From Lactiplantibacillus dongliensis (GTDB lineage Bacteria > Bacillota > Bacilli > Lactobacillales > Lactobacillaceae), in assembly GCF_005405105.1 (NCBI RefSeq), contig NZ_BJDK01000006.1, forward strand, positions 1 through 64,000: a stretch of 64,000 bases of DNA, written 5' to 3'. The position numbers and the translations under genes are program-made. Within the stretch, counting starts at the first letter, position 1. Each line of letters begins with the position of its first letter. The notes beneath the pieces are model-generated. The model was not told the origin of the DNA and did not search any database. It worked only from the letters and a program-made list of their open reading frames with translations. Below, one piece after another: positions 1 to 64,000 of this stretch.

Positions 1-85
1 CCTCCCCTGTAGATTGGATTTAGTATACCATATTTAGCTTTCTTGGGGAACGTACGTTTCGATAAAAACTATTAAATACTGGCAT

Positions 86-222
86 TCATCCCGCGATTAA
101 AATCGCAGGTTTTCTGCTTGGTTTTTAATAAAAACCATTGGCTCAGTATTATTCTGGATGATCAAGTCAGCGATGCGGAACTCTTACAACGATTAGCAGT
201 TAGTTACGACTTAGCTCATTAA
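86..222 (+). pseudogene. Remnant of a MmcQ/YjbR-family gene (C-terminal fragment)
   Basis: A short open stretch ends at the TAA at 220-222 and encodes NKNHWLSIILDD followed by DAELLQRLAVSYDL. This resembles the C-terminal end of small MmcQ/YjbR-family proteins, which typically finish with an NKxHW segment, an LDG-like turn and a final SYDL. Upstream, the frame closes at an in-frame stop near position 85, and the residues before NKNHW do not look like the family. The fragment therefore seems to be a decayed 3' end rather than a gene cut by the window edge. The function is not recoverable. The family match is from memory of its motifs and is moderate at best. Confidence 0.4.
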
Positions 223-243
223 GTTTAGTCAACTGTAATCGAC

Positions 244-285
244 AAAAAACGAGCCGGAGATTGCATTATCTCTGACTCGTTTTTT
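244..285. terminator. Bidirectional intrinsic terminator
   Basis: The arms AAAAAACGAG and CTCGTTTTTT flank a GAGAT/ATCTC inner stem. A-tract and T-tract at the two ends suit termination in both directions, between the remnant on the plus strand and the whiA operon on the minus strand. Confidence 0.75.
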
Positions 286-485
286 GATTTTAGCTGATGT
301 ATTTAACTAAAAATCGAAATTAATAGCTAAATTTTTTAACACACATATTAGCACTGGGCGGACTGGATAACGCTCAACGATGCAATTTCACTTGGCTGAG
401 GAGTCCCTAGTAAAAGCTAAGCTTGCAAAATCACCACGTTTCAGCGTCAGTCCCGACTAACCGTAGCGACAAGTTACCCCAGATA
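286..485. other. Intergenic stretch downstream of whiA, no gene recognised
   Basis: About 200 bases between the terminator and the whiA stop. The proximal part is AT-rich and the rest is of ordinary composition. I see no ORF with a ribosome binding site, no stable hairpin with a T-tract and no promoter that I would defend. Confidence 0.5.
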
Positions 486-1424
486 TTAAGCATCTTTACG
501 CTGTTGTAAGCCCTCAGCGAATCGATTAATCTTGCGTAACCGGTGATTGATACCGGATTTAGAAATCGGGCCACCGGGGACTAAAGTTCCGAGTTCTTTC
601 AAGCTAACTTCCCGATGTTCCAATCGCGTCACGGCCACTTCTTGTAACTTCGGTGGCAATTGCTTTAACCCAACCGTTGCATCAATCAACAAGATATTCT
701 CAATCTGCCGACTAGACGCATTAGCGACTTTATCCATATTGGCATTTTCACAGTTCACTAATCGATTGACTGAATTGCGCATATCACGCATGATACGGAC
801 ATCTTCAAACTTCAACATTCCTGTTGTGGCACCAATCAACGACAAAAAGTCCGCAATCTTTTCAGCTTCCTTGATGTACGTGATAAAGCCGCCCCGCCGA
901 TCGGTAGTTCGTGAGTTCAAGCCGTACTGATTCATCATTTCAGAAATCATCTTATTATGTTCTTCATATAGTGAATAGATTTCCAGATGATAACGTGACG
1001 TTTCCGGATTGTTTACTGAACCGCCAGCTAAAAAGGCGCCCCGTAAATAAGAACGTACGGCCGCATCGTCCGTTAAGACTTCGGTCGGCGCCACTTCAAT
1101 AATTTGAAAATCCTTTAAAATACCTAGATCAGCTAAGACCATTTCAGTCCCAGTCTTGAGGCGCACGATGTACAGGTTATTTTTATTTAATTTCATTTTG
1201 CGACGCACGATTAACTCACTGGTCACATCATAAAATTGCTTTAATAACCGATAGATACGCCGCGCGATAGCTGGATTTTCGGTCTGGATATTCAAGATGA
1301 AATGATGATTAGCTAGACTAATCGTCCCGTTCATTCGAATCAAAGCCATCAGTTCGGCTTTAGCATTCTCGCGATGGACAGCGAGGTTGGTTAGTTCTTT
1401 TTTAACTTCACTGGCGTATGACAT
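486..1424 (-). CDS. whiA: WhiA, DNA-binding regulator / division-associated protein
   Basis: WhiA combines an N-terminal domain related to LAGLIDADG homing endonucleases with a C-terminal helix-turn-helix. In Firmicutes it affects cell division and chromosome segregation. The 312-residue length is standard. The N-terminus [14 protein letters not shown] and the [15 protein letters not shown] segment near residue 130 are hallmark features of the endonuclease-like part. The HTH lies in the last 90 residues (around [16 protein letters not shown]). It is the last gene of a rapZ-yvcK-whiA operon, 11 bases after yvcK, the order conserved in Bacillus and lactobacilli. AGGAGGA-type SD spacing supports the ATG at 1424. 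Confidence 0.96.
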
Positions 1425-1435
1425 GGGTGTTCCTC

Positions 1436-2437
1436 CTAACGTAAAATATCGGAATGGCCGACCAGATTCATCAATTCGGCAACGACTTGATCGCCATTAT
1501 GAAAGGCACCGTTGTCCCGTAACTTCAAAAAGTTCGATGAAATGACCTTGCAGCCTTGATCCCGTAATCCCCGGAAGTCATGACTGACTTGCCGTGAGAC
1601 TTCATTGAACTTATGGAAATCCATATAATTATCCGGCACTTTTTCCGTATTCACTAACACGGTATTGATAAAGTTCTCACCTAAATGGCGGTTTAAGACC
1701 CGCACGTGATCGGCATCCGAAAAGTTATCGGTTTCCCCTTTTTGCGTCATGATATTACAAATATAAACGACTTCCGCATCCGATTCGCAGACGGCGCGCC
1801 CGATATTATCAATCGTCAAGTTCGGTAGGATACTAGTAAACAAACTTCCGGGGCCTAAGACAATCTGATCAGCCGCCATAATGGCATCAATCACTGGTTG
1901 GACGGCTACCGGACGCTGACCACTTTTATCCGTCACCCAAACACGATCAAGTGATTTATGAGCGGCAGTAATCTCCGCTTCACCAACCAACTCAGAACCA
2001 TCCTTAAACTTACCATGCAACGTTAACGCTTCATTAGCCGCTGGATAGACATGCCCGTCAACGTCCATCATCCGCGACAATTCTTGGACCGCATCAAAGA
2101 CCCCTGACTTCATCTCTGTCAGCGCCGCAATAATTAAATTGCCAATCGCATGCCCGGCAAAGAATTGATCATCGCCCTGGAAGCGGTATTGGAAAATGTC
2201 TTTGTAAAGATGTGGTAAATTCGACAAGGCCACCATGACATTTCGAATATCACCAGGTGGCACCACATTCACATAATTACGAATAATGCCTGAAGAACCC
2301 CCATCATCGGCCACCGTTACCACCGCAGTAATATCAACATCTTGCTTACGCAAGCCATTGAGGACGACTGGCAACCCAGTCCCCCCGCCAATCACTACGA
2401 TTTTAGGCCGTTGGGTCTTAAACGTATATTTTCTCAT
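1436..2437 (-). CDS. yvcK: YvcK/CofD-like gluconeogenesis and morphology factor
   Basis: The protein is 333 residues, normal for YvcK. It carries the [10 protein letters not shown] nucleotide-binding motif near residues 14-23, [11 protein letters not shown] near residue 40 and VPPGDIRN near residue 60, all typical of the CofD-like fold that binds UDP-sugars. In Bacillus the family is needed for growth on gluconeogenic carbon sources and for correct localisation of a penicillin-binding protein. Its start codon overlaps the rapZ stop by 4 bases, so the two are probably translationally coupled. Confidence 0.95.
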
Positions 2438-3318
2438 GAGCGATTAACTGTTTCCTTCCGTTTTTCCACATCGCGGTGACTGATATGGACTTTATAGTCT
2501 TTAGCTAAAGCTTCACCAATTCGTTTGGTCAATGCAACTGAGCGGTGTTGACCACCGGTACATCCAATCGCAATCGTCAAACTGGTCTTACCTTCCTCTT
2601 CATAACCAGGCATAATACTTTGCAACATGCCTAAGAATTGTTGGTAGAACTTTTCCGTCGCTGGTTGTGACATCACATAATCGTAGACTGGTTTATCCAG
2701 CCCGGTTTGATACTTCAACTCGGGGATATAGTAAGGGTTGGGCAAGAAGCGCACATCCATGACGATATCCGCATCGATTGGCAACCCGTATTTAAAGCCG
2801 AATGACAACATCTCAATATGAAATGTCTCATCGGCGCTAGTTTCAAATTTATCAAAGATTGATTCACGTAATTCACGCGGCGTTAACGTCGTGGTATCAA
2901 TGACGTAAGACGCGCGATCTTTTAATGGCGCTAACAAGTCGCGTTCTTTGCGAACCCCGTCCATAATACGACCTTCCATCGCTAATGGATGGGCGCGCCG
3001 CGTTTCTTTGTAGCGCGACACTAATTCTTCATTCGAAGCATCTAAAAAGATAATCTTCACGGATACAAAATCCGTATTGTCCAAGTTCGCTAACATATCG
3101 ATAATTTCATCATAGAACGCGCGTGACCGTAAATCGATCACTAACGCGACTTTGTCGATTTTACCGGATTCTTCAACTAGCTCGGAGAATTTTGGCAACA
3201 AAGCCGGGGGCATATTATCGATACAAAAATAACCTAGGTCCTCAAAGCTCTGAACGGCGACGGTTTTTCCGGCCCCGCTCATGCCTGAAATAATGACCAA
3301 TTGCAATGATTCTGCCAT
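2434..3318 (-). CDS. rapZ: RapZ/YvcJ, RNase adapter-type P-loop nucleotidase
   Basis: The 294-residue protein has a Walker A motif GMSGAGKT at residues 12-19 and the C-terminal [10 protein letters not shown] motif of the RapZ family. These proteins bind nucleotides. In Enterobacteria RapZ tunes glucosamine-6-phosphate synthesis through small RNAs, and in Bacillus the homologue YvcJ affects competence. The frame is open to 3363, but I place the start at 3318 because AAAGGAG sits about 13 bases upstream and because the family begins immediately before the P-loop. First gene of the rapZ-yvcK-whiA operon. Confidence 0.94.
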
Positions 3319-3414
3319 AGTTTTAGTTGCTCCTTTTGAACATATTGTTGGTAAGTATAGCATACCGGGTGTGTCTTTTCTAGTTTACGACTTATTTCCG
3401 CGTCGCTAAGCACT

Positions 3415-3448
3415 AAAAATGGACTAAAACCCATCAGTTCTAGTCCAT
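3415..3448 (-). terminator. Intrinsic terminator after the DUF308 gene
   Basis: On the minus strand ATGGACTA pairs with TTAGTCCAT across a 12-base loop and is followed by a short T-rich run. It lies just past the stop of the 3478-4032 gene. Confidence 0.65.
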
Positions 3449-3477
3449 CGTTAACTCATTAACTTAACTAAGCAACC

Positions 3478-4032
3478 TTAATCTCGCCGGGCAAACGCAA
3501 TCAAGATCGCGTTGATACCAAAAACGGCAAAATAGAAACTGACTAACACATTGAATGAGAACGCCGCCACTAATGGGTTGAAGAGTAGCATGATTGCTAA
3601 AATCAAACTAACCACGTCTAAGATGACCGACAAAATGAAGTAGCCCATCCCAAAAGTTCGTAAGTGTGACGCCACTACCAAACGTTCAATGGAGTCAATC
3701 AAGAACCAAAAAGCAAAGATATAGCCTAAAACAACGATGCCAGTTGGCGCATGGAATAAGAACAGCAATCCCACTAGAATATCAATAATCGCAAAAACTA
3801 ATGCAAAGTTGGCCCGTAAGCCGGTTTCACGTTGCAACTTGGTATAACCGCCAATCGTGGTAATCCCACTAATAATCGCGGCAATCGCGAATAGGAAAAC
3901 CAAACTTAGCAACGCCGCTTGGGGTTGTTTGGCAACAAAGTATGCGGCAATCAGGAAGACGACCCCCGTCATAAACTCGGTCCAGTCAAATCCCCAACGA
4001 TGATCATTAAACATAAACGACAACATCTCCAA
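3478..4032 (-). CDS. HdeD/DUF308-family small membrane protein
   Basis: A 184-residue, very hydrophobic protein with about six predicted membrane helices in closely spaced pairs. The pattern of helix pairs with GxxxxxGxxxL spacing and a central IVVLGYIFAFWFLIDSIER segment matches the DUF308 (HdeD-like) family. HdeD is linked to acid resistance in E. coli, but the role in lactobacilli is unknown. It stands alone with its own terminator. Confidence 0.75.
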   Translation of the reverse strand: MEMLSFMFNDHRWGFDWTEFMTGVVFLIAAYFVAKQPQAALLSLVFLFAIAAIISGITTIGGYTKLQRETGLRANFALVFAIIDILVGLLFLFHAPTGIVVLGYIFAFWFLIDSIERLVVASHLRTFGMGYFILSVILDVVSLILAIMLLFNPLVAAFSFNVLVSFYFAVFGINAILIAFARRD

Positions 4033-4118
4033 TTTTCTTTAACTCAATCATACCAGTAAATGAAAGAGTTTCCAATTTTTCCAAAATAACTTTTAGCCGA
4101 TTGAAATTTCAATTAGCT

Positions 4119-4430
4119 TTAATCGAATTTAACGGCAGTTCCATAAGCGGCAACGGACTGAATATCCGTGCCAATCGAGCCAGAATCAAAACGCATCATC
4201 ACCACTGCATCAGCGCCCATGGCCGTCGCATTCGTTTTGAGGCGTTCAATCGACGCTTGTCGCGCTTCATTTAACATCTTCGTATAGTCCTTGACTTCAC
4301 CGCCAACAACATTTTTTAACGAAGCCCCAATATCACGAAAAACATTTTTAGACTGCGTGGTCACCCCAAAGACTTCCCCAATAATTGTATAGGTTTGGCC
4401 TGGAATATGTTCAGTTGTGGTTACTAACAT
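4119..4430 (-). CDS. YbjQ-family (DUF74) small protein
   Basis: A 103-residue protein that begins [11 protein letters not shown] and has the conserved [13 protein letters not shown], [15 protein letters not shown] and AYGTAVKF segments of the YbjQ family, which forms pentamers. Its cellular function is not established. The frame opens at 4439, but AGAGG is directly adjacent to that ATG and is 9 bases from the ATG at 4430, so I chose 4430. Confidence 0.88.
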
Positions 4431-4541
4431 CGCGATCATCCTCTTTTCAAATTAGTTTAACTTCTTAAATATACCGATGTTTCGACTTAACCGCAAGCGA
4501 TTTCATTTTGATCTACCGCCCCCAAAAAACGGGGCACAAAA

Positions 4542-4597
4542 GGCGGCTGGTTCCTAATCATCGTCGAGAAGATCGAATGATTGGGGCCTGAAGCCGC
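4542..4597. repeat. Imperfect inverted repeat downstream of argH
   Basis: CCTAATCAT and ATGATTGGGG face each other across about 15 bases. GGCGGCT and AGCCGC extend the helix outward with mismatches. There is no T-tract at either end, so it is not an obvious terminator. It could be a decayed mobile hairpin or a structured RNA. Confidence 0.4.
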
Positions 4598-4626
4598 ACG
4601 TTTCAACTAGACCTATTCAACGCCAC

Positions 4627-4658
4627 AAAAAAGAGCCTGGGCGGTTATCCCAGACTCC
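4627..4658 (-). terminator. Intrinsic terminator of argGH
   Basis: On the minus strand GAGTCTGGG pairs with CCCAGGCTC and is followed by six T residues, about 30 bases after the argH stop. Confidence 0.8.
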
Positions 4659-4690
4659 ACAATATCAATGGTCAAATTGATAAACAAGTT

Positions 4691-6097
4691 TTAAGCTTCG
4701 CTGTTAAGCGACTGGTACTGCGCTAATTGTTGATTAGCCCGTTTGAGTTCGGCCTTGATCTGATCAAAACCCGTCCCGCCCAAGGAATGCCGCCGTTCAA
4801 CGGCTACCTTAGCATCCAGATCATGATAGACATCTTCGTCAATTAATGGCGAGATTGCTTTGTATTCACTCAACGGAATATCCTGTAACGGCCGATTCTG
4901 CTTCAAGCCATCCAAGACCAGCTTACCCACAATCGCATGGGCTTGGCGGAATGGAATCCCCTTATTGGCTAAATAATCAGCCAATTCCGTGGCATTTGAG
5001 AAATCGTTTGTCGTGGCATTAGCCATGCGCTCTTCATTAACCGTTAACGTCGCCAACATCCCCGTAAAGACATGGAGACTAGTTAAAATCGTATTAACAG
5101 TATCAAAGGCGCCCTCTTTGTCTTCTTGTAGATCCTTGTTATAAGCTAACGGGATCGCCTTCATGACTGTCAATAAGCCCATCAAGTTTCCGTAGACCCG
5201 CCCAGATTTACCACGAATTAATTCCGCCATATCTGGATTCTTCTTTTGCGGCATAATTGAACTCCCAGTTGAGAATTGATCACTCAAACTCAAGTATTTG
5301 AATTCATAGCTACTCCAAGAAACAATCTCTTCACAAAACCGTGAGAGGTGCATCATTAAGATTGACGCATTACTCAAGAACTCTAAAACAAAGTCCCGGT
5401 CAGAAACGGCATCCAGACTATTATGGTAAACCTGACTAAAACCTAATAACTTAGCACTATATTCCCGGTCAATTGGGAAAGTCGTGCCGGCTAATGCTGC
5501 GGCCCCTAATGGCGAAATATCTGTATGTTGCTTATTGAATTCAAACCGTTCCATATCACGCTTAAACATCTGGTAGTAAGCCAACAAGTAATGGGCGTAC
5601 GAAATCGGTTGCGCATGTTGCAAATGGGTATACCCTGGCATGATTGTTTCCACATTTTCGCTGGCTTTATTGACCAGCACCGTCTCCAAATCATGCAAAC
5701 GATCTAAAACCTTAGGCAATTGGTGCTTCATATATAAATGGAAATCCGTTGCCACTTGGTCATTCCGCGAACGCGCCGTATGCAACTTCCCAGCAACGGG
5801 ACCAATCTCATCGGTTAATAAGGCTTCAATATTCATATGAATATCTTCATTAACCGTTGAAAAATGCAACTCACCAGCTTTTAATTGTTGTTCTAACTTT
5901 TCCAAACCAGCCACGATTTGATCGACATCGGCAGCATCTAAAATACCGGTCTGCTTTAACATCTTAACGTGCGCTAATGAACCCGTGATATCTTCCGCAG
6001 CTAGTAATTGGTCAAACCCAATTGAAGCCCCAAATTCATCAACGTACTTGGCACCGGTCTCGGTGAACCGGCCACCCCATAATTTGCCCGTACTCAT
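4691..6097 (-). CDS. argH: Argininosuccinate lyase
   Basis: ArgH splits argininosuccinate into arginine and fumarate, the last step of arginine synthesis. The 468-residue length and the fumarase-superfamily signature [12 protein letters not shown] around residue 280 identify it. The N-terminus [13 protein letters not shown] is typical of the family, and [10 protein letters not shown] near residue 105 forms part of the active site. Its ATG overlaps the argG stop by one base (TAATG), pointing to translational coupling. Confidence 0.98.
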
Positions 6098-7332
6098 TAG
6101 GCATGTTCCTTGGTTGACTTAGCTTCGGCTTGAGCCTTAGCTTGCACTTGGGCGTTAACTTGAGTTGGTAAGCCCCAAAGCTTGATAAACCCAACGGCAG
6201 CTTGTTGATCGAATTCGTCAGCGGCCGTGTAAGTGGCTAAGTTCTGGTCATATAAGGAGTTCGGTGACTTCCGACCTTCTGTAATGACATTGCCTTTGAA
6301 GAGTTGGACCCGAACCACACCGTTAACAACTTGTTGCGTCTGCTTCAAGAAGGCCAACATGGCGTCCATCAATGGTGAGAACCAGAGACCGTTATAAATC
6401 GTATCGGCTAATTTTTGTTCAATAATTGGCTTGAAATGCGCTAATTCCCGTTCGAATGTCAAATCTTCCAAATCTTTGTGCGCCTTTAATAAGACCGTTG
6501 CGGCTGGTGCTTCATAGACTTCCCGGGACTTGATACCGACTAACCGGTTTTCAATATGGTCGATCCGGCCAATCCCATGTTCACCAGCAATCTTATCCAA
6601 CTTAATGATTAAGTCAGCTAAGTTCAGCTGTTCACCATCTAGCGCTACCGGTACTCCGGCTTCAAATGTAATTTGTAACGTGGTTGGCGTATCAGGCGTA
6701 TCCGCTAAAGCTGCTGTCCGATCGAACGCATCGGCAGGGGCGCCTTCCCAAGGATCTTCTAAAATCCCACATTCGTTAGCCCGGCCCCATAAGTTTTCAT
6801 CAATCGAGTAAGGGCTGTCCAAGTTAATCGGTACTGGAATATTATGCTTCTTAGCATAATCAATTTCTTCTTCACGTGACCAGTGCCAGTCACGAACTGG
6901 GGCTTCAATCTTAATATCTGGGGCTAAGGCATGAATGGCCACTTCAAAACGAACTTGGTCGTTACCTTTACCGGTACAACCGTGCGCAATCGCAACGGCG
7001 TGTTCTTGCTTCGCTAAGGTCACTAACTTCTTAGCAATCAAAGGCCGTGACAACGCCGATACTAATGGATATTCACCTTCATATAACGTATGCCCTTGTA
7101 AGGCAATTAAAGCATATTCTTCAGCGAATTCTTGCTTGGCATCGATCATGTATGACGCCACCGCCCCTAATTTCAAGGCCTTGGCTTTGATTGCATCCAT
7201 ATCTTTACCTTCACCAACATCAACGCCACAAGCAATAACGTCGTAACCTTTGTCAGCTAACCAACTAATTGCCACTGACGTATCTAAACCACCAGAATAA
7301 GCGAGAATAATTTTATCATTTTGTTTGACCAT
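6097..7332 (-). CDS. argG: Argininosuccinate synthase
   Basis: ArgG condenses citrulline and aspartate with ATP. The PP-loop [10 protein letters not shown] at residues 11-20 binds ATP. The [13 protein letters not shown] segment is the citrulline/aspartate region. The 411-residue length is normal. It is the first gene of argGH and is preceded by a promoter with a nearby ARG box. The C-terminal tail is rich in Ala, Gln and Lys and looks dispensable. Confidence 0.98.
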
Positions 7333-7377
7333 TGACTTGTACCTCCAAAATTTATTGTCGAATTTCTCAATGACAGT

Positions 7378-7406
7378 ATCGTACCACCTGATTTAACTTT
7401 ATGCAA
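7378..7406 (-). promoter_or_regulatory. Predicted argGH promoter
   Basis: On the minus strand, TTGCAT (7401-7406) and TACGAT (7378-7383) are separated by exactly 17 bases, about 45 bases upstream of the argG ATG. Confidence 0.65.
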
Positions 7407-7451
7407 TGTTTTTCGAGTAATATTCGTATTTTTCAAAATATTCAGTCTTTT

Positions 7452-7469
7452 ATTGCATTTTTATACATT
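7452..7469 (-). promoter_or_regulatory. Candidate ARG box (ArgR operator) upstream of argG
   Basis: AATGTATAAAAATGCAAT on the minus strand matches 16 of the 18 positions of the general ARG-box pattern TNTGNATWWWWATNCANA. It lies about 50 bases upstream of the predicted -35. The surrounding DNA is AT-rich with further half-site-like TGAATAT motifs, so cooperative binding of an arginine repressor hexamer is plausible. Confidence 0.6.
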
Positions 7470-7510
7470 TATACAGTATTTTTTGTATTTAGCGTCTCAT
7501 TTTAGACCGC

Positions 7511-7545
7511 AAAAAAGCGTTATACCCGGTTGGATATAACGCTTT
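7511..7545 (-). terminator. Intrinsic terminator of luxS
   Basis: AAAGCGTTATA and TATAACGCTTT form an 11-bp perfect stem with a 10-base loop. A T-run follows on the minus strand. Confidence 0.88.
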
Positions 7546-7576
7546 GATTAGTAATCTCTAATTTTTCAGTTGACCC

Positions 7577-8053
7577 TTATTCAACGACTTTCCGGACGAA
7601 TGGATCGGAGGAAATGCCTTGAGACAAGATCAATTTAGCCCATTCTTTAGCTGAGAATAAGGAATGGTCTTTGTAATTCCCACAGCTATCGATGGTCGTT
7701 CCTTGCACATCAGACCACTTAGCTGGGCCAGCGATGAATTCTAAGGAAGACTTCAATGCTTTGGCCACTTCTTCCGTACTGTGTTCACCCCAAGTAATCA
7801 AATGGAACCCAGTCCGGCAGCCGAATGGTGAACAGTCAATCACGCCGTCCATCCGGTCACGCAATAAACCAGCCAACATATGTTCAATCGTATGCAAACC
7901 AGCCGTATCAATGGCAGTCTTGTTAGGTTGAACTAACCGTAAATCAAAGTTGGTGATGGCATCGCCCTGAGGACCATGTTCCACCGTGATTTTACGAACA
8001 TAAGGTGCTAAAACTTTCGTATGATCTAATGTAAAACTTTCTACTTTAGCCAT
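7577..8053 (-). CDS. luxS: S-ribosylhomocysteine lyase LuxS
   Basis: LuxS cleaves S-ribosylhomocysteine to homocysteine and DPD, the precursor of autoinducer-2. At 158 residues it has the standard length. The metal site is visible as H54 and H58 in HTIEH plus C124 in SCGNYKDHS. The catalytic residues are E57 and the cysteine C79 in [11 protein letters not shown]. It is monocistronic with its own terminator, 62 bases downstream of uvrA. Confidence 0.98.
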
Positions 8054-8115
8054 TCAAAAAACACTCCTCTATTTAGATAATCAGTTAACAAGTCTAGTGT
8101 AGCACAACTCCGACG

Positions 8116-10965
8116 TTATTTGGCAGCCGCCATGCGCGCCCGGTCCCGTTCTAGTACCGGCTTCAAATACTGCCCGGTATAACTTTCAGGCACTGCCGCA
8201 ATGGCTTCGGGGGTCCCAGTTGCAATGACCGTTCCGCCACCAGCACCACCTTCTGGCCCTAAATCAATCAAATAATCGGCGGACTTCACAACATCTAAGT
8301 TATGTTCAATAATCAAAACGGTATTACCAGCATCGACTAAGCGTTCCAAAACGCCGATCAAGCGCCGAATATCTTCACTATGCAACCCAGTGGTGGGTTC
8401 ATCCAAAATATAGAAGTTCTTCCCTGACTGTTGCTTATGCAATTCAGAAGCCAGCTTCATCCGTTGCGCTTCCCCACCAGAAAGGGTCGTAGCCGGTTGG
8501 CCTAGCTTGACGTAACCCAAGCCAACATCCACTAAAGTTTGTAATTTTCGCCGAATCTTAGGAATCGGTTCAAAGAATTTCAAGGCTTCGGAAGCCGTCA
8601 TCTTTAAGACGTCCGCGATATTCTTGCCTTTATATTCAACTTCCAAGGTTTCAGAATTATATTGCTGACCATGACAGACTTCACACGGCACAAAAACATC
8701 TGGTAAGAAGTTCATTTCAATCTTCAAGATACCATCGCCATGGCAAGCTTCACAACGGCCGCCTTTGATGTTAAAGCTAAAGCGCCCCTTCTGATAGCCC
8801 CGTAGCTTGGCTTCATTGGTTTGGGCAAACAAGTCCCGAATATTGTCAAAGACGCCAGTATAGGTGGCTGGATTACTCCGGGGCGTACGCCCAATCGGAC
8901 TTTGGTCAATATTAACTAACCGTTCGATATTCTTAACACCACTGATGGACTTGTACTTCCCTGGTTTTTCAGAATTATTATTGAGCTTTTGCGCTAAAGC
9001 GCGTTTCAAAATATCGTTAACTAATGTTGACTTACCAGAACCAGAAACCCCTGTCACCACGACGAATTCACCTAATGGAAAATCAACGTCAATCTGCTTG
9101 AGGTTATTTTCAGCTGCCCCAGTAATCCGAATCTTTTTTCCATTACCTTGACGCCGCTCCGTGGGTACCGGAATAAACCGTTTGCCAGCTAAATACTGGC
9201 CAGTTAACGATTTGCGTGACCGGGCCACTTGCTTAGGCGTCCCGGCAGCCATAACTTCACCACCGTTTTCACCCGCACCAGGACCGATATCAATAATATA
9301 ATCAGCTGCCCGCATCGTATCTTCATCATGTTCAACGACAATCAGCGTATTCCCAAGGTCACGCATCTTCTTCAATGAGCTAATTAAGCGGTCATTATCA
9401 CGTTGATGCAACCCAATTGACGGTTCGTCCAAAATGTACAATACCCCAGATAAGTTCGACCCAATCTGTGTCGCTAACCGAATCCGTTGTGCTTCCCCAC
9501 CAGATAAGGTCCGAGCAGCTCGACTTAACGTTAAGTAAGCTAAGCCAACGTTTTGCAAGAACGTCAATCGGTCACGAATTTCTTTTAAGATTGGCTGGGC
9601 TATCACGAGGTCTTTTTCAGATAAAGTCAGCTTTTCAAAGAAGGCTAATTCATCACCAATCGCTTCATCAGAAACGGTCCCGATATGTTCACCGCCGACT
9701 TTAACGGCTAAAGCTTTGCGATTCAACCGGAAGCCATGGCAAGTCTGACATGTGAGTTCAGTCATGTATTTCCGCATCACATCCCGGGTAAAGTCACTGC
9801 TCGTTTCACGATAACGGCGGTCCACATTATTGATGACCCCTTCAAAGACGGCATCGACATCACGAACGCCGCCAAAATCATTTTGATAATGAAAATGGAA
9901 TTGTTTGCCGTCAGAACCGTATAAAACCGTCTGTTGGTCAACCTTGGATAAATCTTCAAATGGAACATCTAACGGAATATCTAATTGTTCACAAGCTTGC
10001 TTGAGCATTTCTGGATAGTATTGCGAACTAATTGGATTCCATGGTGCTAACGCGCCTTCAGCTAAGGTTAAGCTCTTATCTGGAACTACTAAGTCTTCAT
10101 CAACTTCCAACTTCATGCCGAGACCTTCACAGTCAGGACAAGCGCCTTGGGGGGCGTTGAATGAAAACAACCGTGGTTCTAGCTCACCAACTGTAAACCC
10201 ACAAACTGGGCAAGCATAGTGTTCGGAGAAAAGAATCGGGTCGCCGCCAATCACATCAGCAATTGCGTAACCGCCACTCAAACGTAAAGCGGCTTCAAAA
10301 GAATCGAATAACCGTGACCGGTCACCAGGTTTAACCACAATCCGGTCAATCACAATCTCAATCGTATGCTGTTGATTCTTGTTGAGGTCAAAGCTTTCAC
10401 CAATATCATGAATCTCGCCATCCACACGGACCCGGACGAACCCTTCACGCTTAATTTTTTCAAAAATCTTTTTGTGTTCACCTTTTTTTTGCCGCACAAT
10501 CGGTGATAAGATTTGTAACTTCGTCCGTTCCGGCAATTGTTGCACCCGGTCAACCATTTGTTCAACCGTCTGGCTGGCAATTGGCGTCCCATCATTGGGA
10601 CAAATCGGCTGGCCAACACGGGCCCACAACAAACGTAGATAATCATTGATTTCAGTCACCGTTCCGACCGTGGAACGCGGGTTCTTCGACGTTGTCTTTT
10701 GGTCAATCGAAATGGCCGGACTAAGCCCATCAATCGAATCAACATCAGGCTTTTGCATTTGGCCTAAGAATTGCCGAGCATAAGCTGACAAACTTTCAAC
10801 ATAACGCCGTTGCCCTTCCGCGTACAGCGTATCAAACGCCAACGAACTCTTGCCAGAACCGGACAAGCCGGTAATCACGACTAATTTATTACGGGGAATC
10901 GTGACATCAATATTTTTTAAGTTATGGGCGCGTGCGCCGTGAATGATAATTTTATCGTTCGCCAA
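8116..10965 (-). CDS. uvrA: Excinuclease ABC subunit A
   Basis: UvrA is the damage-sensing ATPase of nucleotide excision repair. The 949-residue protein has two ABC modules. The Walker A motifs are GLSGSGKSS near residue 35 and GVSGSGKST near residue 640, and LSGGEAQR appears twice. Paired Cys motifs (CPVCGF with CPDCEG, and CEACHG with CEVCHG) form two zinc modules. It lies 11 bases after uvrB in the same operon and should share the SOS-type promoter upstream of uvrB. Confidence 0.98.
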
Positions 10966-10976
10966 AGAATTGCCTC

Positions 10977-12980
10977 CTAGCTAATCTGTGCTTTTAATTC
11001 CATGACCGTATCCCGTAAAGTAGCGGCTTGTTCAAAGTCGAGCTTCTTAGCAGCGGTCTTCATCTGTTCTTCTAACTTGCTGATCATATCTAATTGTTGT
11101 TCATGCGTCATATCATCAAAATCAGTTTCCAAGAAGTCATCTTTCTTACCCGCATCGTCGCTCACCTTCGTTGAGGCAATCAAGTCCGGAATGGCTTTCT
11201 TGATCGTATGTGGCGTTATATGATGATCCACATTGTACTTTTCCTGAATCTCACGCCGGCGAGCCGTTTCATCGATGGCCGCCTGCATGGAATCCGTGGT
11301 ATGTTCCGCATACATAATGACGGCCCCGTGTTCATTACGGGCCGCACGACCAATCGTTTGAATCAACGACCGTTCATTCCGCAAGAAACCTTCCTTATCG
11401 GCATCCAGAATCGCCACTAAAGATACTTCGGGCACATCGATCCCTTCACGCAATAAGTTAATCCCAACTAACACATCAAACTTACCTAGCCGGAGATCAC
11501 GAATAATCTTCGTTCGTTCCAACGTCTTAATATCACTATGCAAGTAACGAACTTTAATCCCTAAGTCCTTCATATAATCGGTTAAATCTTCGGCCATTTT
11601 CTTCGTCAACGTCGTCACAAAGACCCGTTCATTTCGCTCAATACGCAAGTTGATTTCGCCAACCAAATCATCAATCTGTCCCATAATTGGTCGCACTTCA
11701 ATCGTTGGATCGAGTAAGCCCGTTGGTCGAATAATTTGTTGAACCACATGCTTGGTTCGATCCATTTCATAAGGCCCCGGCGTAGCTGACATATAGACCA
11801 CTTGATGGATATGTTGTTCAACTTCAGCTAATTTCAAGGGCCGGTTATCTAGGGCACTTGGTAATCGGAACCCATAATCAACTAACATTTGTTTCCGCGC
11901 CCGGTCACCATTGTACATCCCGCGAACTTGTGGCATCGTGACATGCGATTCATCGACGACCATTAAGAAATCTTTCGGGAAGAAGTCCAATAACGTATAC
12001 GGCGGTTCACCTGGTTTTCGACCATCCATAAACCGCGAATAGTTTTCAATTCCACTGGTGTAGCCCATCTCACGCATCATTTCAATATCATAAGTGGTCC
12101 GTTGCTTTAACCGCTGGGCCTCCAGCAACTTGCCATCGTCATTTAATTCTTTCAGCCGGGCATTCATTTCAGCTTCAATGCCATTAATAGCGTGTTCCAT
12201 GGTGTCTTCATTAGTCATAAAGTGAGTCGCCGGGAAGATTGCCACATGATCGCGGTCACCGACAACTTCACCCGTCAACGCATCGATCTCACGAATCCGA
12301 TCAATCTCATCACCGAAGAATTCCACCCGTAAAGCATGATCGTCACGAGAAGCCGGGAAGATTTCGACAATATCGCCGTGAACCCGGAACCGCCCCCGTT
12401 GAAAATCAATATCGTTACGATCAAATTGAATATCGACTAATTTCCGTAACAAGTCATTCCGATCGAGCTGCATGCCCACCCGTAAAGATACCACGTGATT
12501 CTTATATTCAGTCGGATCACCTAAACCGAAGATGCTGGATACGGAAGCAACCACAATCACATCGTTACGTTCGAGTAACGAACTAGTAGCTGAATGCCGC
12601 AATTTATCGATTTCATCATTAATGGCGGAGTCCTTCTCGATATACGTATCACTCGAAGGAACATACGCTTCCGGTTGATAATAATCGTAATAACTCACAA
12701 AGTATTCCACCGCATTATTCGGGAAGAACTTCTTAAATTCACCATATAGTTGACCTGCTAAGGTCTTATTATGCGACAAGATTAATGTCGGCTTGTTGAC
12801 TTGGGCAATCACATTAGAAATCGTAAACGTCTTCCCAGTCCCGGTCGCCCCCATTAAAATCTGTTCTTTTTCGCCCGCATTAAGTCCAGCTGTGAGCTGT
12901 TTAATCGCTGCTGGCTGGTCCCCGGTTGGTTGATAGTCTGAAACTAAGTCAAACCGATTATTATCAATTCGATCGATCAA
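10977..12980 (-). CDS. uvrB: Excinuclease ABC subunit B
   Basis: UvrB receives damaged DNA from UvrA and recruits UvrC. The 667-residue protein has Walker [11 protein letters not shown] near residue 45, the aromatic beta-hairpin [12 protein letters not shown], the DESHVT helicase motif and a C-terminal UVR domain (last 40 residues) that contacts UvrC. AAGGAGGAG gives a strong ribosome binding site for the ATG at 12980. Its leader is over 200 bases long and holds a large hairpin element (13026-13122). Confidence 0.98.
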
Positions 12981-13025
12981 GGTGACTCCTCCTTTTTTAT
13001 CTCGTTTGTTTTCCGAAACGTGTTC

Positions 13026-13122
13026 GTCAAAACTGGCAACTCCGCTTGCTACGTCTACGGGCCACAGCCAGGACCGCTGTCACCCGTAGACTAGGCAATG
13101 CTCATTGCCAACCCGTTTTGAC
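13026..13122. repeat. Long inverted-repeat (MITE-like) element in the uvrB leader
   Basis: Outer arms GTCAAAACTGGCAA (13026-13039) and TTGCCA plus CGTTTTGAC (13105-13122) face each other. Inside them GTCTACGGG (13053-13061) pairs with CCCGTAGAC (13083-13091), and ACAGC pairs with GCTGT at the centre. The nested symmetry over about 97 bases with no coding content is what a small non-autonomous hairpin element looks like. No target duplication was identified. Confidence 0.6.
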
Positions 13123-13185
13123 TCACACTCTAGCACAAAAAATAGGCAAGCCACAGCCTCCCTATCAATTACAAAACCGCTATTC

Positions 13186-13214
13186 ATTTTAGCACATCGA
13201 ACATACTTTCGCCA
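13186..13214 (-). promoter_or_regulatory. Predicted uvrBA promoter with SOS (LexA/DinR) box
   Basis: CGAACATACTTTCG at 13198-13211 matches 13 of 14 positions of the Gram-positive LexA site CGAACRNRYGTTCG. On the minus strand it falls between a weak -35 (13209-13214) and the -10 TAAAAT (13186-13191), a spacing of 17 bases. A repressor bound there would block RNA polymerase, as expected for uvrBA under SOS control. Confidence 0.65.
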
Positions 13215-13226
13215 TTAAACAGGTTG

Positions 13227-13862
13227 CTAATCCGTCGTTAATATTTCATGCGTTAATGCTTGTAACTTATCCTGATTAGTAAACGGTTCCGCCAACATTT
13301 CTGGTAAAACGGCTTTTAAGAAATATTGCACACTGGCGAGTTGTTTAAAAGCCACAATCGTCTTTAAACTCTCTTGATAAATATCGGTAAAGACTGGTTC
13401 TGGATTGCCTTTTTGAATCTCGCCAAAGGATTCATACAGCAAATCGATTTTATCAGCGACTGATAAGATTTGACCTTCCAAGGTGTCATCCTTCCCCTCA
13501 GAGAGCCGCCGTGAATAAGCCGCTTGAAATTCGGTGGGAATTTCGTTTTGCACAAAGTTTTGGGACAACTTATGTTCCACATCTGCCAGCATCCCGCGTA
13601 ACGATTTCGTGGCGTACTTAACTGGCGTCTTGATGTCGCCGATAAACCGTTCATTATAATCATGGTTCAAAGCTTTCTCATACAGTGACCGCCAATCAAC
13701 CGGCTGGCCAGCATTTTCTTCGACGTCGCCTAAGAATTGTGCCGTTTCAGCCACTTTGAATGAATGCGCTGCTACCGAATGATTTTGATATTTAAAGAAT
13801 CCCGGCGCGCGTTGAATCGTTTCCAAGTTACTTAAACTTTGTAAATATTGATGCATACCCAT
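13227..13862 (-). CDS. YfbR-like HD-domain 5'-deoxynucleotidase
   Basis: A 211-residue HD-superfamily protein related to E. coli YfbR, which dephosphorylates deoxyribonucleoside monophosphates. R18 and H33 fall at the same positions as YfbR catalytic residues. The sequence NHDYNERFIGDIKTPVKY matches the metal-binding HD and GDxxTPVKY motifs. SVADKIDLL near residue 145 supplies the last metal ligand. Codon 3 is an alternative ATG. It lies upstream of uvrB but is separated by a promoter, so the two are probably independent. Confidence 0.82.
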   Translation of the reverse strand: MGMHQYLQSLSNLETIQRAPGFFKYQNHSVAAHSFKVAETAQFLGDVEENAGQPVDWRSLYEKALNHDYNERFIGDIKTPVKYATKSLRGMLADVEHKLSQNFVQNEIPTEFQAAYSRRLSEGKDDTLEGQILSVADKIDLLYESFGEIQKGNPEPVFTDIYQESLKTIVAFKQLASVQYFLKAVLPEMLAEPFTNQDKLQALTHEILTTD

Positions 13863-13930
13863 TAGTTATCGCTCCTTCTGAACTTAATTAAATTGCAACT
13901 AGTGTATCAGAGCTAGCTAATGGACGCAAT

Positions 13931-13964
13931 GAAAAAGCAATGCTCAACCGAACATTGCTTTTTC
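13931..13964 (-). terminator. Intrinsic terminator of the MFS gene
   Basis: GAAAAAGCAATG and CATTGCTTTTTC form a perfect 12-bp stem that begins four bases after the stop codon of the 13968-15164 gene. Confidence 0.85.
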
Positions 13965-13967
13965 AGC

Positions 13968-15164
13968 TTATTTGGGTGTTGCCATTTGACTCGGATGGCG
14001 CAACGTGAATGCCATGACATACGACACAATCAAAAAGACTGCGACCACGAGATAAGGATAATGATAATTCATATCCAACAACATCCCGGACATAATTGGT
14101 CCCACGATATTCCCCACACTCGTTAGTGACATGTTCAACCCATTGATTAGCCCCTGATTGGACTCACTCGCCTTCGTCAACAACGTCGTAATCGCTGGCC
14201 GTAATAAATCAAAAGCTGAGAAGACGACTAACGTGGCAATAATCACTTCCCACTTGGTATGCGCCTGCGTAATCCAAATCGTACAAATAGCGGCGGACGC
14301 AAAACACACGCGAATCACCCGACGTTCGCCAAAGCGTTGCACAAAGGTATCAAATAACGCGACTTGTAAGAATAATGAAATTAACCCATTAAGTGTTAAA
14401 ACTAAGGCAATATTGCTTAAACTAAAATGAAAGACTTCATTCACATAAATACTATAGATGCTTTCAAACCCCTGTAGGCCAAATGATGAAACTAAAATCA
14501 TCGTAAACAGGATGATAATCGGCACGGTCCAAAACGCCCGTGTCATTGGATGATTAGGGGCCGGTCGGTCAGTATTGGCCGGTTCCAAATCACTTTGCTT
14601 CACAATGTCACGGTCGTTCGGCAATTGAGTAATTAGAACAACCGCACTCAATAAGCCTAGTGTCCCAGCAACCCAGAACGGCGTCTTATAACTAATTCCA
14701 GCCAAAATGCCACCAATCCCAGGACCTAAGATTAACCCGCCACTAAAGGCCGCGGACAACCAGCCAATCACTTTGGCCCGTTGCCGCTTCGTTGTAATAT
14801 CGGAAGCCATCGCCATCGCAGTCGGCACCACCATCGCCGCGGATAAGCCCCCAACGACCCGTGAGACGTTAAAGACCCATAGTTGATTAGTCAATGCAAA
14901 TAAGACTTCGGAGACCATATATAAAAACAGGCCCGCAGTTAAAACGGGTTTACGGCCAATTTTATCCGACACCCGACCAATGATTGGTGACGCGACAAAC
15001 TGTGCTAACGCAAATAACGCGTTCATAATTCCCATATCCGTAGCCGTCAAATGTAAGTCATTCTTAATGAATGGCATAACGGGAATCACTAAACTAATCC
15101 CCAAACAGACCAGAAACTCACTAAATATTAAAATAAAAATGGCTCGTTTAGTTTGACGTGTCAT
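13968..15164 (-). CDS. MFS drug-efflux-type transporter
   Basis: About 398 residues with twelve predicted membrane helices. The loop between helices 2 and 3 carries the MFS motif GRVSDKIGRKP, and helix 5 has the GPGIGGILAG motif C typical of proton-drug antiporters of the 12-helix DHA1 group (NorA/Bmr/TetA-like). The substrate cannot be deduced. The frame opens with GTG at 15173, but GTGAGG is better spaced for the ATG at 15164. Single-gene unit with its own terminator. Confidence 0.85.
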   Translation of the reverse strand: MTRQTKRAIFILIFSEFLVCLGISLVIPVMPFIKNDLHLTATDMGIMNALFALAQFVASPIIGRVSDKIGRKPVLTAGLFLYMVSEVLFALTNQLWVFNVSRVVGGLSAAMVVPTAMAMASDITTKRQRAKVIGWLSAAFSGGLILGPGIGGILAGISYKTPFWVAGTLGLLSAVVLITQLPNDRDIVKQSDLEPANTDRPAPNHPMTRAFWTVPIIILFTMILVSSFGLQGFESIYSIYVNEVFHFSLSNIALVLTLNGLISLFLQVALFDTFVQRFGERRVIRVCFASAAICTIWITQAHTKWEVIIATLVVFSAFDLLRPAITTLLTKASESNQGLINGLNMSLTSVGNIVGPIMSGMLLDMNYHYPYLVVAVFLIVSYVMAFTLRHPSQMATPK

Positions 15165-15332
15165 CGGTTGCACCTCACTTGATTTTTTTCACACAGTAAG
15201 GCTATCTTAACAAGTTTAACTAACAAAAGTCTAGTCACAGACCCTTTCGCATTGGTCTAATGCACCATCACAGACAAAACCCCCGTGATTACGTACAATA
15301 GAACTAAGATTAACTAAGGAGGTCCAGGCATC

Positions 15333-15890
15333 ATGTCCCCAGAATTAAGCGGTTTCACAAATATTCAAAAACTCGATCCAAACATTATTGTTGAGTTACG
15401 TTATGCGACGACAAATAATTTTACCCACAAAAAAATTTATGACTTCAATACCGCCATCGTGCGCACCGGAACAGCCCACAAATTAGCCCGTGCAAGTGCC
15501 GCCGTTCAAGCCCAGGGCTATCGTTTAAAAATCTGGGATGCGTATCGCCCGGTCAGTGCGCAGCGACGCTTGTTCGAGGTTTATCCAGATCCTGACTTTG
15601 TCGCCAAACCCAATCCTAACTTTAGTCATCAAAAAGGCGTGACCCTAGATTTAACCTTAACCGATGCAGCCGGCCACGAGTGCCCGTTGCCAACCGCCTT
15701 TGATGACTTTACCCCACTGGCACACCGAGACGCCCCCCGAACCGCGATTCAAGATCAGTATTATCAACTCTTGAACACCGCGATGCTACAAGCTGGCTTT
15801 GTCGGCTATGTTAACGAATGGTGGGATTACCGTGATGCTGATATGGATGACTACCAGCCCTTACAAGCTGATCCTAATGATTATGCCTAA
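15333..15890 (+). CDS. aad: D-Ala-D-Ala dipeptidase, VanX/Aad family
   Basis: VanX-type zinc dipeptidases cleave D-Ala-D-Ala so that D-Ala-D-Lac enters the cell wall. In lactobacilli the enzyme is called Aad. The 185-residue protein has the YRP motif (R72) and SHQKGVTLD with zinc ligands H99 and D106. The catalytic glutamate is E162 in NEWWDYRD. VanX has EWWH, with the His as third zinc ligand; here the equivalent residue is D165. GGAGGTCC is an excellent SD for the ATG at 15333. Single gene between two terminators. Confidence 0.88.
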   Translation: MSPELSGFTNIQKLDPNIIVELRYATTNNFTHKKIYDFNTAIVRTGTAHKLARASAAVQAQGYRLKIWDAYRPVSAQRRLFEVYPDPDFVAKPNPNFSHQKGVTLDLTLTDAAGHECPLPTAFDDFTPLAHRDAPRTAIQDQYYQLLNTAMLQAGFVGYVNEWWDYRDADMDDYQPLQADPNDYA

Positions 15891-15932
15891 CCAAAAACGC
15901 CGCCCACATCATTGTGGACGACGTTTTTGGTT
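15889..15932. terminator. Bidirectional terminator between aad and pgcA
   Basis: AACCAAAAACG and CGTTTTTGGTT flank a CCACA/TGTGG inner stem. It serves convergent genes on both strands. Confidence 0.88.
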
Positions 15933-15941
15933 AACACTCTT

Positions 15942-17684
15942 TTAGGCTTTAATAAAAGTTTGTAAAGCAGCTTCAAATTGATCAAGCTTTGTATTTGCTT
16001 GGTCTAATGAGTCGCCTAACGTACCAATGTAGAACTTGATCTTTGGTTCCGTCCCAGATGGGCGAATAGCAATCCAAGTACCATCGTTTAACTTATACTT
16101 CAACACATTCGCTTGCGGTAAGCTGATTGGTGCCTGGTGACCATCCGCAAAAGTTTCAACTTGGGACTGGAAGTCTTCAGTCGAGACCACGTCAAACCCA
16201 TTAAAGGCTTTTGGCGCTTCTTCACGGAACTTCGTCATCAAAGCAGCAATCTTATCACTACCGCCGACACCATCAAACTCTTCAGAAGTCGTCTTTTCAC
16301 GGAAGTACCCATATTCAGCAAACAATTCTTGTAAACCATCATACAAGTTCTTACCTTGATGCTTGTAATAAGCAGCCACTTCAGCCAATAAGACCGTCGT
16401 TTGAATGGCATCCTTATCGTGCACGAATGGCTTGATCAGATAGCCATAGCTTTCTTCAAAGCCAAACATATAAGTATGCTCGCCACTGGCTTCAAAGTGT
16501 TCGATCTGTTCCGCAATGTACTTGAACCCAGTCAAGACGTTGATCATGTCAACGTGATAAGAAGCCGCAATCTTAGTGGCAAACTCACTTGACACGATTG
16601 ACTTAACGGCCGCCGCATTGGCTGGTAACGTCCCAGCATCTTGGTTGGCTTGTAAGATATAATGTAACAAGACGGCCGCAATTTGGTTCCCGGTCAACAA
16701 GACATAGTCACCATTAGGTTGCCGAACCGCCGTGCCTAACCGGTCAGCATCCGGATCAACCGCAATCAAGACATCCGCGTCTTCTTTTTTACCTAAATCA
16801 ATCGCCATCTTAAAGGCTTCCGGAAATTCAGGGTTCGGGAACTTAACCGTTGAGAATTCAGGATCGGCAACAGCTTGTTCTTTAACCACACTAAAGTTCT
16901 TAAATCCTGCGTTCCGCAAGGCTTTTTCACCTAACATCCGCCCAGTCCCATGTAATGGCGTGAAGACTAACTTCATGTCTTTACCATCTTCATCGACTAA
17001 TTTTTGATTGATCGTGACGGTCTTAACTTTAGCTAAGTAGGCTTGATCGACATCATCACCAATAATCATCATCGTCTTATCTGCTAATAGTTGGGCTTCA
17101 TCGGCAACTTTAATTGCAAATAAATCCGTAACTTTACGAATATAAGACGTAATCAAATCTGATTCCTTGGGTGGCATTTGTCCACCATCTTCGCCATAGA
17201 TCTTATAGCCATTGTATTGCTTAGGATTATGACTGGCGGTGATCATGATGCCGGCATACGTATGTAAATGCCGCACCGTAAAGGAAAGTTCTGGTGTTGG
17301 TCGTAAACTCTCAAACACATACGACTTAATCCCATGTTCACCTAAAACGCGGGCCGATTCATGGGCAAAATCCGTTGAATGGTGCCGTGAATCAAAACTA
17401 ATCGCGACCCCGCGGGCTTTAACGCTGTCATCTAACGTATCCATAAAACGTGCTAACCCTTCAGTTGCTTGCCGAACGGTATAAATGTTCATCCGATTGA
17501 TCCCAGGTCCTAAGACGCCCCGCATCCCGGCAGTCCCAAACTCCATTGGTTGATAGAACGCATCCTCCAATGTCGCATCGTCGCCTGCTAAGGCGTTTAA
17601 TTCATTTTTAAGGCTTGGTTCAAGGTTTGCTTGATTATTCCAAGTTGCATAATTATCTTTCCAACTCAAATCGGCCATCCCCAT
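15942..17684 (-). CDS. pgcA: Phosphoglucomutase (PgcA-type alpha-phosphohexomutase)
   Basis: Interconverts glucose-6-phosphate and glucose-1-phosphate, feeding UDP-glucose and envelope glycan synthesis together with GalU (32415-33332). The 580 residues include the phosphoserine loop MITASHNPKQYNGYK (S151), the metal loop DPDADRLG near residue 315, the sugar loop GFEESYGY, and the phosphate-binding RPSGTEPKIKFY near the C-terminus. The ATG at 17684 has no clear SD; codon 3 (17678) is equally possible. A promoter with a possible cre lies upstream. Confidence 0.95.
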   Translation of the reverse strand: MGMADLSWKDNYATWNNQANLEPSLKNELNALAGDDATLEDAFYQPMEFGTAGMRGVLGPGINRMNIYTVRQATEGLARFMDTLDDSVKARGVAISFDSRHHSTDFAHESARVLGEHGIKSYVFESLRPTPELSFTVRHLHTYAGIMITASHNPKQYNGYKIYGEDGGQMPPKESDLITSYIRKVTDLFAIKVADEAQLLADKTMMIIGDDVDQAYLAKVKTVTINQKLVDEDGKDMKLVFTPLHGTGRMLGEKALRNAGFKNFSVVKEQAVADPEFSTVKFPNPEFPEAFKMAIDLGKKEDADVLIAVDPDADRLGTAVRQPNGDYVLLTGNQIAAVLLHYILQANQDAGTLPANAAAVKSIVSSEFATKIAASYHVDMINVLTGFKYIAEQIEHFEASGEHTYMFGFEESYGYLIKPFVHDKDAIQTTVLLAEVAAYYKHQGKNLYDGLQELFAEYGYFREKTTSEEFDGVGGSDKIAALMTKFREEAPKAFNGFDVVSTEDFQSQVETFADGHQAPISLPQANVLKYKLNDGTWIAIRPSGTEPKIKFYIGTLGDSLDQANTKLDQFEAALQTFIKA

Positions 17685-17713
17685 TCAATATAGTTGTTAG
17701 TGCTTACAAAAAC

Positions 17714-17741
17714 AGTATACAACATGTTATCGCTTTACCAA
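17714..17741 (-). promoter_or_regulatory. Predicted pgcA promoter with cre-like site
   Basis: TTGGTA (17736-17741) and TATACT (17714-17719) are spaced by 16 bases on the minus strand. Within them GTAAAGCGATAACA (17725-17738) matches the cre pattern TGWAANCGNTNWCA except for its first two bases. CcpA control is a possibility only. Confidence 0.45.
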
Positions 17742-17837
17742 GTAAAATTTACTGAAAAAAGTCGGCTTTTCATTGGTTTCTTAGTAAAGTTTACGCTAGT
17801 TAGGCTACTCACCGAACAGAACTGTAGGTGTGATTAA

Positions 17838-17865
17838 TTAATTCACTGGCCAAACTTGGTATAAT
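17838..17865 (+). promoter_or_regulatory. Predicted promoter of the DUF3290-DUF421 operon
   Basis: TTAATT (17838-17843) is followed after 16 bases by TATAAT (17860-17865) with an extended TGG just before it. GGAGG lies downstream ahead of the ATG at 17887. Confidence 0.7.
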
Positions 17866-17886
17866 ATTTTTAATAGGAGGTTCATT

Positions 17887-18339
17887 ATGACATTTTATTC
17901 TTACGCCTACTTAACCCACCAAAATAGCCATCACACCCTGTTACAGCTCACCGTGATTGGCATTATCGTTTTAATTATTGCTGGTTTAAGTTGGCTCTGG
18001 TATCGCCACAAAACTGATTTAAAGTATCGCGACCTATTCATCATCATGGTGTTAATTTTATTCTTACTAGTTGGCATTCAATATAATGAATTTCAAAGTT
18101 TGCGTTCAAGCTTTTCACAAAAGTCGCAAGTCACGCAAATTATGCAACGTGTCGCTGAAGAAAAAGGGGTTGCTACGACCGCCGTCTGGTCGAATACCGC
18201 CACTGTCAGCAGCGGTATGCTGATTGCCGTCCGACACCAGATCTACAATGTCACCCTTAATCCAGATGGCAACAGCTACACGTTGACTAACGCCACCCCG
18301 ATTACCAAACCAATCAAATACGTGAAAGAAGGCCAATAA
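17887..18339 (+). CDS. DUF3290 family membrane protein
   Basis: 150 residues with two membrane helices (about residues 20-38 and 50-63) and a soluble C-terminal half. This is the DUF3290 architecture, and the family is nearly always found directly before a DUF421 protein, as here. Biochemical function unknown. Its stop overlaps the next start (TAATG), so the two are coupled. Confidence 0.8.
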   Translation: MTFYSYAYLTHQNSHHTLLQLTVIGIIVLIIAGLSWLWYRHKTDLKYRDLFIIMVLILFLLVGIQYNEFQSLRSSFSQKSQVTQIMQRVAEEKGVATTAVWSNTATVSSGMLIAVRHQIYNVTLNPDGNSYTLTNATPITKPIKYVKEGQ

Positions 18340-18971
18340 TGTTTTCTTACTGGGATGTCACGATTAAGCTGGCTTTAGGCTTGCTAACGATTATTTTACA
18401 AATCAACTTATCAGGTAAAAGTAACCTGGCCCCCATCAGTGCGCTCGATCAAGTTCAAAACTATGTGCTTGGGGCGATTGTCGGCGGCATGATTTATAGT
18501 ACCAGCGTAACGGTTTTGCAATATATTTTAGTGCTCTTAATTTGGACCATTCTAGTCTTAGTGTTGCGCTTCATGACGCATCACAATCGCTACCTCAAGA
18601 GTCTGATCGACGGTAAACCGCAATTGCTCATTAAAGATGGTGAATTAATGGTCGCGACGGCGCTCAAAAATGGGATGAGTGCGAATGACTTAGCCTTTCG
18701 CTTACGAACTGAAGGTATCACTGATATTCGCTACGTTAAACGCGCTGTTTTGGAACAAAATGGGCAACTAACGATTACCCAAGTCGGCGATGATACCATC
18801 AAGTATCCGCTCATTATTGATGGTCAGTTAAATGCCGACGCCCTGGCAACTAGCGACCATGATTTAGCTTGGCTGACCAGCCAACTCGACGCCAAGCATT
18901 ATCAAATTAGCGATATCTATTTGGGGACCTATACGAATCATCAGTTATTACTCTTTCCTTATCAACATTAA
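18339..18971 (+). CDS. DUF421 (YetF/YcaP-like) membrane protein
   Basis: 210 residues with three N-terminal membrane helices and a C-terminal soluble part containing GKPQLLIKDGELM and AFRLRTEGITDI, which are recognisable DUF421 signatures. YetF-type proteins of spore formers affect germination and envelope traits, but no role is established in lactobacilli. Partner of the upstream DUF3290 protein. Confidence 0.85.
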   Translation: MFSYWDVTIKLALGLLTIILQINLSGKSNLAPISALDQVQNYVLGAIVGGMIYSTSVTVLQYILVLLIWTILVLVLRFMTHHNRYLKSLIDGKPQLLIKDGELMVATALKNGMSANDLAFRLRTEGITDIRYVKRAVLEQNGQLTITQVGDDTIKYPLIIDGQLNADALATSDHDLAWLTSQLDAKHYQISDIYLGTYTNHQLLLFPYQH

Positions 18972-19072
18972 ACCCATGTTTAAAGCGGTAACACCTAAAA
19001 AATTGAACCACCGAATGACCGTTTATGGTAAGCTAAAGAAGTGTTCAAATCTATATTTAGGGGGCTTTAATC

Positions 19073-20014
19073 ATGCCCAAAATCAGTTTAATCGTCCCTT
19101 GTTTTAATGAGGAACTGACTTTAGAAATTTTTTACAATGCTGTGGAAAAGGTCTTTAGTCAACATGCCACCACATTTAAAAATATCACTCATGAATATCG
19201 GTTTATTGATGATGGTTCCAGTGATCAAACCTTAGTTGAATTAAAAAAACTACAGACTCAGCATCCTGACACCGTTCATTACTTATCGTTTTCACGAAAC
19301 TTCGGTAAAGAAGCAGGTTTAGCCGCTGGACTCCAGCACGCTGACGGGGATTACATCGCTGTCATGGATGTCGATCTCCAGGATCCGCCAGAGCTATTGC
19401 CCAAGATGCTGACGACGTTGCAACAAGGCAACTATGATTGTGTCGGAACGATGCGTTCTGACCGACGTGGTGAACCGGCGATTCGGTCATTTTTCTCGCG
19501 GGCTTTTTATTCAATTATTAATAAAATTTCAAAAGTACAAATTATTCCCAACGCCCGCGACTATCGTTTAATGACCCGCCAGATGGTTGACGCCATTTTA
19601 GAATTACCAGAATATAATCGTTTTTCTAAGGGAATCTTCAATTGGGTCGGCTTTAAAACCACCTATCTCACCTTCGAAAATGCCCCCCGTTCTGCCGGCG
19701 AGTCACATTGGTCCTTTTGGCAATTACTCAATTACTCCATTGAAGCGATTGTGGACTTTTCGGAAGTTCCGTTAAAAATTGCCACTTTTATTGGTGGCCT
19801 ATTCGCCTTTCTATCGGTCGTCGGCATTATCTTTATTATTATTCGGAAGCTGATCTGGGGGAACAGTGTTGGTGGCTGGGCCTCATTAGTTTCCATCATG
19901 TTATTCATCGGTGGCATCCAGCTATTTTGTCTGGGAATCATTGGTAATTACATTGGCAAGATTTACTTAGAAAGTAAGCATCGGCCATTATATATCGTTA
20001 AAGAGCAAAAATAA
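19073..20014 (+). CDS. GT2 polyprenyl-phosphate glycosyltransferase (GtrB/CsbB/DPM1-like)
   Basis: 313 residues. The N-terminal GT-A domain begins SLIVPCFNEE and has the DxD motif in VMDVDLQDPPE near residue 98. The C-terminal part has two membrane helices (about 235-260 and 275-297). This is the architecture of enzymes that transfer a sugar to undecaprenyl phosphate for later glycosylation of teichoic acids or other envelope polymers. The donor sugar and acceptor cannot be read from sequence. AGGGGG precedes the ATG. Confidence 0.88.
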   Translation: MPKISLIVPCFNEELTLEIFYNAVEKVFSQHATTFKNITHEYRFIDDGSSDQTLVELKKLQTQHPDTVHYLSFSRNFGKEAGLAAGLQHADGDYIAVMDVDLQDPPELLPKMLTTLQQGNYDCVGTMRSDRRGEPAIRSFFSRAFYSIINKISKVQIIPNARDYRLMTRQMVDAILELPEYNRFSKGIFNWVGFKTTYLTFENAPRSAGESHWSFWQLLNYSIEAIVDFSEVPLKIATFIGGLFAFLSVVGIIFIIIRKLIWGNSVGGWASLVSIMLFIGGIQLFCLGIIGNYIGKIYLESKHRPLYIVKEQK

Positions 20015-20097
20015 TCCGTCCGACACGCGATGCTAGCTGAATTAAACTGGTTATCGAACGTGGTGTCGTTGGTCACCATCTTTCAAAAAGCGAAACA

Positions 20098-20136
20098 AAA
20101 AAAGTCGACTGGAAAATTTTCCAATCGACTTTTTTA
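20098..20136. terminator. Bidirectional terminator between the GT2 gene and trxB
   Basis: AAAAAAGTCGA and TCGACTTTTTT flank TGGAAAATTTTCCA. The stem is symmetric, with runs of A and T suited to both convergent genes. Confidence 0.88.
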
Positions 20137-20138
20137 GG

Positions 20139-21077
20139 TTAAACGCGAGCTTTATCGCCTAACGCTGTAATATAATTATAAACTTGTTGGCCGGCAGTCC
20201 CGCCTTCACCGACAGCAGTTGCAACTTGACGTAAGTCTTTCTTACGAACATCGCCTACTGCAAAGATACCAGGGACTTTAGTCTCCATATGGTCGTTAGT
20301 TTCGATCCAACCATTTTCGTCCGTGATACCTAAGTCCGTGAAAGGTGCGGTAATTGGGTTAATCCCAACATAGATAAAGACACCATCAACCGCAATTTCG
20401 CTATCTTCACCGGTCTTATTATTGTTCACTTTAACTGCTGTAACCTTCTTATCGTCACCAACAATTTCAGTCACATTGCTATTCCAGACAAATTCCATCT
20501 TGTCATTGGCAAATGCCCGGTCTTGTAAAATCTTTTGTGCCCGTAATTGATCCCGACGGTGGATAACCGTTACTTTGTCGGCCAATTGCGTCAAATAAGT
20601 GCCTTCTTCAATGGCTGAATCGCCACCGCCAACGACGACCACGTGCTTATTGCGGAAGAAGGCGCCATCGCAGACCGCACAGTAAGAAACACCCCGGCCA
20701 CCATAGGCATCTTCACCGGGAACACCTAGTTTACGATACTGTGACCCGGTTCCAATGATTAAGGCTTTCGTCTCAAAGGTATCAGAGTCGGTCTTCACAA
20801 TCTTTAAATCGCCTTGGTCTTCGACTGAATCAACTGTCCCATACGCATATTCGGCGCCGAATTGTGTTGACGATTCATACATATCTTTCGCCAAGTCGGG
20901 ACCTAATACGGATTTGAATCCTGGGTAATTTTCAATTGCGGCGGTGTTATTCATCTGACCACCGTAAATCCCGCGATCTAACATTAATACTGATAAGTTG
21001 GCGCGTGAAGCATAAAGGGCGGCGGTCATCCCAGCCGGACCCGCACCAATAATAATCACGTCGTAACGCTTTGCCAT
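20139..21077 (-). CDS. trxB: Thioredoxin-disulfide reductase
   Basis: Reduces thioredoxin with NADPH. The 312-residue flavoprotein has the FAD motif GAGPAG near residue 11, the redox-active CAVC pair at C133 and C136, the NADPH-binding GGGDSAIEE and the C-terminal FAVGDVR. Single gene with its own promoter. Confidence 0.97.
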   Translation of the reverse strand: MAKRYDVIIIGAGPAGMTAALYASRANLSVLMLDRGIYGGQMNNTAAIENYPGFKSVLGPDLAKDMYESSTQFGAEYAYGTVDSVEDQGDLKIVKTDSDTFETKALIIGTGSQYRKLGVPGEDAYGGRGVSYCAVCDGAFFRNKHVVVVGGGDSAIEEGTYLTQLADKVTVIHRRDQLRAQKILQDRAFANDKMEFVWNSNVTEIVGDDKKVTAVKVNNNKTGEDSEIAVDGVFIYVGINPITAPFTDLGITDENGWIETNDHMETKVPGIFAVGDVRKKDLRQVATAVGEGGTAGQQVYNYITALGDKARV

Positions 21078-21115
21078 TTCTAAAAGACCCCTTTCACTAA
21101 AATACTATGTGCTTT

Positions 21116-21144
21116 AATATACCCTCAAAATTTACATTTGTCGA
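21116..21144 (-). promoter_or_regulatory. Predicted trxB promoter
   Basis: TCGACA (21139-21144) and TATATT (21116-21121) are spaced by 17 bases on the minus strand, about 40 bases before the trxB ATG. Confidence 0.65.
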
Positions 21145-21177
21145 CTATCTTGCTTGTACACAACGAAAAAGTTGGGT

Positions 21178-22035
21178 TTACCCCGCAACGTCATACTCTG
21201 TTTCTTTGATGCCAGTGTTCATGAAGTCATAGGGGCTCTTCATCTTATCGGGATCCCAACTCGCAATCCCGACCACCAGCAGAATTTCCAGAGAACTCAA
21301 GCTAACTGAATCGTTGAGTCGTTTTTCAAAAGCTGACTTAATCCGATTGGCCGCAATTTGAGCTCCGGGCGTATCAGAAAACAGTAAGATCGCCCAAGTC
21401 GGATTGTCTTGGTCCAACGAATACGTAATATCATTATCCCGTGTCGTCGCCGCAATTGTATCCGAAGTTAACCGCAAAAGGTCCGAAAACTGTTGATCAT
21501 TCATCATCCGTTTAATTTCATTAAAATAACGAATCCGAATAATGACCGTTGTCACCGGTAACTGGAACCGCCGATTGGTTTCAATAAAGACCTGCGCATC
21601 TTGGATGTATGCTACCGTCGTCCGTAGATCGGTTCGCTCATCAAACGCGCCCCGCTTCATGATGTCACCGCGTAACTTAGCATTCGATGCTTGTAATAAT
21701 GTTAGTCGCCGCGTCATCGCATAGAAAGTTGCTGACAATAATAACGGCATCACCAACCAAAAAATCATAATCATCGGAATCTCCGCGTGATGGGTCGAAT
21801 TGATATAAATCATGACCACGGCCTGCACAAAAATAAACAATAGATTCGCCGTTAAACCGGTAACCGCTCCAAAAAAGTAAGTCATCAAGATCATGACCAG
21901 CGTGAGCCCTAAATAAATCGTATTCAACGTTAAGTTCGCCGTCAAGGTCATTAAGATGGCCGTGACACTGAAGAGTGCGAGAAACAGCAACAAGTAGACA
22001 TCCGCTAAAACAGCCGACCGTTGATCATCACTCAT
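21178..22035 (-). CDS. Membrane protein with degenerate GGDEF domain, candidate c-di-GMP receptor
   Basis: 285 residues. Four or five membrane helices occupy residues 10-107, followed by a GGDEF-like domain. The active-site GGDEF is replaced by DQDNP (208-212), so diguanylate cyclase activity is not expected. RDND at 199-202 sits exactly where the allosteric RxxD I-site of GGDEF domains is found, six residues before the motif. That combination is known from PelD, a c-di-GMP receptor for Pel export. It is the last gene of the polysaccharide operon and its start overlaps the end of the BcsB-like gene by 8 bases. A receptor role is inferred, not shown. Confidence 0.75.
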   Translation of the reverse strand: MSDDQRSAVLADVYLLLFLALFSVTAILMTLTANLTLNTIYLGLTLVMILMTYFFGAVTGLTANLLFIFVQAVVMIYINSTHHAEIPMIMIFWLVMPLLLSATFYAMTRRLTLLQASNAKLRGDIMKRGAFDERTDLRTTVAYIQDAQVFIETNRRFQLPVTTVIIRIRYFNEIKRMMNDQQFSDLLRLTSDTIAATTRDNDITYSLDQDNPTWAILLFSDTPGAQIAANRIKSAFEKRLNDSVSLSSLEILLVVGIASWDPDKMKSPYDFMNTGIKETEYDVAG

Positions 22036-24232
22036 GGTGCCGCCCCCTTTGCGCCATTAAACCGTTTTTGCGTAGAATGAGAAATGCCGCTAACGCCATC
22101 ACCACGATCGCTGCCAAAGCAATCCCTAGATAGATTACCAATTGCGAATTACGCGTGATGACAGTCTTAATCGTCGTCCCGTCACCGACTGTTTTCTTCT
22201 TCTTAAATCGGTAGTCATAATGATGATTATCATGGTCAACCACAATCGCATCGCCCGTATATTGCTGAATATTACGTTGGAAATTAAGCTGCGTTGACGC
22301 TCGGTAAACATCAGCTGATTTACCCGCGGTCACCACTAGTAACCCAGAACGGACATTGTAAGGAGATCGTAGCAGTTGCGCCGTGCCAATATTTTGACCA
22401 TATTGGTGTTCAATACTTAGCTTTTCATTCGACACAAAGCCATGGCCACCCTTGCCATATTGAAAATACAATTTTTTATTCAATTGCTTAATAAACGCAT
22501 TTTGTTGTGGCGTCCCAAAGGCAATCACATTCTTGTTTTTTAAGACCGCCTTACTTGGCCGTTGTGTATAAAACTGCACATCCCCAGTATTACTCTGCGC
22601 ATAATTTCCAATCAAATTAAAAATATTAGTTAATGTCTGGTAATCATATTTAGTCAATACTTTGGGCCGAACAACCGCAAGCTGATTGAACGTATCGTTT
22701 TTTAAAAATAAGTTAGGATAATTCGTAAACAATAAATCACTGACCGGCTTCGACTTAATATAAGCTTTCGAGTCGGATTCAATCGTGGCCCAAGGTGTCT
22801 GTGTATTATCAGAACTCGACTGGTCATGCATCTCCAAATCAAAAGCGACTCGAATCGTAAAGCTATGTCCTAAAGCTTGACCCTTCGGTAACGTGACCGT
22901 CAGACTGTCATTATCAGCATGTGCTGCACTCAACTTCTTACTCCCCAACGGGCTCCCGTTGAGATAAACCGTAGCGAGTGCCCGCTTGAAGTTCAAGTTT
23001 TTAGCATACCGAAAATGTATCCGGATTTGAGACCCATCCGCATTTGTACGGTCAACGGGTAAGCTGACAAAATACGTACTTGATTGATGTTGCGCCCCGG
23101 TCAGGGTATCATCACGACTCGTCAACTGATAACTGCCATCATACTGTAATTCCGAAGTTTCAGTCCGCGCCTGGTCACCAATATATTCCGTATGCGCCCG
23201 CGTTTCTTGCATTAATTCCTGATTAGCAATAAACCGACTGGCTTTTTTCAAGCGATTAGCCGTTAGCGCGGTCACAATCAAATAATGCTTATGGCCCGTA
23301 TACATCGTCTTAATCACCGCTCGCTGCTTAAGCTTTGTCGCATCAATCACCCGCCGAAACCGGGCCGGTAAGTGCGCATAGATCGCCATCACTAATTGAT
23401 AGTCCCCTTGCTTAGCTGCCGTATTATCAAAAGTCGTCACCTGAATCTGTGAGCTTTCGGTCGTAATCGTTCGAGCTTCTCCCGACAACGCATACATCGC
23501 TGCCGTCAGTTCACCATTGCTAGCTTGCTTGGGGGTCGTAATATAAGAATTCTGATACGCAATCGTGTCAGTCCCTGAGAAGTGGGCATAAAATGACTTA
23601 ATTGCGTGCGTTGGCGGCTTTAACAAGTATTGAAAGTTCACATTAGCCCCATCATAAATCGTCAACCAATTAGCTGGTGTTTGCGCTAATTGTAACTTTC
23701 TAGACCCCGCTTGATTTAAAATCTGCCCGCTAATCTTTAATTGATTTTCACCTTGGACTAATCGCAATGGAACACTAATCGCCTTTGTTTGCAGACCGGT
23801 CCGCCGACTAGGTCGAAACGAATAAAACTTAGTCCCATTAAGTGACAACGTGATATCAGAAGTTGACCGTTGTGCTAATTGTGAAATCTGAAAATTCAAA
23901 TTCAAGGTTACTTTTTTCAGTTGCCAATAGTCCATTTTAATAAAGTACATATTGGCTTCAACCGACTTACCAGACAGCGTTGTCGTCGCATTTTGAAACG
24001 GCTGCGTATAGGACTTCAACTGACTCTTTTTAGATTTGGATTTAGCTTTACGCTTAGTTTTAGCTTTAAATTGCTTCGCCTGCGCAGTCGTTTTAGCTTG
24101 ACCCATCAGGCTAGGCATACTCAGCCCGCCACCGACCGCCATCAAAATAACCAATAAACTGATTAATAATCGCCAGTTACTGATACCGCTTGGTTTTATA
24201 CCATTTTGCTTGTTGATGAAAGACTTGCTCAC
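22028..24232 (-). CDS. BcsB-like polysaccharide synthase subunit
   Basis: A large exported protein of roughly 734 residues. An N-terminal hydrophobic segment (LLISLLVILMAVGGG) is followed by a Lys-rich stretch, long beta-rich extracellular domains and a C-terminal membrane helix (IYLGIALAAIVVMALAAFLI). This layout is that of BcsB, which guides nascent glucan and anchors to BcsA. The start is uncertain: the frame reaches 24253 and an ATG lies at 24238, but GGTGGGG is best spaced for the GTG at 24232. All choices overlap the end of the synthase gene by more than 50 bases. Confidence 0.75.
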   Translation of the reverse strand: MSKSFINKQNGIKPSGISNWRLLISLLVILMAVGGGLSMPSLMGQAKTTAQAKQFKAKTKRKAKSKSKKSQLKSYTQPFQNATTTLSGKSVEANMYFIKMDYWQLKKVTLNLNFQISQLAQRSTSDITLSLNGTKFYSFRPSRRTGLQTKAISVPLRLVQGENQLKISGQILNQAGSRKLQLAQTPANWLTIYDGANVNFQYLLKPPTHAIKSFYAHFSGTDTIAYQNSYITTPKQASNGELTAAMYALSGEARTITTESSQIQVTTFDNTAAKQGDYQLVMAIYAHLPARFRRVIDATKLKQRAVIKTMYTGHKHYLIVTALTANRLKKASRFIANQELMQETRAHTEYIGDQARTETSELQYDGSYQLTSRDDTLTGAQHQSSTYFVSLPVDRTNADGSQIRIHFRYAKNLNFKRALATVYLNGSPLGSKKLSAAHADNDSLTVTLPKGQALGHSFTIRVAFDLEMHDQSSSDNTQTPWATIESDSKAYIKSKPVSDLLFTNYPNLFLKNDTFNQLAVVRPKVLTKYDYQTLTNIFNLIGNYAQSNTGDVQFYTQRPSKAVLKNKNVIAFGTPQQNAFIKQLNKKLYFQYGKGGHGFVSNEKLSIEHQYGQNIGTAQLLRSPYNVRSGLLVVTAGKSADVYRASTQLNFQRNIQQYTGDAIVVDHDNHHYDYRFKKKKTVGDGTTIKTVITRNSQLVIYLGIALAAIVVMALAAFLILRKNGLMAQRGRHHE

Positions 24233-25430
24233 GAACATACCCCACCATTCCATGGGCTGCTACTGCTAACCACATCTGACTATAGACTAAGTACATAAAA
24301 ATAATAATCATTAAATTGGCGAACGTCATCTCGCCTTTTTCAGTGGTAATCGTCACAAATGTACTTATCACGAAAGTTAACACCGCCATCAACCATAACA
24401 CATTACTAAAACCCACTAAATCCGAATGGGCCACCCCGGCCACCGATAAGACAAACATTGTATCGGATAAAATAAGTGACGTCATTAATAAGAAATAAAT
24501 GGATAAAAAGTAAAGTAAGTCAAAGCGAATCGGGCGGCCAGATTTCGTAAACAGTAACCGCGAATTTTTTAAAATCACATAAATATTACCTTTAACCCAA
24601 CGTGTCCGCTGGTGAAACCAGACATCCAATGTCTGCGGTTCTTGTTCCCAAGTGACCGCTAACGGTTGAAAACGAATGCGATAGCCCATCCGGTAGACCC
24701 GAAAGCTAATTTCAGTATCTTCCGCTAAAGCTTTAACATCCCAACCGCCAATCTTTTCGAGAACATCCCGCCGAATGACGTAATTCGTGCCTGGAATTGT
24801 GCATAACTTAAATAACTTTTCGCGTCCCGCTTGCGCCATCCATTGAAAAGACAACGTTTCAATATTGATAAAGCGCGTCAACAACGACGCATTTTTATTC
24901 CGGGTTCGAAACTTGCCGATTACGGCTGCTAATCGATCATCGCCCATTAATTCAGCCACTAACAACCGCAATGCACTTGCTTGCGGCGTGTTATCAGCAT
25001 CATAGATTGAGATCAATGACCCTTTTGCTTGCCGTAAACCGATATTTAAGGCATTCGATTTGCCCTTGCCACCAGTTTTTTTATCCGTATTGATGACCGT
25101 TAAGTTACGTTTTGGATACAAGGTTTGCATCCGCGACAACAACACTGCGGAATTATCATCAGAATTATCGTTAATCACAATAATCTCGTAACGGTCATGC
25201 GGATAATCGAAATTCAACAACGACTGCAACGTTTTAACAATCACGATGCCTTCATTGTGCGCCGGCACCATGATCGTCACAAACGGTACTTCTGCTGGCA
25301 ACTGTGGCTCAGGGCGCCGAGCTTTTTGCAAATAATTTACATAGCCGGCAATCGTCAGAATGACATTTACGACTAAGATCCCCCAGATTGCCAGAATTGC
25401 AACGAATAAGAACCAATCTAAAACTGTGAT
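24177..25430 (-). CDS. BcsA-like processive GT2 polysaccharide synthase
   Basis: The GT2 core shows VPAHNEG, VINDNSDDNS, the DxD in YDADN, ED in LAEDTEIS and QRTRW, the full set of processive beta-glycosyltransferases, followed by four membrane helices. There is no C-terminal PilZ domain. The first ordinary start in frame is TTG at 25331, but 33 more codons upstream encode a perfect membrane helix (VLDWFLFVAILAIWGILVV). They begin at ATC (25428-25430), seven bases after AAAGGGGG, where family members would have ATG. I therefore start at 25430 and regard ATC as the probable initiation codon. Product: likely a beta-linked exopolysaccharide. Confidence 0.85.
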   Translation of the reverse strand: MTVLDWFLFVAILAIWGILVVNVILTIAGYVNYLQKARRPEPQLPAEVPFVTIMVPAHNEGIVIVKTLQSLLNFDYPHDRYEIIVINDNSDDNSAVLLSRMQTLYPKRNLTVINTDKKTGGKGKSNALNIGLRQAKGSLISIYDADNTPQASALRLLVAELMGDDRLAAVIGKFRTRNKNASLLTRFINIETLSFQWMAQAGREKLFKLCTIPGTNYVIRRDVLEKIGGWDVKALAEDTEISFRVYRMGYRIRFQPLAVTWEQEPQTLDVWFHQRTRWVKGNIYVILKNSRLLFTKSGRPIRFDLLYFLSIYFLLMTSLILSDTMFVLSVAGVAHSDLVGFSNVLWLMAVLTFVISTFVTITTEKGEMTFANLMIIIFMYLVYSQMWLAVAAHGMVGYVREQVFHQQAKWYKTKRYQ

Positions 25431-25458
25431 TTGACTTCCCCCTTTAGCCTCGGTCCGA

Positions 25459-27036
25459 TTAACGCTTAAACATGTTCAGATACAGGCGCCGTCCTAAGAC
25501 AATAAACAACACGAAGACGATAAACGTGATACTGAAAAAGGCTAATAAAACCGTCCCTTGCGTTTTGAAGAACCGGTTTACCCAAGTCGTTTCCATCTTT
25601 ACTGCAGCCAACTTTTTAGGCTGCGGCTGTGTATCGGTAATCGTCGTTGCCTGACCGTTCAAAAAATACGTCCCGTGTTGATAGCCAAATGAGACCGTAC
25701 CGCTGGTGATCTTAGTCGGTGTGCCTTGAGTAGCGGGATTAAACCAGCGATAATTCAGCCGATCCAGCCGGCACATCAAATTCTGCAGACTACGCTGACT
25801 GTTGGGCATCGTAAACGTCACAGCCGTGGGAATTGGAAAATCAGTGGCCACTTTACCAAGCGTTGAACCCTGTGTCACCGTTTCCAGCGAAGCGGCATCC
25901 AAACCATAAAAACTTTGTTTAAAAGTCGTCGCGGTATTATCTTGCTTGGCATAGACCGGACTAGCCGGATTGGGCAACCACAACAAGTGGTCAGCTTTTT
26001 TAAGAGCATTTTGACGATAAATCACATCTTGATTCCAATAAGCTGACGCACTAATCCCAACTGGGTAGACTTGATTCTGCGCGAACTGAATCAGCTCATT
26101 ATCGATCAACGTCGAGAGTCCTGGACCACTACTCGTTGTGACCCCACCAACTGCTGGCATCTTTAAGAACACCACGCCGCCACGATTCTCGACTAATCTC
26201 AAAACCCGGGCGAAGCGTTGAAACGCTTTAAAGTGCGCATGATTACCAACCGTAGTCGTACTAATAGCAAACGGGATGCCACGCTGGTACAACTTGAGGC
26301 TCAACCGCTCTAAAACGGCCATGTTCGTATAAGGCGTGACCTTCGTAATCGTGAGTAATGGCTGGTAATGCCCCGCCTGACTAAATAATGTGGCGATTGT
26401 TTGCGCCGCGAGCACAAAACTATAGCCACCAGTTGACAAGTAAGGCAGATAGCCTTGCTTCCCGACAATCGTGCCATATGGATAACGACGCTGATCAGCT
26501 GATTGTGACTTTAAATAACCAATCGTTTGCGCTTTAGCCGGTAATTGGGTTAGCGCCACCATCGTTTCACTGAACGCTAACAATTGATGCAAATACCCAT
26601 TTTTATTTTGTAGCGTAAATTGCTGTTGATAAAGATTGGCACGTTTCGCGTGTAGTCCCGCTGCCTCATCAGCAGTCAGCCTGGGACCAATGTGCAACTT
26701 CATCCCGTTAAACCGGCGGCGGTCCCGTACAAATGCTGTATTATTCAGATCTGTTTGCGCCCAATTAATCATCGTGATGACCCCTTGATAGTGCCGTAAA
26801 CTGCCCGCCTGATAATCTGCAGCAACTTCGGTCTTAACCCGGACTTGTATCCCGGTTAAAATCCGCTGCACCGCTGCCACTTTCCGTTGATCTTGCTGCG
26901 CCACATTTTGTGAATCATAAACTAATAAGACTTTTGGCGTGGTCACTTTGGCTTGCACCGGCAACTGCCATAACCAACCGCCAATTAGCAGGCCACTTAT
27001 TAACCAACTGACCACGCGCCACCATTTAACTGTCAT
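25459..27036 (-). CDS. DUF2334-like exported membrane-anchored protein of the EPS operon
   Basis: 525 residues with an N-terminal signal sequence (WLISGLLIGGWLW, cut near VQA) and a C-terminal membrane helix ending in a basic tail, so most of the protein is outside the cell. The segment ITKVTPYTNMAVLERLS followed by GIPFAIS resembles the start of DUF2334, a family related to polysaccharide deacetylases, but the usual acidic residue before the V is Lys here. A deacetylase or glycan-binding role is possible. Overlaps the gene before it by 4 bases (ATGA). Confidence 0.6.
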   Translation of the reverse strand: MTVKWWRVVSWLISGLLIGGWLWQLPVQAKVTTPKVLLVYDSQNVAQQDQRKVAAVQRILTGIQVRVKTEVAADYQAGSLRHYQGVITMINWAQTDLNNTAFVRDRRRFNGMKLHIGPRLTADEAAGLHAKRANLYQQQFTLQNKNGYLHQLLAFSETMVALTQLPAKAQTIGYLKSQSADQRRYPYGTIVGKQGYLPYLSTGGYSFVLAAQTIATLFSQAGHYQPLLTITKVTPYTNMAVLERLSLKLYQRGIPFAISTTTVGNHAHFKAFQRFARVLRLVENRGGVVFLKMPAVGGVTTSSGPGLSTLIDNELIQFAQNQVYPVGISASAYWNQDVIYRQNALKKADHLLWLPNPASPVYAKQDNTATTFKQSFYGLDAASLETVTQGSTLGKVATDFPIPTAVTFTMPNSQRSLQNLMCRLDRLNYRWFNPATQGTPTKITSGTVSFGYQHGTYFLNGQATTITDTQPQPKKLAAVKMETTWVNRFFKTQGTVLLAFFSITFIVFVLFIVLGRRLYLNMFKR

Positions 27037-28532
27037 TCAGTGGTCGTCCCTTCTCGATAGGCATGCCACAAGCGATGGTTCAAAATATCTGAAATAAATA
27101 ATAAGAATGTTAAATCCAAGCTCACCGGTACCATAAAGATATGCTTAGCCAAATCCGCATCGCCATCACCAACAATTGAGATGATGGGGACAAAGATAAA
27201 GATTGTCATGAGCCCTAAGACCAAGCAGAATCGAAGAACTCCTTCGATTTCATGCTGGCGCAAATCGTTATACATCCCGACAGCATAAACCATCACAAAC
27301 GCGACAGCCAACAAACAATTAAAGGCAAATTTTTGCGGGAAGAAGGCCCCGGCGATCGCACTATACCCCGTAAAAAACGTCACTTGTTGTCCCGGGGAGG
27401 CTCCGGAAGCCTTAGTGTAGTCCCCAACTGCCTTAGTCTGTGTAATCATGACATCAGCAGCTGTTAAGTCCATCAGCTTGCCAAATTGTTTCAAGTGACC
27501 CATGTAATACTTCACAATCCAGACAAAGTTATACTTCGGTAACAAATTCTTCTCCACATAGCTTTGTGGTGGCTGAATCGCTGCGAACTGCTTGGCATAG
27601 TAATCTTGATCCTTCATCAGGGCATATTGCTCATCGATTCCATTTGTGGCAATTGCTTTGCTCGGATCACCAGTCTGGGTTAACACCCCATGTGAAAAGG
27701 CTTGATATTGATTGATACTCGTAAAGTTCTTCCCAATCAACGTGTAAGTCAAACCACCCGTGATTAGTAAAATCCCGATGCCAGCAAACAGGTACAATCG
27801 TTGCGCTTTAAAATGCGGTAAAAATAGCAATCCAAGCGCCACCACCGTGTAGCTTAAGGCTAGTGGTGCATTTTGCGATTTACTGGAAATCAGCAATAAT
27901 GTACTCAACATAAAGACGAGTAACAACGGCCAACGCCGCCGATACCGTTGCCGCGCCAACAACATGATTGACGAGAACGAATATAAGGTCATACTCAACA
28001 TCTGCGGTTCCGCGAAAAATGAATTGAAATACAACGTAAATGACGAATCCCCAAAAACAAAGACCACTAAGCCCGCAATCAGATAGTTACGCCAACGCTT
28101 CGATGGAAACGTCAACGCATCAGTCAGGAGATAAATACTACCGAGATACAGCCCATAATTGACTAAACCCATAAAGCGGATATCAAAAACCGTCCGACTA
28201 TAAAACAATTTATTTAACCCAACCGCTAAGCGGACAAAGATTGGTTGGGACGAGAACGTTACAGAACGATACTCATTGTAGTATTTCATCAATCCAAAAT
28301 GCTGGGTCACATAACCAAAGTAGTTATAGTGCGTTCCTAATAGCTTGTAAATACCATTACTGTACATCGCCCGATAAAAGTCCCCATTATCGGCTAACCC
28401 ATTAATCGGCGGGATAAAAATTAAATAACCTGCTAATCCCGCACAGATCAGCATCGCCAACAACGGTGGTGGCATTAGTTTTTGAAAAACTCGCGCCACT
28501 TGTCCAAATCGTTGCTTTAAAATCGCCATCAT
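27033..28532 (-). CDS. Polytopic membrane protein of the EPS operon (possible GT-C type)
   Basis: 499 residues with roughly ten to twelve membrane helices. A large external loop after helix 1 contains LADNGDFYRAMYSNG, an acidic motif of the sort found in the first loop of GT-C glycosyltransferases. A second long loop (about residues 270-350) precedes the C-terminal helices. I do not recognise a named family. Its position between the GH8 lipoprotein and the synthase suggests decoration or handling of the polymer. Confidence 0.6.
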   Translation of the reverse strand: MMAILKQRFGQVARVFQKLMPPPLLAMLICAGLAGYLIFIPPINGLADNGDFYRAMYSNGIYKLLGTHYNYFGYVTQHFGLMKYYNEYRSVTFSSQPIFVRLAVGLNKLFYSRTVFDIRFMGLVNYGLYLGSIYLLTDALTFPSKRWRNYLIAGLVVFVFGDSSFTLYFNSFFAEPQMLSMTLYSFSSIMLLARQRYRRRWPLLLVFMLSTLLLISSKSQNAPLALSYTVVALGLLFLPHFKAQRLYLFAGIGILLITGGLTYTLIGKNFTSINQYQAFSHGVLTQTGDPSKAIATNGIDEQYALMKDQDYYAKQFAAIQPPQSYVEKNLLPKYNFVWIVKYYMGHLKQFGKLMDLTAADVMITQTKAVGDYTKASGASPGQQVTFFTGYSAIAGAFFPQKFAFNCLLAVAFVMVYAVGMYNDLRQHEIEGVLRFCLVLGLMTIFIFVPIISIVGDGDADLAKHIFMVPVSLDLTFLLFISDILNHRLWHAYREGTTTE

Positions 28533-28548
28533 TTGTCACACCTTAATC

Positions 28549-29679
28549 TCACTTATAAGCCGCATTCAGCGCCGTCAGATTATTGTACGAATAAGCCTGG
28601 TAAGTCGTTGCATCTCCAATACCACCAACAATTGCGGACTGCTTGGCCGTGACCTGCAGCCGCCAAACGGCCTGCATGGCTCGTTGATAATTTTTTTGAT
28701 CATGCACCGCCGCAAAAATCATCGCCGCTAACGCGTAATTACCAGCAGATTCGCCCTTCACACTAACGGTTCCAGTAGTCGTATAGCCATTAGCCAAGTT
28801 ATGTTGCACTAGGCGTTGGCTTAACCAGCGCCGACTCGTGGCCTTTAACTGCCCCATCTCCGCCAAATGTAACAAGGTCTCGAGCGCTTCCGACGTATTC
28901 AAGTTGGCGCTGCTATATTTACTAGTCGTCCATTGATAGCTAGCCGCATACAAGGGAAAAACATCGCCCAAGTAGCCGCTCTTAACGACGGTTAATTGCT
29001 TTTGGTACGCCGCACGTCCCTTTTTAGAACCTTGTTCAAAGTAGTGTAACGTCTTTAAATCAAAATACGCCAAACTCCCCGTCGTGGTCGCCTTTTTGGT
29101 TTGCATATCATAATAGTTCACCAAATGCCCCTGCTTCAGGCTCGTATTAACCAGCGTCTGATAACGTTGCGTTGCTTCATGTCGATACGTGGTCCGATGA
29201 TGCATTTGATCATACGCTAAAAGGGCGCGGATGAGTCGCAAATCATCAAGCGTCGCATTAACGCGGTACCGTTTTTTAGTTCGTGGATCATACCGATAGC
29301 TGAACTGACCATGATCATCAAACGTCTTTTTAGTCGCCTGATAGAATGTTCGAAATTGAGCCCATTGATGCGTAGTCGCCAAATACTGCAACCACATCCC
29401 CGATGATTCACTCAATAATTCATGACCAGTCGCTGCTCCGGTGGTCCGCTGCTTGGTATCAACATAATTGGTATACAGCCCTTGCTTGGTTAGCAACCCT
29501 TGTCTGATAAAGGTTGCGACCTGTTGACCATGCTGATGATCAGCCGTGGTCGCCAGTCGGCTAGGCGTGGCAAATGCCGTGGGCTCTTGAGTTGGCGTTT
29601 TAACAGTGACTTGTTTTTGACAGCCGCTTAAACCGAATAGAACCGGTACAAGTAGCCAAGTTAACCATTGCCAACGCAT
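28549..29679 (-). CDS. GH8-like glycosidase lipoprotein (BcsZ/PssZ-type)
   Basis: 376 residues with a lipoprotein signal whose lipobox is LSGC (C20). Downstream, LLSESSGMWLQYL and ATLDDLRLIRALL correspond to the glutamate and aspartate regions of glycoside hydrolase family 8. Such enzymes are encoded with bacterial cellulose-type synthases (BcsZ) and with the Listeria Pss exopolysaccharide, where they trim the polymer. It starts 20 bases after the nox stop, with no terminator between, and 16 bases before the next gene. Confidence 0.72.
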   Translation of the reverse strand: MRWQWLTWLLVPVLFGLSGCQKQVTVKTPTQEPTAFATPSRLATTADHQHGQQVATFIRQGLLTKQGLYTNYVDTKQRTTGAATGHELLSESSGMWLQYLATTHQWAQFRTFYQATKKTFDDHGQFSYRYDPRTKKRYRVNATLDDLRLIRALLAYDQMHHRTTYRHEATQRYQTLVNTSLKQGHLVNYYDMQTKKATTTGSLAYFDLKTLHYFEQGSKKGRAAYQKQLTVVKSGYLGDVFPLYAASYQWTTSKYSSANLNTSEALETLLHLAEMGQLKATSRRWLSQRLVQHNLANGYTTTGTVSVKGESAGNYALAAMIFAAVHDQKNYQRAMQAVWRLQVTAKQSAIVGGIGDATTYQAYSYNNLTALNAAYK

Positions 29680-29699
29680 GACTCTGCCTCACTTTCTAA

Positions 29700-31112
29700 T
29701 TACTTTAACGTTTGGTCATTTTCTTTAGCCCAATCACCGACCGCACTGATTCGGGCTTTACCACGACCATTTTGCCGTTCTTGTTCGACGGCCATTTGAC
29801 CGACTAAGTTCAAATAATTAAATGGATCATCAAAGTTTGGTGAGAATAACATATCCACAAAGGCCAAGTCATCGATCGTATTGCCATTTTGAATAGCAAT
29901 TGACAACGCATTAGCTGATTGTGCAATTTCGTGTGGACTCCATAATTGGGCACCCAAGATTTTCCGGTTTTCAGGATTATAAACTAATTCAATCGTTAAT
30001 GGCGCCGTCGACTGCATGTAAGCCGGCCGCCAGTTACCTTTGAAAACCACCCGTTCTGCTGGAATCTTACTTTGTTTCGCAATTTCATACGTTAACCCAG
30101 TAGTCGCCAACGTGTGATCAAAGAGTTGCATCGCTGAAGTCGCTTGCGTCCCCATATAACGTTGGATATTACCAAAGATATTCATGCCGGCTAACGTCCC
30201 TTGCCGCACCGCATTAGTGGCCAATGGCGTGTAAGCGGAACGCCCAGTTGGGTTAAAGTTAACCACGCATGAATCCCCAGCTGCGTAAATATCAGGATCA
30301 GAGGTTTGAACATAGTCATTGATAATGATAGCACCATGCTTATCCATCTTCACTTGACCACGTAATAATTCAGTGACCGGCACAAACCCAGTCCCAACAA
30401 TGGCTAAGTCAGCTACAAAGTCACCCTGGTTTGTTTCAATAACTAACTCACCATTATCGTTACCAGTAAAGGCGGTTACACGATGATTCAACTCAACCTT
30501 GACGCCATGCTGCTTCAATAAAGCAACTGCCCGATCAGACATATCTTTACTAATGTAGTGATTTAGAATCTGATCATGTGACTGGAATAAGGTTACTTCA
30601 TGGTTCGTATTGGCATAGCTTTCTGATAATTCAGTCCCAATATACCCGGCCCCGATAATGGCAATCCGCCGATTATCTTTAGCTGTCTTGTAAATTTCTT
30701 GAGCTTGTTCATAATTTTTGCAGAGCAACACTTTCGATTCATCAATCCCAAAGATTAGTGGCACTTTAACTGAAGATCCAGTTGTCATAATCAACTTATC
30801 ATAGTGGTCATCAAAGACTTCCCCAGTCTCCATATTGGCAACTTGTAACGTCTTAGTTGCCGCATCAATTTTTAACACATTATGTTTGGTCTTGACCGTG
30901 GCGCCTTGTTTCTCGAGCTCAGCAGGTGAAGAATAAAACATATCTTCTAATCGACCCACTTTACCCCCTAAATATAAATAGATCCCACAAGACAAGAATG
31001 AAATATTATCGTTTCGTTCATAAACCGTTACTTCTGATTCGGGATGATCCTTTAAGACTTGAGCAGCTGCCGCCGTCCCAGCATGGGTACACCCAACAAT
31101 GACAATTTTCAT
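29700..31112 (-). CDS. nox: NADH oxidase (CoA-disulfide reductase family)
   Basis: A 470-residue FAD protein that reduces O2 with NADH, probably to water. It has MKIVIVGCTHAGTAAA at the FAD site, the redox-active C42 in SFLSCGI and a second dinucleotide fold at IAIIGAGYIGTE. The frame opens at 31142, but GGGAGG is well placed for the ATG at 31112 and the family starts there. It is directly upstream of the polysaccharide genes and has no terminator after it, so it may head their operon. H2O2-forming or CoA-disulfide reductase activity cannot be excluded. Confidence 0.92.
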   Translation of the reverse strand: MKIVIVGCTHAGTAAAAQVLKDHPESEVTVYERNDNISFLSCGIYLYLGGKVGRLEDMFYSSPAELEKQGATVKTKHNVLKIDAATKTLQVANMETGEVFDDHYDKLIMTTGSSVKVPLIFGIDESKVLLCKNYEQAQEIYKTAKDNRRIAIIGAGYIGTELSESYANTNHEVTLFQSHDQILNHYISKDMSDRAVALLKQHGVKVELNHRVTAFTGNDNGELVIETNQGDFVADLAIVGTGFVPVTELLRGQVKMDKHGAIIINDYVQTSDPDIYAAGDSCVVNFNPTGRSAYTPLATNAVRQGTLAGMNIFGNIQRYMGTQATSAMQLFDHTLATTGLTYEIAKQSKIPAERVVFKGNWRPAYMQSTAPLTIELVYNPENRKILGAQLWSPHEIAQSANALSIAIQNGNTIDDLAFVDMLFSPNFDDPFNYLNLVGQMAVEQERQNGRGKARISAVGDWAKENDQTLK

Positions 31113-31142
31113 GATGAAGCCTCCCGCTATTTTGTTATCCAC

Positions 31143-31523
31143 TGATGAATCCGTAAATAATTCGCTTTGCCTAACTGTCTCAAGATAAGGTTAGTCGTCA
31201 GTTAGACCTGCGTACTGCCGTGACCAACCATCAGCTAATCGCCACTGATTCAAAAGTGAAGTTCCTGTACACTTTAAAATATAAAAAAATAAATATCGTG
31301 TCACTTTCATTATACGTTAATTACCAGTCACTGGGTGTTTTTTCAATAAAATTCACCACACAACTTTCCAACAGCCCGCTAAAAAATAGTGACACTGATG
31401 ATTCAGGACCGTAACCACTTTAAAAATTTTAAGGCTTAATCATTCCGCTTATGCGCAATTTAGGTTACTATGGTAGTTAGGGGTATTTTTCGTACACACA
31501 ATCTAAACATGAGGGGCCAGTCT
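31143..31523. other. Divergent control region between nox and the EAL gene
   Basis: About 380 bases of AT-rich DNA without a convincing gene. Visible symmetries are CTAACTG/CAGTTAG (31171-31205), the palindrome CCAGTCACTGG near 31331 and GTGTCACT/AGTGACAC about 90 bases apart near 31299 and 31388. These are candidate operators for coordinated control of the polysaccharide operon and the phosphodiesterase. No promoter pair fits consensus well enough to assign. Confidence 0.45.
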
Positions 31524-32207
31524 ATGTATCGCTATTTTATTCAGCCACAATTAGATAAGTTCAATAATTCATTAATTGGCTATGAGATGTTAATTCGTTA
31601 TCGTGCTACAGAAGAAGATCGTTGGACCTTGCCTGATAATTTTGAAGCCATTCCCATCGATGTTCAAATTGATTTACTAAAAGCCACTGCCAGCGAACTT
31701 TCACTGAAGATTGGCTCGGTTTCGATTAACTTTAACCGCAAGCAATTCTTAAATCCAGAAATTACCGCTGCCGTTATCGAAGCTCAAACTAAGCTATTCC
31801 CGACTAAGGTCATTGTCGAAGTTACTGAAGAACCTGGGGAAGATAACTACGCGTTAGCCGATATGCAAAAACAAATTGAGCTCATTAAATCACACGGGTT
31901 ACAATTCAGCTTGGATGACGTTGGTACTGGGATTAACGTCTATGATCATATCAAGCCACTATTGGGTTATGCTGAAGAAATCAAATTCGCCATGCAAAAC
32001 TTCCGCAACGAAGAACGGGCCGATGAAATTCCCAGCCAACTCAAATTCTGGCGCGACGTTGCTGAAAAGTATGACATGCGACTTATCCTTGAAGGCGTCG
32101 AGAATGATGAAGAAGATCAACTCGCTGATGATCTTGAAATTCCGCTGCGTCAAGGCTATTACTATGGGAAGCCACATCTATTCAAACTCAAAGCTGATCA
32201 CCAATAA
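31524..32207 (+). CDS. Stand-alone EAL-domain c-di-GMP phosphodiesterase
   Basis: 227 residues, essentially one EAL domain with no sensor. EAL appears as EML (E21), and the other catalytic positions are present: N69 in SINF, E99 in VEVTE, D131-D132 in LDDVGTG, K154 in EIKF, E190 in LEGVE and Q210 in RQGYYYGKP. The enzyme is therefore predicted active in hydrolysing c-di-GMP to pGpG. The frame extends to 31470, but GAGGGG nine bases upstream favours the ATG at 31524. Divergent from the operon with the BcsA-like synthase and the degenerate GGDEF protein. Confidence 0.88.
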   Translation: MYRYFIQPQLDKFNNSLIGYEMLIRYRATEEDRWTLPDNFEAIPIDVQIDLLKATASELSLKIGSVSINFNRKQFLNPEITAAVIEAQTKLFPTKVIVEVTEEPGEDNYALADMQKQIELIKSHGLQFSLDDVGTGINVYDHIKPLLGYAEEIKFAMQNFRNEERADEIPSQLKFWRDVAEKYDMRLILEGVENDEEDQLADDLEIPLRQGYYYGKPHLFKLKADHQ

Positions 32208-32213
32208 CCAATC

Positions 32214-32243
32214 AACCTTACTGCTAATGTGGTAAGGTTTTTT
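32214..32243 (+). terminator. Intrinsic terminator of the EAL gene
   Basis: AACCTTAC pairs with GTAAGGTT across ten bases and is followed by a T-run. Confidence 0.85.
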
Positions 32244-32361
32244 AGTTCCAAAAATAAGACTGGGCTAGCGCACACCTGTGGTCTGGAGACAACAACCATT
32301 CCGGTATCGTCGCTAAGTGGCAGTTAGGCCCTTTTAAATCTTGATTTTCACAATTTGGGAC

Positions 32362-32398
32362 AAAAAAATGCCCAGCTGATCAATAAATGATCGACTGG
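32362..32398 (-). terminator. Intrinsic terminator of the hprK-lgt-gpsA-galU operon
   Basis: On the minus strand CCAGTCGATCA pairs with TGATCAGCTGG around a five-base loop, then seven T residues follow. Confidence 0.85.
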
Positions 32399-32414
32399 AC
32401 ATTAACTTTACGCT

Positions 32415-33332
32415 TTATTTTTTAGGACTTTTCTTAGGTGCGGCGGCATTGTCTTCTTTGGTCAACTTGCTACCCAGATCCTTAATATAGGCCCGTAAAT
32501 CATCCTTAACATCTGGATGGGTTAACCCATATTCAATCGTCGTCTTCAAGTAACCAAACTTATAACCAACATCATGCCGGGTGCCCTTGAATTCATGTGC
32601 AAAGACACGTTGCGTCTTATTCAAGGTATCAATCGCATCAGTTAATTGAACCTCGCCACCCTTACCTGGTTTTTGATGTTCTAGAACATTAAAGATTTCA
32701 GGTGTTAGCAGGTACCGACCAATAATGGCTAAATCACTCGGTGCTTCTTCGGGAGTAGGCTTTTCAACAAAATTGTTCACATTGTACAAGCCGGGTTCTT
32801 TTTCACTTTCAGGATTGATGACGCCATATTTTGAAACTTCTTCATGTGGTACCTTCATCACTGCCAAAGTTGAGGCGTGGGTCTTATCATAGCTATTCAT
32901 TAATTGCTTAGTCAATGGCACCTTATCTTCCATCAGGTCATCACCTAACATGACCACGAATGGTTCATCACCCACAAAGGCTTTAGCCGTTAAAACAGCG
33001 TCACCTAAGCCACGTGGATGCGATTGACGAATGAAATACAAGTTAATGTCAGTGGTTTCTTGAACCAACTTCAACATTTCTTCCTTGTGCTTAGCCCGCA
33101 AGTTATCTTCTAGTTCCGGATTAGAATCATAATAATCTTCAATACTACGTTTGCTCTTCCCAGTAACAATGACGATATCTTCGATGCCTGATTTTCGGGC
33201 TTCATCGACGATGAATTGAATCGTCGGTTTATCGACGATTGGGAGCATTTCTTTAGGCATTGCTTTCGTAGCAGGTAAAAAACGTGTTCCTAAACCGGCA
33301 GCTGGAATAACCGCCTTTCTAACTTTTGACAT
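32415..33332 (-). CDS. galU: UTP-glucose-1-phosphate uridylyltransferase
   Basis: Makes UDP-glucose from UTP and glucose-1-phosphate. The 305-residue protein starts with [25 protein letters not shown], seen here as [18 protein letters not shown], the nucleotide-binding signature, followed by [13 protein letters not shown]. Last gene of the hprK-lgt-gpsA-galU cluster, 39 bases after gpsA. UDP-glucose is the likely substrate of the BcsA-like synthase nearby and of teichoic acid glycosylation. Confidence 0.97.
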
Positions 33333-33371
33333 GTGCTGATCCTCCTAAGAATATAAAGTCTTAAATTCAGC

Positions 33372-34388
33372 CTACTGAATTTCTGGTTTACCTTCACGTT
33401 GCATCAATTGTGGAATCACTTGCTTAATATCCGCACCGTTGTATAACACATCATAAATAGCCTCTGTAATTGGCATCTCAATGTGTTGTTGTTGGGCCAA
33501 TTCGTACGCGGCTTTGGTTGAAGGAATCCCTTCAATGACCATGCCCATCGTATCAATGACCGTCTTCAACGCTTGACCTTGGCCAAGTTCGTTCCCAGCA
33601 CGCCAGTTACGTGAATGAACACTAGTGGCGGTTACGATTAAATCACCGACCCCGGATAACCCGATAAAGGTCAATGGTTGGGCACCCAACGCAACACCTA
33701 ACCGACTGATTTCAGCTAAACCACGAGTCATTAACGCCGCCTTAGCGTCATCCCCATAGCCTAAGCCATGCAGTGCACCGGCCCCTAACGCAATGATGTT
33801 CTTTAATGCGGCACCTAATTCGACCCCAATAACATCATTGTTCGTATAGATCCGGAAATAGTCGTTCATGAATAATTGTTGTACGAACTTAGCCGCATCA
33901 TTGTTAGCACTAGCTGCCGTAATTAACGTGATATCGCGTTTGGCAACTTCTTCAGCATGACTTGGACCAGATAAGACGACTACCGCTTGGCGTAAGTTAG
34001 CCGGAATTTCTTCTGACAAGACTTCAGATAAGCGTTTGTGAGTTTCCAATTCAAGCCCTTTGCTGGCATGAATAATAATTGGGTGATTGTCAGTTTGTTT
34101 TAAAACTTCAGTCACTTGCTTGGCAACAATCCGAATAGCCCCAGTTGGCACCACGAATAAGATTGCAGCGACACCATCTAGTGCAGCCTTTAAATCGGTA
34201 TAAGCTTTTAAAGACTCTGAGTAATGAAAGTCATGAACATAATGTTCATTAGTGTGGTTTTCATTTAACTCCGCCACTTGTTTAGGATTGTTCGACCAAA
34301 GTCGCACATCATTTCCATTGCTATCTAATAAATTGGCTAATACGCTGCCCCATGAGCCAGCGCCTAAAACGGCAATTTTTTCTGCCAT
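33372..34388 (-). CDS. gpsA: Glycerol-3-phosphate dehydrogenase [NAD(P)+]
   Basis: Makes sn-glycerol-3-phosphate for phospholipid and teichoic acid synthesis. 338 residues with the Rossmann motif [10 protein letters not shown] at the N-terminus, ASKGLE near residue 108, and [19 protein letters not shown] with the catalytic lysine. Located between lgt and galU in a conserved cluster. Confidence 0.97.
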
Positions 34389-34405
34389 ACAAATAACCCT
34401 CTAAT

Positions 34406-35254
34406 CTAATTTTTTTCTGCAGCAAATTTCTGACCAGAACCGTCTAAATACCAGCGATTCGCAGTTAAATGTCGACGCCGCCAGATGATCAACCCAATAC
34501 TACCGACGAATAAGACCACTGACAACATCTGTGACACGCGAATCACATTGAATAACATCAATGAATCCGTCCGCATCCCTTCAGTAAAGAAACGACCAAA
34601 GGAATACCAAGCCACGTAGGTCAAGAACACTTCACCTTGCTTGTATAAGCCAGCGCGATGGCGCGTGGTCATCAGCAAGATAAAGCCTAAAATATCCCAA
34701 ACCGACTCATATAAGTAAGTTGGTTGACGATAAGCACCATTGATGTACATTTGCGAAATAATCCAATTTGGCAAATGTAACCCTTGCAAGAAGCTCAGGC
34801 TAGTGACGCGACCAAAAGCTTCCTGGTTCATAAAGTTACCCCAACGACCAATTCCTTGTCCCATAATCACAGTTGGTGCCGCAACATCGAGCATCAACCA
34901 GACCGGAATAAATCGTGAGCGACAGAATAAAATCACGACAATGGCGGCCCCAATCAGGCCCCCATAAATCGCAATCCCACCATCCCAAATCCGAATGATT
35001 TCGGCCGGATGCTGGCTGTAATAGGACCATTGAAAAATGACATAATATAGTCGTGCCGCAATTAATGTAAACGGTAACGCCCACAGAATCATATCATAGA
35101 TATCATCAGCACGAATACCGCGCTGATTACCTTCACGTACGGCTAGTGCGACCGCAATCACCACGGCCGTTGCAATGATGACCCCGTACCAATGTACTTC
35201 GATCGGTCCTAAACGTAACGCAATCGGGTTTAACGCCCCCAAGACGGTTTTCAC
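34406..35254 (-). CDS. lgt: Prolipoprotein diacylglyceryl transferase
   Basis: Transfers diacylglycerol to the lipobox cysteine of prolipoproteins, such as the GH8 protein and the second PstS in this window. 282 residues with seven or so membrane helices. The Lgt signature [17 protein letters not shown] is present near residue 133, and HWYGVII near the N-terminus is conserved. Second gene of the hprK cluster, 15 bases after hprK. Confidence 0.97.
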
Positions 35255-35269
35255 GCTGTTGCCATCTCC

Positions 35270-36220
35270 TTAATGCTTGTGAGAATCGTGAGCCGAATTT
35301 TCTTTGATCAGGGAGTTCAAATTATCATCAAAGACCTTCGTCGCATCATAGCCCATGCTTTCGGCACGGAAGTTCATCGCCGCCGCTTCAATAATAATTG
35401 CCAAGTTCCGCCCAGTCTTAACTGGAATGGAAATTTCTGGCACTTCCACATCAAAGAACTTTCGAGACTGTTCTCCATTCCCTAGTCTATCAAATTGCTT
35501 ATCAGGCGTCCAATTCTCTAAGTGAACGATTAAATCGATATCTGTGTCCTGCCGCACCGCACCGGCACCAAATAGATTCATCACATCAATAATGCCAATG
35601 CCCCGAATTTCTAACAAGTGATTTAAAATCTTCGGTGCTTCACCAACTAAGGTTTGTTCATCTTGTTGATAAACATCGACCCGGTCATCGGCAATCAAGC
35701 GATGGCCCCGCTTTACTAATTCCAAGGCTGTTTCACTTTTACCAACCCCAGAATCACCGGTAATTAATACCCCAAGGCCATAAATATCTACTAAAACCCC
35801 GTGGACTGATTGCCGTTCCGCCAGTTTACCTTCCAAGTAGTTCGTCATGTTACTTAAAATTCGTGATGACGTCATCTTAGTGCCCAAAATTGGCACCTTG
35901 TTTTCTTCACCGGCTTGCACTAATTCTTCTGGTACGGGTAGTCCGGTTGACACAACAAATGCGGGTGTCGTCAACTGACACATTTTCCGAAAAATCATTA
36001 GCCGCTCATCATGACTCATATTCTTAGAATAAGCGGTTTCAGTTTTACCCAATAATTGAACCCGCTCGCGCGGATAATAATTGAAATAGCCGGTCAATGC
36101 CAACCCCGGCCGTGAAATATCACTAGTCGTTATCTCTTTTTCGTTTAATAGCTTGGCGCCATGATAAACATCCAAGCGGGTATTTTTCACTAAATCGGCA
36201 ACGGTTACACTTCCTGCCAA
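35270..36220 (-). CDS. hprK: HPr kinase/phosphorylase
   Basis: Phosphorylates HPr on Ser46 to signal carbon repletion to CcpA, and reverses it. It has the P-loop GDSGVGKSETAL and the family signature LLEIRGIGIIDVMNLFGAGAVR (key part EIRGIGIIDV). The frame continues up to an ATG at 36289, but the family starts just before SVTVADLVKNTRL. A TTG at 36218-36220 lies six bases after GGGAGGG, so I start there, giving 316 residues. This TTG start may limit expression. Confidence 0.95.
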   Translation of the reverse strand: MAGSVTVADLVKNTRLDVYHGAKLLNEKEITTSDISRPGLALTGYFNYYPRERVQLLGKTETAYSKNMSHDERLMIFRKMCQLTTPAFVVSTGLPVPEELVQAGEENKVPILGTKMTSSRILSNMTNYLEGKLAERQSVHGVLVDIYGLGVLITGDSGVGKSETALELVKRGHRLIADDRVDVYQQDEQTLVGEAPKILNHLLEIRGIGIIDVMNLFGAGAVRQDTDIDLIVHLENWTPDKQFDRLGNGEQSRKFFDVEVPEISIPVKTGRNLAIIIEAAAMNFRAESMGYDATKVFDDNLNSLIKENSAHDSHKH

Positions 36221-36251
36221 GTTAATCCCTCCCAAATCATTTCCATTGTTC

Positions 36252-36318
36252 AAAGAAAGTACGGCCGGCATGTCCATGGTTACTATCATAACCAGTTATC
36301 AAGCCGACCGTACTTTCT
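36252..36318. repeat. Long hairpin upstream of hprK
   Basis: GAAAGTACGG and CCGTACTTTC form a ten-base perfect outer stem, extended inward by GCCG/CGGC, with an inner TGGTTA/TAACCA stem. It lies between the stop of the 36380-36733 gene and the hprK ribosome binding site. A short T-rich run follows on the minus strand, so it may be a terminator or attenuator. Confidence 0.55.
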
Positions 36319-36379
36319 TGACTGAAATGGAGCATTCCTATCTTTCAATCTTAGCACTTTAAAGCGCTTTATTCACCTA

Positions 36380-36733
36380 TTACTCGCTCTTTGCAAAAAA
36401 ATTAGAGACAATCACATTAGCTAATGACATCAAGACTGAGACCAGCATGGCCATCCCAAAACTGGAAAAGCCGAAGTTAGCTCGTCCCACAACGGCCGAC
36501 GTTAATTGCAACATCAACCCATTAATCACAATACTAAACAATCCCAGTGTTAACAACGTAATCGGTAAAGACAGTAACACTAAGAATGGTTTGATCGCGG
36601 CATTCAAAATTGCCAGAATAAAACTGGCTATTAAAGCCATCCAAATACTAGCAATGTGAAAGTTACTTTGAAAAAAGCCTGCAATAGCAACAAAGAGAAC
36701 AGTATTAATTAAAATTCGTTTCCAAAAACCCAC
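36380..36733 (-). CDS. YvlD/phage holin family 4-type membrane protein
   Basis: 117 residues with four membrane helices, matching the small PF04020 family (YvlD of Bacillus). Despite the name there is no phage context here. In Bacillus YvlD is encoded with a PspC-domain protein in an envelope-stress operon, and the same pairing is seen here, 15 bases after the PspC gene. Function not established. Confidence 0.85.
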   Translation of the reverse strand: MGFWKRILINTVLFVAIAGFFQSNFHIASIWMALIASFILAILNAAIKPFLVLLSLPITLLTLGLFSIVINGLMLQLTSAVVGRANFGFSSFGMAMLVSVLMSLANVIVSNFFAKSE

Positions 36734-36748
36734 GTCGTAATCACTCCA

Positions 36749-37078
36749 TTAGTCTTGATGGTGCGGTTCATCTTCTTCATGCACGTTATGAATTTCTTTA
36801 CGCCCACGCGACCGTCGAGCAGTTGGCTGTTCCGATCCGGTTTGGCCAGCTTGTCGCATTTGTTCAAAGAAACCAGCGTTGCCTGGCTTACTTGGCATAA
36901 TTGTCATAAGTAGCAAATAAACTAAGATACCAGCGCCATGTGACGCTAAAGTCAGCAAGACAAAGAGCACTCTTAAAACAGTGGCATTCCATTGGAGATA
37001 CTCCGCAATGCCGCCCAGCACCCCGGCAAAAACGCGGTCGTTAGATTTGGTTAATTTACGATTAGTTTTAGTTTTCAT
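36749..37078 (-). CDS. PspC-domain protein
   Basis: 109 residues. The N-terminal PspC domain includes KSNDRVFAGVLGGIAEYL and a single long membrane helix (about residues 32-60), followed by a charged, Arg/His/Glu-rich tail. PspC proteins respond to envelope stress. The frame opens at 37093, but GAGGTG is correctly spaced for the ATG at 37078. Coupled with the YvlD-like gene. Confidence 0.88.
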   Translation of the reverse strand: MKTKTNRKLTKSNDRVFAGVLGGIAEYLQWNATVLRVLFVLLTLASHGAGILVYLLLMTIMPSKPGNAGFFEQMRQAGQTGSEQPTARRSRGRKEIHNVHEEDEPHHQD

Positions 37079-37177
37079 AATTAGACACCTCAATAAGTTT
37101 AATCTAATTATATTTTACCGATTATAAAAGCGAGTTGCAAACTTGCAGAACTCGCCATCGTCATTATTTAGGATTCC

Positions 37178-37852
37178 TTAAACTAAATTGGAACTTTCAG
37201 GATTTAATTCAATGATTTTACCCGTATTCAAATATACGATCCATTCACCGATATTAGTGACCAAAGCACCAATCCGTAATAAGTAGCTGGCAACATTCAA
37301 ATAATCAGTTGACCCCACGACAGTTTCGGGATGGCGTTCCATCTTTGAAATCCCTTTTTCATTGATTTTGTCGTACATTTCGCCTACCTTAGTATCTTTG
37401 GCGGCAACGGCCCGAGCAGCTTGGTCATCATTCTTAACATAGGCTGACAACATCGCTTCAACCATCTTTCGAACGCGGTTACCCATCTCAGATAATTCAG
37501 CTTCAATTTCGGGTACCCGGACGTGGCCCTTTACTCGAATCGTTGCATGGGCAATATTACGCGCATAGTCCGCAATTCGTTCGAGTTCTGAGACCGCCTT
37601 TAAAATTGTGACAATCTCTCGTAAATCAGAAGTCACCGGCTGATATAACGCAATCATTTCAAATGATTTCTTCTCTAATTCAACTTCGCGCTCGTTGATT
37701 TTGGCATCATTATCAATGATTTCTTGTGCTAAATCCCGATCATGATCAATAAAGGCTTTAACCGCTTTACCAATCGCGTCACTAACCATCATACCCATTT
37801 CTGTGAAGTTCGCATCAATATCATTCAACTCATCATCAAATAATCGTCGCAT
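37178..37852 (-). CDS. phoU: Phosphate transport regulator PhoU
   Basis: 224 residues built from two related three-helix bundles. Conserved metal-binding stretches EREVELEKKSFE and SELERIADYARNIA are present. PhoU links the Pst transporter to the PhoR kinase. Last gene of the pst operon, 11 bases after pstB. Confidence 0.96.
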   Translation of the reverse strand: MRRLFDDELNDIDANFTEMGMMVSDAIGKAVKAFIDHDRDLAQEIIDNDAKINEREVELEKKSFEMIALYQPVTSDLREIVTILKAVSELERIADYARNIAHATIRVKGHVRVPEIEAELSEMGNRVRKMVEAMLSAYVKNDDQAARAVAAKDTKVGEMYDKINEKGISKMERHPETVVGSTDYLNVASYLLRIGALVTNIGEWIVYLNTGKIIELNPESSNLV

Positions 37853-37863
37853 CGTTCATCCTC

Positions 37864-38619
37864 CTAGCCAAATCGTCCTGAAATATAGTCATTGGTCTCT
37901 TGTCTAACCGGATTCATGAAGATCTGTTTCGTATCATTGGCCTCAATCAATTCACCATTCAAGAAAAAGGCTGTTCGATCAGAAATTCGTGAAGCCTGTT
38001 GCATATTATGTGTAACAGTTATGATAGTGTAATCGTGCCGCAAATTCAATAGGGTCATCTCAATCATGTGACTGGAAATCGGATCTAGCGCACTCGTGGC
38101 TTCATCGAGCAAGATAATATCCGGCTCAACGGCTAAAACACGTGCAATACAAACCCGTTGTTGCTGACCACCTGATAAGGCCAAAGCATTCACGTGCAAG
38201 CGATCCTTAACTTCATCCCAGATAGCTGCTTGTTTTAAACTTTTTTCAACGGCGGCATCTAACCGTTCCTTATCCCGGACCCCCGCTAAACGCAAGCCGT
38301 AAACAACATTTTCATAAATTGAAAACGGAAATGGATTCGGTTGTTGAAAGACCATGCCAATTTCCTTACGTAACTTAACAGTATCGGTTGTCGGCGCATA
38401 AATGTCAGCTTGGTTGAATTCAACCTTACCGGTGATCGTCACGCCAGGAATTAAATCATTCATCCGATTTAAGCAACGTAAAAAAGTCGATTTACCACAA
38501 CCAGAAGGTCCAATCAACGCGGTAATCCCCGTCTTATCAAAACTCATATTAACGCCCTTTAAGGCTTCTTTCTTACCATAAAATAATGATAAGTTTTCAG
38601 TAGTTAAAATTGTACTCAT
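37864..38619 (-). CDS. pstB: Phosphate ABC transporter ATPase (PstB, copy 2 in operon)
   Basis: 251 residues with Walker [10 protein letters not shown], the signature LSGGQQQR, Walker [14 protein letters not shown] and the PstB-typical VFQQPNPFP. It follows a second PstB of the same operon, a duplication common in lactobacilli and Bacillus. Both may form a heterodimer in the transporter. Confidence 0.97.
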
Positions 38620-38630
38620 CCGCGACCCTC

Positions 38631-39443
38631 CTAGCCAAAGTTTCCGGAAATGTAGTCATTGGTCAAATCTACTTTCGGATTGGTAAAAATATCGCCGGTT
38701 TCAGCGTACTCTAAGGCTTTACCAAGATTAAAGAAAGCCGTATAGTCGCTAATCCGTGACGCTTGTTGCATATTATGTGTCACGATAATGATCGTGTAAT
38801 TTTGTTTTAATTCTAATAACGTATCTTCAATCTGACTGGTTGAAACTGGATCTAGCGCACTAGCCGGTTCATCCAACAATAAAATGTCGGGCTTAATGGC
38901 AATGGCACGAGCAATGCAAAGCCGTTGTTGTTGACCACCTGATAAGGCTAACGCACTCTTATTCAGATCATCTTTCACTTGGTCCCACATCGCAGCCTGC
39001 CGTAATGAACGTTCAACAATTTCATCTAAGTCTGCTTTTTTATTCATTCCCCGCTGACGCAAGGCAAAAGCGATATTCTCATAAATGGATTTGGCAAATG
39101 GGTTAGGCCGTTGAAAGACCATGCCAATATGCCGGCGCATCTCATAAACATCGATATCATTACTGTTGATATCTAAGCCTCGGTACATAATCTTACCTTT
39201 TACCGTGGCAATCCGATCATTCATTCGATTTAAAGACCGTAAGTAGGTAGATTTACCAGAACCAGAAGGCCCGATCAGCGCTGTAATTTTATAACGTTCA
39301 AACTGCAAATCACCTTCTGAAATAGCTTCCGAATTGCCATAGAAGACATGTAAGTCCTCTGTTGACAGCGCAATCTCATGTGCTTGCGGATCAAAGGTCA
39401 TAATATTGCGTTGATCAGTGGTCATTGTCTTGTTATCAGCCAT
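38631..39443 (-). CDS. pstB: Phosphate ABC transporter ATPase (PstB, copy 1 in operon)
   Basis: 270 residues with Walker [18 protein letters not shown] and [12 protein letters not shown]. It differs from its neighbour by an N-terminal extension of about 20 residues and by VFQRPNPFA in place of VFQQPNPFP. Ten bases after pstA. Confidence 0.97.
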
Positions 39444-39453
39444 AGTTGCCCTC

Positions 39454-40338
39454 CTATTCTGCCGTTAAATGTTTATACAAGCGTTTACCCAGCCAACGTG
39501 CTAAGAAGTTAAAGAGTAGCACGGCAATAATTAAAACGGCTGAGGCACCAGCTGACACTGCTTTAGCATCCGGCATAATTCCTTCAGAATTAATCTTCCA
39601 AATATGCACTGCCAGCGTTTCGGCTGGTCGTAACGGACTTAGCGGACTACTAATATTAAAGGGATTCCAATCGCTGAAATTCAACGCTGGCGCACTTTGC
39701 CCAGCCGTATAAATTAACGCCGCAGCTTCCCCGAAAATCCGACCAGCACTCAATACGACCCCGGTAATAATACTTGGTAAGGCTGCTGGAACGACAATCT
39801 TTGTCACCGTTTCCCACCGTGATAACCCTAGCGCATAACCGGCTTCACGTTGATTATCCGAAATATTCGCTAAAGCTTCTTCAATGCTCCGCGTCAAGAT
39901 TGGTAAGTTGAACACCGTTAAGGCAAAGGCTCCTGACAAAATTGAGAACCCCAACTTGAATTGTACGACGAAGAACAAATAACCGAACAACCCAACAACG
40001 ACGGATGGCAACGAGCTTAAAATTTCAATGGTCGTCCGGATCAAACCAGTTATCGTATTTTGACCGGCATATTCATTCAAATAGATCCCCGCACCTAATG
40101 AAATTGGCAACGAGATCAGCAAGGCTAAAAACAACAAGTAGAAAGAGTTAAACAACTGAATGCCAATCCCACCACCAGCCTCAAAAGATAACGCTGGTGA
40201 AGTTAAGAAATGCCAGGAAATTTCAGGCACCCCTTGTACTAAGATGTAGCCTAAAAGGGCAACTAAAATAATGACAACTAAGGCTGCAATCGCGTATAAA
40301 ACCCCGGTCGCAATTTTATCAACTCGTTTAGCGTTCAT
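39454..40338 (-). CDS. pstA: Phosphate ABC transporter permease PstA
   Basis: 294 residues with six membrane helices. The EAA-loop EAGYALGLSRWETVTKIVVP near residue 165 contacts the ATPases. Overlaps the end of pstC by 11 bases. Confidence 0.96.
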   Translation of the reverse strand: MNAKRVDKIATGVLYAIAALVVIILVALLGYILVQGVPEISWHFLTSPALSFEAGGGIGIQLFNSFYLLFLALLISLPISLGAGIYLNEYAGQNTITGLIRTTIEILSSLPSVVVGLFGYLFFVVQFKLGFSILSGAFALTVFNLPILTRSIEEALANISDNQREAGYALGLSRWETVTKIVVPAALPSIITGVVLSAGRIFGEAAALIYTAGQSAPALNFSDWNPFNISSPLSPLRPAETLAVHIWKINSEGIMPDAKAVSAGASAVLIIAVLLFNFLARWLGKRLYKHLTAE

Positions 40339-41257
40339 GATTTAATTTCCCCTTTCGACCAATATAGCGAATAATTAAGTTAAACAGTAATGACATTAAC
40401 AACAGAATCATCGCTAACGACCAAAGCGCATTGTTTTGCAGTGATCCCATGACCGTATTCCCAATACCCATCGTCAAGATACTGGTTAACGTTGAAGCTG
40501 GTGAAACTAAGTTATGTGGTAACAAGGTTGCATTCCCGATAACCATTTGAACGGCTAACGCTTCCCCAAAAGCCCGAGCCATCCCAAAGACAATCGCTGT
40601 TAACATACCAGGAATTGCTGCTCGTAAAACGACTTTATAAATGGTCTGCCAACGCGTCGCACCTAATGCTAAAGACGCTTCACGATAATAACGTGGCACA
40701 GCATTTAAAGCATCCGCACTCATGGACGTCACCGTTGGTAAAATCATGACGAATAAAACGAAGGTCCCGGAAAGAATCCCATAACCACTACCACCAAAAG
40801 TGTTCCGTACAAATGGCACCACGACTTGTAACCCAATAAACCCGTAAACAACTGAAGGAATCCCCACTAATAATTCCGTTACTGGGCGCAAAATTTGTGC
40901 ACCGCGGCGTGGAGAGATTTCGGTCATAAAAACAGCGGTCCCAATCGCAAAGGGGGTCGCCACGATTGCCGAAAAAATGGTGATTAGAAACGACCCTACA
41001 ATCATTGGCAACGCCCCTACAGCAGGTTGCCCATTAGTCCCGATCGTTCCTGGATTCCATTGGATGCCGCTTAAAAAATGCCATAAGTTAATATGATTTT
41101 GAAAAAAAGTCGCTAAACCACGGGAAGCGACAAAATAAAAGATTAAGAAAACAACTAAGATGATCAAGGCTAGGCAACTCAAACTCAAGATTTTTCCACG
41201 CCGTTCAATTTTAGTTGCGATTGATTTTTTTAATAAACTTGCTCGGATTTTGTCCAT
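40328..41257 (-). CDS. pstC: Phosphate ABC transporter permease PstC
   Basis: 309 residues with six membrane helices. The EAA-loop is EASLALGATRWQTIYKVVL, and SVVYGFIGL is a PstC hallmark. Ten bases after pstS. Confidence 0.96.
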   Translation of the reverse strand: MDKIRASLLKKSIATKIERRGKILSLSCLALIILVVFLIFYFVASRGLATFFQNHINLWHFLSGIQWNPGTIGTNGQPAVGALPMIVGSFLITIFSAIVATPFAIGTAVFMTEISPRRGAQILRPVTELLVGIPSVVYGFIGLQVVVPFVRNTFGGSGYGILSGTFVLFVMILPTVTSMSADALNAVPRYYREASLALGATRWQTIYKVVLRAAIPGMLTAIVFGMARAFGEALAVQMVIGNATLLPHNLVSPASTLTSILTMGIGNTVMGSLQNNALWSLAMILLLMSLLFNLIIRYIGRKGKLNHER

Positions 41258-41267
41258 CGGCTCCCCC

Positions 41268-42143
41268 TCATTTCATTGTCGTGATTTTACCAGTTGCACG
41301 CCGCTGCACTTGCATGTCATGCACTGAAATATAACCCAACTGTTTCACTAATTTCTTTTGAACCGCACTTGATAAAATATAAGTAATAAACTTTTTAGTT
41401 AATTGATCTGGTTGTTTTTGTGTATAAAGATGTTCATATGACCAAATTTTCCACCGATTGGTCCGCACATTCGCTTCAGTCGGCGCCACGCGGTCAACTT
41501 TAAGGGTCGTCACCGAATGATCTAAATAAGAAAAAGCGACATAACTGACGGCACCTGGCGTACTAGCCACGATAGAGCGTGCTAGCCCAGATGAGTCTTG
41601 TTCTTGCGAATCAGCACTTTTTCGACCACCTAAGGCATAACTTTCAAAAGTCTTGCGTGTTCCAGAACCTTGCGCCCGATTAATTAACACAATTGGTAGA
41701 TTCTTACCACCAAGTTCGCGCCAATTCTTAACCTGACCGGTAAAGACTTGGATCAATTGTTGCTTGGTCAAGTTGCGAATGCCAGTTTGCTTATTAATAA
41801 TCGGCGCAATCCCAACAACGGCAACTTGATGATCTTGTAATTGCTTGGCATTAATACCGGCCTGTTCTTCAGCAAAAATATCGGAATTTCCGATAGCAAC
41901 GGCACCTGACTGAATCTGGCTCAGGCCCGTTCCGGAGCCCCCGCCTTGCACGTTAATAAAAACACCAGTGTGTTCAGAACTGTACTGCTCGCCAGCTGCT
42001 TCCACTAACGGTTGTAAAGCGGTGGAACCAACTGCGGTGATTGATTCGCCAGCATCAGTATGGGCCCGGTTCGTATAACCGAAACTAATGCCAACGCCAA
42101 CTAAGATCAATCCTAGTAATTGGATGACCCGACTTTTCTTCAT
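41268..42143 (-). CDS. pstS: Phosphate-binding protein PstS (operon copy, no lipobox)
   Basis: 291 residues. The phosphate-binding segments ITAVGSTALQPL, NVQGGGSGTGLSQ and RAQGSGTRKTFE are clear. An N-terminal hydrophobic segment (VIQLLGLILVGVGISFGY) has no cysteine, so unlike most Gram-positive PstS it is not an evident lipoprotein and may be anchored by the uncleaved helix or secreted. AGGAGG and spacing place the start at 42143 rather than 42164. First gene of the pst operon, behind Pho boxes. Confidence 0.93.
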   Translation of the reverse strand: MKKSRVIQLLGLILVGVGISFGYTNRAHTDAGESITAVGSTALQPLVEAAGEQYSSEHTGVFINVQGGGSGTGLSQIQSGAVAIGNSDIFAEEQAGINAKQLQDHQVAVVGIAPIINKQTGIRNLTKQQLIQVFTGQVKNWRELGGKNLPIVLINRAQGSGTRKTFESYALGGRKSADSQEQDSSGLARSIVASTPGAVSYVAFSYLDHSVTTLKVDRVAPTEANVRTNRWKIWSYEHLYTQKQPDQLTKKFITYILSSAVQKKLVKQLGYISVHDMQVQRRATGKITTMK

Positions 42144-42187
42144 AACAAAATACCTCCTACCCATTGCTCATTTATATATTACTAAGT

Positions 42188-42229
42188 TTGTGTAAATACT
42201 TAATATGCGTTGTGTAAAGATTGTGTAAA
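42188..42229 (-). promoter_or_regulatory. PhoP-binding repeats (Pho box) upstream of pstS
   Basis: TTTACACAA occurs three times on the minus strand, read as TTGTGTAAA on the plus strand at 42188, 42210 and 42221. The distances of 22 and 11 bases keep all copies on one helix face. An AT-rich -10 (TAATAT) follows toward pstS. This matches the PhoP recognition architecture of Bacillus, TTWACA-type repeats in 11-bp phase. Confidence 0.8.
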
Positions 42230-42606
42230 GGTCGAAATATTTTGATACGCTTGGGGCTGATTTGAAATTGCCGCCTGCCGGTTGAATGCTAAAATGCTGG
42301 AACGGCATGGGTCATATTGGAACCAACCTCTCTGCTAAATGACTGAACTGAGAATTATTAATTGTTAATTTTTAATCCCCGTTAGTTAACATCGGGCGAA
42401 CCAGAATTGGCTCAGTGGTGTCGTTTACCTTGGTCGGTGCCTTTTCCAACTTGAATACCCCCGAGCTTGGAAAAACGCACTTGGACTTTCAAACACGGAC
42501 ACCACGTTCCAGCCGACTCTGGGCCAACCAGAGCGACATTTGATCCAACTAGTACCAACCTAGTCAACTCAGACAAGTAAACATGCTGAAGTTGGACCTA
42601 AAAAAG
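42230..42606. other. Intergenic region between pstS regulatory DNA and the phoR terminator
   Basis: Nearly 380 bases without a gene on either strand. Apart from the hairpin element it contains only short direct repeats such as TGGAAC and CCAACTAG-like words. No promoter or RNA gene is evident. Confidence 0.5.
42411..42530. repeat. Large imperfect hairpin element between phoR and pstS
   Basis: GTGGTGTC (near 42416) and GACACCAC (near 42505) face each other. Inner TTTTCCAA and TTGGAAAA arms (about 42447 and 42467) close a loop, and an outer TTGGCTCAG/CTCTGGGCCAA pairing is partly preserved. The total length is about 120 bases. It has no ORF and looks like a non-autonomous repeat rather than a terminator. 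Confidence 0.5.
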
Positions 42607-42655
42607 CGATTGAGCCGATTATTAACTGCAGTTAATAATCGGCTCAATCGCTAGA
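42601..42655 (-). terminator. Terminator of the minJ-phoPR operon with a 23-bp perfect stem
   Basis: GCGATTGAGCCGATTATTAA followed by CTG is mirrored exactly on the other side, a perfect 46-base palindrome centred on CTGCAG. Six T residues follow on the minus strand. Confidence 0.85.
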
Positions 42656-42661
42656 TTTAAC

Positions 42662-44056
42662 TTATTCACTTGGTTTTAACGGCAGTGTGACTGTCATCGT
42701 TGTCCCGACACCACGTTGACTAGTCACTGCAATCTGACCCTGCATAGCCGTCACTAATTCTTTGACAATTGCCAGGCCCAATCCCGTCCCGCTGACGACT
42801 TGTTGCGAACGCGACGGACTAGCCCGATAAAACCGCTCAAAAATCCGTTGCTGATCATCCGCACTAATACCGATCCCATTATCACGAACGCGTAAATACC
42901 AATGCTCAGTATCAGCCGTTGCGCTGATGGTCACCCGACCATTCGGACGATTATACTTGATGGCATTCGACAACAAATTCTTCACGACTTGGCTTAACTT
43001 TTGCACATCCGCCGTCACTTGAATTGCTGGATCAATATCCGTAATGACCGTCAGATGTTGATGATCACTCGTTTGCTGCAGTAACGTCTTTTCCTGATCA
43101 ATAAGTGGTTTGAGCTTAACGGTCTGAACACTTAAAGTAGTCGTACTCTGTGCCCGAATTCGTGACAGTGAGAGCACATCTTGAATTAAGTCAATTAATC
43201 GTTGACTTTCATCTGAGATGATTTGTAAAAACTGTGTTAAGGTGGCCGGATCATCCTTCGCCCCATCAAGCAAAGTCTCCGTAAAGCCGGCAATCGCTGT
43301 AATTGGGGTTTTTAATTCATGACTGGCATTACTAACAAAATCGTCTTGCATCTGCTCAATCATATAAACTTCTGTAATGTCATAAAGCATTAACACAATC
43401 TGAAAATGCGCCCGACTATTTTGAATATATACCGTGGTGGCTTCCACTACTTGAGTATTCGGTGCTGGTGTCAGGGTAATCGTGGCGCGCTGATTATGCT
43501 GAGTCGTGATGGTATCTTCAATCACCTTGGTCAACGCGTATAACTGAATATCCTTAGTATACAAGTGGGCAACCGCGTTAATTGACTGTTGTAACAAGTC
43601 GCCCATCGCCGGATTCGATAGTTGCACTTGCCGATGATGGTCAATCACCATCACGCCGACTGGCAAGTAACGCATTATCATCATTAATTCTTTTTCTTGC
43701 AATTCAGCGCGTCGAGTTTGGTTGCGTTGATAAGACTCAAGTTGATTGACCGCTTGTGACAAGCTATAAAGCGGATCACTCTGTGGCAACAAAATGTGTG
43801 GCGGAAACTGCTGACTGCTCATTTGTCGCAGCTTAGCTTCCATGCGGTCAATGGTTTTTTGCCGTTCCTTTTGTTGAAACCAAACAAAACCAGCTTCGAT
43901 TGCCGCTAATATAAACCACGCCAAAATTAGCGCTCCCACCAGCGCAGCCGACCACTTGATCGGCGAAAAGCGCTGCAGGACCACTAATCCTAAACCTAAA
44001 ATTAACCCATTCTCCAAAGCCAGCAAACGCACCGTCTGCTGCCACTGATTATGCAT
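42662..44056 (-). CDS. phoR: Sensor histidine kinase PhoR-type
   Basis: About 464 residues: two membrane helices (residues 10-60) with a very short outside loop, a PAS-like domain (about 120-220), a HisKA domain with phosphoacceptor in NASHELKTPITAI near residue 245, and HATPase motifs VKNLLSNAIKYN, DNGIGI and GTGLGLAIVKEL. Overlaps phoP. Three starts are possible (44065, 44062, 44056); AGGTG fits the ATG at 44056. Without a large extracellular domain, phosphate status is probably sensed through Pst/PhoU. Confidence 0.93.
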   Translation of the reverse strand: MHNQWQQTVRLLALENGLILGLGLVVLQRFSPIKWSAALVGALILAWFILAAIEAGFVWFQQKERQKTIDRMEAKLRQMSSQQFPPHILLPQSDPLYSLSQAVNQLESYQRNQTRRAELQEKELMMIMRYLPVGVMVIDHHRQVQLSNPAMGDLLQQSINAVAHLYTKDIQLYALTKVIEDTITTQHNQRATITLTPAPNTQVVEATTVYIQNSRAHFQIVLMLYDITEVYMIEQMQDDFVSNASHELKTPITAIAGFTETLLDGAKDDPATLTQFLQIISDESQRLIDLIQDVLSLSRIRAQSTTTLSVQTVKLKPLIDQEKTLLQQTSDHQHLTVITDIDPAIQVTADVQKLSQVVKNLLSNAIKYNRPNGRVTISATADTEHWYLRVRDNGIGISADDQQRIFERFYRASPSRSQQVVSGTGLGLAIVKELVTAMQGQIAVTSQRGVGTTMTVTLPLKPSE

Positions 44057-44771
44057 GTTCATCACCTACGAATTCGTAGCCAAAACCGCGAACGGTTCGA
44101 ATATAAGTTGGCTCTTTCGGATCAAGTTCAATCTTTTCACGCAAATGTGAAATATGAATATCAACAATACGCGTCTCACTCGCATAATCGTAGCCCCAAA
44201 CATGATTCAAAATGGCGTCACGACTGAGCACTCGGCCTTCCCGTTCAACAAAATAAACTAATAGTTCAAATTCTTTAGGCGTTAAACTGATATTCTCACC
44301 ATTACGAGTGACCCGATATTTATTTTGATCAATTCGTAAATTGCCAACAACGGTGATTGCTCGGTTAGTTGGCGGTGCGGCAACTGGGGTCACCGGCTCA
44401 GCGCTAGGTGCTACCCGCCGCATGACCGCTTTAATCCGTGCCAAAACCTCGCGTGGTGAAAACGGCTTGGTAATATAGTCATCAGCACCTAATTCCAAAC
44501 CAAAAACCTTATCAAATTCATCATTTTTCGCCGTCACAATAATAATTGGCGTGTGTATTTTTTCTTGCCGTAATCGTTTGGTGACTTCCATGCCATCTAA
44601 TTTCGGCAACATTAAATCTAATAAAATACACGTAAAGGTTCCGTGCAATGCCAAGTCCAACGCAACTTCCCCATCCGTTGCGGTGGTAACCTCATAGCCA
44701 GCTTGCTTCAAGTTATATGATAATAACGTTACGATGGCCGGTTCATCGTCGACTACCAAAATCTTATTCAT
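44049..44771 (-). CDS. phoP: Response regulator PhoP, OmpR family
   Basis: 240 residues: a receiver domain with VDDEP and the phosphorylated Asp in LLDLMLPKLDG, and a winged-helix DNA-binding domain ending VRGFGYEFV. Between them lies an Ala/Pro-rich linker (about residues 123-145). Likely binds the TTTACA repeats in front of both pstS genes in this window. Five bases after the PDZ gene. Confidence 0.95.
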   Translation of the reverse strand: MNKILVVDDEPAIVTLLSYNLKQAGYEVTTATDGEVALDLALHGTFTCILLDLMLPKLDGMEVTKRLRQEKIHTPIIIVTAKNDEFDKVFGLELGADDYITKPFSPREVLARIKAVMRRVAPSAEPVTPVAAPPTNRAITVVGNLRIDQNKYRVTRNGENISLTPKEFELLVYFVEREGRVLSRDAILNHVWGYDYASETRIVDIHISHLREKIELDPKEPTYIRTVRGFGYEFVGDEHA

Positions 44772-44776
44772 GGTCG

Positions 44777-45952
44777 TTAATCCTCCTGATCAGTGAATAA
44801 CACAATCCCTAACTCATGTGGTGCGCCACTATAAATGGCTGTTTCAGTAATAATTAATTCTTGCTGCCGGTTACGAACTTTTAAATGAACGTAAGTCGGA
44901 CTTTTTAATAAGGCTGCATAAAACTGGGCCTCCGTATGCACCGGTTGTCGGTTACATTCTAAGATCACATCACCAATCTTCAAGTTTAGTTTATCAGCCG
45001 GTGTCTGTGGGCGCAAACCAATCACCCGCACCCCTTGATCCGTATCTGAATACCAGAACTGTTGATGGCGATCATGATAACGATGTTGGGCTAATAAAAG
45101 CCAAGTTGCTACGACAAGTACACACATCAATCCAATCAGCCATTGGGGGCTTAACGCCGTTAATTGGGCAATTAACGCACTACCCAGACTGATTGCAGCT
45201 AAAAACCAGTAGCCGGTTGCTAAACGCCGCCAAGCCAATCGTGGCAACTGCTTGTAGACTTGGACACTGGCCCCAATTAGTAAGGGTAGTAACAAAACCG
45301 AATACGTTTGTTGACCCACTTGAAAGACTGGCCACCAACTAAGCGTGGCGCGAATCCAATCACCCGGAATCAAAACCCCAACTGGCACAACCGCTAATTG
45401 ATGCCATCGATAACGCACAATCCGTTTGCCCCGTTGATCAGGCTGAATCTGTGGTGAATTCAGCTGAGTATTCGATCGCGTTAATAACCAGGCCGTCCCC
45501 GCCAATAAGACAGCTAATAAGACGAGCCCGTTGATGATTACCCGACTACTGAGAGTCGTTGTTAACACGCCATGCGCTTGTAGTTGAGCGGCAATTCGGG
45601 TGGCATTGGGATTAAATCCCCAATAAAGCACCCAACTGAGCCCGAACACCGTTACCGGAACGAGCCCAAAAGGCACGATCACTAAACTAATGACCGCCAA
45701 CAACTCATAAATCACGACCCAGACTGGTGACACAAAAATCCCCAGGGCTAACCCAATCACAGTAACGATGACCCCCAGTAACAAGCCGTCAGTTACAAAA
45801 TGACGGCTCTCTAGGTAACGGGCATCAATGGCACTGCGAAAGTGATGCCGTTCATAATTAACGCGTCGCCGCGCGGATAAGATACTGCGAATCAGCCCAA
45901 GCCAGACCAATGGTTGTAAAATGAATAATTCCAATACTTTCAATAGCTGCAT
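44777..45952 (-). CDS. MinJ-like PDZ-domain membrane protein
   Basis: 391 residues with about eight membrane helices followed by a C-terminal PDZ domain (GVRVIGLRPQTPADKLNL and KIGDVILECN, residues ~305-345). Length and layout match Bacillus MinJ, which links DivIVA to MinD and sets the division site. The neighbourhood near secA-prfB is also shared with Bacillus minJ. Here it is the first gene of the operon with phoPR. Confidence 0.75.
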   Translation of the reverse strand: MQLLKVLELFILQPLVWLGLIRSILSARRRVNYERHHFRSAIDARYLESRHFVTDGLLLGVIVTVIGLALGIFVSPVWVVIYELLAVISLVIVPFGLVPVTVFGLSWVLYWGFNPNATRIAAQLQAHGVLTTTLSSRVIINGLVLLAVLLAGTAWLLTRSNTQLNSPQIQPDQRGKRIVRYRWHQLAVVPVGVLIPGDWIRATLSWWPVFQVGQQTYSVLLLPLLIGASVQVYKQLPRLAWRRLATGYWFLAAISLGSALIAQLTALSPQWLIGLMCVLVVATWLLLAQHRYHDRHQQFWYSDTDQGVRVIGLRPQTPADKLNLKIGDVILECNRQPVHTEAQFYAALLKSPTYVHLKVRNRQQELIITETAIYSGAPHELGIVLFTDQED

Positions 45953-45984
45953 GCGTGTTACTCCTCACGTTAAACTCTGAAGTT

Positions 45985-46013
45985 AGTATAGCATTTTTAC
46001 TGGTTCAGACCAA
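45985..46013 (-). promoter_or_regulatory. Predicted promoter of the minJ-phoPR operon
   Basis: TTGGTC (46008-46013) and TATACT (45985-45990) are separated by 17 bases on the minus strand, about 30 bases before the gene. Confidence 0.65.
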
Positions 46014-46080
46014 TGCTGTTTATTGCAACATCAGCTTGATATAACTGTATTAATACTCATTCATTATACGGCTTATACTT

Positions 46081-46127
46081 AAAAAAATACTAAGTTGACT
46101 GGTAGATTGCTAAGTCAACTTAGTATT
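46081..46127 (-). terminator. Intrinsic terminator of prfB
   Basis: AAATACTAAGTTGAC pairs perfectly with GTCAACTTAGTATTT across a 14-base loop, with T-residues after it on the minus strand. Confidence 0.88.
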
Positions 46128-46152
46128 TAAAAGCACGCATCACCAGCAACAA

Positions 46153-47269
46153 TTACTGTGGATTCTGTTGCGCTAATTTCCATTGTAAGTAGGCATCCAT
46201 GAACGGATCTAAATCGCCATCCATCACAGCTTGACCGTCATGAGTTTCATAATTTGTCCGGTGATCCTTAACCATCGTATAAGGATGGAAGACATAAGAC
46301 CGAATCTGCGATCCCCAACCGATATCAAGTTGCTCACCTTGAATTGCTGCCCGTTGTTTAGCCTTTTCAGCCTCTTCGCGTTCATACAGCTTGGCGCGCA
46401 ACATATTCAACGCCGTTTGTCGGTTTTGCAACTGTGACCGTTGGGCCTGGCTGGCAACAACAATCCCCGTTGGTAAATGGGTGATTCGAACCGCTGAAGA
46501 CGTCTTGTTAACATGTTGCCCACCAGCACCACTAGCCCGATAGACATCCACCTTCAAATCATCTGGTCGAATCTCAATATCCACCGTATCATCCAATTCT
46601 GGCATCACGTCGACACTGGCAAATGACGTATGGCGCCGACCAGCTGCATCAAATGGTGAAATCCGTACTAAGCGATGAACCCCTTTTTCAGACCGCAAAT
46701 AACCGTACGCATTGTGACCACTGATCAACAACGTCACACTCTTAATCCCTGCCTCATCACCGGCTTGATAATCAACAGTTTCAGCTTTGAAGTTATGACT
46801 GGCCGCCCAACGCGTATACATCCGTAACAGCATGGCACCCCAATCTTGAGATTCGGTGCCCCCTGCGCCAGGATGAATTTCCAAGATTGCATTATTGCGA
46901 TCATATGGTCCATCCAGCAACAGATTTAGCCGATACTGCTGTAACGCTTGTTGCGCTGTTTTAAAGTTCGTTTCAAACTCCGCTTGCATCTCAGCATCTG
47001 GTTCTTCACTCAACAGTTCATAGGCCACAGCTAGATCATCCACCGCACTGGCTAATTGTTGATAAGCATCAAATTTGTTTTTCAGGGCATTATTGTCATC
47101 AATAACTTTTTGGGCCGTTGCTTGATCATCCCAAAAACCTGGTTCAGCCATCCGTGCTTCGTTTTCTTGGATACTTTCATTCAAAGCATCTAAGTCAAAG
47201 CGACCCCCTAAAGTCGCTGACAGCACTTTGCATTTCTTCGATTAAATGTTTATATTCACTTAATTCCAC
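46153..47269 (-). CDS. prfB: Peptide chain release factor 2 with programmed +1 frameshift
   Basis: RF2 ends translation at UGA and UAA. The main frame has the SPF stop-codon recognition motif in [13 protein letters not shown] and the catalytic GGQ in [14 protein letters not shown]. Translation most likely starts at GTG 47269, six bases after GAAGGG, reads 24 codons, then meets TGA at 47195-47197. The site reads AGGGGG, three bases, CTTTGAC: the classic internal SD plus slippery CTT-TGA-C that gives +1 frameshifting when RF2 is scarce. The product is about 371 residues. The gap to secA is about 95 bases and holds a terminator. Confidence 0.96.
47194..47210 (-). promoter_or_regulatory. RF2 autoregulatory frameshift site
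   Basis: Minus-strand AGGGGG, TCG, CTTTGAC. The SD-like hexamer lies three bases before CTT-TGA, the same spacing as in other prfB genes. It senses the RF2 level at its own UGA. Confidence 0.92.
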
Positions 47270-47309
47270 AAAGAACCCTTCTTTCAACTTATTAATTTAT
47301 TTATTTTGA

Positions 47310-47352
47310 AAAAAACGTAGTTGGCTGCATCAATCGCCCAACTACGTTTTTT
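47310..47352. terminator. Terminator between secA and prfB
   Basis: AAAAAACGTAGTTGG pairs with CCAACTACGTTTTTT across 13 bases. It can work on either strand and lies just after the secA stop. Confidence 0.9.
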
Positions 47353-47365
47353 ATCGCTTGTTTAA

Positions 47366-49729
47366 TTACCGTTGGATATTTTGACGAATTTCAGACTTCA
47401 TGAAGAGCCGGGTCGTATCATAATCGATATCCGCAACCATTTCTTCAAACATCCGATACCCATCGCGTTGATATTCAACCAATGGATTTAACTGGCCGTA
47501 GCCCCGTAACCCGATTGACTGCCGTAACTGATCCATCGCATCGATATGATCGGTCCAATGTGAATCAACCACTCGTAAAACCACGACTTTTTCAAATTCC
47601 AACATTTGGTTATCATCATAGAGTTGTTTAGCCTTAGCGTCATAGACGTCCGCCACGCGACCCATCAAGTAATCTTCAATTTCAGTCTGTGACTTATTTT
47701 CTAAGTCGGCAACCTTAATTGAGTCTTCATTGACCATCGCTGCTTGAGCAAAGTCCACAATTGCTGCAAGATCCCAATCTTTTTGATCACCTTGCGTATG
47801 CAATTGCACAGTCCGTTCAACCGTCCGTTTGATCATCGGCATAATGACGGGTTTCAACGTTTTTTCTTCCATGATGACTTGTTGCCGTTCACCATAGATT
47901 ACTTCCCGTTGTGCCCGCATAACATCATCATATTGTAAGACGTTCTTCCGTGAATCGTAGTTATTCCCTTCGACCCGCTTTTGAGCGCCCTCAACTTGCC
48001 GTGTAATCATCCGTGATTGAATCACCGCATCGTCATCTTCAACTTGCATCCGGCTCAAGAAGTTCTTAATTCGTTCAGAACCGAACCGTAACATCAAGTC
48101 ATCTTCAAGTGACAAGTAGAATTGTGACATACCAGGATCACCTTGGCGCCCAGAACGGCCCCGTAACTGGTTATCAATTCGGCGAGATTCATGCCGTTCA
48201 GTCCCAATAACAGCTAAACCACCAAGTTCACGAACACCCGGTCCTAATTTGATATCAGTCCCACGACCAGCCATGTTGGTGGCAATCGTTACGGCCCCGC
48301 GTTGACCAGCGTTAGCGACAATGTCGGCTTCCTTGGCATGATTCTTCGCGTTTAAGACCACGTGCGGAATACCCGCATCGTCTAACCGTTGTGATAAGTA
48401 TTCTGACGTTTCAACCGCAACCGTCCCGATTAACATTGGTTGCCCTTTTTCATGCAAACCAGTGATTTCTTTAACAACCGCGTTAAACTTACTCCGTAAT
48501 GTTGGGTACAATAAATCTGGCCGATCATCACGAATCATTGGACGGTTGGTAGGTACGGTAATGACTTCCATGTTGTAAATTTCACGGAATTCTTCTTGTT
48601 CCGTCTTAGCCGTCCCAGTCATCCCAGATAACTTCTTATACATCCGGAATAAGTTTTGGTACGTGATATTAGCCATGGTCTTAGTTTCTTCTTGAATCTC
48701 GACGTGTTCTTTTGCTTCAATCGCTTGATGCAAGCCGTCTGAGAATCGCCGACCATCCATAATCCGCCCCGTAAAGGAATCAACGATCAACGCTTGACCG
48801 TCAGAAATCACATAATCCTTATCTTTGAGCATGATGTAGTTAGCCCGCAACGCTTCATCCAAATAATGGTTTAAAGCGGTGTTATCAGTGTCATATAAGT
48901 TATCCAAGCCAAAGTACTTTTCAGCCTTCCGAATCCCTTCGTCCAGCAAAGCAACCGTCTTAGATTCCAAATCCACTTTGTAATCTTCTTCTTTAGTCAA
49001 CGTCTTGGCAAACCGATCGGCCCGTTTATACATCCCGGTCGTCCCTTCGGATTGTCCAGAAATGATTAATGGGGTCCGCGCTTCATCAATCAAAATCGAG
49101 TCGACTTCATCAATAATCGCAAAGTTTAATGGTCGTTGTACCATATCTTCTCGATAAACAACCATGTTATCCCGTAAGTAATCGAACCCGATTTCCCCGT
49201 TAGTTGAGTAAGTGATATCGGCGTTATAAGCTTCCCGTTTTTCTTCCGGTGACTTATTGGCGCCGTTAATCCCGACACTCATGCCTAACCAGTTATAGAG
49301 TTCTCCCATTTCAGTCGCATCACGCGCTGATAAGTATTCGTTAACGGTAACCACGTGTACCCCTTTACCTGAAATCGCATTCAGATAGACTGGCATGGTG
49401 GCGGTCAAGGTCTTCCCTTCACCAGTTTTCATTTCGGCGATATCGCCTTGGTGTAACACGATCCCACCTAAAATTTGGACATGAAAGGGATACAAGCCCA
49501 ATACACGCTTAGCGCCTTCACGGGCGACAGCGAAGGCTTCTGGTAGCAAATCATCAAGGGATTCGCCTTCCTTATATCGTTCACGAAATTCTGGTGTCTT
49601 GGCTTGCAAGTCGGCGTCGCTTAGCTTAGCGTATTCATCTGCATAAGCTTCGACTTTATTCGCAGTCTTATCCAGACGCCGAATAATGCGCTTGTCGCTT
49701 TCAACCCAGCGTTTTAAAATGTTGGCCAT
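47366..49729 (-). CDS. secA: Protein translocase ATPase SecA
   Basis: Drives export through SecYEG. 787 residues with Walker [15 protein letters not shown] near residue 100, [18 protein letters not shown], the second ATPase motif in GRGTDI and [13 protein letters not shown]. The protein stops at [11 protein letters not shown] and has no C-terminal CxCx8CH zinc tail, which many SecA proteins use to contact SecB. The shorter form is normal in lactobacilli, which lack SecB. Confidence 0.98.
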
Positions 49730-49938
49730 TTACTTATCCTCTCCAAATAATAATTCTTAACTATCGATTAATTAGCATATTTTGAAATAAAATATCAACT
49801 GTCATTTTACCATTTTTCAGGCCTAATGAAAACCGCGCAATCCGAATGAAACCGATATCTAACGCTGAATTAACAAAATAAATCGTGAATCCGCCGCAAA
49901 AAACGTAAGCGTTTAACTGACTCGACTAAATTAGGCCG

Positions 49939-49970
49939 AAAAAAAAGGACTAGTCAATGACCAGCCCTTT
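49939..49970 (-). terminator. Intrinsic terminator of hpf
   Basis: AAAGGGCTGGTC pairs (with GU) with GACTAGTCCTTT, loop ATT, followed by eight T residues on the minus strand. Confidence 0.85.
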
Positions 49971-49986
49971 CGATTACGCGTTGAGA

Positions 49987-50553
49987 TTAATGATTGTCAC
50001 CAGTTTCAATCAAACCATAACGACCATCGTTACGCCGATAAACAATATTGATGGCGTCCGTTTCAGCATCTTCATAGATAAAGAAGTCATGCCCGAGCAT
50101 ATCCATTTGTAAGATGGCTTCTTCGTTATCCATTGGCTTCAATGAAACCCGCTTCGTACGTACAACATCTAGCTTATCGTCCTGATCGTTTTCAGCAGCG
50201 GCAACCGTTTCGTCAGTCGCTGCAAAGTCAATCGCCTTGTAGCCTTTTTCGCGCGACTTACGGTTGACCTTGGTTTTATACTTGCGGATTTGGCGTTCGA
50301 GCTTGTCGGTTACCAAATCAACGCTCGCATACATATCAGGAGAAGTTTCTTCTGCCCGGAGAACTAAATAGGGAAGTGGAATCGTTACTTCGACTTTAGC
50401 AGTCTTGTCTGGATGAATCTTTAAGTTGACATGGGCAATTGAGTCAACGTCATTCCCAAAGAATTTTTGTAACTTACCCACCCGTTTTTGAACATAGTCA
50501 CGAATGGCTTGAGTCACTTCGATATTTTCACCGCGAATATTAAAATTTAGCAT
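49987..50553 (-). CDS. hpf: Long-form ribosome hibernation promoting factor
   Basis: Binds the 30S subunit and dimerises 70S ribosomes into inactive 100S particles in stationary phase. 188 residues: an N-terminal HPF/RaiA domain (MLNFNIRGENIEVTQAIRDY, key part NIRGENIEVT) and a C-terminal dimerisation domain with VVRTKRVSLKPMDNEEAILQ. The intervening linker is acidic (AAENDQDDKL). Adjacent to secA, as in Bacillus. Its promoter overlaps a cre-like site. Confidence 0.96.
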   Translation of the reverse strand: MLNFNIRGENIEVTQAIRDYVQKRVGKLQKFFGNDVDSIAHVNLKIHPDKTAKVEVTIPLPYLVLRAEETSPDMYASVDLVTDKLERQIRKYKTKVNRKSREKGYKAIDFAATDETVAAAENDQDDKLDVVRTKRVSLKPMDNEEAILQMDMLGHDFFIYEDAETDAINIVYRRNDGRYGLIETGDNH

Positions 50554-50633
50554 AGATCTTCTCTCCCTTCACACACATTACTGTGTACCCAAAGTAATCA
50601 AAGGACCACTCTTTCATTACTTTGCTTAAATTC

Positions 50634-50662
50634 ATTATAATAGAAAGCGCTATAATAAACAA
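50634..50662 (-). promoter_or_regulatory. Predicted hpf promoter with overlapping cre-like site
   Basis: TTGTTT (50657-50662) and a perfect TATAAT (50634-50639) are spaced by 17 bases on the minus strand. Between them AGAAAGCGCTATAA (50642-50655, plus strand) matches 12 of 14 positions of the cre pattern TGWAANCGNTNWCA. A CcpA complex here would block the promoter during rapid sugar use. Confidence 0.6.
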
Positions 50663-50686
50663 TCCAAATGCGACCTTTCCTAATAA

Positions 50687-51352
50687 TTAACGAGCCAGTG
50701 TCAGCCCTGTGACTGAGTTGGCACCGTTTTCTAATATTAGCTGGGCCGCATGTCGCATCGTGCGTCCCGTTGTATACACATCGTCAACCAGCACAATTCG
50801 CTGCCCGGCCAACTCAATACCGGGGACTAGTCCAAACGGCTGCTGGGTCGCTAGGCGGGCTTGCCGATCTTTTTGTGACTGTGCCACCGTCTTGGTCACG
50901 GTCAAAATACCGTCATTAATCCCGGTCCCGAGCCAACCTGTCACTTGGTTGAATCCCCGAGTACCAATAGTAGCAGCCGTTACTGGAATCACCACTACGC
51001 GATCAGCCGTTAATTGTGTTAGTCGCTGCTGCAGCACTGGCTGAAAAACAGCTCGTAACCGGTAATCACCTTGAAATTTATAATGCTGAAAATAAGCCTG
51101 CATGGCCTCATTATACGTAAACAGGGCGACATTATGAAAAGCCGGCTGGGGGTCCCAGCGCTGACAATCGCGGCAAACTTGCCGCTGTGGTTGTGCACGA
51201 CCGCACTGCGGACAAGCTGTAGCTAACGCAATCGGCTGAAATTGTTGCCAACAAGCAGCACAGACAACTGGTCGTGCCACTGGCTGCCAGCTCAATAGCC
51301 AAGTTAACGTTAACTTAGTTGTCAGTGACCGTTGGCAAAGTAGACACGTCAT
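50687..51352 (-). CDS. comFC: ComFC, competence phosphoribosyltransferase-like protein
   Basis: 221 residues with N-terminal Cys pairs (CLLC, CAACW, CPQCG, CRDC) for zinc and a C-terminal PRTase-fold motif IVLVDDVYTTGRTMRHA. Takes part in uptake of single-stranded DNA in natural transformation. The start overlaps comFA by 38 bases, so the two are coupled. Confidence 0.93.
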   Translation of the reverse strand: MTCLLCQRSLTTKLTLTWLLSWQPVARPVVCAACWQQFQPIALATACPQCGRAQPQRQVCRDCQRWDPQPAFHNVALFTYNEAMQAYFQHYKFQGDYRLRAVFQPVLQQRLTQLTADRVVVIPVTAATIGTRGFNQVTGWLGTGINDGILTVTKTVAQSQKDRQARLATQQPFGLVPGIELAGQRIVLVDDVYTTGRTMRHAAQLILENGANSVTGLTLAR

Positions 51353-52667
51353 GCCGTAATCGCCGTCCTTTCCGATTAACTAATTTGATCTGTCGTTGGG
51401 CTTGTTTAATGGCCCGGGTATAGCTACCACTAACAAAACGCACCAACCCAGTCGGGCGTTGTTGACTACGCCCGACTCGGCCAGCAACTTGAACCAAGGC
51501 AGCTGTTGAAAAAACGGGGTCATCTGCTCCTAACACCAAAACATCGATTCCCGGGAAAGTTACGCCACGTTCCAAAATCGTAGTCGTAATTAAATATTGA
51601 ACTTGCTCCTGCCGCATCTGTTGCACTTTATCTAAACGTTGGGGATCCGCCGAATAGACTGTTTGTCCTCGCATCGTTGGGAACTGCCGTTGAATGGCAG
51701 CTTGCACCACCGCTAATTGATCGATCCGCGGCACAAAAATAAGAAACCGTTGACCGCTAGTCGCATATGCCCGTAACCAGCGGCGCAATTTAGCTGGTAA
51801 CCGACCTTTGACAATTACCGACCACCATTTGGGTAATAAGGTGACTTGAATCGTTGGCAACAAATGCTGATGAAACCGCAACGGCAAGTAACTCAGCTTT
51901 AATTGTCCCCGCCGCGTTTGTCGTAATAAGGCGGCACTGGGCGTTGCGGTTAGGTACAACACGGCCCCATTTGGTTTCACCGCATGGTCAACGGCATAGT
52001 ACAGCTGTTGATTGGCAGCAAACGGAAACGCATCCACCTCATCAATGACCAAGACATCAAAAGCTGCTCGGAACCGCAACAGTTGATGCGTCGTACACAC
52101 CGTCAGTTGACGATAAGTATAGGGCGCCGTTTGCCGGCCATGCAGCACCGCTACCGTCGTTCCCGCAAAAGCCGCCTGCAGTCGTGGTGCCAGTTCTAAA
52201 CAAACATCCACTCGCGGTGAGGCAACCGCCACTCGCCACCCTTGCTGTAAAGCCCAGGCTAAACCTGGAAATAACATCTCAGTCTTCCCCGCACCTGTGA
52301 CGGCCCATAACAAATGCCGTTCATGAGCAGCAAATGCCCGCTGCAAGTCGGCGGCACAAGCTGCTTGGGCAACTGTTAAGTGACCCGTCCAAGTTAACTT
52401 GGGCCGTTGTGGAAACTCATTGGGTTCCGGAATGTGATAAAGTGGAGTTAGACTACTGACGCGACCTAAATTCAAACATTGATAACAATAAAATTGGTTT
52501 TTCGGTAACTGTGCAGTTTGACGATCAAGGATGCTACCGCAGCGTTGACATTGAATCTGCGTCGCGGTAATCGTTAGCCCCGGCCGTGATTGAACACCGG
52601 CTGGCAACGTTGCCAGTTCAGTCGCCGTTAACATTAACTGCCGCCCATATAAATCCTTCGGTTGCAT
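51315..52667 (-). CDS. comFA: ComFA, DNA-uptake helicase-like ATPase
   Basis: 450 residues. An N-terminal zinc module (CQRCGS then CYQC, residues ~39-66), Walker A AVTGAGKTEM, DEVDAF box and the C-terminal helicase domain with QVAGRVGRS near residue 400. Acts at the inner membrane in transformation. It is intact, yet the species group is not readily transformable in the laboratory, so its use is open. Confidence 0.94.
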   Translation of the reverse strand: MQPKDLYGRQLMLTATELATLPAGVQSRPGLTITATQIQCQRCGSILDRQTAQLPKNQFYCYQCLNLGRVSSLTPLYHIPEPNEFPQRPKLTWTGHLTVAQAACAADLQRAFAAHERHLLWAVTGAGKTEMLFPGLAWALQQGWRVAVASPRVDVCLELAPRLQAAFAGTTVAVLHGRQTAPYTYRQLTVCTTHQLLRFRAAFDVLVIDEVDAFPFAANQQLYYAVDHAVKPNGAVLYLTATPSAALLRQTRRGQLKLSYLPLRFHQHLLPTIQVTLLPKWWSVIVKGRLPAKLRRWLRAYATSGQRFLIFVPRIDQLAVVQAAIQRQFPTMRGQTVYSADPQRLDKVQQMRQEQVQYLITTTILERGVTFPGIDVLVLGADDPVFSTAALVQVAGRVGRSQQRPTGLVRFVSGSYTRAIKQAQRQIKLVNRKGRRLRHDVSTLPTVTDN

Positions 52668-52732
52668 GTTTGCACCTCCTAACAGTAACTACGTCATTAA
52701 TATTGATTTTAATTAAAAGGAGTTTCTAACCC

Positions 52733-53371
52733 ATGTCCAAGCCTTATTACACCATTGCAACCGACGTCGTTGCAGAACAAACGATCAAAAAGTCACGTTT
52801 TATTGTCCATTTATATCGCATTAGTGATGAACCAATGGCCCAAGCAAAAATTGCTGCGGCCCGCGCAGCCGATCCTAAGGCGACGCATCACTGCTTCGCT
52901 TATATGCTAGGTACTGACGACCATATTCAGCGTATGAGTGACGACGGTGAACCATCCGGCACAGCCGGCGTGCCGATTCTAGAAGCACTCAAATTAAATG
53001 AACTCCATGATGTCTTAGCCGTAGTTACCCGCTATTTCGGTGGTATCAAACTCGGGGCTGGCGGTCTCATTCGGGCTTATAACAGTACGCCGGTTCTAGG
53101 GATTCAAACCGCTGGCAAAGTTCAGCGGTGTTTACAAACCAAGCTTGCCATCACCCTAGACTATAAAAACGTCGATTCCTTAAATTACTACTTAACCCAG
53201 CAACAGCTGACCACCTTGACGACTGACTACGGTGTCCAAGTTACCATCGTCATTGCAGTCAATACCGCCGCCAGTGCAGCCACCCAGACGGCAATTACCA
53301 ATCTGTTGAGTGGTCAAGTTAGTTTTGACGATCAAGGCCAACAATTTACCGAAGTTCCCGTCACCGATTAA
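52733..53371 (+). CDS. YigZ/IMPACT family protein
   Basis: 212 residues. The N-terminal IMPACT domain carries KKSRFIVHLYRI, ATHHCFAYMLG, SDDGEPSGTAG and TRYFGGIKLGAGGLIRAY, the diagnostic set for the family. The C-terminal part is a ferredoxin-like DUF1949 domain. The eukaryotic relative regulates Gcn2, while the bacterial role is uncertain. Divergent from comFA. Confidence 0.94.
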   Translation: MSKPYYTIATDVVAEQTIKKSRFIVHLYRISDEPMAQAKIAAARAADPKATHHCFAYMLGTDDHIQRMSDDGEPSGTAGVPILEALKLNELHDVLAVVTRYFGGIKLGAGGLIRAYNSTPVLGIQTAGKVQRCLQTKLAITLDYKNVDSLNYYLTQQQLTTLTTDYGVQVTIVIAVNTAASAATQTAITNLLSGQVSFDDQGQQFTEVPVTD

Positions 53372-53397
53372 GATAACGCATTGATTAAATTGATAGC

Positions 53398-53443
53398 AAA
53401 AAAGCAGCGTTTCAGAAATGTAAAATTTCTGAAACGCTGCTTT
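53398..53443. terminator. Bidirectional terminator between yigZ and the second pstS
   Basis: AAAGCAGCGTTTCAGAAAT and its exact mirror ATTTCTGAAACGCTGCTTT form a 19-bp perfect stem around a five-base loop. Confidence 0.92.
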
Positions 53444-53470
53444 AGTCAGGGGTTAACCCCATTTAATGAT

Positions 53471-54373
53471 TTATTTTAAAGTGGTAATTTTACCAGACAA
53501 CCCTCGGTCAACTTTCATTGACGTCAATGGAATGTAACCAAGCTTTTTAACTAATGACCCTTGAACTGACTTAGAGGTCATGTAAGTTAAGAAGTCGGCC
53601 AGTTCGCCTTTAGGTTGACCCTTAGTATACATATGTTCATATGCCCAGATCTTCCACTTGTTAGTCGCGACATTAGCTTCAGTTGGCTTAACGTTGTCGA
53701 TTGATAACTCTTGCAAGTTAGACTTTACATAAGAGAACGCTAAGTAACTAATTGCGCCTGGTGTTGTCGAAACAATCTTTTGAACAGTCCCATTGGAATC
53801 TTGTTCTTGGCTAGTGGCAACTTTAGCGTTATTCAAGCCCCATTTTTCAAAGGTTGCGCGTGTCCCACTACCTTGTGCCCGGTTTACAACCGTGATTTTT
53901 TCACTTTTACCGCCAAGTTCTTTCCAATTAGTGATCTTGCCTTGGAAAATCTTCACTAACTGGGCTTTGGAAACATTCGTCACTCCGGCATCTTTATTGA
54001 CAACCGGTGCCATTCCAACGACAGCAACCTTGTGATCAACTAGACCCTTGGTATCCAAACCAGATTGTTCTTGTGCAAACAAATCAGAGTTACCAATATT
54101 GACCGATCCTTTAGCAACTTGGCTCAAACCAGCACCGGAACCACCACCTTGGACGTTGATCGTCACATTGGCATGTTCGTTTTGATACTCTTGGCCAGCT
54201 TGTTCAACTAACGGTTGTAACGCGGTCGAACCCGTTGCTACAATTTTAGTGGTCTTGGCTTTGTTACTACTACTGCTAGTACTCTTGGTGCTAGTAGCGG
54301 AACTGCTTCCACAACCGGCTAATAAGACGGTCATCGTCACGGCCAGCGCCCCAAATGTCACTGCTTTTTTCAT
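53471..54373 (-). CDS. Orphan phosphate-binding lipoprotein PstS
   Basis: 300 residues with a lipoprotein signal (VTMTVLLAGC), a Ser/Thr-rich linker and the PstS motifs ATGSTALQPL, NVQGGGSGAGLSQ and RAQGSGTRATFE. It closely resembles the operon PstS at 41268-42143 across its length, so the two are paralogues. GGGGAG places the start at 54373 rather than 54484. It stands alone, with a Pho box of its own, and must use the permease of the distant operon. Product: lipid-anchored phosphate receptor. Confidence 0.93.
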   Translation of the reverse strand: MKKAVTFGALAVTMTVLLAGCGSSSATSTKSTSSSSNKAKTTKIVATGSTALQPLVEQAGQEYQNEHANVTINVQGGGSGAGLSQVAKGSVNIGNSDLFAQEQSGLDTKGLVDHKVAVVGMAPVVNKDAGVTNVSKAQLVKIFQGKITNWKELGGKSEKITVVNRAQGSGTRATFEKWGLNNAKVATSQEQDSNGTVQKIVSTTPGAISYLAFSYVKSNLQELSIDNVKPTEANVATNKWKIWAYEHMYTKGQPKGELADFLTYMTSKSVQGSLVKKLGYIPLTSMKVDRGLSGKITTLK

Positions 54374-54544
54374 AATAGAAACTCCCCTTCTCCGTTTTAC
54401 TATCATAATGAGAACAATCAACGCCACTCGAACAAAGAACGCAAGTCTGGGTAGGAAGTGCGGTGTCGTGATGCGAGCGTGCACACGCTTTGCTGGTTAG
54501 TGACATTGACTGCTGTTGGAACACTCTTAATACTACTGGTCATT

Positions 54545-54594
54545 TGTAAATTCAAAATGATGTTTGTGTAAATAGCTTGTATAGTTTTGGTAAA
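54545..54594 (-). promoter_or_regulatory. PhoP-binding repeats (Pho box) upstream of the second pstS
   Basis: On the minus strand TTTACC, TATACA, TTTACA and TTTACA occur at 54589, 54578, 54567 and 54545 (plus-strand left ends), that is 11, 11 and 22 bases apart. The architecture equals that upstream of the other pstS. TAGTAT lies where a -10 is expected. Confidence 0.78.
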
Positions 54595-54628
54595 GGCCAT
54601 TCAAATGAACTTTAAAGGTAGCCCAAAT

Positions 54629-54664
54629 AAAAAAAGCCTATCCACGATTACTCGTAAACAGACT
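54629..54664 (-). terminator. Intrinsic terminator of tagO
   Basis: AGTCTGTTTACGA pairs with TCGTGGATAGGCT over 13 positions with several GU pairs, a four-base loop and seven T residues on the minus strand. Confidence 0.75.
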
Positions 54665-54685
54665 TGTAACAATTAATCAGTCTTT

Positions 54686-55783
54686 TTAATGGCTACTTTT
54701 GGACGTAAACCGCGCAACGGTTCGCTTAATCCAATTCAAAAGCGGCTGGCGATGATCGCCGGCTAAGCCGATTGCTTCCACGAAAAGTTCCAGTCCAAAC
54801 AACAGCCCAATGGTTAACAAGATTGAGCCCCCGATTGAAGAAATGGGATATAGCAAGGAAATAAATGAGAAAATCAACGCAATCCCATAAATCACCATGA
54901 CCGTTTGGCGATGCGTCAATCCGAGCTGCATCAAGCGATGATGTAAATGATGTTTATCAGCTTGGGAGATTGGCTTTTTATTCAAGATCCGCCGAATCAT
55001 CGCATAGACCGTATCCGTAATCGGTACACCCAAAATCATCACTGGAATGCCGACAGAAATCAAGGTGACATTCTTTAAGCCAAACAATGAGAATACCGCC
55101 GTCATAAACCCAATAAATAGCGACCCAGTATCGCCCAAGTAGATCCGCGCCGGAAAGAAATTATAAGGTAAGAAGCCCAACATCGCCGCTACCAAAGTAA
55201 AGATCATCAGTGAGACGAAAGTGTTAGCATTTAAGAAGAATAAGCCAATCACCCCGGTCGTACTCAACGCTATAATGGAAACCCCGGTCGCCAAGCCATC
55301 CAAACCATCAATCAAGTTAATCGCATTCGTAATAGCTAAGATCCACAGTAATGTAATCGGCAAACTTAGCCAATGAAAATGAATCAACCCAACAAATGGA
55401 AACGTTAAGGTCGTCATCCGAATACCACCGATGAAATAGACTTCTAAAGCTGCCAAAGTAATTCCCAACATCTTTTGTCGGGGTTTTAATTCATAAATAT
55501 CATCAATAATACCAGTCGCCAAAATAATCAGCTCGCCGCCTAATAAAGCGAAGAATATTCGCGTTGGAAATTGATGCATCAAATAAAGCATCGTTGAGCC
55601 TAACGTATACGCGATAAAAATCGCTAATCCACCCATCGTAGGCATCGGCACTTTATTAACACGACGTAAATTAGGTTTATCAACTGCCCCAATTTTAAAC
55701 GCCAGCTTGCGCACAAACGGCGTTAAAATTGCAGAGAGCATCATTGTCGCCATTAGGCAGACTAAGATTTCAAATCTAATCAT
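54686..55783 (-). CDS. tagO: Undecaprenyl-phosphate GlcNAc-1-phosphate transferase, TagO/WecA type
   Basis: First membrane step of wall teichoic acid linkage-unit synthesis. 365 residues with about eleven helices. It has MPTMGGLAI, the DDIYE acidic pair near residue 93, NLIDGLDGLA near 158, YLGDTGSLFIG near 217 and the UDP-GlcNAc binding HxHH in DKHHLHHRL. Longer C-terminal tail and DKHHLHHRL distinguish it from MraY. Confidence 0.93.
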   Translation of the reverse strand: MIRFEILVCLMATMMLSAILTPFVRKLAFKIGAVDKPNLRRVNKVPMPTMGGLAIFIAYTLGSTMLYLMHQFPTRIFFALLGGELIILATGIIDDIYELKPRQKMLGITLAALEVYFIGGIRMTTLTFPFVGLIHFHWLSLPITLLWILAITNAINLIDGLDGLATGVSIIALSTTGVIGLFFLNANTFVSLMIFTLVAAMLGFLPYNFFPARIYLGDTGSLFIGFMTAVFSLFGLKNVTLISVGIPVMILGVPITDTVYAMIRRILNKKPISQADKHHLHHRLMQLGLTHRQTVMVIYGIALIFSFISLLYPISSIGGSILLTIGLLFGLELFVEAIGLAGDHRQPLLNWIKRTVARFTSKSSH

Positions 55784-55895
55784 TGCGCGAGCCCCTCTTT
55801 CGTTAGTTACTGATAATTATACAAATGTCCGGCAACCTTGACAACTCGATTCACTAAAACTTAGTAATTCTCCTCGTTTTTACCCTAATTTAATC

Positions 55896-55925
55896 AAAAA
55901 AAGAGCCCCAAAAATTCTGAGACTC
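55896..55925 (-). terminator. Intrinsic terminator of kimA
   Basis: GAGTCTC pairs with GGGGCTC (two GU pairs) around a nine-base loop, followed by seven T residues on the minus strand. Confidence 0.7.
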
Positions 55926-55954
55926 CTTTAGGATTTCCCCTCAATCACCGGGTA

Positions 55955-57790
55955 CTATTCTTTAAGATGATAGTTATAAGTTGAGACAATAATATTTTCA
56001 CGTGAATTTAACACGGCCCGTAACCGCAGACTCGTTTGGTTATGCAAGATATTTTGCCAAGGCTTTTTGGGCACAAATTGTGGCACTAAGACCGTTGTTG
56101 AGAAGTTACGTTCAGCCGCACGCTTAGCAATTACATCACAGAATCGTAAGGTCGGCGTAGCAATTGACCGATAGGATGAATGAATATCCACAAATCGAAC
56201 ATCTGGGAACGTCGACTTAAATTCAGCCGCCGTTTTATGTTCTTTTTCAGGATTTTCATCAAATGACACATGCATGGCAATCACGTAGTCCCCGATTGAA
56301 CGGGCATAGTTAACTGCTGCAGTGGTTACCCGAGTGACATTTGAGACTAAGACAATCACCGTCGCGCCATCATAGTCATGCAGCTCGGCTTTTTCTTTGG
56401 CCACCACGCGTAACTGTGCAGCCACGCGATTGTAGTGAACGTGGACCCGATAGAACATGTACAACAAGACTGGCATCACGATTAAGTAAGGCCAAACATT
56501 GCCGAAATGTAGCATGAATAAAACGACCACTAAAAACAGTGAAATCAGCGCGCCTAACAAGTTAACCGCGGCCTTCATTCCCCACCAACGGCCGCGTTCC
56601 CGTAGCCAATGCACAATCATCCCAGATTGCGATAACGTAAACGGCACGAAGACCCCAACGGCATACAACGGAATCAATAACGTGGTTTTACCATGGAAGA
56701 TGACAATCAACGCAATTGCCCCCACGGCCAACGAAATAATCCCGTTAGAATAACCTAAGCGATCACCACGATCCATATAGGCATGTGGCAGAAACTTATC
56801 TTTAGCTAGGTTGTAAGCCAAGATTGGAAACGCTGAAAAACCAGTATTAGCAGCGACAGCTAAAATTAACGCTGTCGATAATTGTAAGAGATAGTAGAAT
56901 AAACCATGCCCAAAAACGGCCGATGCAATTTGTGACAATACCGTATTATCCGCTTGTGGTCGAATTCCTAAATAGTAACTCAAATAAGTAATGCCACCGA
57001 AAAAGGCTGCTAAGACAAGCGACATTAGTGCTAAGGTATTAGCCGCATTTTTACGCTTAGGCCGCTTAAAGTTGGGCACTGCATTACTAATTGCTTCGAC
57101 CCCAGTCAGTGAAGATGACCCCGACGAGAACGCCCGGAAGAAGAGTAACAAAGTCATCCCTTTGACCGGTGCTCCGATGGCTGCCGATGCGTGGTAAGTT
57201 AAGTTACCGCTCGCAATGTTCACAACGCCCCATAAAACCATCCCAATAATCATAATGATAAAGAAATAGACTGGTAGGGTTAAGAAGGACGCCGATTCAC
57301 GCATTCCCCGTAAGTTTAGCGCCATCACTGCAATCACGATCAGAATGGCAATTAAGACTTGATAATTAACTAATGCTGGAATCGCCGACGTAATCGCTTC
57401 AGTCCCTGAAGTAACTGAAACAGCGACCGTCAGCATATAATCAACCAGTAAGGATCCCCCGGCCACTAACCCAGCCGGCCGCCCCCAGTTGGTGCTGGCA
57501 ACCACATAGGCCCCACCGCCAGATGGATACGCGCGAATAATTTGCCGATAAGACATCGTAATCGCGAATAATAAGACCAAGACTAACGCAGCCACGTATA
57601 ATTGGTACATCAAAGCCGCAGCTGACAGGGTAATCAATACCGTTGTAATCTGTTCAGTCCCATAAGCCACTGACGACAGCGCATCTGAAGAGAGCAGCGC
57701 CAGTGCCTTGAACTTGGTCAGTGCTTGGCCACCCTCATCCATGGTTTTTAACGGTTTCCCGATTAGCAACCGTTTTAAATAACGCCACAT
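55955..57790 (-). CDS. kimA: KimA-type potassium importer (APC superfamily)
   Basis: 611 residues. Twelve membrane helices are followed by a cytosolic domain of about 150 residues. The segments KRLLIGKPLKTMDEGGQ, ALLSSDALSSVAYGTEQI and SYRQIIRAYPSGGGAYVV are nearly those of Bacillus subtilis KimA (YdaO), a high-affinity K+/H+ symporter shut by c-di-AMP. The start at 57790 fits AAAGGAG, while the frame reaches 57811. I do not see the ydaO-type c-di-AMP riboswitch in the upstream 240 bases. Amino acid transport is a less likely alternative. Confidence 0.85.
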   Translation of the reverse strand: MWRYLKRLLIGKPLKTMDEGGQALTKFKALALLSSDALSSVAYGTEQITTVLITLSAAALMYQLYVAALVLVLLFAITMSYRQIIRAYPSGGGAYVVASTNWGRPAGLVAGGSLLVDYMLTVAVSVTSGTEAITSAIPALVNYQVLIAILIVIAVMALNLRGMRESASFLTLPVYFFIIMIIGMVLWGVVNIASGNLTYHASAAIGAPVKGMTLLLFFRAFSSGSSSLTGVEAISNAVPNFKRPKRKNAANTLALMSLVLAAFFGGITYLSYYLGIRPQADNTVLSQIASAVFGHGLFYYLLQLSTALILAVAANTGFSAFPILAYNLAKDKFLPHAYMDRGDRLGYSNGIISLAVGAIALIVIFHGKTTLLIPLYAVGVFVPFTLSQSGMIVHWLRERGRWWGMKAAVNLLGALISLFLVVVLFMLHFGNVWPYLIVMPVLLYMFYRVHVHYNRVAAQLRVVAKEKAELHDYDGATVIVLVSNVTRVTTAAVNYARSIGDYVIAMHVSFDENPEKEHKTAAEFKSTFPDVRFVDIHSSYRSIATPTLRFCDVIAKRAAERNFSTTVLVPQFVPKKPWQNILHNQTSLRLRAVLNSRENIIVSTYNYHLKE

Positions 57791-58007
57791 GCTAATAACT
57801 CCTTTATTCACAAAATAATTATTCCCAAGTAAGTGCTAAGTCAAAGTTGATTTTACTACTTTAAATTCGTAAATACTACACGTTTAACTGGAACTCACTA
57901 ATTTTTTAAATCCTCATGTTGCTCTAACTTAACGATAGCACCAATACTTAGGCTTAATATTCCCATGCTTATCTCGGTATTCAGCCACCATCACTAATTT
58001 AAACGCT

Positions 58008-58039
58008 AAAAAAACACCCACTCAACTTGAGCAGGTGTT
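58008..58039 (-). terminator. Intrinsic terminator of groESL
   Basis: AACACC and GGTGTT flank CTCAA/TTGAG, with a run of seven T on the minus strand. Confidence 0.85.
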
Positions 58040-58057
58040 AATTAGCTTAATTCAAGC

Positions 58058-59692
<1,635 letters not shown>

Positions 59693-59740
59693 TCACCTCA
59701 TAAATAGATTTTTTGTTTAGTTATAAATTTTTAAATGGAA

Positions 59741-60025
59741 TTAGGCTTCGACAGCCACAATGTCTTTTTCATGTAAGACTAAATAAGTGGTGCCTTCGTA
59801 CTTAACTTCAGTACCGGCGTACTTGTCGAACAATACTTGATCGCCGACTTTCACGCTTGGGGCAACCTTCGTCCCGTTATCTAAAATCCGGCCATCGGCT
59901 ACAGCAACAACTTTGCCGCTTTGTGGCTTTTCCTTAGCGTTGTTGGCGATAACAATCCCGCCAACCGTTTGTTCTTCTTCTGCTTGTTGTTGCAAGATGA
60001 CGCGATCTCCTAATGGTTTTAACAC
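59741..60025 (-). CDS. groES: Co-chaperonin GroES
   Basis: 94 residues starting [10 protein letters not shown]. The mobile loop ([19 protein letters not shown]) and [14 protein letters not shown] are typical. I use the GTG at 60023-60025, six bases after GGAGGG, rather than the farther frame opening at 60070. First gene of groESL. Confidence 0.97.
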
Positions 60026-60050
60026 GTGAATCCCTCCATTTATTTCTTTT

Positions 60051-60116
60051 TTAGCACTCCTAAAGCTCAAGTGCTAATCACAAAATCAACTATAACATTT
60101 TAATTTTAGAATGCAA
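60051..60116 (-). promoter_or_regulatory. groESL promoter with CIRCE element
   Basis: CIRCE lies at 60051-60077: TTAGCACTC, nine bases, AAGTGCTAA, one mismatch from the canonical TTAGCACTC-N9-GAGTGCTAA. Upstream on the minus strand TTGCAT (60111-60116) and TATAGT (60089-60094) are separated by 16 bases. HrcA repression is expected. Confidence 0.9.
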
Positions 60117-60273
60117 GTTATTTGTCAAAATTAGTCAAAGAAAGTCAAATCGATTATAATATAATTATTTGCTGCCTGTTGCTGGTCATTTTTATTGCTA
60201 AACATGCCCAGCTAAATCGGGACTTTTATCCGCACCGCAACTTACTTTTATCACTAACAAAGGATGTGAGTTC

Positions 60274-60912
60274 ATGGCCAATCGCCGACAATCACTAACA
60301 ATTTTAATCGTTTATTTTATCATCTATGCCCTACCGAGCCTGCTGATAGCGATCTTTAAGCACCTTGGCAGTCAGGTCTTTTTAATTCAAACGCTAGATT
60401 ATCTCATTGGCGCCGTTCTGTTAGCCTGGTTAGCCACACGTCTGTCGACACCCAATCCAATTGAACGGCATCCGCGTCGTTGGCCAATCGCCCTATTATG
60501 GGGACTGATTGGGTTTGTACTGGTGGTCATCGTTCAATTTATCGTTCTACAGATCGATCAGTGGCTCGGCCATTCGGTTACTTCGACCAACACCTCCACA
60601 TTGTTAACCGTTGGCCATCAATACCCCTTTTTCTTTCTAGCCATTTTCATTGGGGCACCAATTATGGAAGAAATCGTTTTTCGTAAAGTCATCTTTGGCA
60701 ATCTCAGTTCATTAACTGGTCCGCTTGGTGCTGCCCTAATTTCTAGTGTATTTTTTAGTTTTGCGCATGCCGACGGTCACTTAGTGCTATATGCTCTGAT
60801 TGGCTTGTGTTTCTGTTGGTTATATCACCGAACAGGGCGCATTCAAACGTCGATGCTGGCACATATTTTGATGAATGCGCTGGCCGTTATGAGTGCCATT
60901 TATCATTTTTAA
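60274..60912 (+). CDS. CPBP-family intramembrane metalloprotease
   Basis: 212 residues with about seven helices. The three catalytic motifs of the CAAX/CPBP (Abi) family are present: APIMEEIVFR (EExxxR), FFSFAH and HILMNA. In lactic acid bacteria members serve bacteriocin self-immunity or membrane maintenance. No bacteriocin gene is adjacent, so the substrate is unknown. A TATAAT box at 60155-60160 may belong to its promoter. Confidence 0.85.
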   Translation: MANRRQSLTILIVYFIIYALPSLLIAIFKHLGSQVFLIQTLDYLIGAVLLAWLATRLSTPNPIERHPRRWPIALLWGLIGFVLVVIVQFIVLQIDQWLGHSVTSTNTSTLLTVGHQYPFFFLAIFIGAPIMEEIVFRKVIFGNLSSLTGPLGAALISSVFFSFAHADGHLVLYALIGLCFCWLYHRTGRIQTSMLAHILMNALAVMSAIYHF

Positions 60913-60918
60913 TAAACC

Positions 60919-60950
60919 AAAAGGCGTTCCCGCTGTGGGAGCGCCTTTTA
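60919..60950. terminator. Bidirectional terminator between the CPBP gene and rex
   Basis: AAAAGGCG and CGCCTTTT flank TCCC/GGGA around a short loop. It serves convergent genes. Confidence 0.88.
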
Positions 60951-60957
60951 AATCAAC

Positions 60958-61626
60958 CTAATCCGTTGATGAATCAGTTTTTTTATCACCTAATTGTTCA
61001 CCATAATGTTCAATGAAATAAATCAATGTTTGCAATTCGTTGGTTAAATCGACGTTTTGTACCCGGACTGTTTCTGGAACCGAAATGCGCAATGGCGTGA
61101 AGTTCATGATTCCCTTCACATTTGCGTCCACTAAGGCATCGGTAATATCTTGTACAACCGTAGTTGGTACCGTTAAAATGGCAATTTCGATTTGTTGCTC
61201 GATCAATTGCTTTTTCAACTCAGTCATGGGATAGACGGGGACTCCGCTTTGGACGGTGTTGGCGATTGCTTCGTTCACATCGAATGCAGCGGAAATACGA
61301 ACATTACTATTCTTGTGAAAATTAAAATTAAGTAACGCATGTCCAAGGTTCCCGACCCCAATCAAAGCAACATTGGTCAAGGTATCCTGATTCAAAATCT
61401 TTTTGAAAAATGCCAAGAGCTTTTCAACATCATAGCCATACCCACGTTTACCTAAAGCCCCAAAATACGAGAAATCACGCCGAATCGTTGCGGAATCAAC
61501 CTTAACCGCCTCTGAAAGTTCAGTCGAAGAAACTCGTTTTTTGTCGGCATCCAACAGAATGTTTAAGTACCGATAGTAGATTGGTAACCGTTTAGCTGTT
61601 GCCCGTGGAATTTTTGTCTCTGCCAT
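60958..61626 (-). CDS. rex: Redox-sensing transcriptional repressor Rex
   Basis: Rex reads the NADH/NAD+ ratio and represses fermentative and respiratory genes. 222 residues: an N-terminal winged helix ([23 protein letters not shown], key part [12 protein letters not shown]) and a Rossmann domain with [21 protein letters not shown] sets the ATG at 61626, while the frame reaches 61743. A partial Rex-like site lies upstream. Confidence 0.96.
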
Positions 61627-61649
61627 TTGACGACCCTCCTTATTAAAAG

Positions 61650-61667
61650 TTTGTGAATTTGCTGACA
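61650..61667. promoter_or_regulatory. Possible Rex operator between rex and the ABC-F gene
   Basis: TTGTGAATTTGCTGACAC fits the left half TTGTGA of the Rex site TTGTGA-N6-TCACAA exactly and the right half at four of six positions. Autoregulation is plausible but weakly supported. Confidence 0.35.
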
Positions 61668-61791
61668 CTATTCTAGCATAACCCACCACTTTGTGAAATA
61701 ATAATCCCTCATTATTCCATTTTGTTAGGGCAAAACGCGACAATATGCTACAATTATTTGACGAATCAAGTGTGAAAGGAGCTTAAAAAAC

Positions 61792-63771
61792 GTGATTTTA
61801 CTACAAGTACAGCAAGTCATGCGGCGTTTTGGCGCCGATGTCTTGTTCGATAACGTACAAATGGATATCCAAGATCATGCCCGTGTTGCACTAGTTGGCC
61901 GCAATGGTGCTGGCAAGTCGACGCTTTTAAAAATGATTGCCGGTGAAACGGTTCCTGATGAAGGTCAGATTTCAATGCGGAAAGGCTTAACGATCGGTTA
62001 TTTGGCCCAAGATCAAGGATTGGACAGTCACAATACGATCTGGGAAGAAATGAGCAGCGTCTTTGCTGAGCTACATAAATTAGAGGCGCAAATGCATCAG
62101 CTCGAAGCTCGATTGAGTGATCCCGCCGTAATTGCCAATGAAGCGGACTACCAACAGACTTTAAAAACTTATGACCAGGTTCAGACTGACTTTCAACAAC
62201 GGAATGGGTATGGCTACCAAGCGGAAATTCGGGGCGTCCTCCATGGGTTTCAGTTTGAAGCTGATGTCTATGACAAGTCCGTTACCGAATTATCCGGTGG
62301 TCAAAAGACCCAACTCGCTTTGGCTAAATTACTGTTAGAAAAACGCGATTTACTGATCTTAGATGAACCGACCAACCATTTGGACGTTGAAACCTTGACT
62401 TGGTTAGAGGGCTATTTACAGTCCTATACGGGTGCTTTATTAATTGTCAGTCATGACCGCTACTTCTTAGACCGCGTGGTTAGCGAAGTTTACGATCTAT
62501 CGCATCATGATATGGTGCACTATACTGGCAACTACGACCAATTCGTTCAAAAAAAGGCCGCCCGAATTCAAGCTGAGTGGAAACACTATGAAAAGCAACA
62601 GGCCGAGATCAGTAAATTAGAAGATTTCGTTAATCGCAACATCGTTCGCGCCTCAACCACCAAGCGGGCACAATCTCGGCGCAAACAATTAGCTAAGATG
62701 GACCGGTTGGAACGACCAGATAGCGATGACAAGACCGCGCATTTCGGGTTCCACGCAGCTAAGCAAAGCGGCAATATTGTTTTGACCGTTAAGGATGCTG
62801 CGGTTGGTTACGCCGGCCAAATCTTATCTGAGCCTGATAATCTCAACGTCAAAAAACACGAAGCGGTTGCCATCGTTGGCCCGAATGGGATCGGCAAATC
62901 AACCCTCTTAAAGAGTATTCTTGGTCAGATTCCATTCATTAAAGGCCAAGCCACCTTTGGTACTAACGTTGTCACCGGTTACTACGATCAGGAACAAAAG
63001 AACTTACATGATAAAAAAACCGTTTTAAGCGAACTATGGGACGAACATCCCACGACACCCGAAAAAGATATTCGAACGATTTTGGGTAGTTTCCTCTTTA
63101 CCGGTGAAGACGTTGATAAACCAATCAATGCCTTATCTGGCGGTGAGCGGGCTCGGTTATTATTAACGAAATTAGCAATGCAAAACGATAATTTCCTAAT
63201 CTTAGACGAACCGACCAACCATTTGGATATTGATAGTCGTGAAGTTCTAGAAGTGGCTTTAAACGATTTCGATGGCACCTTACTATTCGTCTCACATGAC
63301 CGTTATTTCATCAATCAAGTCGCCACTAGCGTTGTCGAAGTATCCCCCAGCGGTACCGAATTATTCTTAGGCGACTATGATTACTATTTAGATAAGAAAC
63401 AAGAGCAAGCTGAGATGGCAGCGGCAGCTGAAAGTGTAGCGGCGGCTAGTGCCGCGGCCGCCAACCCGGTGACCAGTGAAGCTGCGGCCCCTGATAACCG
63501 CTCTAAAGGACAGCAAAGCTATCAAGCTAGTAAGCAACAACAACGCGATAAGCGGAAACTCGAACGATCCGTTGCCAATTTGGAAACTAAAATGACAGAT
63601 TTAGAAACACAAGCGGCCGCCATTCAAGAACAAATGGCGCAACCGGAAATCTTTGCCGATTCCGCTAAGCTACAGGACTTACAGCAACAATTAGAAGCTG
63701 TTAACGCTGAACAAGCACAAGCTGAAAATGACTGGACTGAACAAGCCGAAGCCTTAGAAGCTTTTGATTAA
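61792..63771 (+). CDS. ABC-F family ATPase (YdiF/Uup-like)
   Basis: 659 residues with two ABC domains and no membrane helices: Walker A GRNGAGKST and GPNGIGKST, LSGGQKTQLALAKLLL and LSGGERARLLLTKLAM, and ILDEPTNHLD twice. An inter-domain linker and an Ala/Gln-rich C-terminal coiled coil (560-659) are typical of translation-factor ABC-F proteins acting at the ribosomal E site. GTG start at 61792 after AAAGGAG. Confidence 0.92.
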   Translation: MILLQVQQVMRRFGADVLFDNVQMDIQDHARVALVGRNGAGKSTLLKMIAGETVPDEGQISMRKGLTIGYLAQDQGLDSHNTIWEEMSSVFAELHKLEAQMHQLEARLSDPAVIANEADYQQTLKTYDQVQTDFQQRNGYGYQAEIRGVLHGFQFEADVYDKSVTELSGGQKTQLALAKLLLEKRDLLILDEPTNHLDVETLTWLEGYLQSYTGALLIVSHDRYFLDRVVSEVYDLSHHDMVHYTGNYDQFVQKKAARIQAEWKHYEKQQAEISKLEDFVNRNIVRASTTKRAQSRRKQLAKMDRLERPDSDDKTAHFGFHAAKQSGNIVLTVKDAAVGYAGQILSEPDNLNVKKHEAVAIVGPNGIGKSTLLKSILGQIPFIKGQATFGTNVVTGYYDQEQKNLHDKKTVLSELWDEHPTTPEKDIRTILGSFLFTGEDVDKPINALSGGERARLLLTKLAMQNDNFLILDEPTNHLDIDSREVLEVALNDFDGTLLFVSHDRYFINQVATSVVEVSPSGTELFLGDYDYYLDKKQEQAEMAAAAESVAAASAAAANPVTSEAAAPDNRSKGQQSYQASKQQQRDKRKLERSVANLETKMTDLETQAAAIQEQMAQPEIFADSAKLQDLQQQLEAVNAEQAQAENDWTEQAEALEAFD

Positions 63772-63822
63772 AAAAATAACACCACTTTTTCGTCATTATA
63801 CGAAAAAGTGGTGTTATTTTTT
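63771..63822. terminator. Bidirectional terminator between the ABC-F gene and tsaD
   Basis: AAAAAATAACACCACTTTTT followed by CG is mirrored exactly by the 3' arm, a 22-bp perfect stem with an eight-base loop between convergent genes. Confidence 0.92.
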
Positions 63823-64000
63823 TAGTGAACCATATTAGGCATCCAATCAAATTCAAGACTTGGATCTGCATTCAAAGTAGCATCTCCAAATTTTTGCTGC
63901 TGATATTGGATATAGCCGGCAGCTCCGATCATCGCCCCATTATCACCACAAAGTTTTAGTGGTGCCAAAATTAATTCGGTATTCGGGAATTTCACTGGTA
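63822..64000 (-). CDS. tsaD: TsaD, tRNA t6A modification protein (3' end only)
   Basis: The minus-strand frame ends at TAA 63822-63824 and runs off the window. It encodes a C-terminus with [20 protein letters not shown], the family's CxDN-AMI motif near the end of TsaD/Gcp, then about 30 more residues ending MPNMVH. TsaD acts with TsaB and TsaE to add threonylcarbamoyl to A37 of ANN-decoding tRNAs. Location next to the ABC-F gene and rex is conserved in Firmicutes. Only about 58 residues are visible. Confidence 0.88.

Follow-up and report, generated by a model that had tools for sequence, protein, structure and literature searches.

The window, a stretch of 64,000 nucleotides from contig NZ_BJDK01000006.1 of Lactiplantibacillus dongliensis, contains a series of minus-strand genes which encode, from downstream to upstream, the 285-residue protein P0001, a BcsB-type subunit, a GT2 synthase, a 525-aa protein, a 499-aa WsfD-type protein and a 376-aa lipoprotein-like protein (Table 1). 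The plus strand opposite the P0001 gene is interrupted by many stops. The true start of the pssD-like gene is uncertain because its open reading frame overlaps the gene upstream, and the 525-aa protein matches no family in Pfam at E 1 or in NCBIfam at E 0.01. An identical P0001 protein is encoded in NZ_BJDL01000012.1, where the DNA ahead of the GT2 gene is slightly different. A search for riboswitch control found no Rfam family at gathering score anywhere in the window. Past an NADH-oxidase-like gene, a divergent gene encodes an EAL protein that is a probable c-di-GMP phosphodiesterase, the catalytic residues of which appear preserved by eye.

Table 1. Coordinates of the genes and protein features at the locus, with the evidence for each
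Feature	Position in the window	Strand	Evidence
pssE-like gene (P0001), membrane protein with degenerate GGDEF domain, proposed c-di-GMP receptor	21178..22035	-	ORF reading, Pfam, AlphaFold2 model, comparison with Listeria-type copy
N-terminal membrane part, residues 1-108: helices 3-31, 35-55 and 57-82 plus start of long helix 88-130	21712..22035	-	AlphaFold2 model
Degenerate GGDEF-fold domain, residues 132-281	21193..21642	-	Pfam 132-272; VIA-align to 3ign
I-site RDND, residues 199-202 (R199, D202)	21430..21441	-	Translation, alignment
DQDNP, residues 208-212, at the place of GG(D/E)EF	21400..21414	-	Translation, alignment
R231, candidate second I-site arginine, 32 residues past R199	21343..21345	-	Alignment, conservation; PelD comparison
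R156, opposite an arginine of WspR in HMMER alignment	21568..21570	-	HMMER alignment, conservation
pssD-like gene, BcsB-type subunit, 741-aa ORF	22028..24253	-	Pfam BcsB E 2.9e-34; 33% identity to Listeria-type copy
pssC-like gene, processive GT2 synthase without PilZ; apparent ATC start at 25430 behind AAAGGGGGAAG	24177..25430	-	66% identity to Listeria-type copy
pssB-like gene, 525 aa	25459..27036	-	23% identity, E 4e-30 to Listeria-type copy
pssA-like gene, 499 aa, NCBIfam WsfD hexose transferase	27033..28532	-	496.6 bits vs cut-off 80; 37% identity to Listeria-type copy
Lipoprotein-like gene, 376 aa, relative of the protein at the place of glycosidase Lmo1913	28549..29679	-	E 1.4e-11 to L242:5595-6662; lipobox by eye
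EAL protein, 245 aa, divergent, past the NADH-oxidase-like gene	31470..32207	+	Pfam EAL E 2.5e-19

The active-site motif of P0001 is dead, with DQDNP standing where active diguanylate cyclases have GG(D/E)EF. Five residues separate RDND from DQDNP, which is the spacing of RxxD to GG(D/E)EF in cyclases, and the RxxD of P0001 falls on that of WspR in an HMMER alignment. Translation, spacing and alignment thus uphold the first-pass annotation, which had read RDND at 199-202 and DQDNP at 208-212 in cyclase register, a register that is no product of chance, though the gene lies on the minus strand. In the same alignment, R156 is opposite an arginine that we take to be R198 of the WspR I-site, and R167 sits at the place of what is presumably a metal-binding Asp of WspR. 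R231 we assume to be equivalent to PleD R390. Pfam recognizes a GGDEF domain at residues 132-272 (E 5.6e-5) with 23.4 bits, slightly below the curated cut-off of 23.8; NCBIfam offers no useful family name, its top match being DgcS with 25.5 bits against a cut-off of 400. An AlphaFold2 model built from 43 sequences, with a mean pLDDT of 89.9, predicts three helices (3-31, 35-55 and 57-82), which from their hydrophobicity are probably transmembrane, followed by the long helix 88-130 and then by a GGDEF fold. With VIA-align, this model was matched to c-di-GMP-bound GGDEF domains with Z scores in the range 20-22, such as 3ign (Z 21.8, rmsd 2.2 over 156 residues) and 5euh (Z 21.0), a likeness of predicted fold that does not in itself prove function.

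Since the first-pass annotation had proposed that the BcsA-like synthase of this locus lacks PilZ, we note that Pfam finds no PilZ domain in the GT2 partner, which agrees. PilZ is present in 3 of the 19 sequences of the GT2 alignment (A3), in which three long synthases (two from locus L133 and one from L138) were included as contrasts. The GT2 partner scores 93.9 bits with the TIGR03030 CelA model against a cut-off of 699.1 and has no PilZ domain, and is thus not classified as a BcsA; nor is it classified as a PgaC/IcaA poly-N-acetylglucosamine (PNAG) synthase, the NCBIfam score being 174 bits against a cut-off of 422.3.

A close parallel to this gene set is known in Listeria, where pssA-E correspond to lmo0527-0531, PssC being a GT2 protein and PssD related to BcsB (Chen et al. 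2014, PMC4125290). As reported there, PssE (Lmo0531) has 208-DKDDA in place of GGDEF and an RxxD five residues before it, and its residues 107-285 bind c-di-GMP with a Kd of 0.79 uM at about two c-di-GMP per protein. Deletion of pssE or pssC in a high-c-di-GMP strain abolished clumping and reduced Congo red binding, and its authors, who themselves compared Pss with Pel, called PssE essential to the polymer (PMC4125290). The same report describes a dgcA-dgcB-lmo1913-pdeC cluster, in which Lmo1913, assigned as a six-hairpin glycosidase, sits amid c-di-GMP enzymes (PMC4125290). Among the genomes that we sampled, G262 encodes a copy of 285 aa in which residue 208 begins precisely the motif DKDDA. 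At another place in G262, genes for two GGDEF proteins, one protein of 356 aa and an EAL protein follow one another, matching dgcA-dgcB-lmo1913-pdeC. On the strength of these two features, we took G262 as a Listeria-type genome.

P0001 and the Listeria-type copy are equal in length and 31% identical over 277 residues, with DQDNP and DKDDA both at 208. The operon order is kept: the order g499-g525-GT2-BcsB-PssE is common to the window and to the Listeria-type locus L165, with all five genes matched (identities in Table 1). P0001 therefore resembles PssE in having a degenerate motif at 208, an RxxD five residues before it, and a place as last gene after a PilZ-less GT2 gene and a BcsB-like gene. 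The likeness extends further, in that the window also encodes a relative of the protein that takes the place of glycosidase Lmo1913. In G262, however, this relative lies by the cyclases, whereas it adjoins the pss genes on the same strand in 25 of 31 Lactobacillaceae loci. A further difference is that the host of P0001 is a lactic acid bacterium which has, in addition, two PilZ-bearing BcsA-like synthases. By sequence comparison, the window operon is a Pss-type operon with a presumed glycosidase adjoining. P0001 is very probably the Lactiplantibacillus counterpart of PssE, i.e., a membrane-anchored GGDEF domain protein that would be unable to make c-di-GMP, would bind it instead, and would thereby switch on a PssC-PssD synthase. 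The view taken when the locus was first annotated, that the pairing of a degenerate GGDEF receptor with a PilZ-less synthase would be unusual, finds no support: this arrangement has been in print since 2014 for Listeria pssA-E (PMC4125290), and P0001 adds a member to it.

How widespread is this protein? A PssE-like match, in a few cases a fragment, is present in 84 of 397 sampled Lactobacillaceae genomes, and in 30 of the 151 genomes of a smaller Lactobacillaceae sample. The literature searched, mainly open-licence papers, contained no report of PssE in Lactobacillaceae, which is weak evidence of absence, and the open-licence literature searched described neither this distribution nor I-site loss in a protein that is itself retained. 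Synteny was scored as four pss genes upstream of the sensor, on the sensor's strand and inside the fetched locus. It was found in 28 of 31 Lactobacillaceae loci, 18 of 19 loci from other Lactobacillales and 2 of 10 from other Bacillota. The three Lactobacillaceae exceptions are L126, which meets a contig end, L131, which falls out by the overlap threshold only (its BcsB gene is present), and L138, where the genes are absent from the 18.8 kb fetched. A receptor known from one pathogen is now placed in harmless food and plant bacteria, in which its switch could be studied with safety.

We compared the I-site between genomes with and without canonical cyclases. Where such cyclases are present, 88 of 97 copies have it intact; where they are absent, 0 of 17 do, a contrast in which I-site loss without cyclases reflects only two or three independent events. 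This count covers 8 of the 19 f8/g47 (Listeria-type) genomes (11 left out), scores the broken ORF of G1078 as a loss, and leaves out fragments (G415, G1140, G984 and G969), the partial additional copy of G1106 and the named loci L048-L055. The nine copies without an I-site despite cyclases are seven from a single clade (genus code g21), that of G338, and the G1078 broken ORF, which was dropped from the erosion ranking and the tree. The 17 cyclase-less copies come from 16 genomes, 15 of which are without a GGDEF match at E 0.001 or better; in the sixteenth, G017 (87% complete), there is a single weak GGDEF match (E 6.5e-6), presumably the PssE-like protein itself.

The tree does not bear out the idea that the cyclase-less genomes are many independent cases. 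It requires only three changes of cyclase status and four of I-site status, and nine of the ten f3 copies join six g23 copies from small genomes in one starred branch, although this tree was a quick one and its branches are long. The tenth f3 copy joins G338. An independent-pairs or sign test on cyclase vs I-site loss has no power here and cannot reach 0.05. Because of the shared branch, the prediction made beforehand, which was borne out in the I-site count, is partly tied to the f3 copies.

In the reference set of 88 copies, which excludes eight distant ones, R199 is conserved in 92% of copies and D202 in 94%, with residues 208-212 variable; the GG(D/E)EF motif is lost in all 60 aligned PssE-like copies. 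When 46 conserved positions were ranked by erosion in the cyclase-less set, the most eroded eight were 129, 156, 199, 201, 202, 224, 231 and 268, which include R156, R199, N201, D202 and R231. R199, D202 and R231 had been tracked before this ranking; R156 was tied to the I-site only afterwards, from the HMMER alignment with WspR. In the f3 copies from cyclase-less genomes, R156 remains in 6 of 10 and R231 in 2 of 10. Other positions are almost wholly kept in cyclase-less genomes (e.g., W93, L137, R138, Y205, T213 and Y281-V283), and the model of the I-site-less copy of G441 (pLDDT 87.5) shows helices and strands in unchanged order.

The genome of the window has eight canonical GGEEF domains, none of which has RxxD at the I-site offset; a tenth GGDEF match, a weak one (C14, 22.9 bits, 677-aa frame), is outside this count. 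Three results say that the I-site of P0001 is likely to be more than inherited background: the lack of RxxD in these canonical domains, the conservation of R199 and D202, and the retention vs loss of the site by cyclase status. The proposal that a dead GGDEF domain with an intact I-site may serve as the c-di-GMP receptor of the PilZ-less, cellulose-synthase-like complex is well supported by homology and synteny with PssE, by the conserved I-site and by its loss where cyclases are missing.

We then asked which known receptors P0001 resembles. PelD likewise combines membrane helices with a degenerate GGDEF domain, the RxxD and a later arginine of which bind c-di-GMP, switching on a synthase; binding needs R367, D370 and R402 (PMC2170427, PMC8461298). 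R402 lies 35 residues past R367; in P0001, the conserved R231, a candidate for such a further arginine, lies 32 past R199. PelD differs in having a GAF domain ahead of its GGDEF domain and in being a member of the Pel machine, whereas P0001 has GT2 and BcsB-like partners. P0001 itself is not a PelD: a single unbroken helix (88-130) runs between the membrane part and the GGDEF domain, leaving no room for a GAF domain, and Pfam finds none; where PelD is encoded with pelE, pelF and pelG, the five genes upstream of P0001 either hit WsfD, GT2 and BcsB models in Pfam and NCBIfam or hit no model there. The first-pass label of a PelD-type sensor fits a proposed PelD-like mode of action but not identity with PelD. 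PelD was not among the 50 matches listed by Foldseek or by VIA-align, an absence that excludes nothing. BcsE, with its GIL domain, is another degenerate GGDEF protein with RxxD on a Bcs-type machine, that of enterobacterial cellulose secretion, but it is cytosolic, has REC and RecA-like ATPase-fold parts, and works alongside a PilZ-bearing BcsA (PMC7439463). P0001 has no BcsE-type Pfam match. In the gts operon of Lactobacillus acidophilus, which He et al. 2018 liken to Pss, the receptor encoded with a GT2 gene is again a degenerate c-di-GMP-turnover protein, PdeB, but with a degenerate EAL domain where P0001 has a degenerate GGDEF domain (PMC6123363).

On the reading that P0001 is a receptor, c-di-GMP most likely binds R199xxD202, with R231 and R156 helping to complete the site, probably as an intercalated dimer. 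The ligand would alter the cytoplasmic domain, and the signal would pass along the long helix 88-130 and through the membrane helices to switch on the PssC(GT2)-PssD(BcsB) synthase, which would make and export what is presumably an exopolysaccharide. P0001 would do for PssC-PssD what the PilZ gate does in BcsA. Weighing against this reading are an identity to PssE of only 31%, the nine copies that lack RxxD despite cyclases, the few changes on the tree, and the persistence of R156 and R231 in some cyclase-less copies. It is very unlikely that the synthase instead senses c-di-GMP itself, leaving the GGDEF protein with another role. Such PilZ-less, c-di-GMP-activated synthases have been published, i.e., PgaC/PgaD (via PMC4125290) and BgsA (PMC5567048), and PgaC/IcaA is the top NCBIfam score of the GT2 partner. 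However, in alignment this partner stops far short of the PilZ tail of the long synthases and has no additional domain, and the receptor shown in Listeria is PssE (PMC4125290). Least probable of all is that P0001 is a remnant or weak diguanylate cyclase, or a binder of a different nucleotide. The GGDEF fold is predicted to be intact and the sequence leaves room for other ligands, but the loss of GG(D/E)EF from P0001 and from every aligned copy speaks against catalysis, as does R167 at the presumed metal-binding position.

A more serious contender, though one that we consider rather doubtful, is that PssE-like proteins are mainly obligate structural subunits of the synthase, in which c-di-GMP binding would be secondary and dispensable and the GGDEF-fold domain would dock the complex, ligand-free where c-di-GMP is absent. 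The survival of protein and operon without canonical cyclases, with positions outside the I-site almost wholly kept, is what such a subunit would predict, and so is the preserved helix and strand order in the I-site-less G441 model. These same observations suggest a second, structural role in the synthase. On the other hand, a purely structural subunit leaves the retention of the I-site in genomes with cyclases unexplained, and this explanation complements the receptor reading more than it opposes it. We see about an even chance that the two combine in a device of two layers, in which the synthase subunit is obligate and its c-di-GMP switch detachable. Subunit and synthase would have been kept in lineages without cyclases as the I-site decayed (R199 and D202 being lost from all copies seen, R231 and R156 from the majority), leaving a Pss polymer that is independent of c-di-GMP. 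If this is true, comparing both forms would part the assembly role of a GGDEF receptor from its sensing role. What a degenerate GGDEF receptor contributes beyond c-di-GMP binding could be tested on the copies that naturally lack the I-site.

The rest of the c-di-GMP network of this genome includes seven EAL proteins, one of them that encoded past the NADH-oxidase-like gene, and two PilZ proteins whose alignment marks them as GT2 synthases (frames of 683 and 663 aa). Because of these two PilZ synthases, c-di-GMP probably has further targets, and one Lactiplantibacillus genome unites two PilZ synthases with one PssE-type synthase. In the cyclases of this genome (L001-L008), product inhibition via the I-site seems to be absent, given their lack of RxxD.

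Several loci depart from the common arrangement. At L138 (G086), a PssE relative without its usual partners in the fetched 18.8 kb lies upstream of a BcsA-like synthase of 664 aa, the tail of which is PilZ-like. At L152 (G472 contig 15) there is a second, lone PssE-like copy, with no pss gene in the fetched locus and its I-site lost, in a genome without GGDEF matches. In eight of the ten distant Bacillota loci (L155-L162), the PssE-like gene precedes the GT2 gene and the I-site is kept. Weak phylum-level matches, below about 60 bits, were set aside; they resemble ordinary GGDEF proteins, with long frames and a match confined to the domain. In Lactiplantibacillus plantarum EGD-AQ4 (L055, 9790-10411), the pss genes are missing between two remnants flanked by NADH oxidase and TrxB genes. 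The remnants are in different frames: a match to residues 1-87 of the 376-aa gene (9790-10047) meets one to residues 156-284 of the PssE-like gene (10025-10411), in what looks like a deletion scar. Fragments are also found in G984 and G969.

Finally, we examined the start of the pssC-like gene. In the window, no ATG, GTG or TTG lies upstream in the open frame of the apparent ATC start (25430, minus strand, behind AAAGGGGGAAG), and the alternative program-called start, TTG at 25331, would remove the first membrane helix. Among 29 Lactobacillaceae loci, the aligned start codon is ATT in nine, ATC in six, ATG in six, TTG in five and GTG in three, two loci without the gene not being counted. In 20 nearer loci outside Lactobacillaceae, it is ATG in 19 and TTG in one, and 8 distant loci were not comparable. 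The 15 of 29 loci with an apparent ATT or ATC start are the window, L117, L119, L122-L125, L127-L129, L168-L171 and L173. Non-canonical AUU/AUC initiation of the pssC-like gene thus appears to be recurrent in Lactobacillaceae, as judged from aligned start codons.
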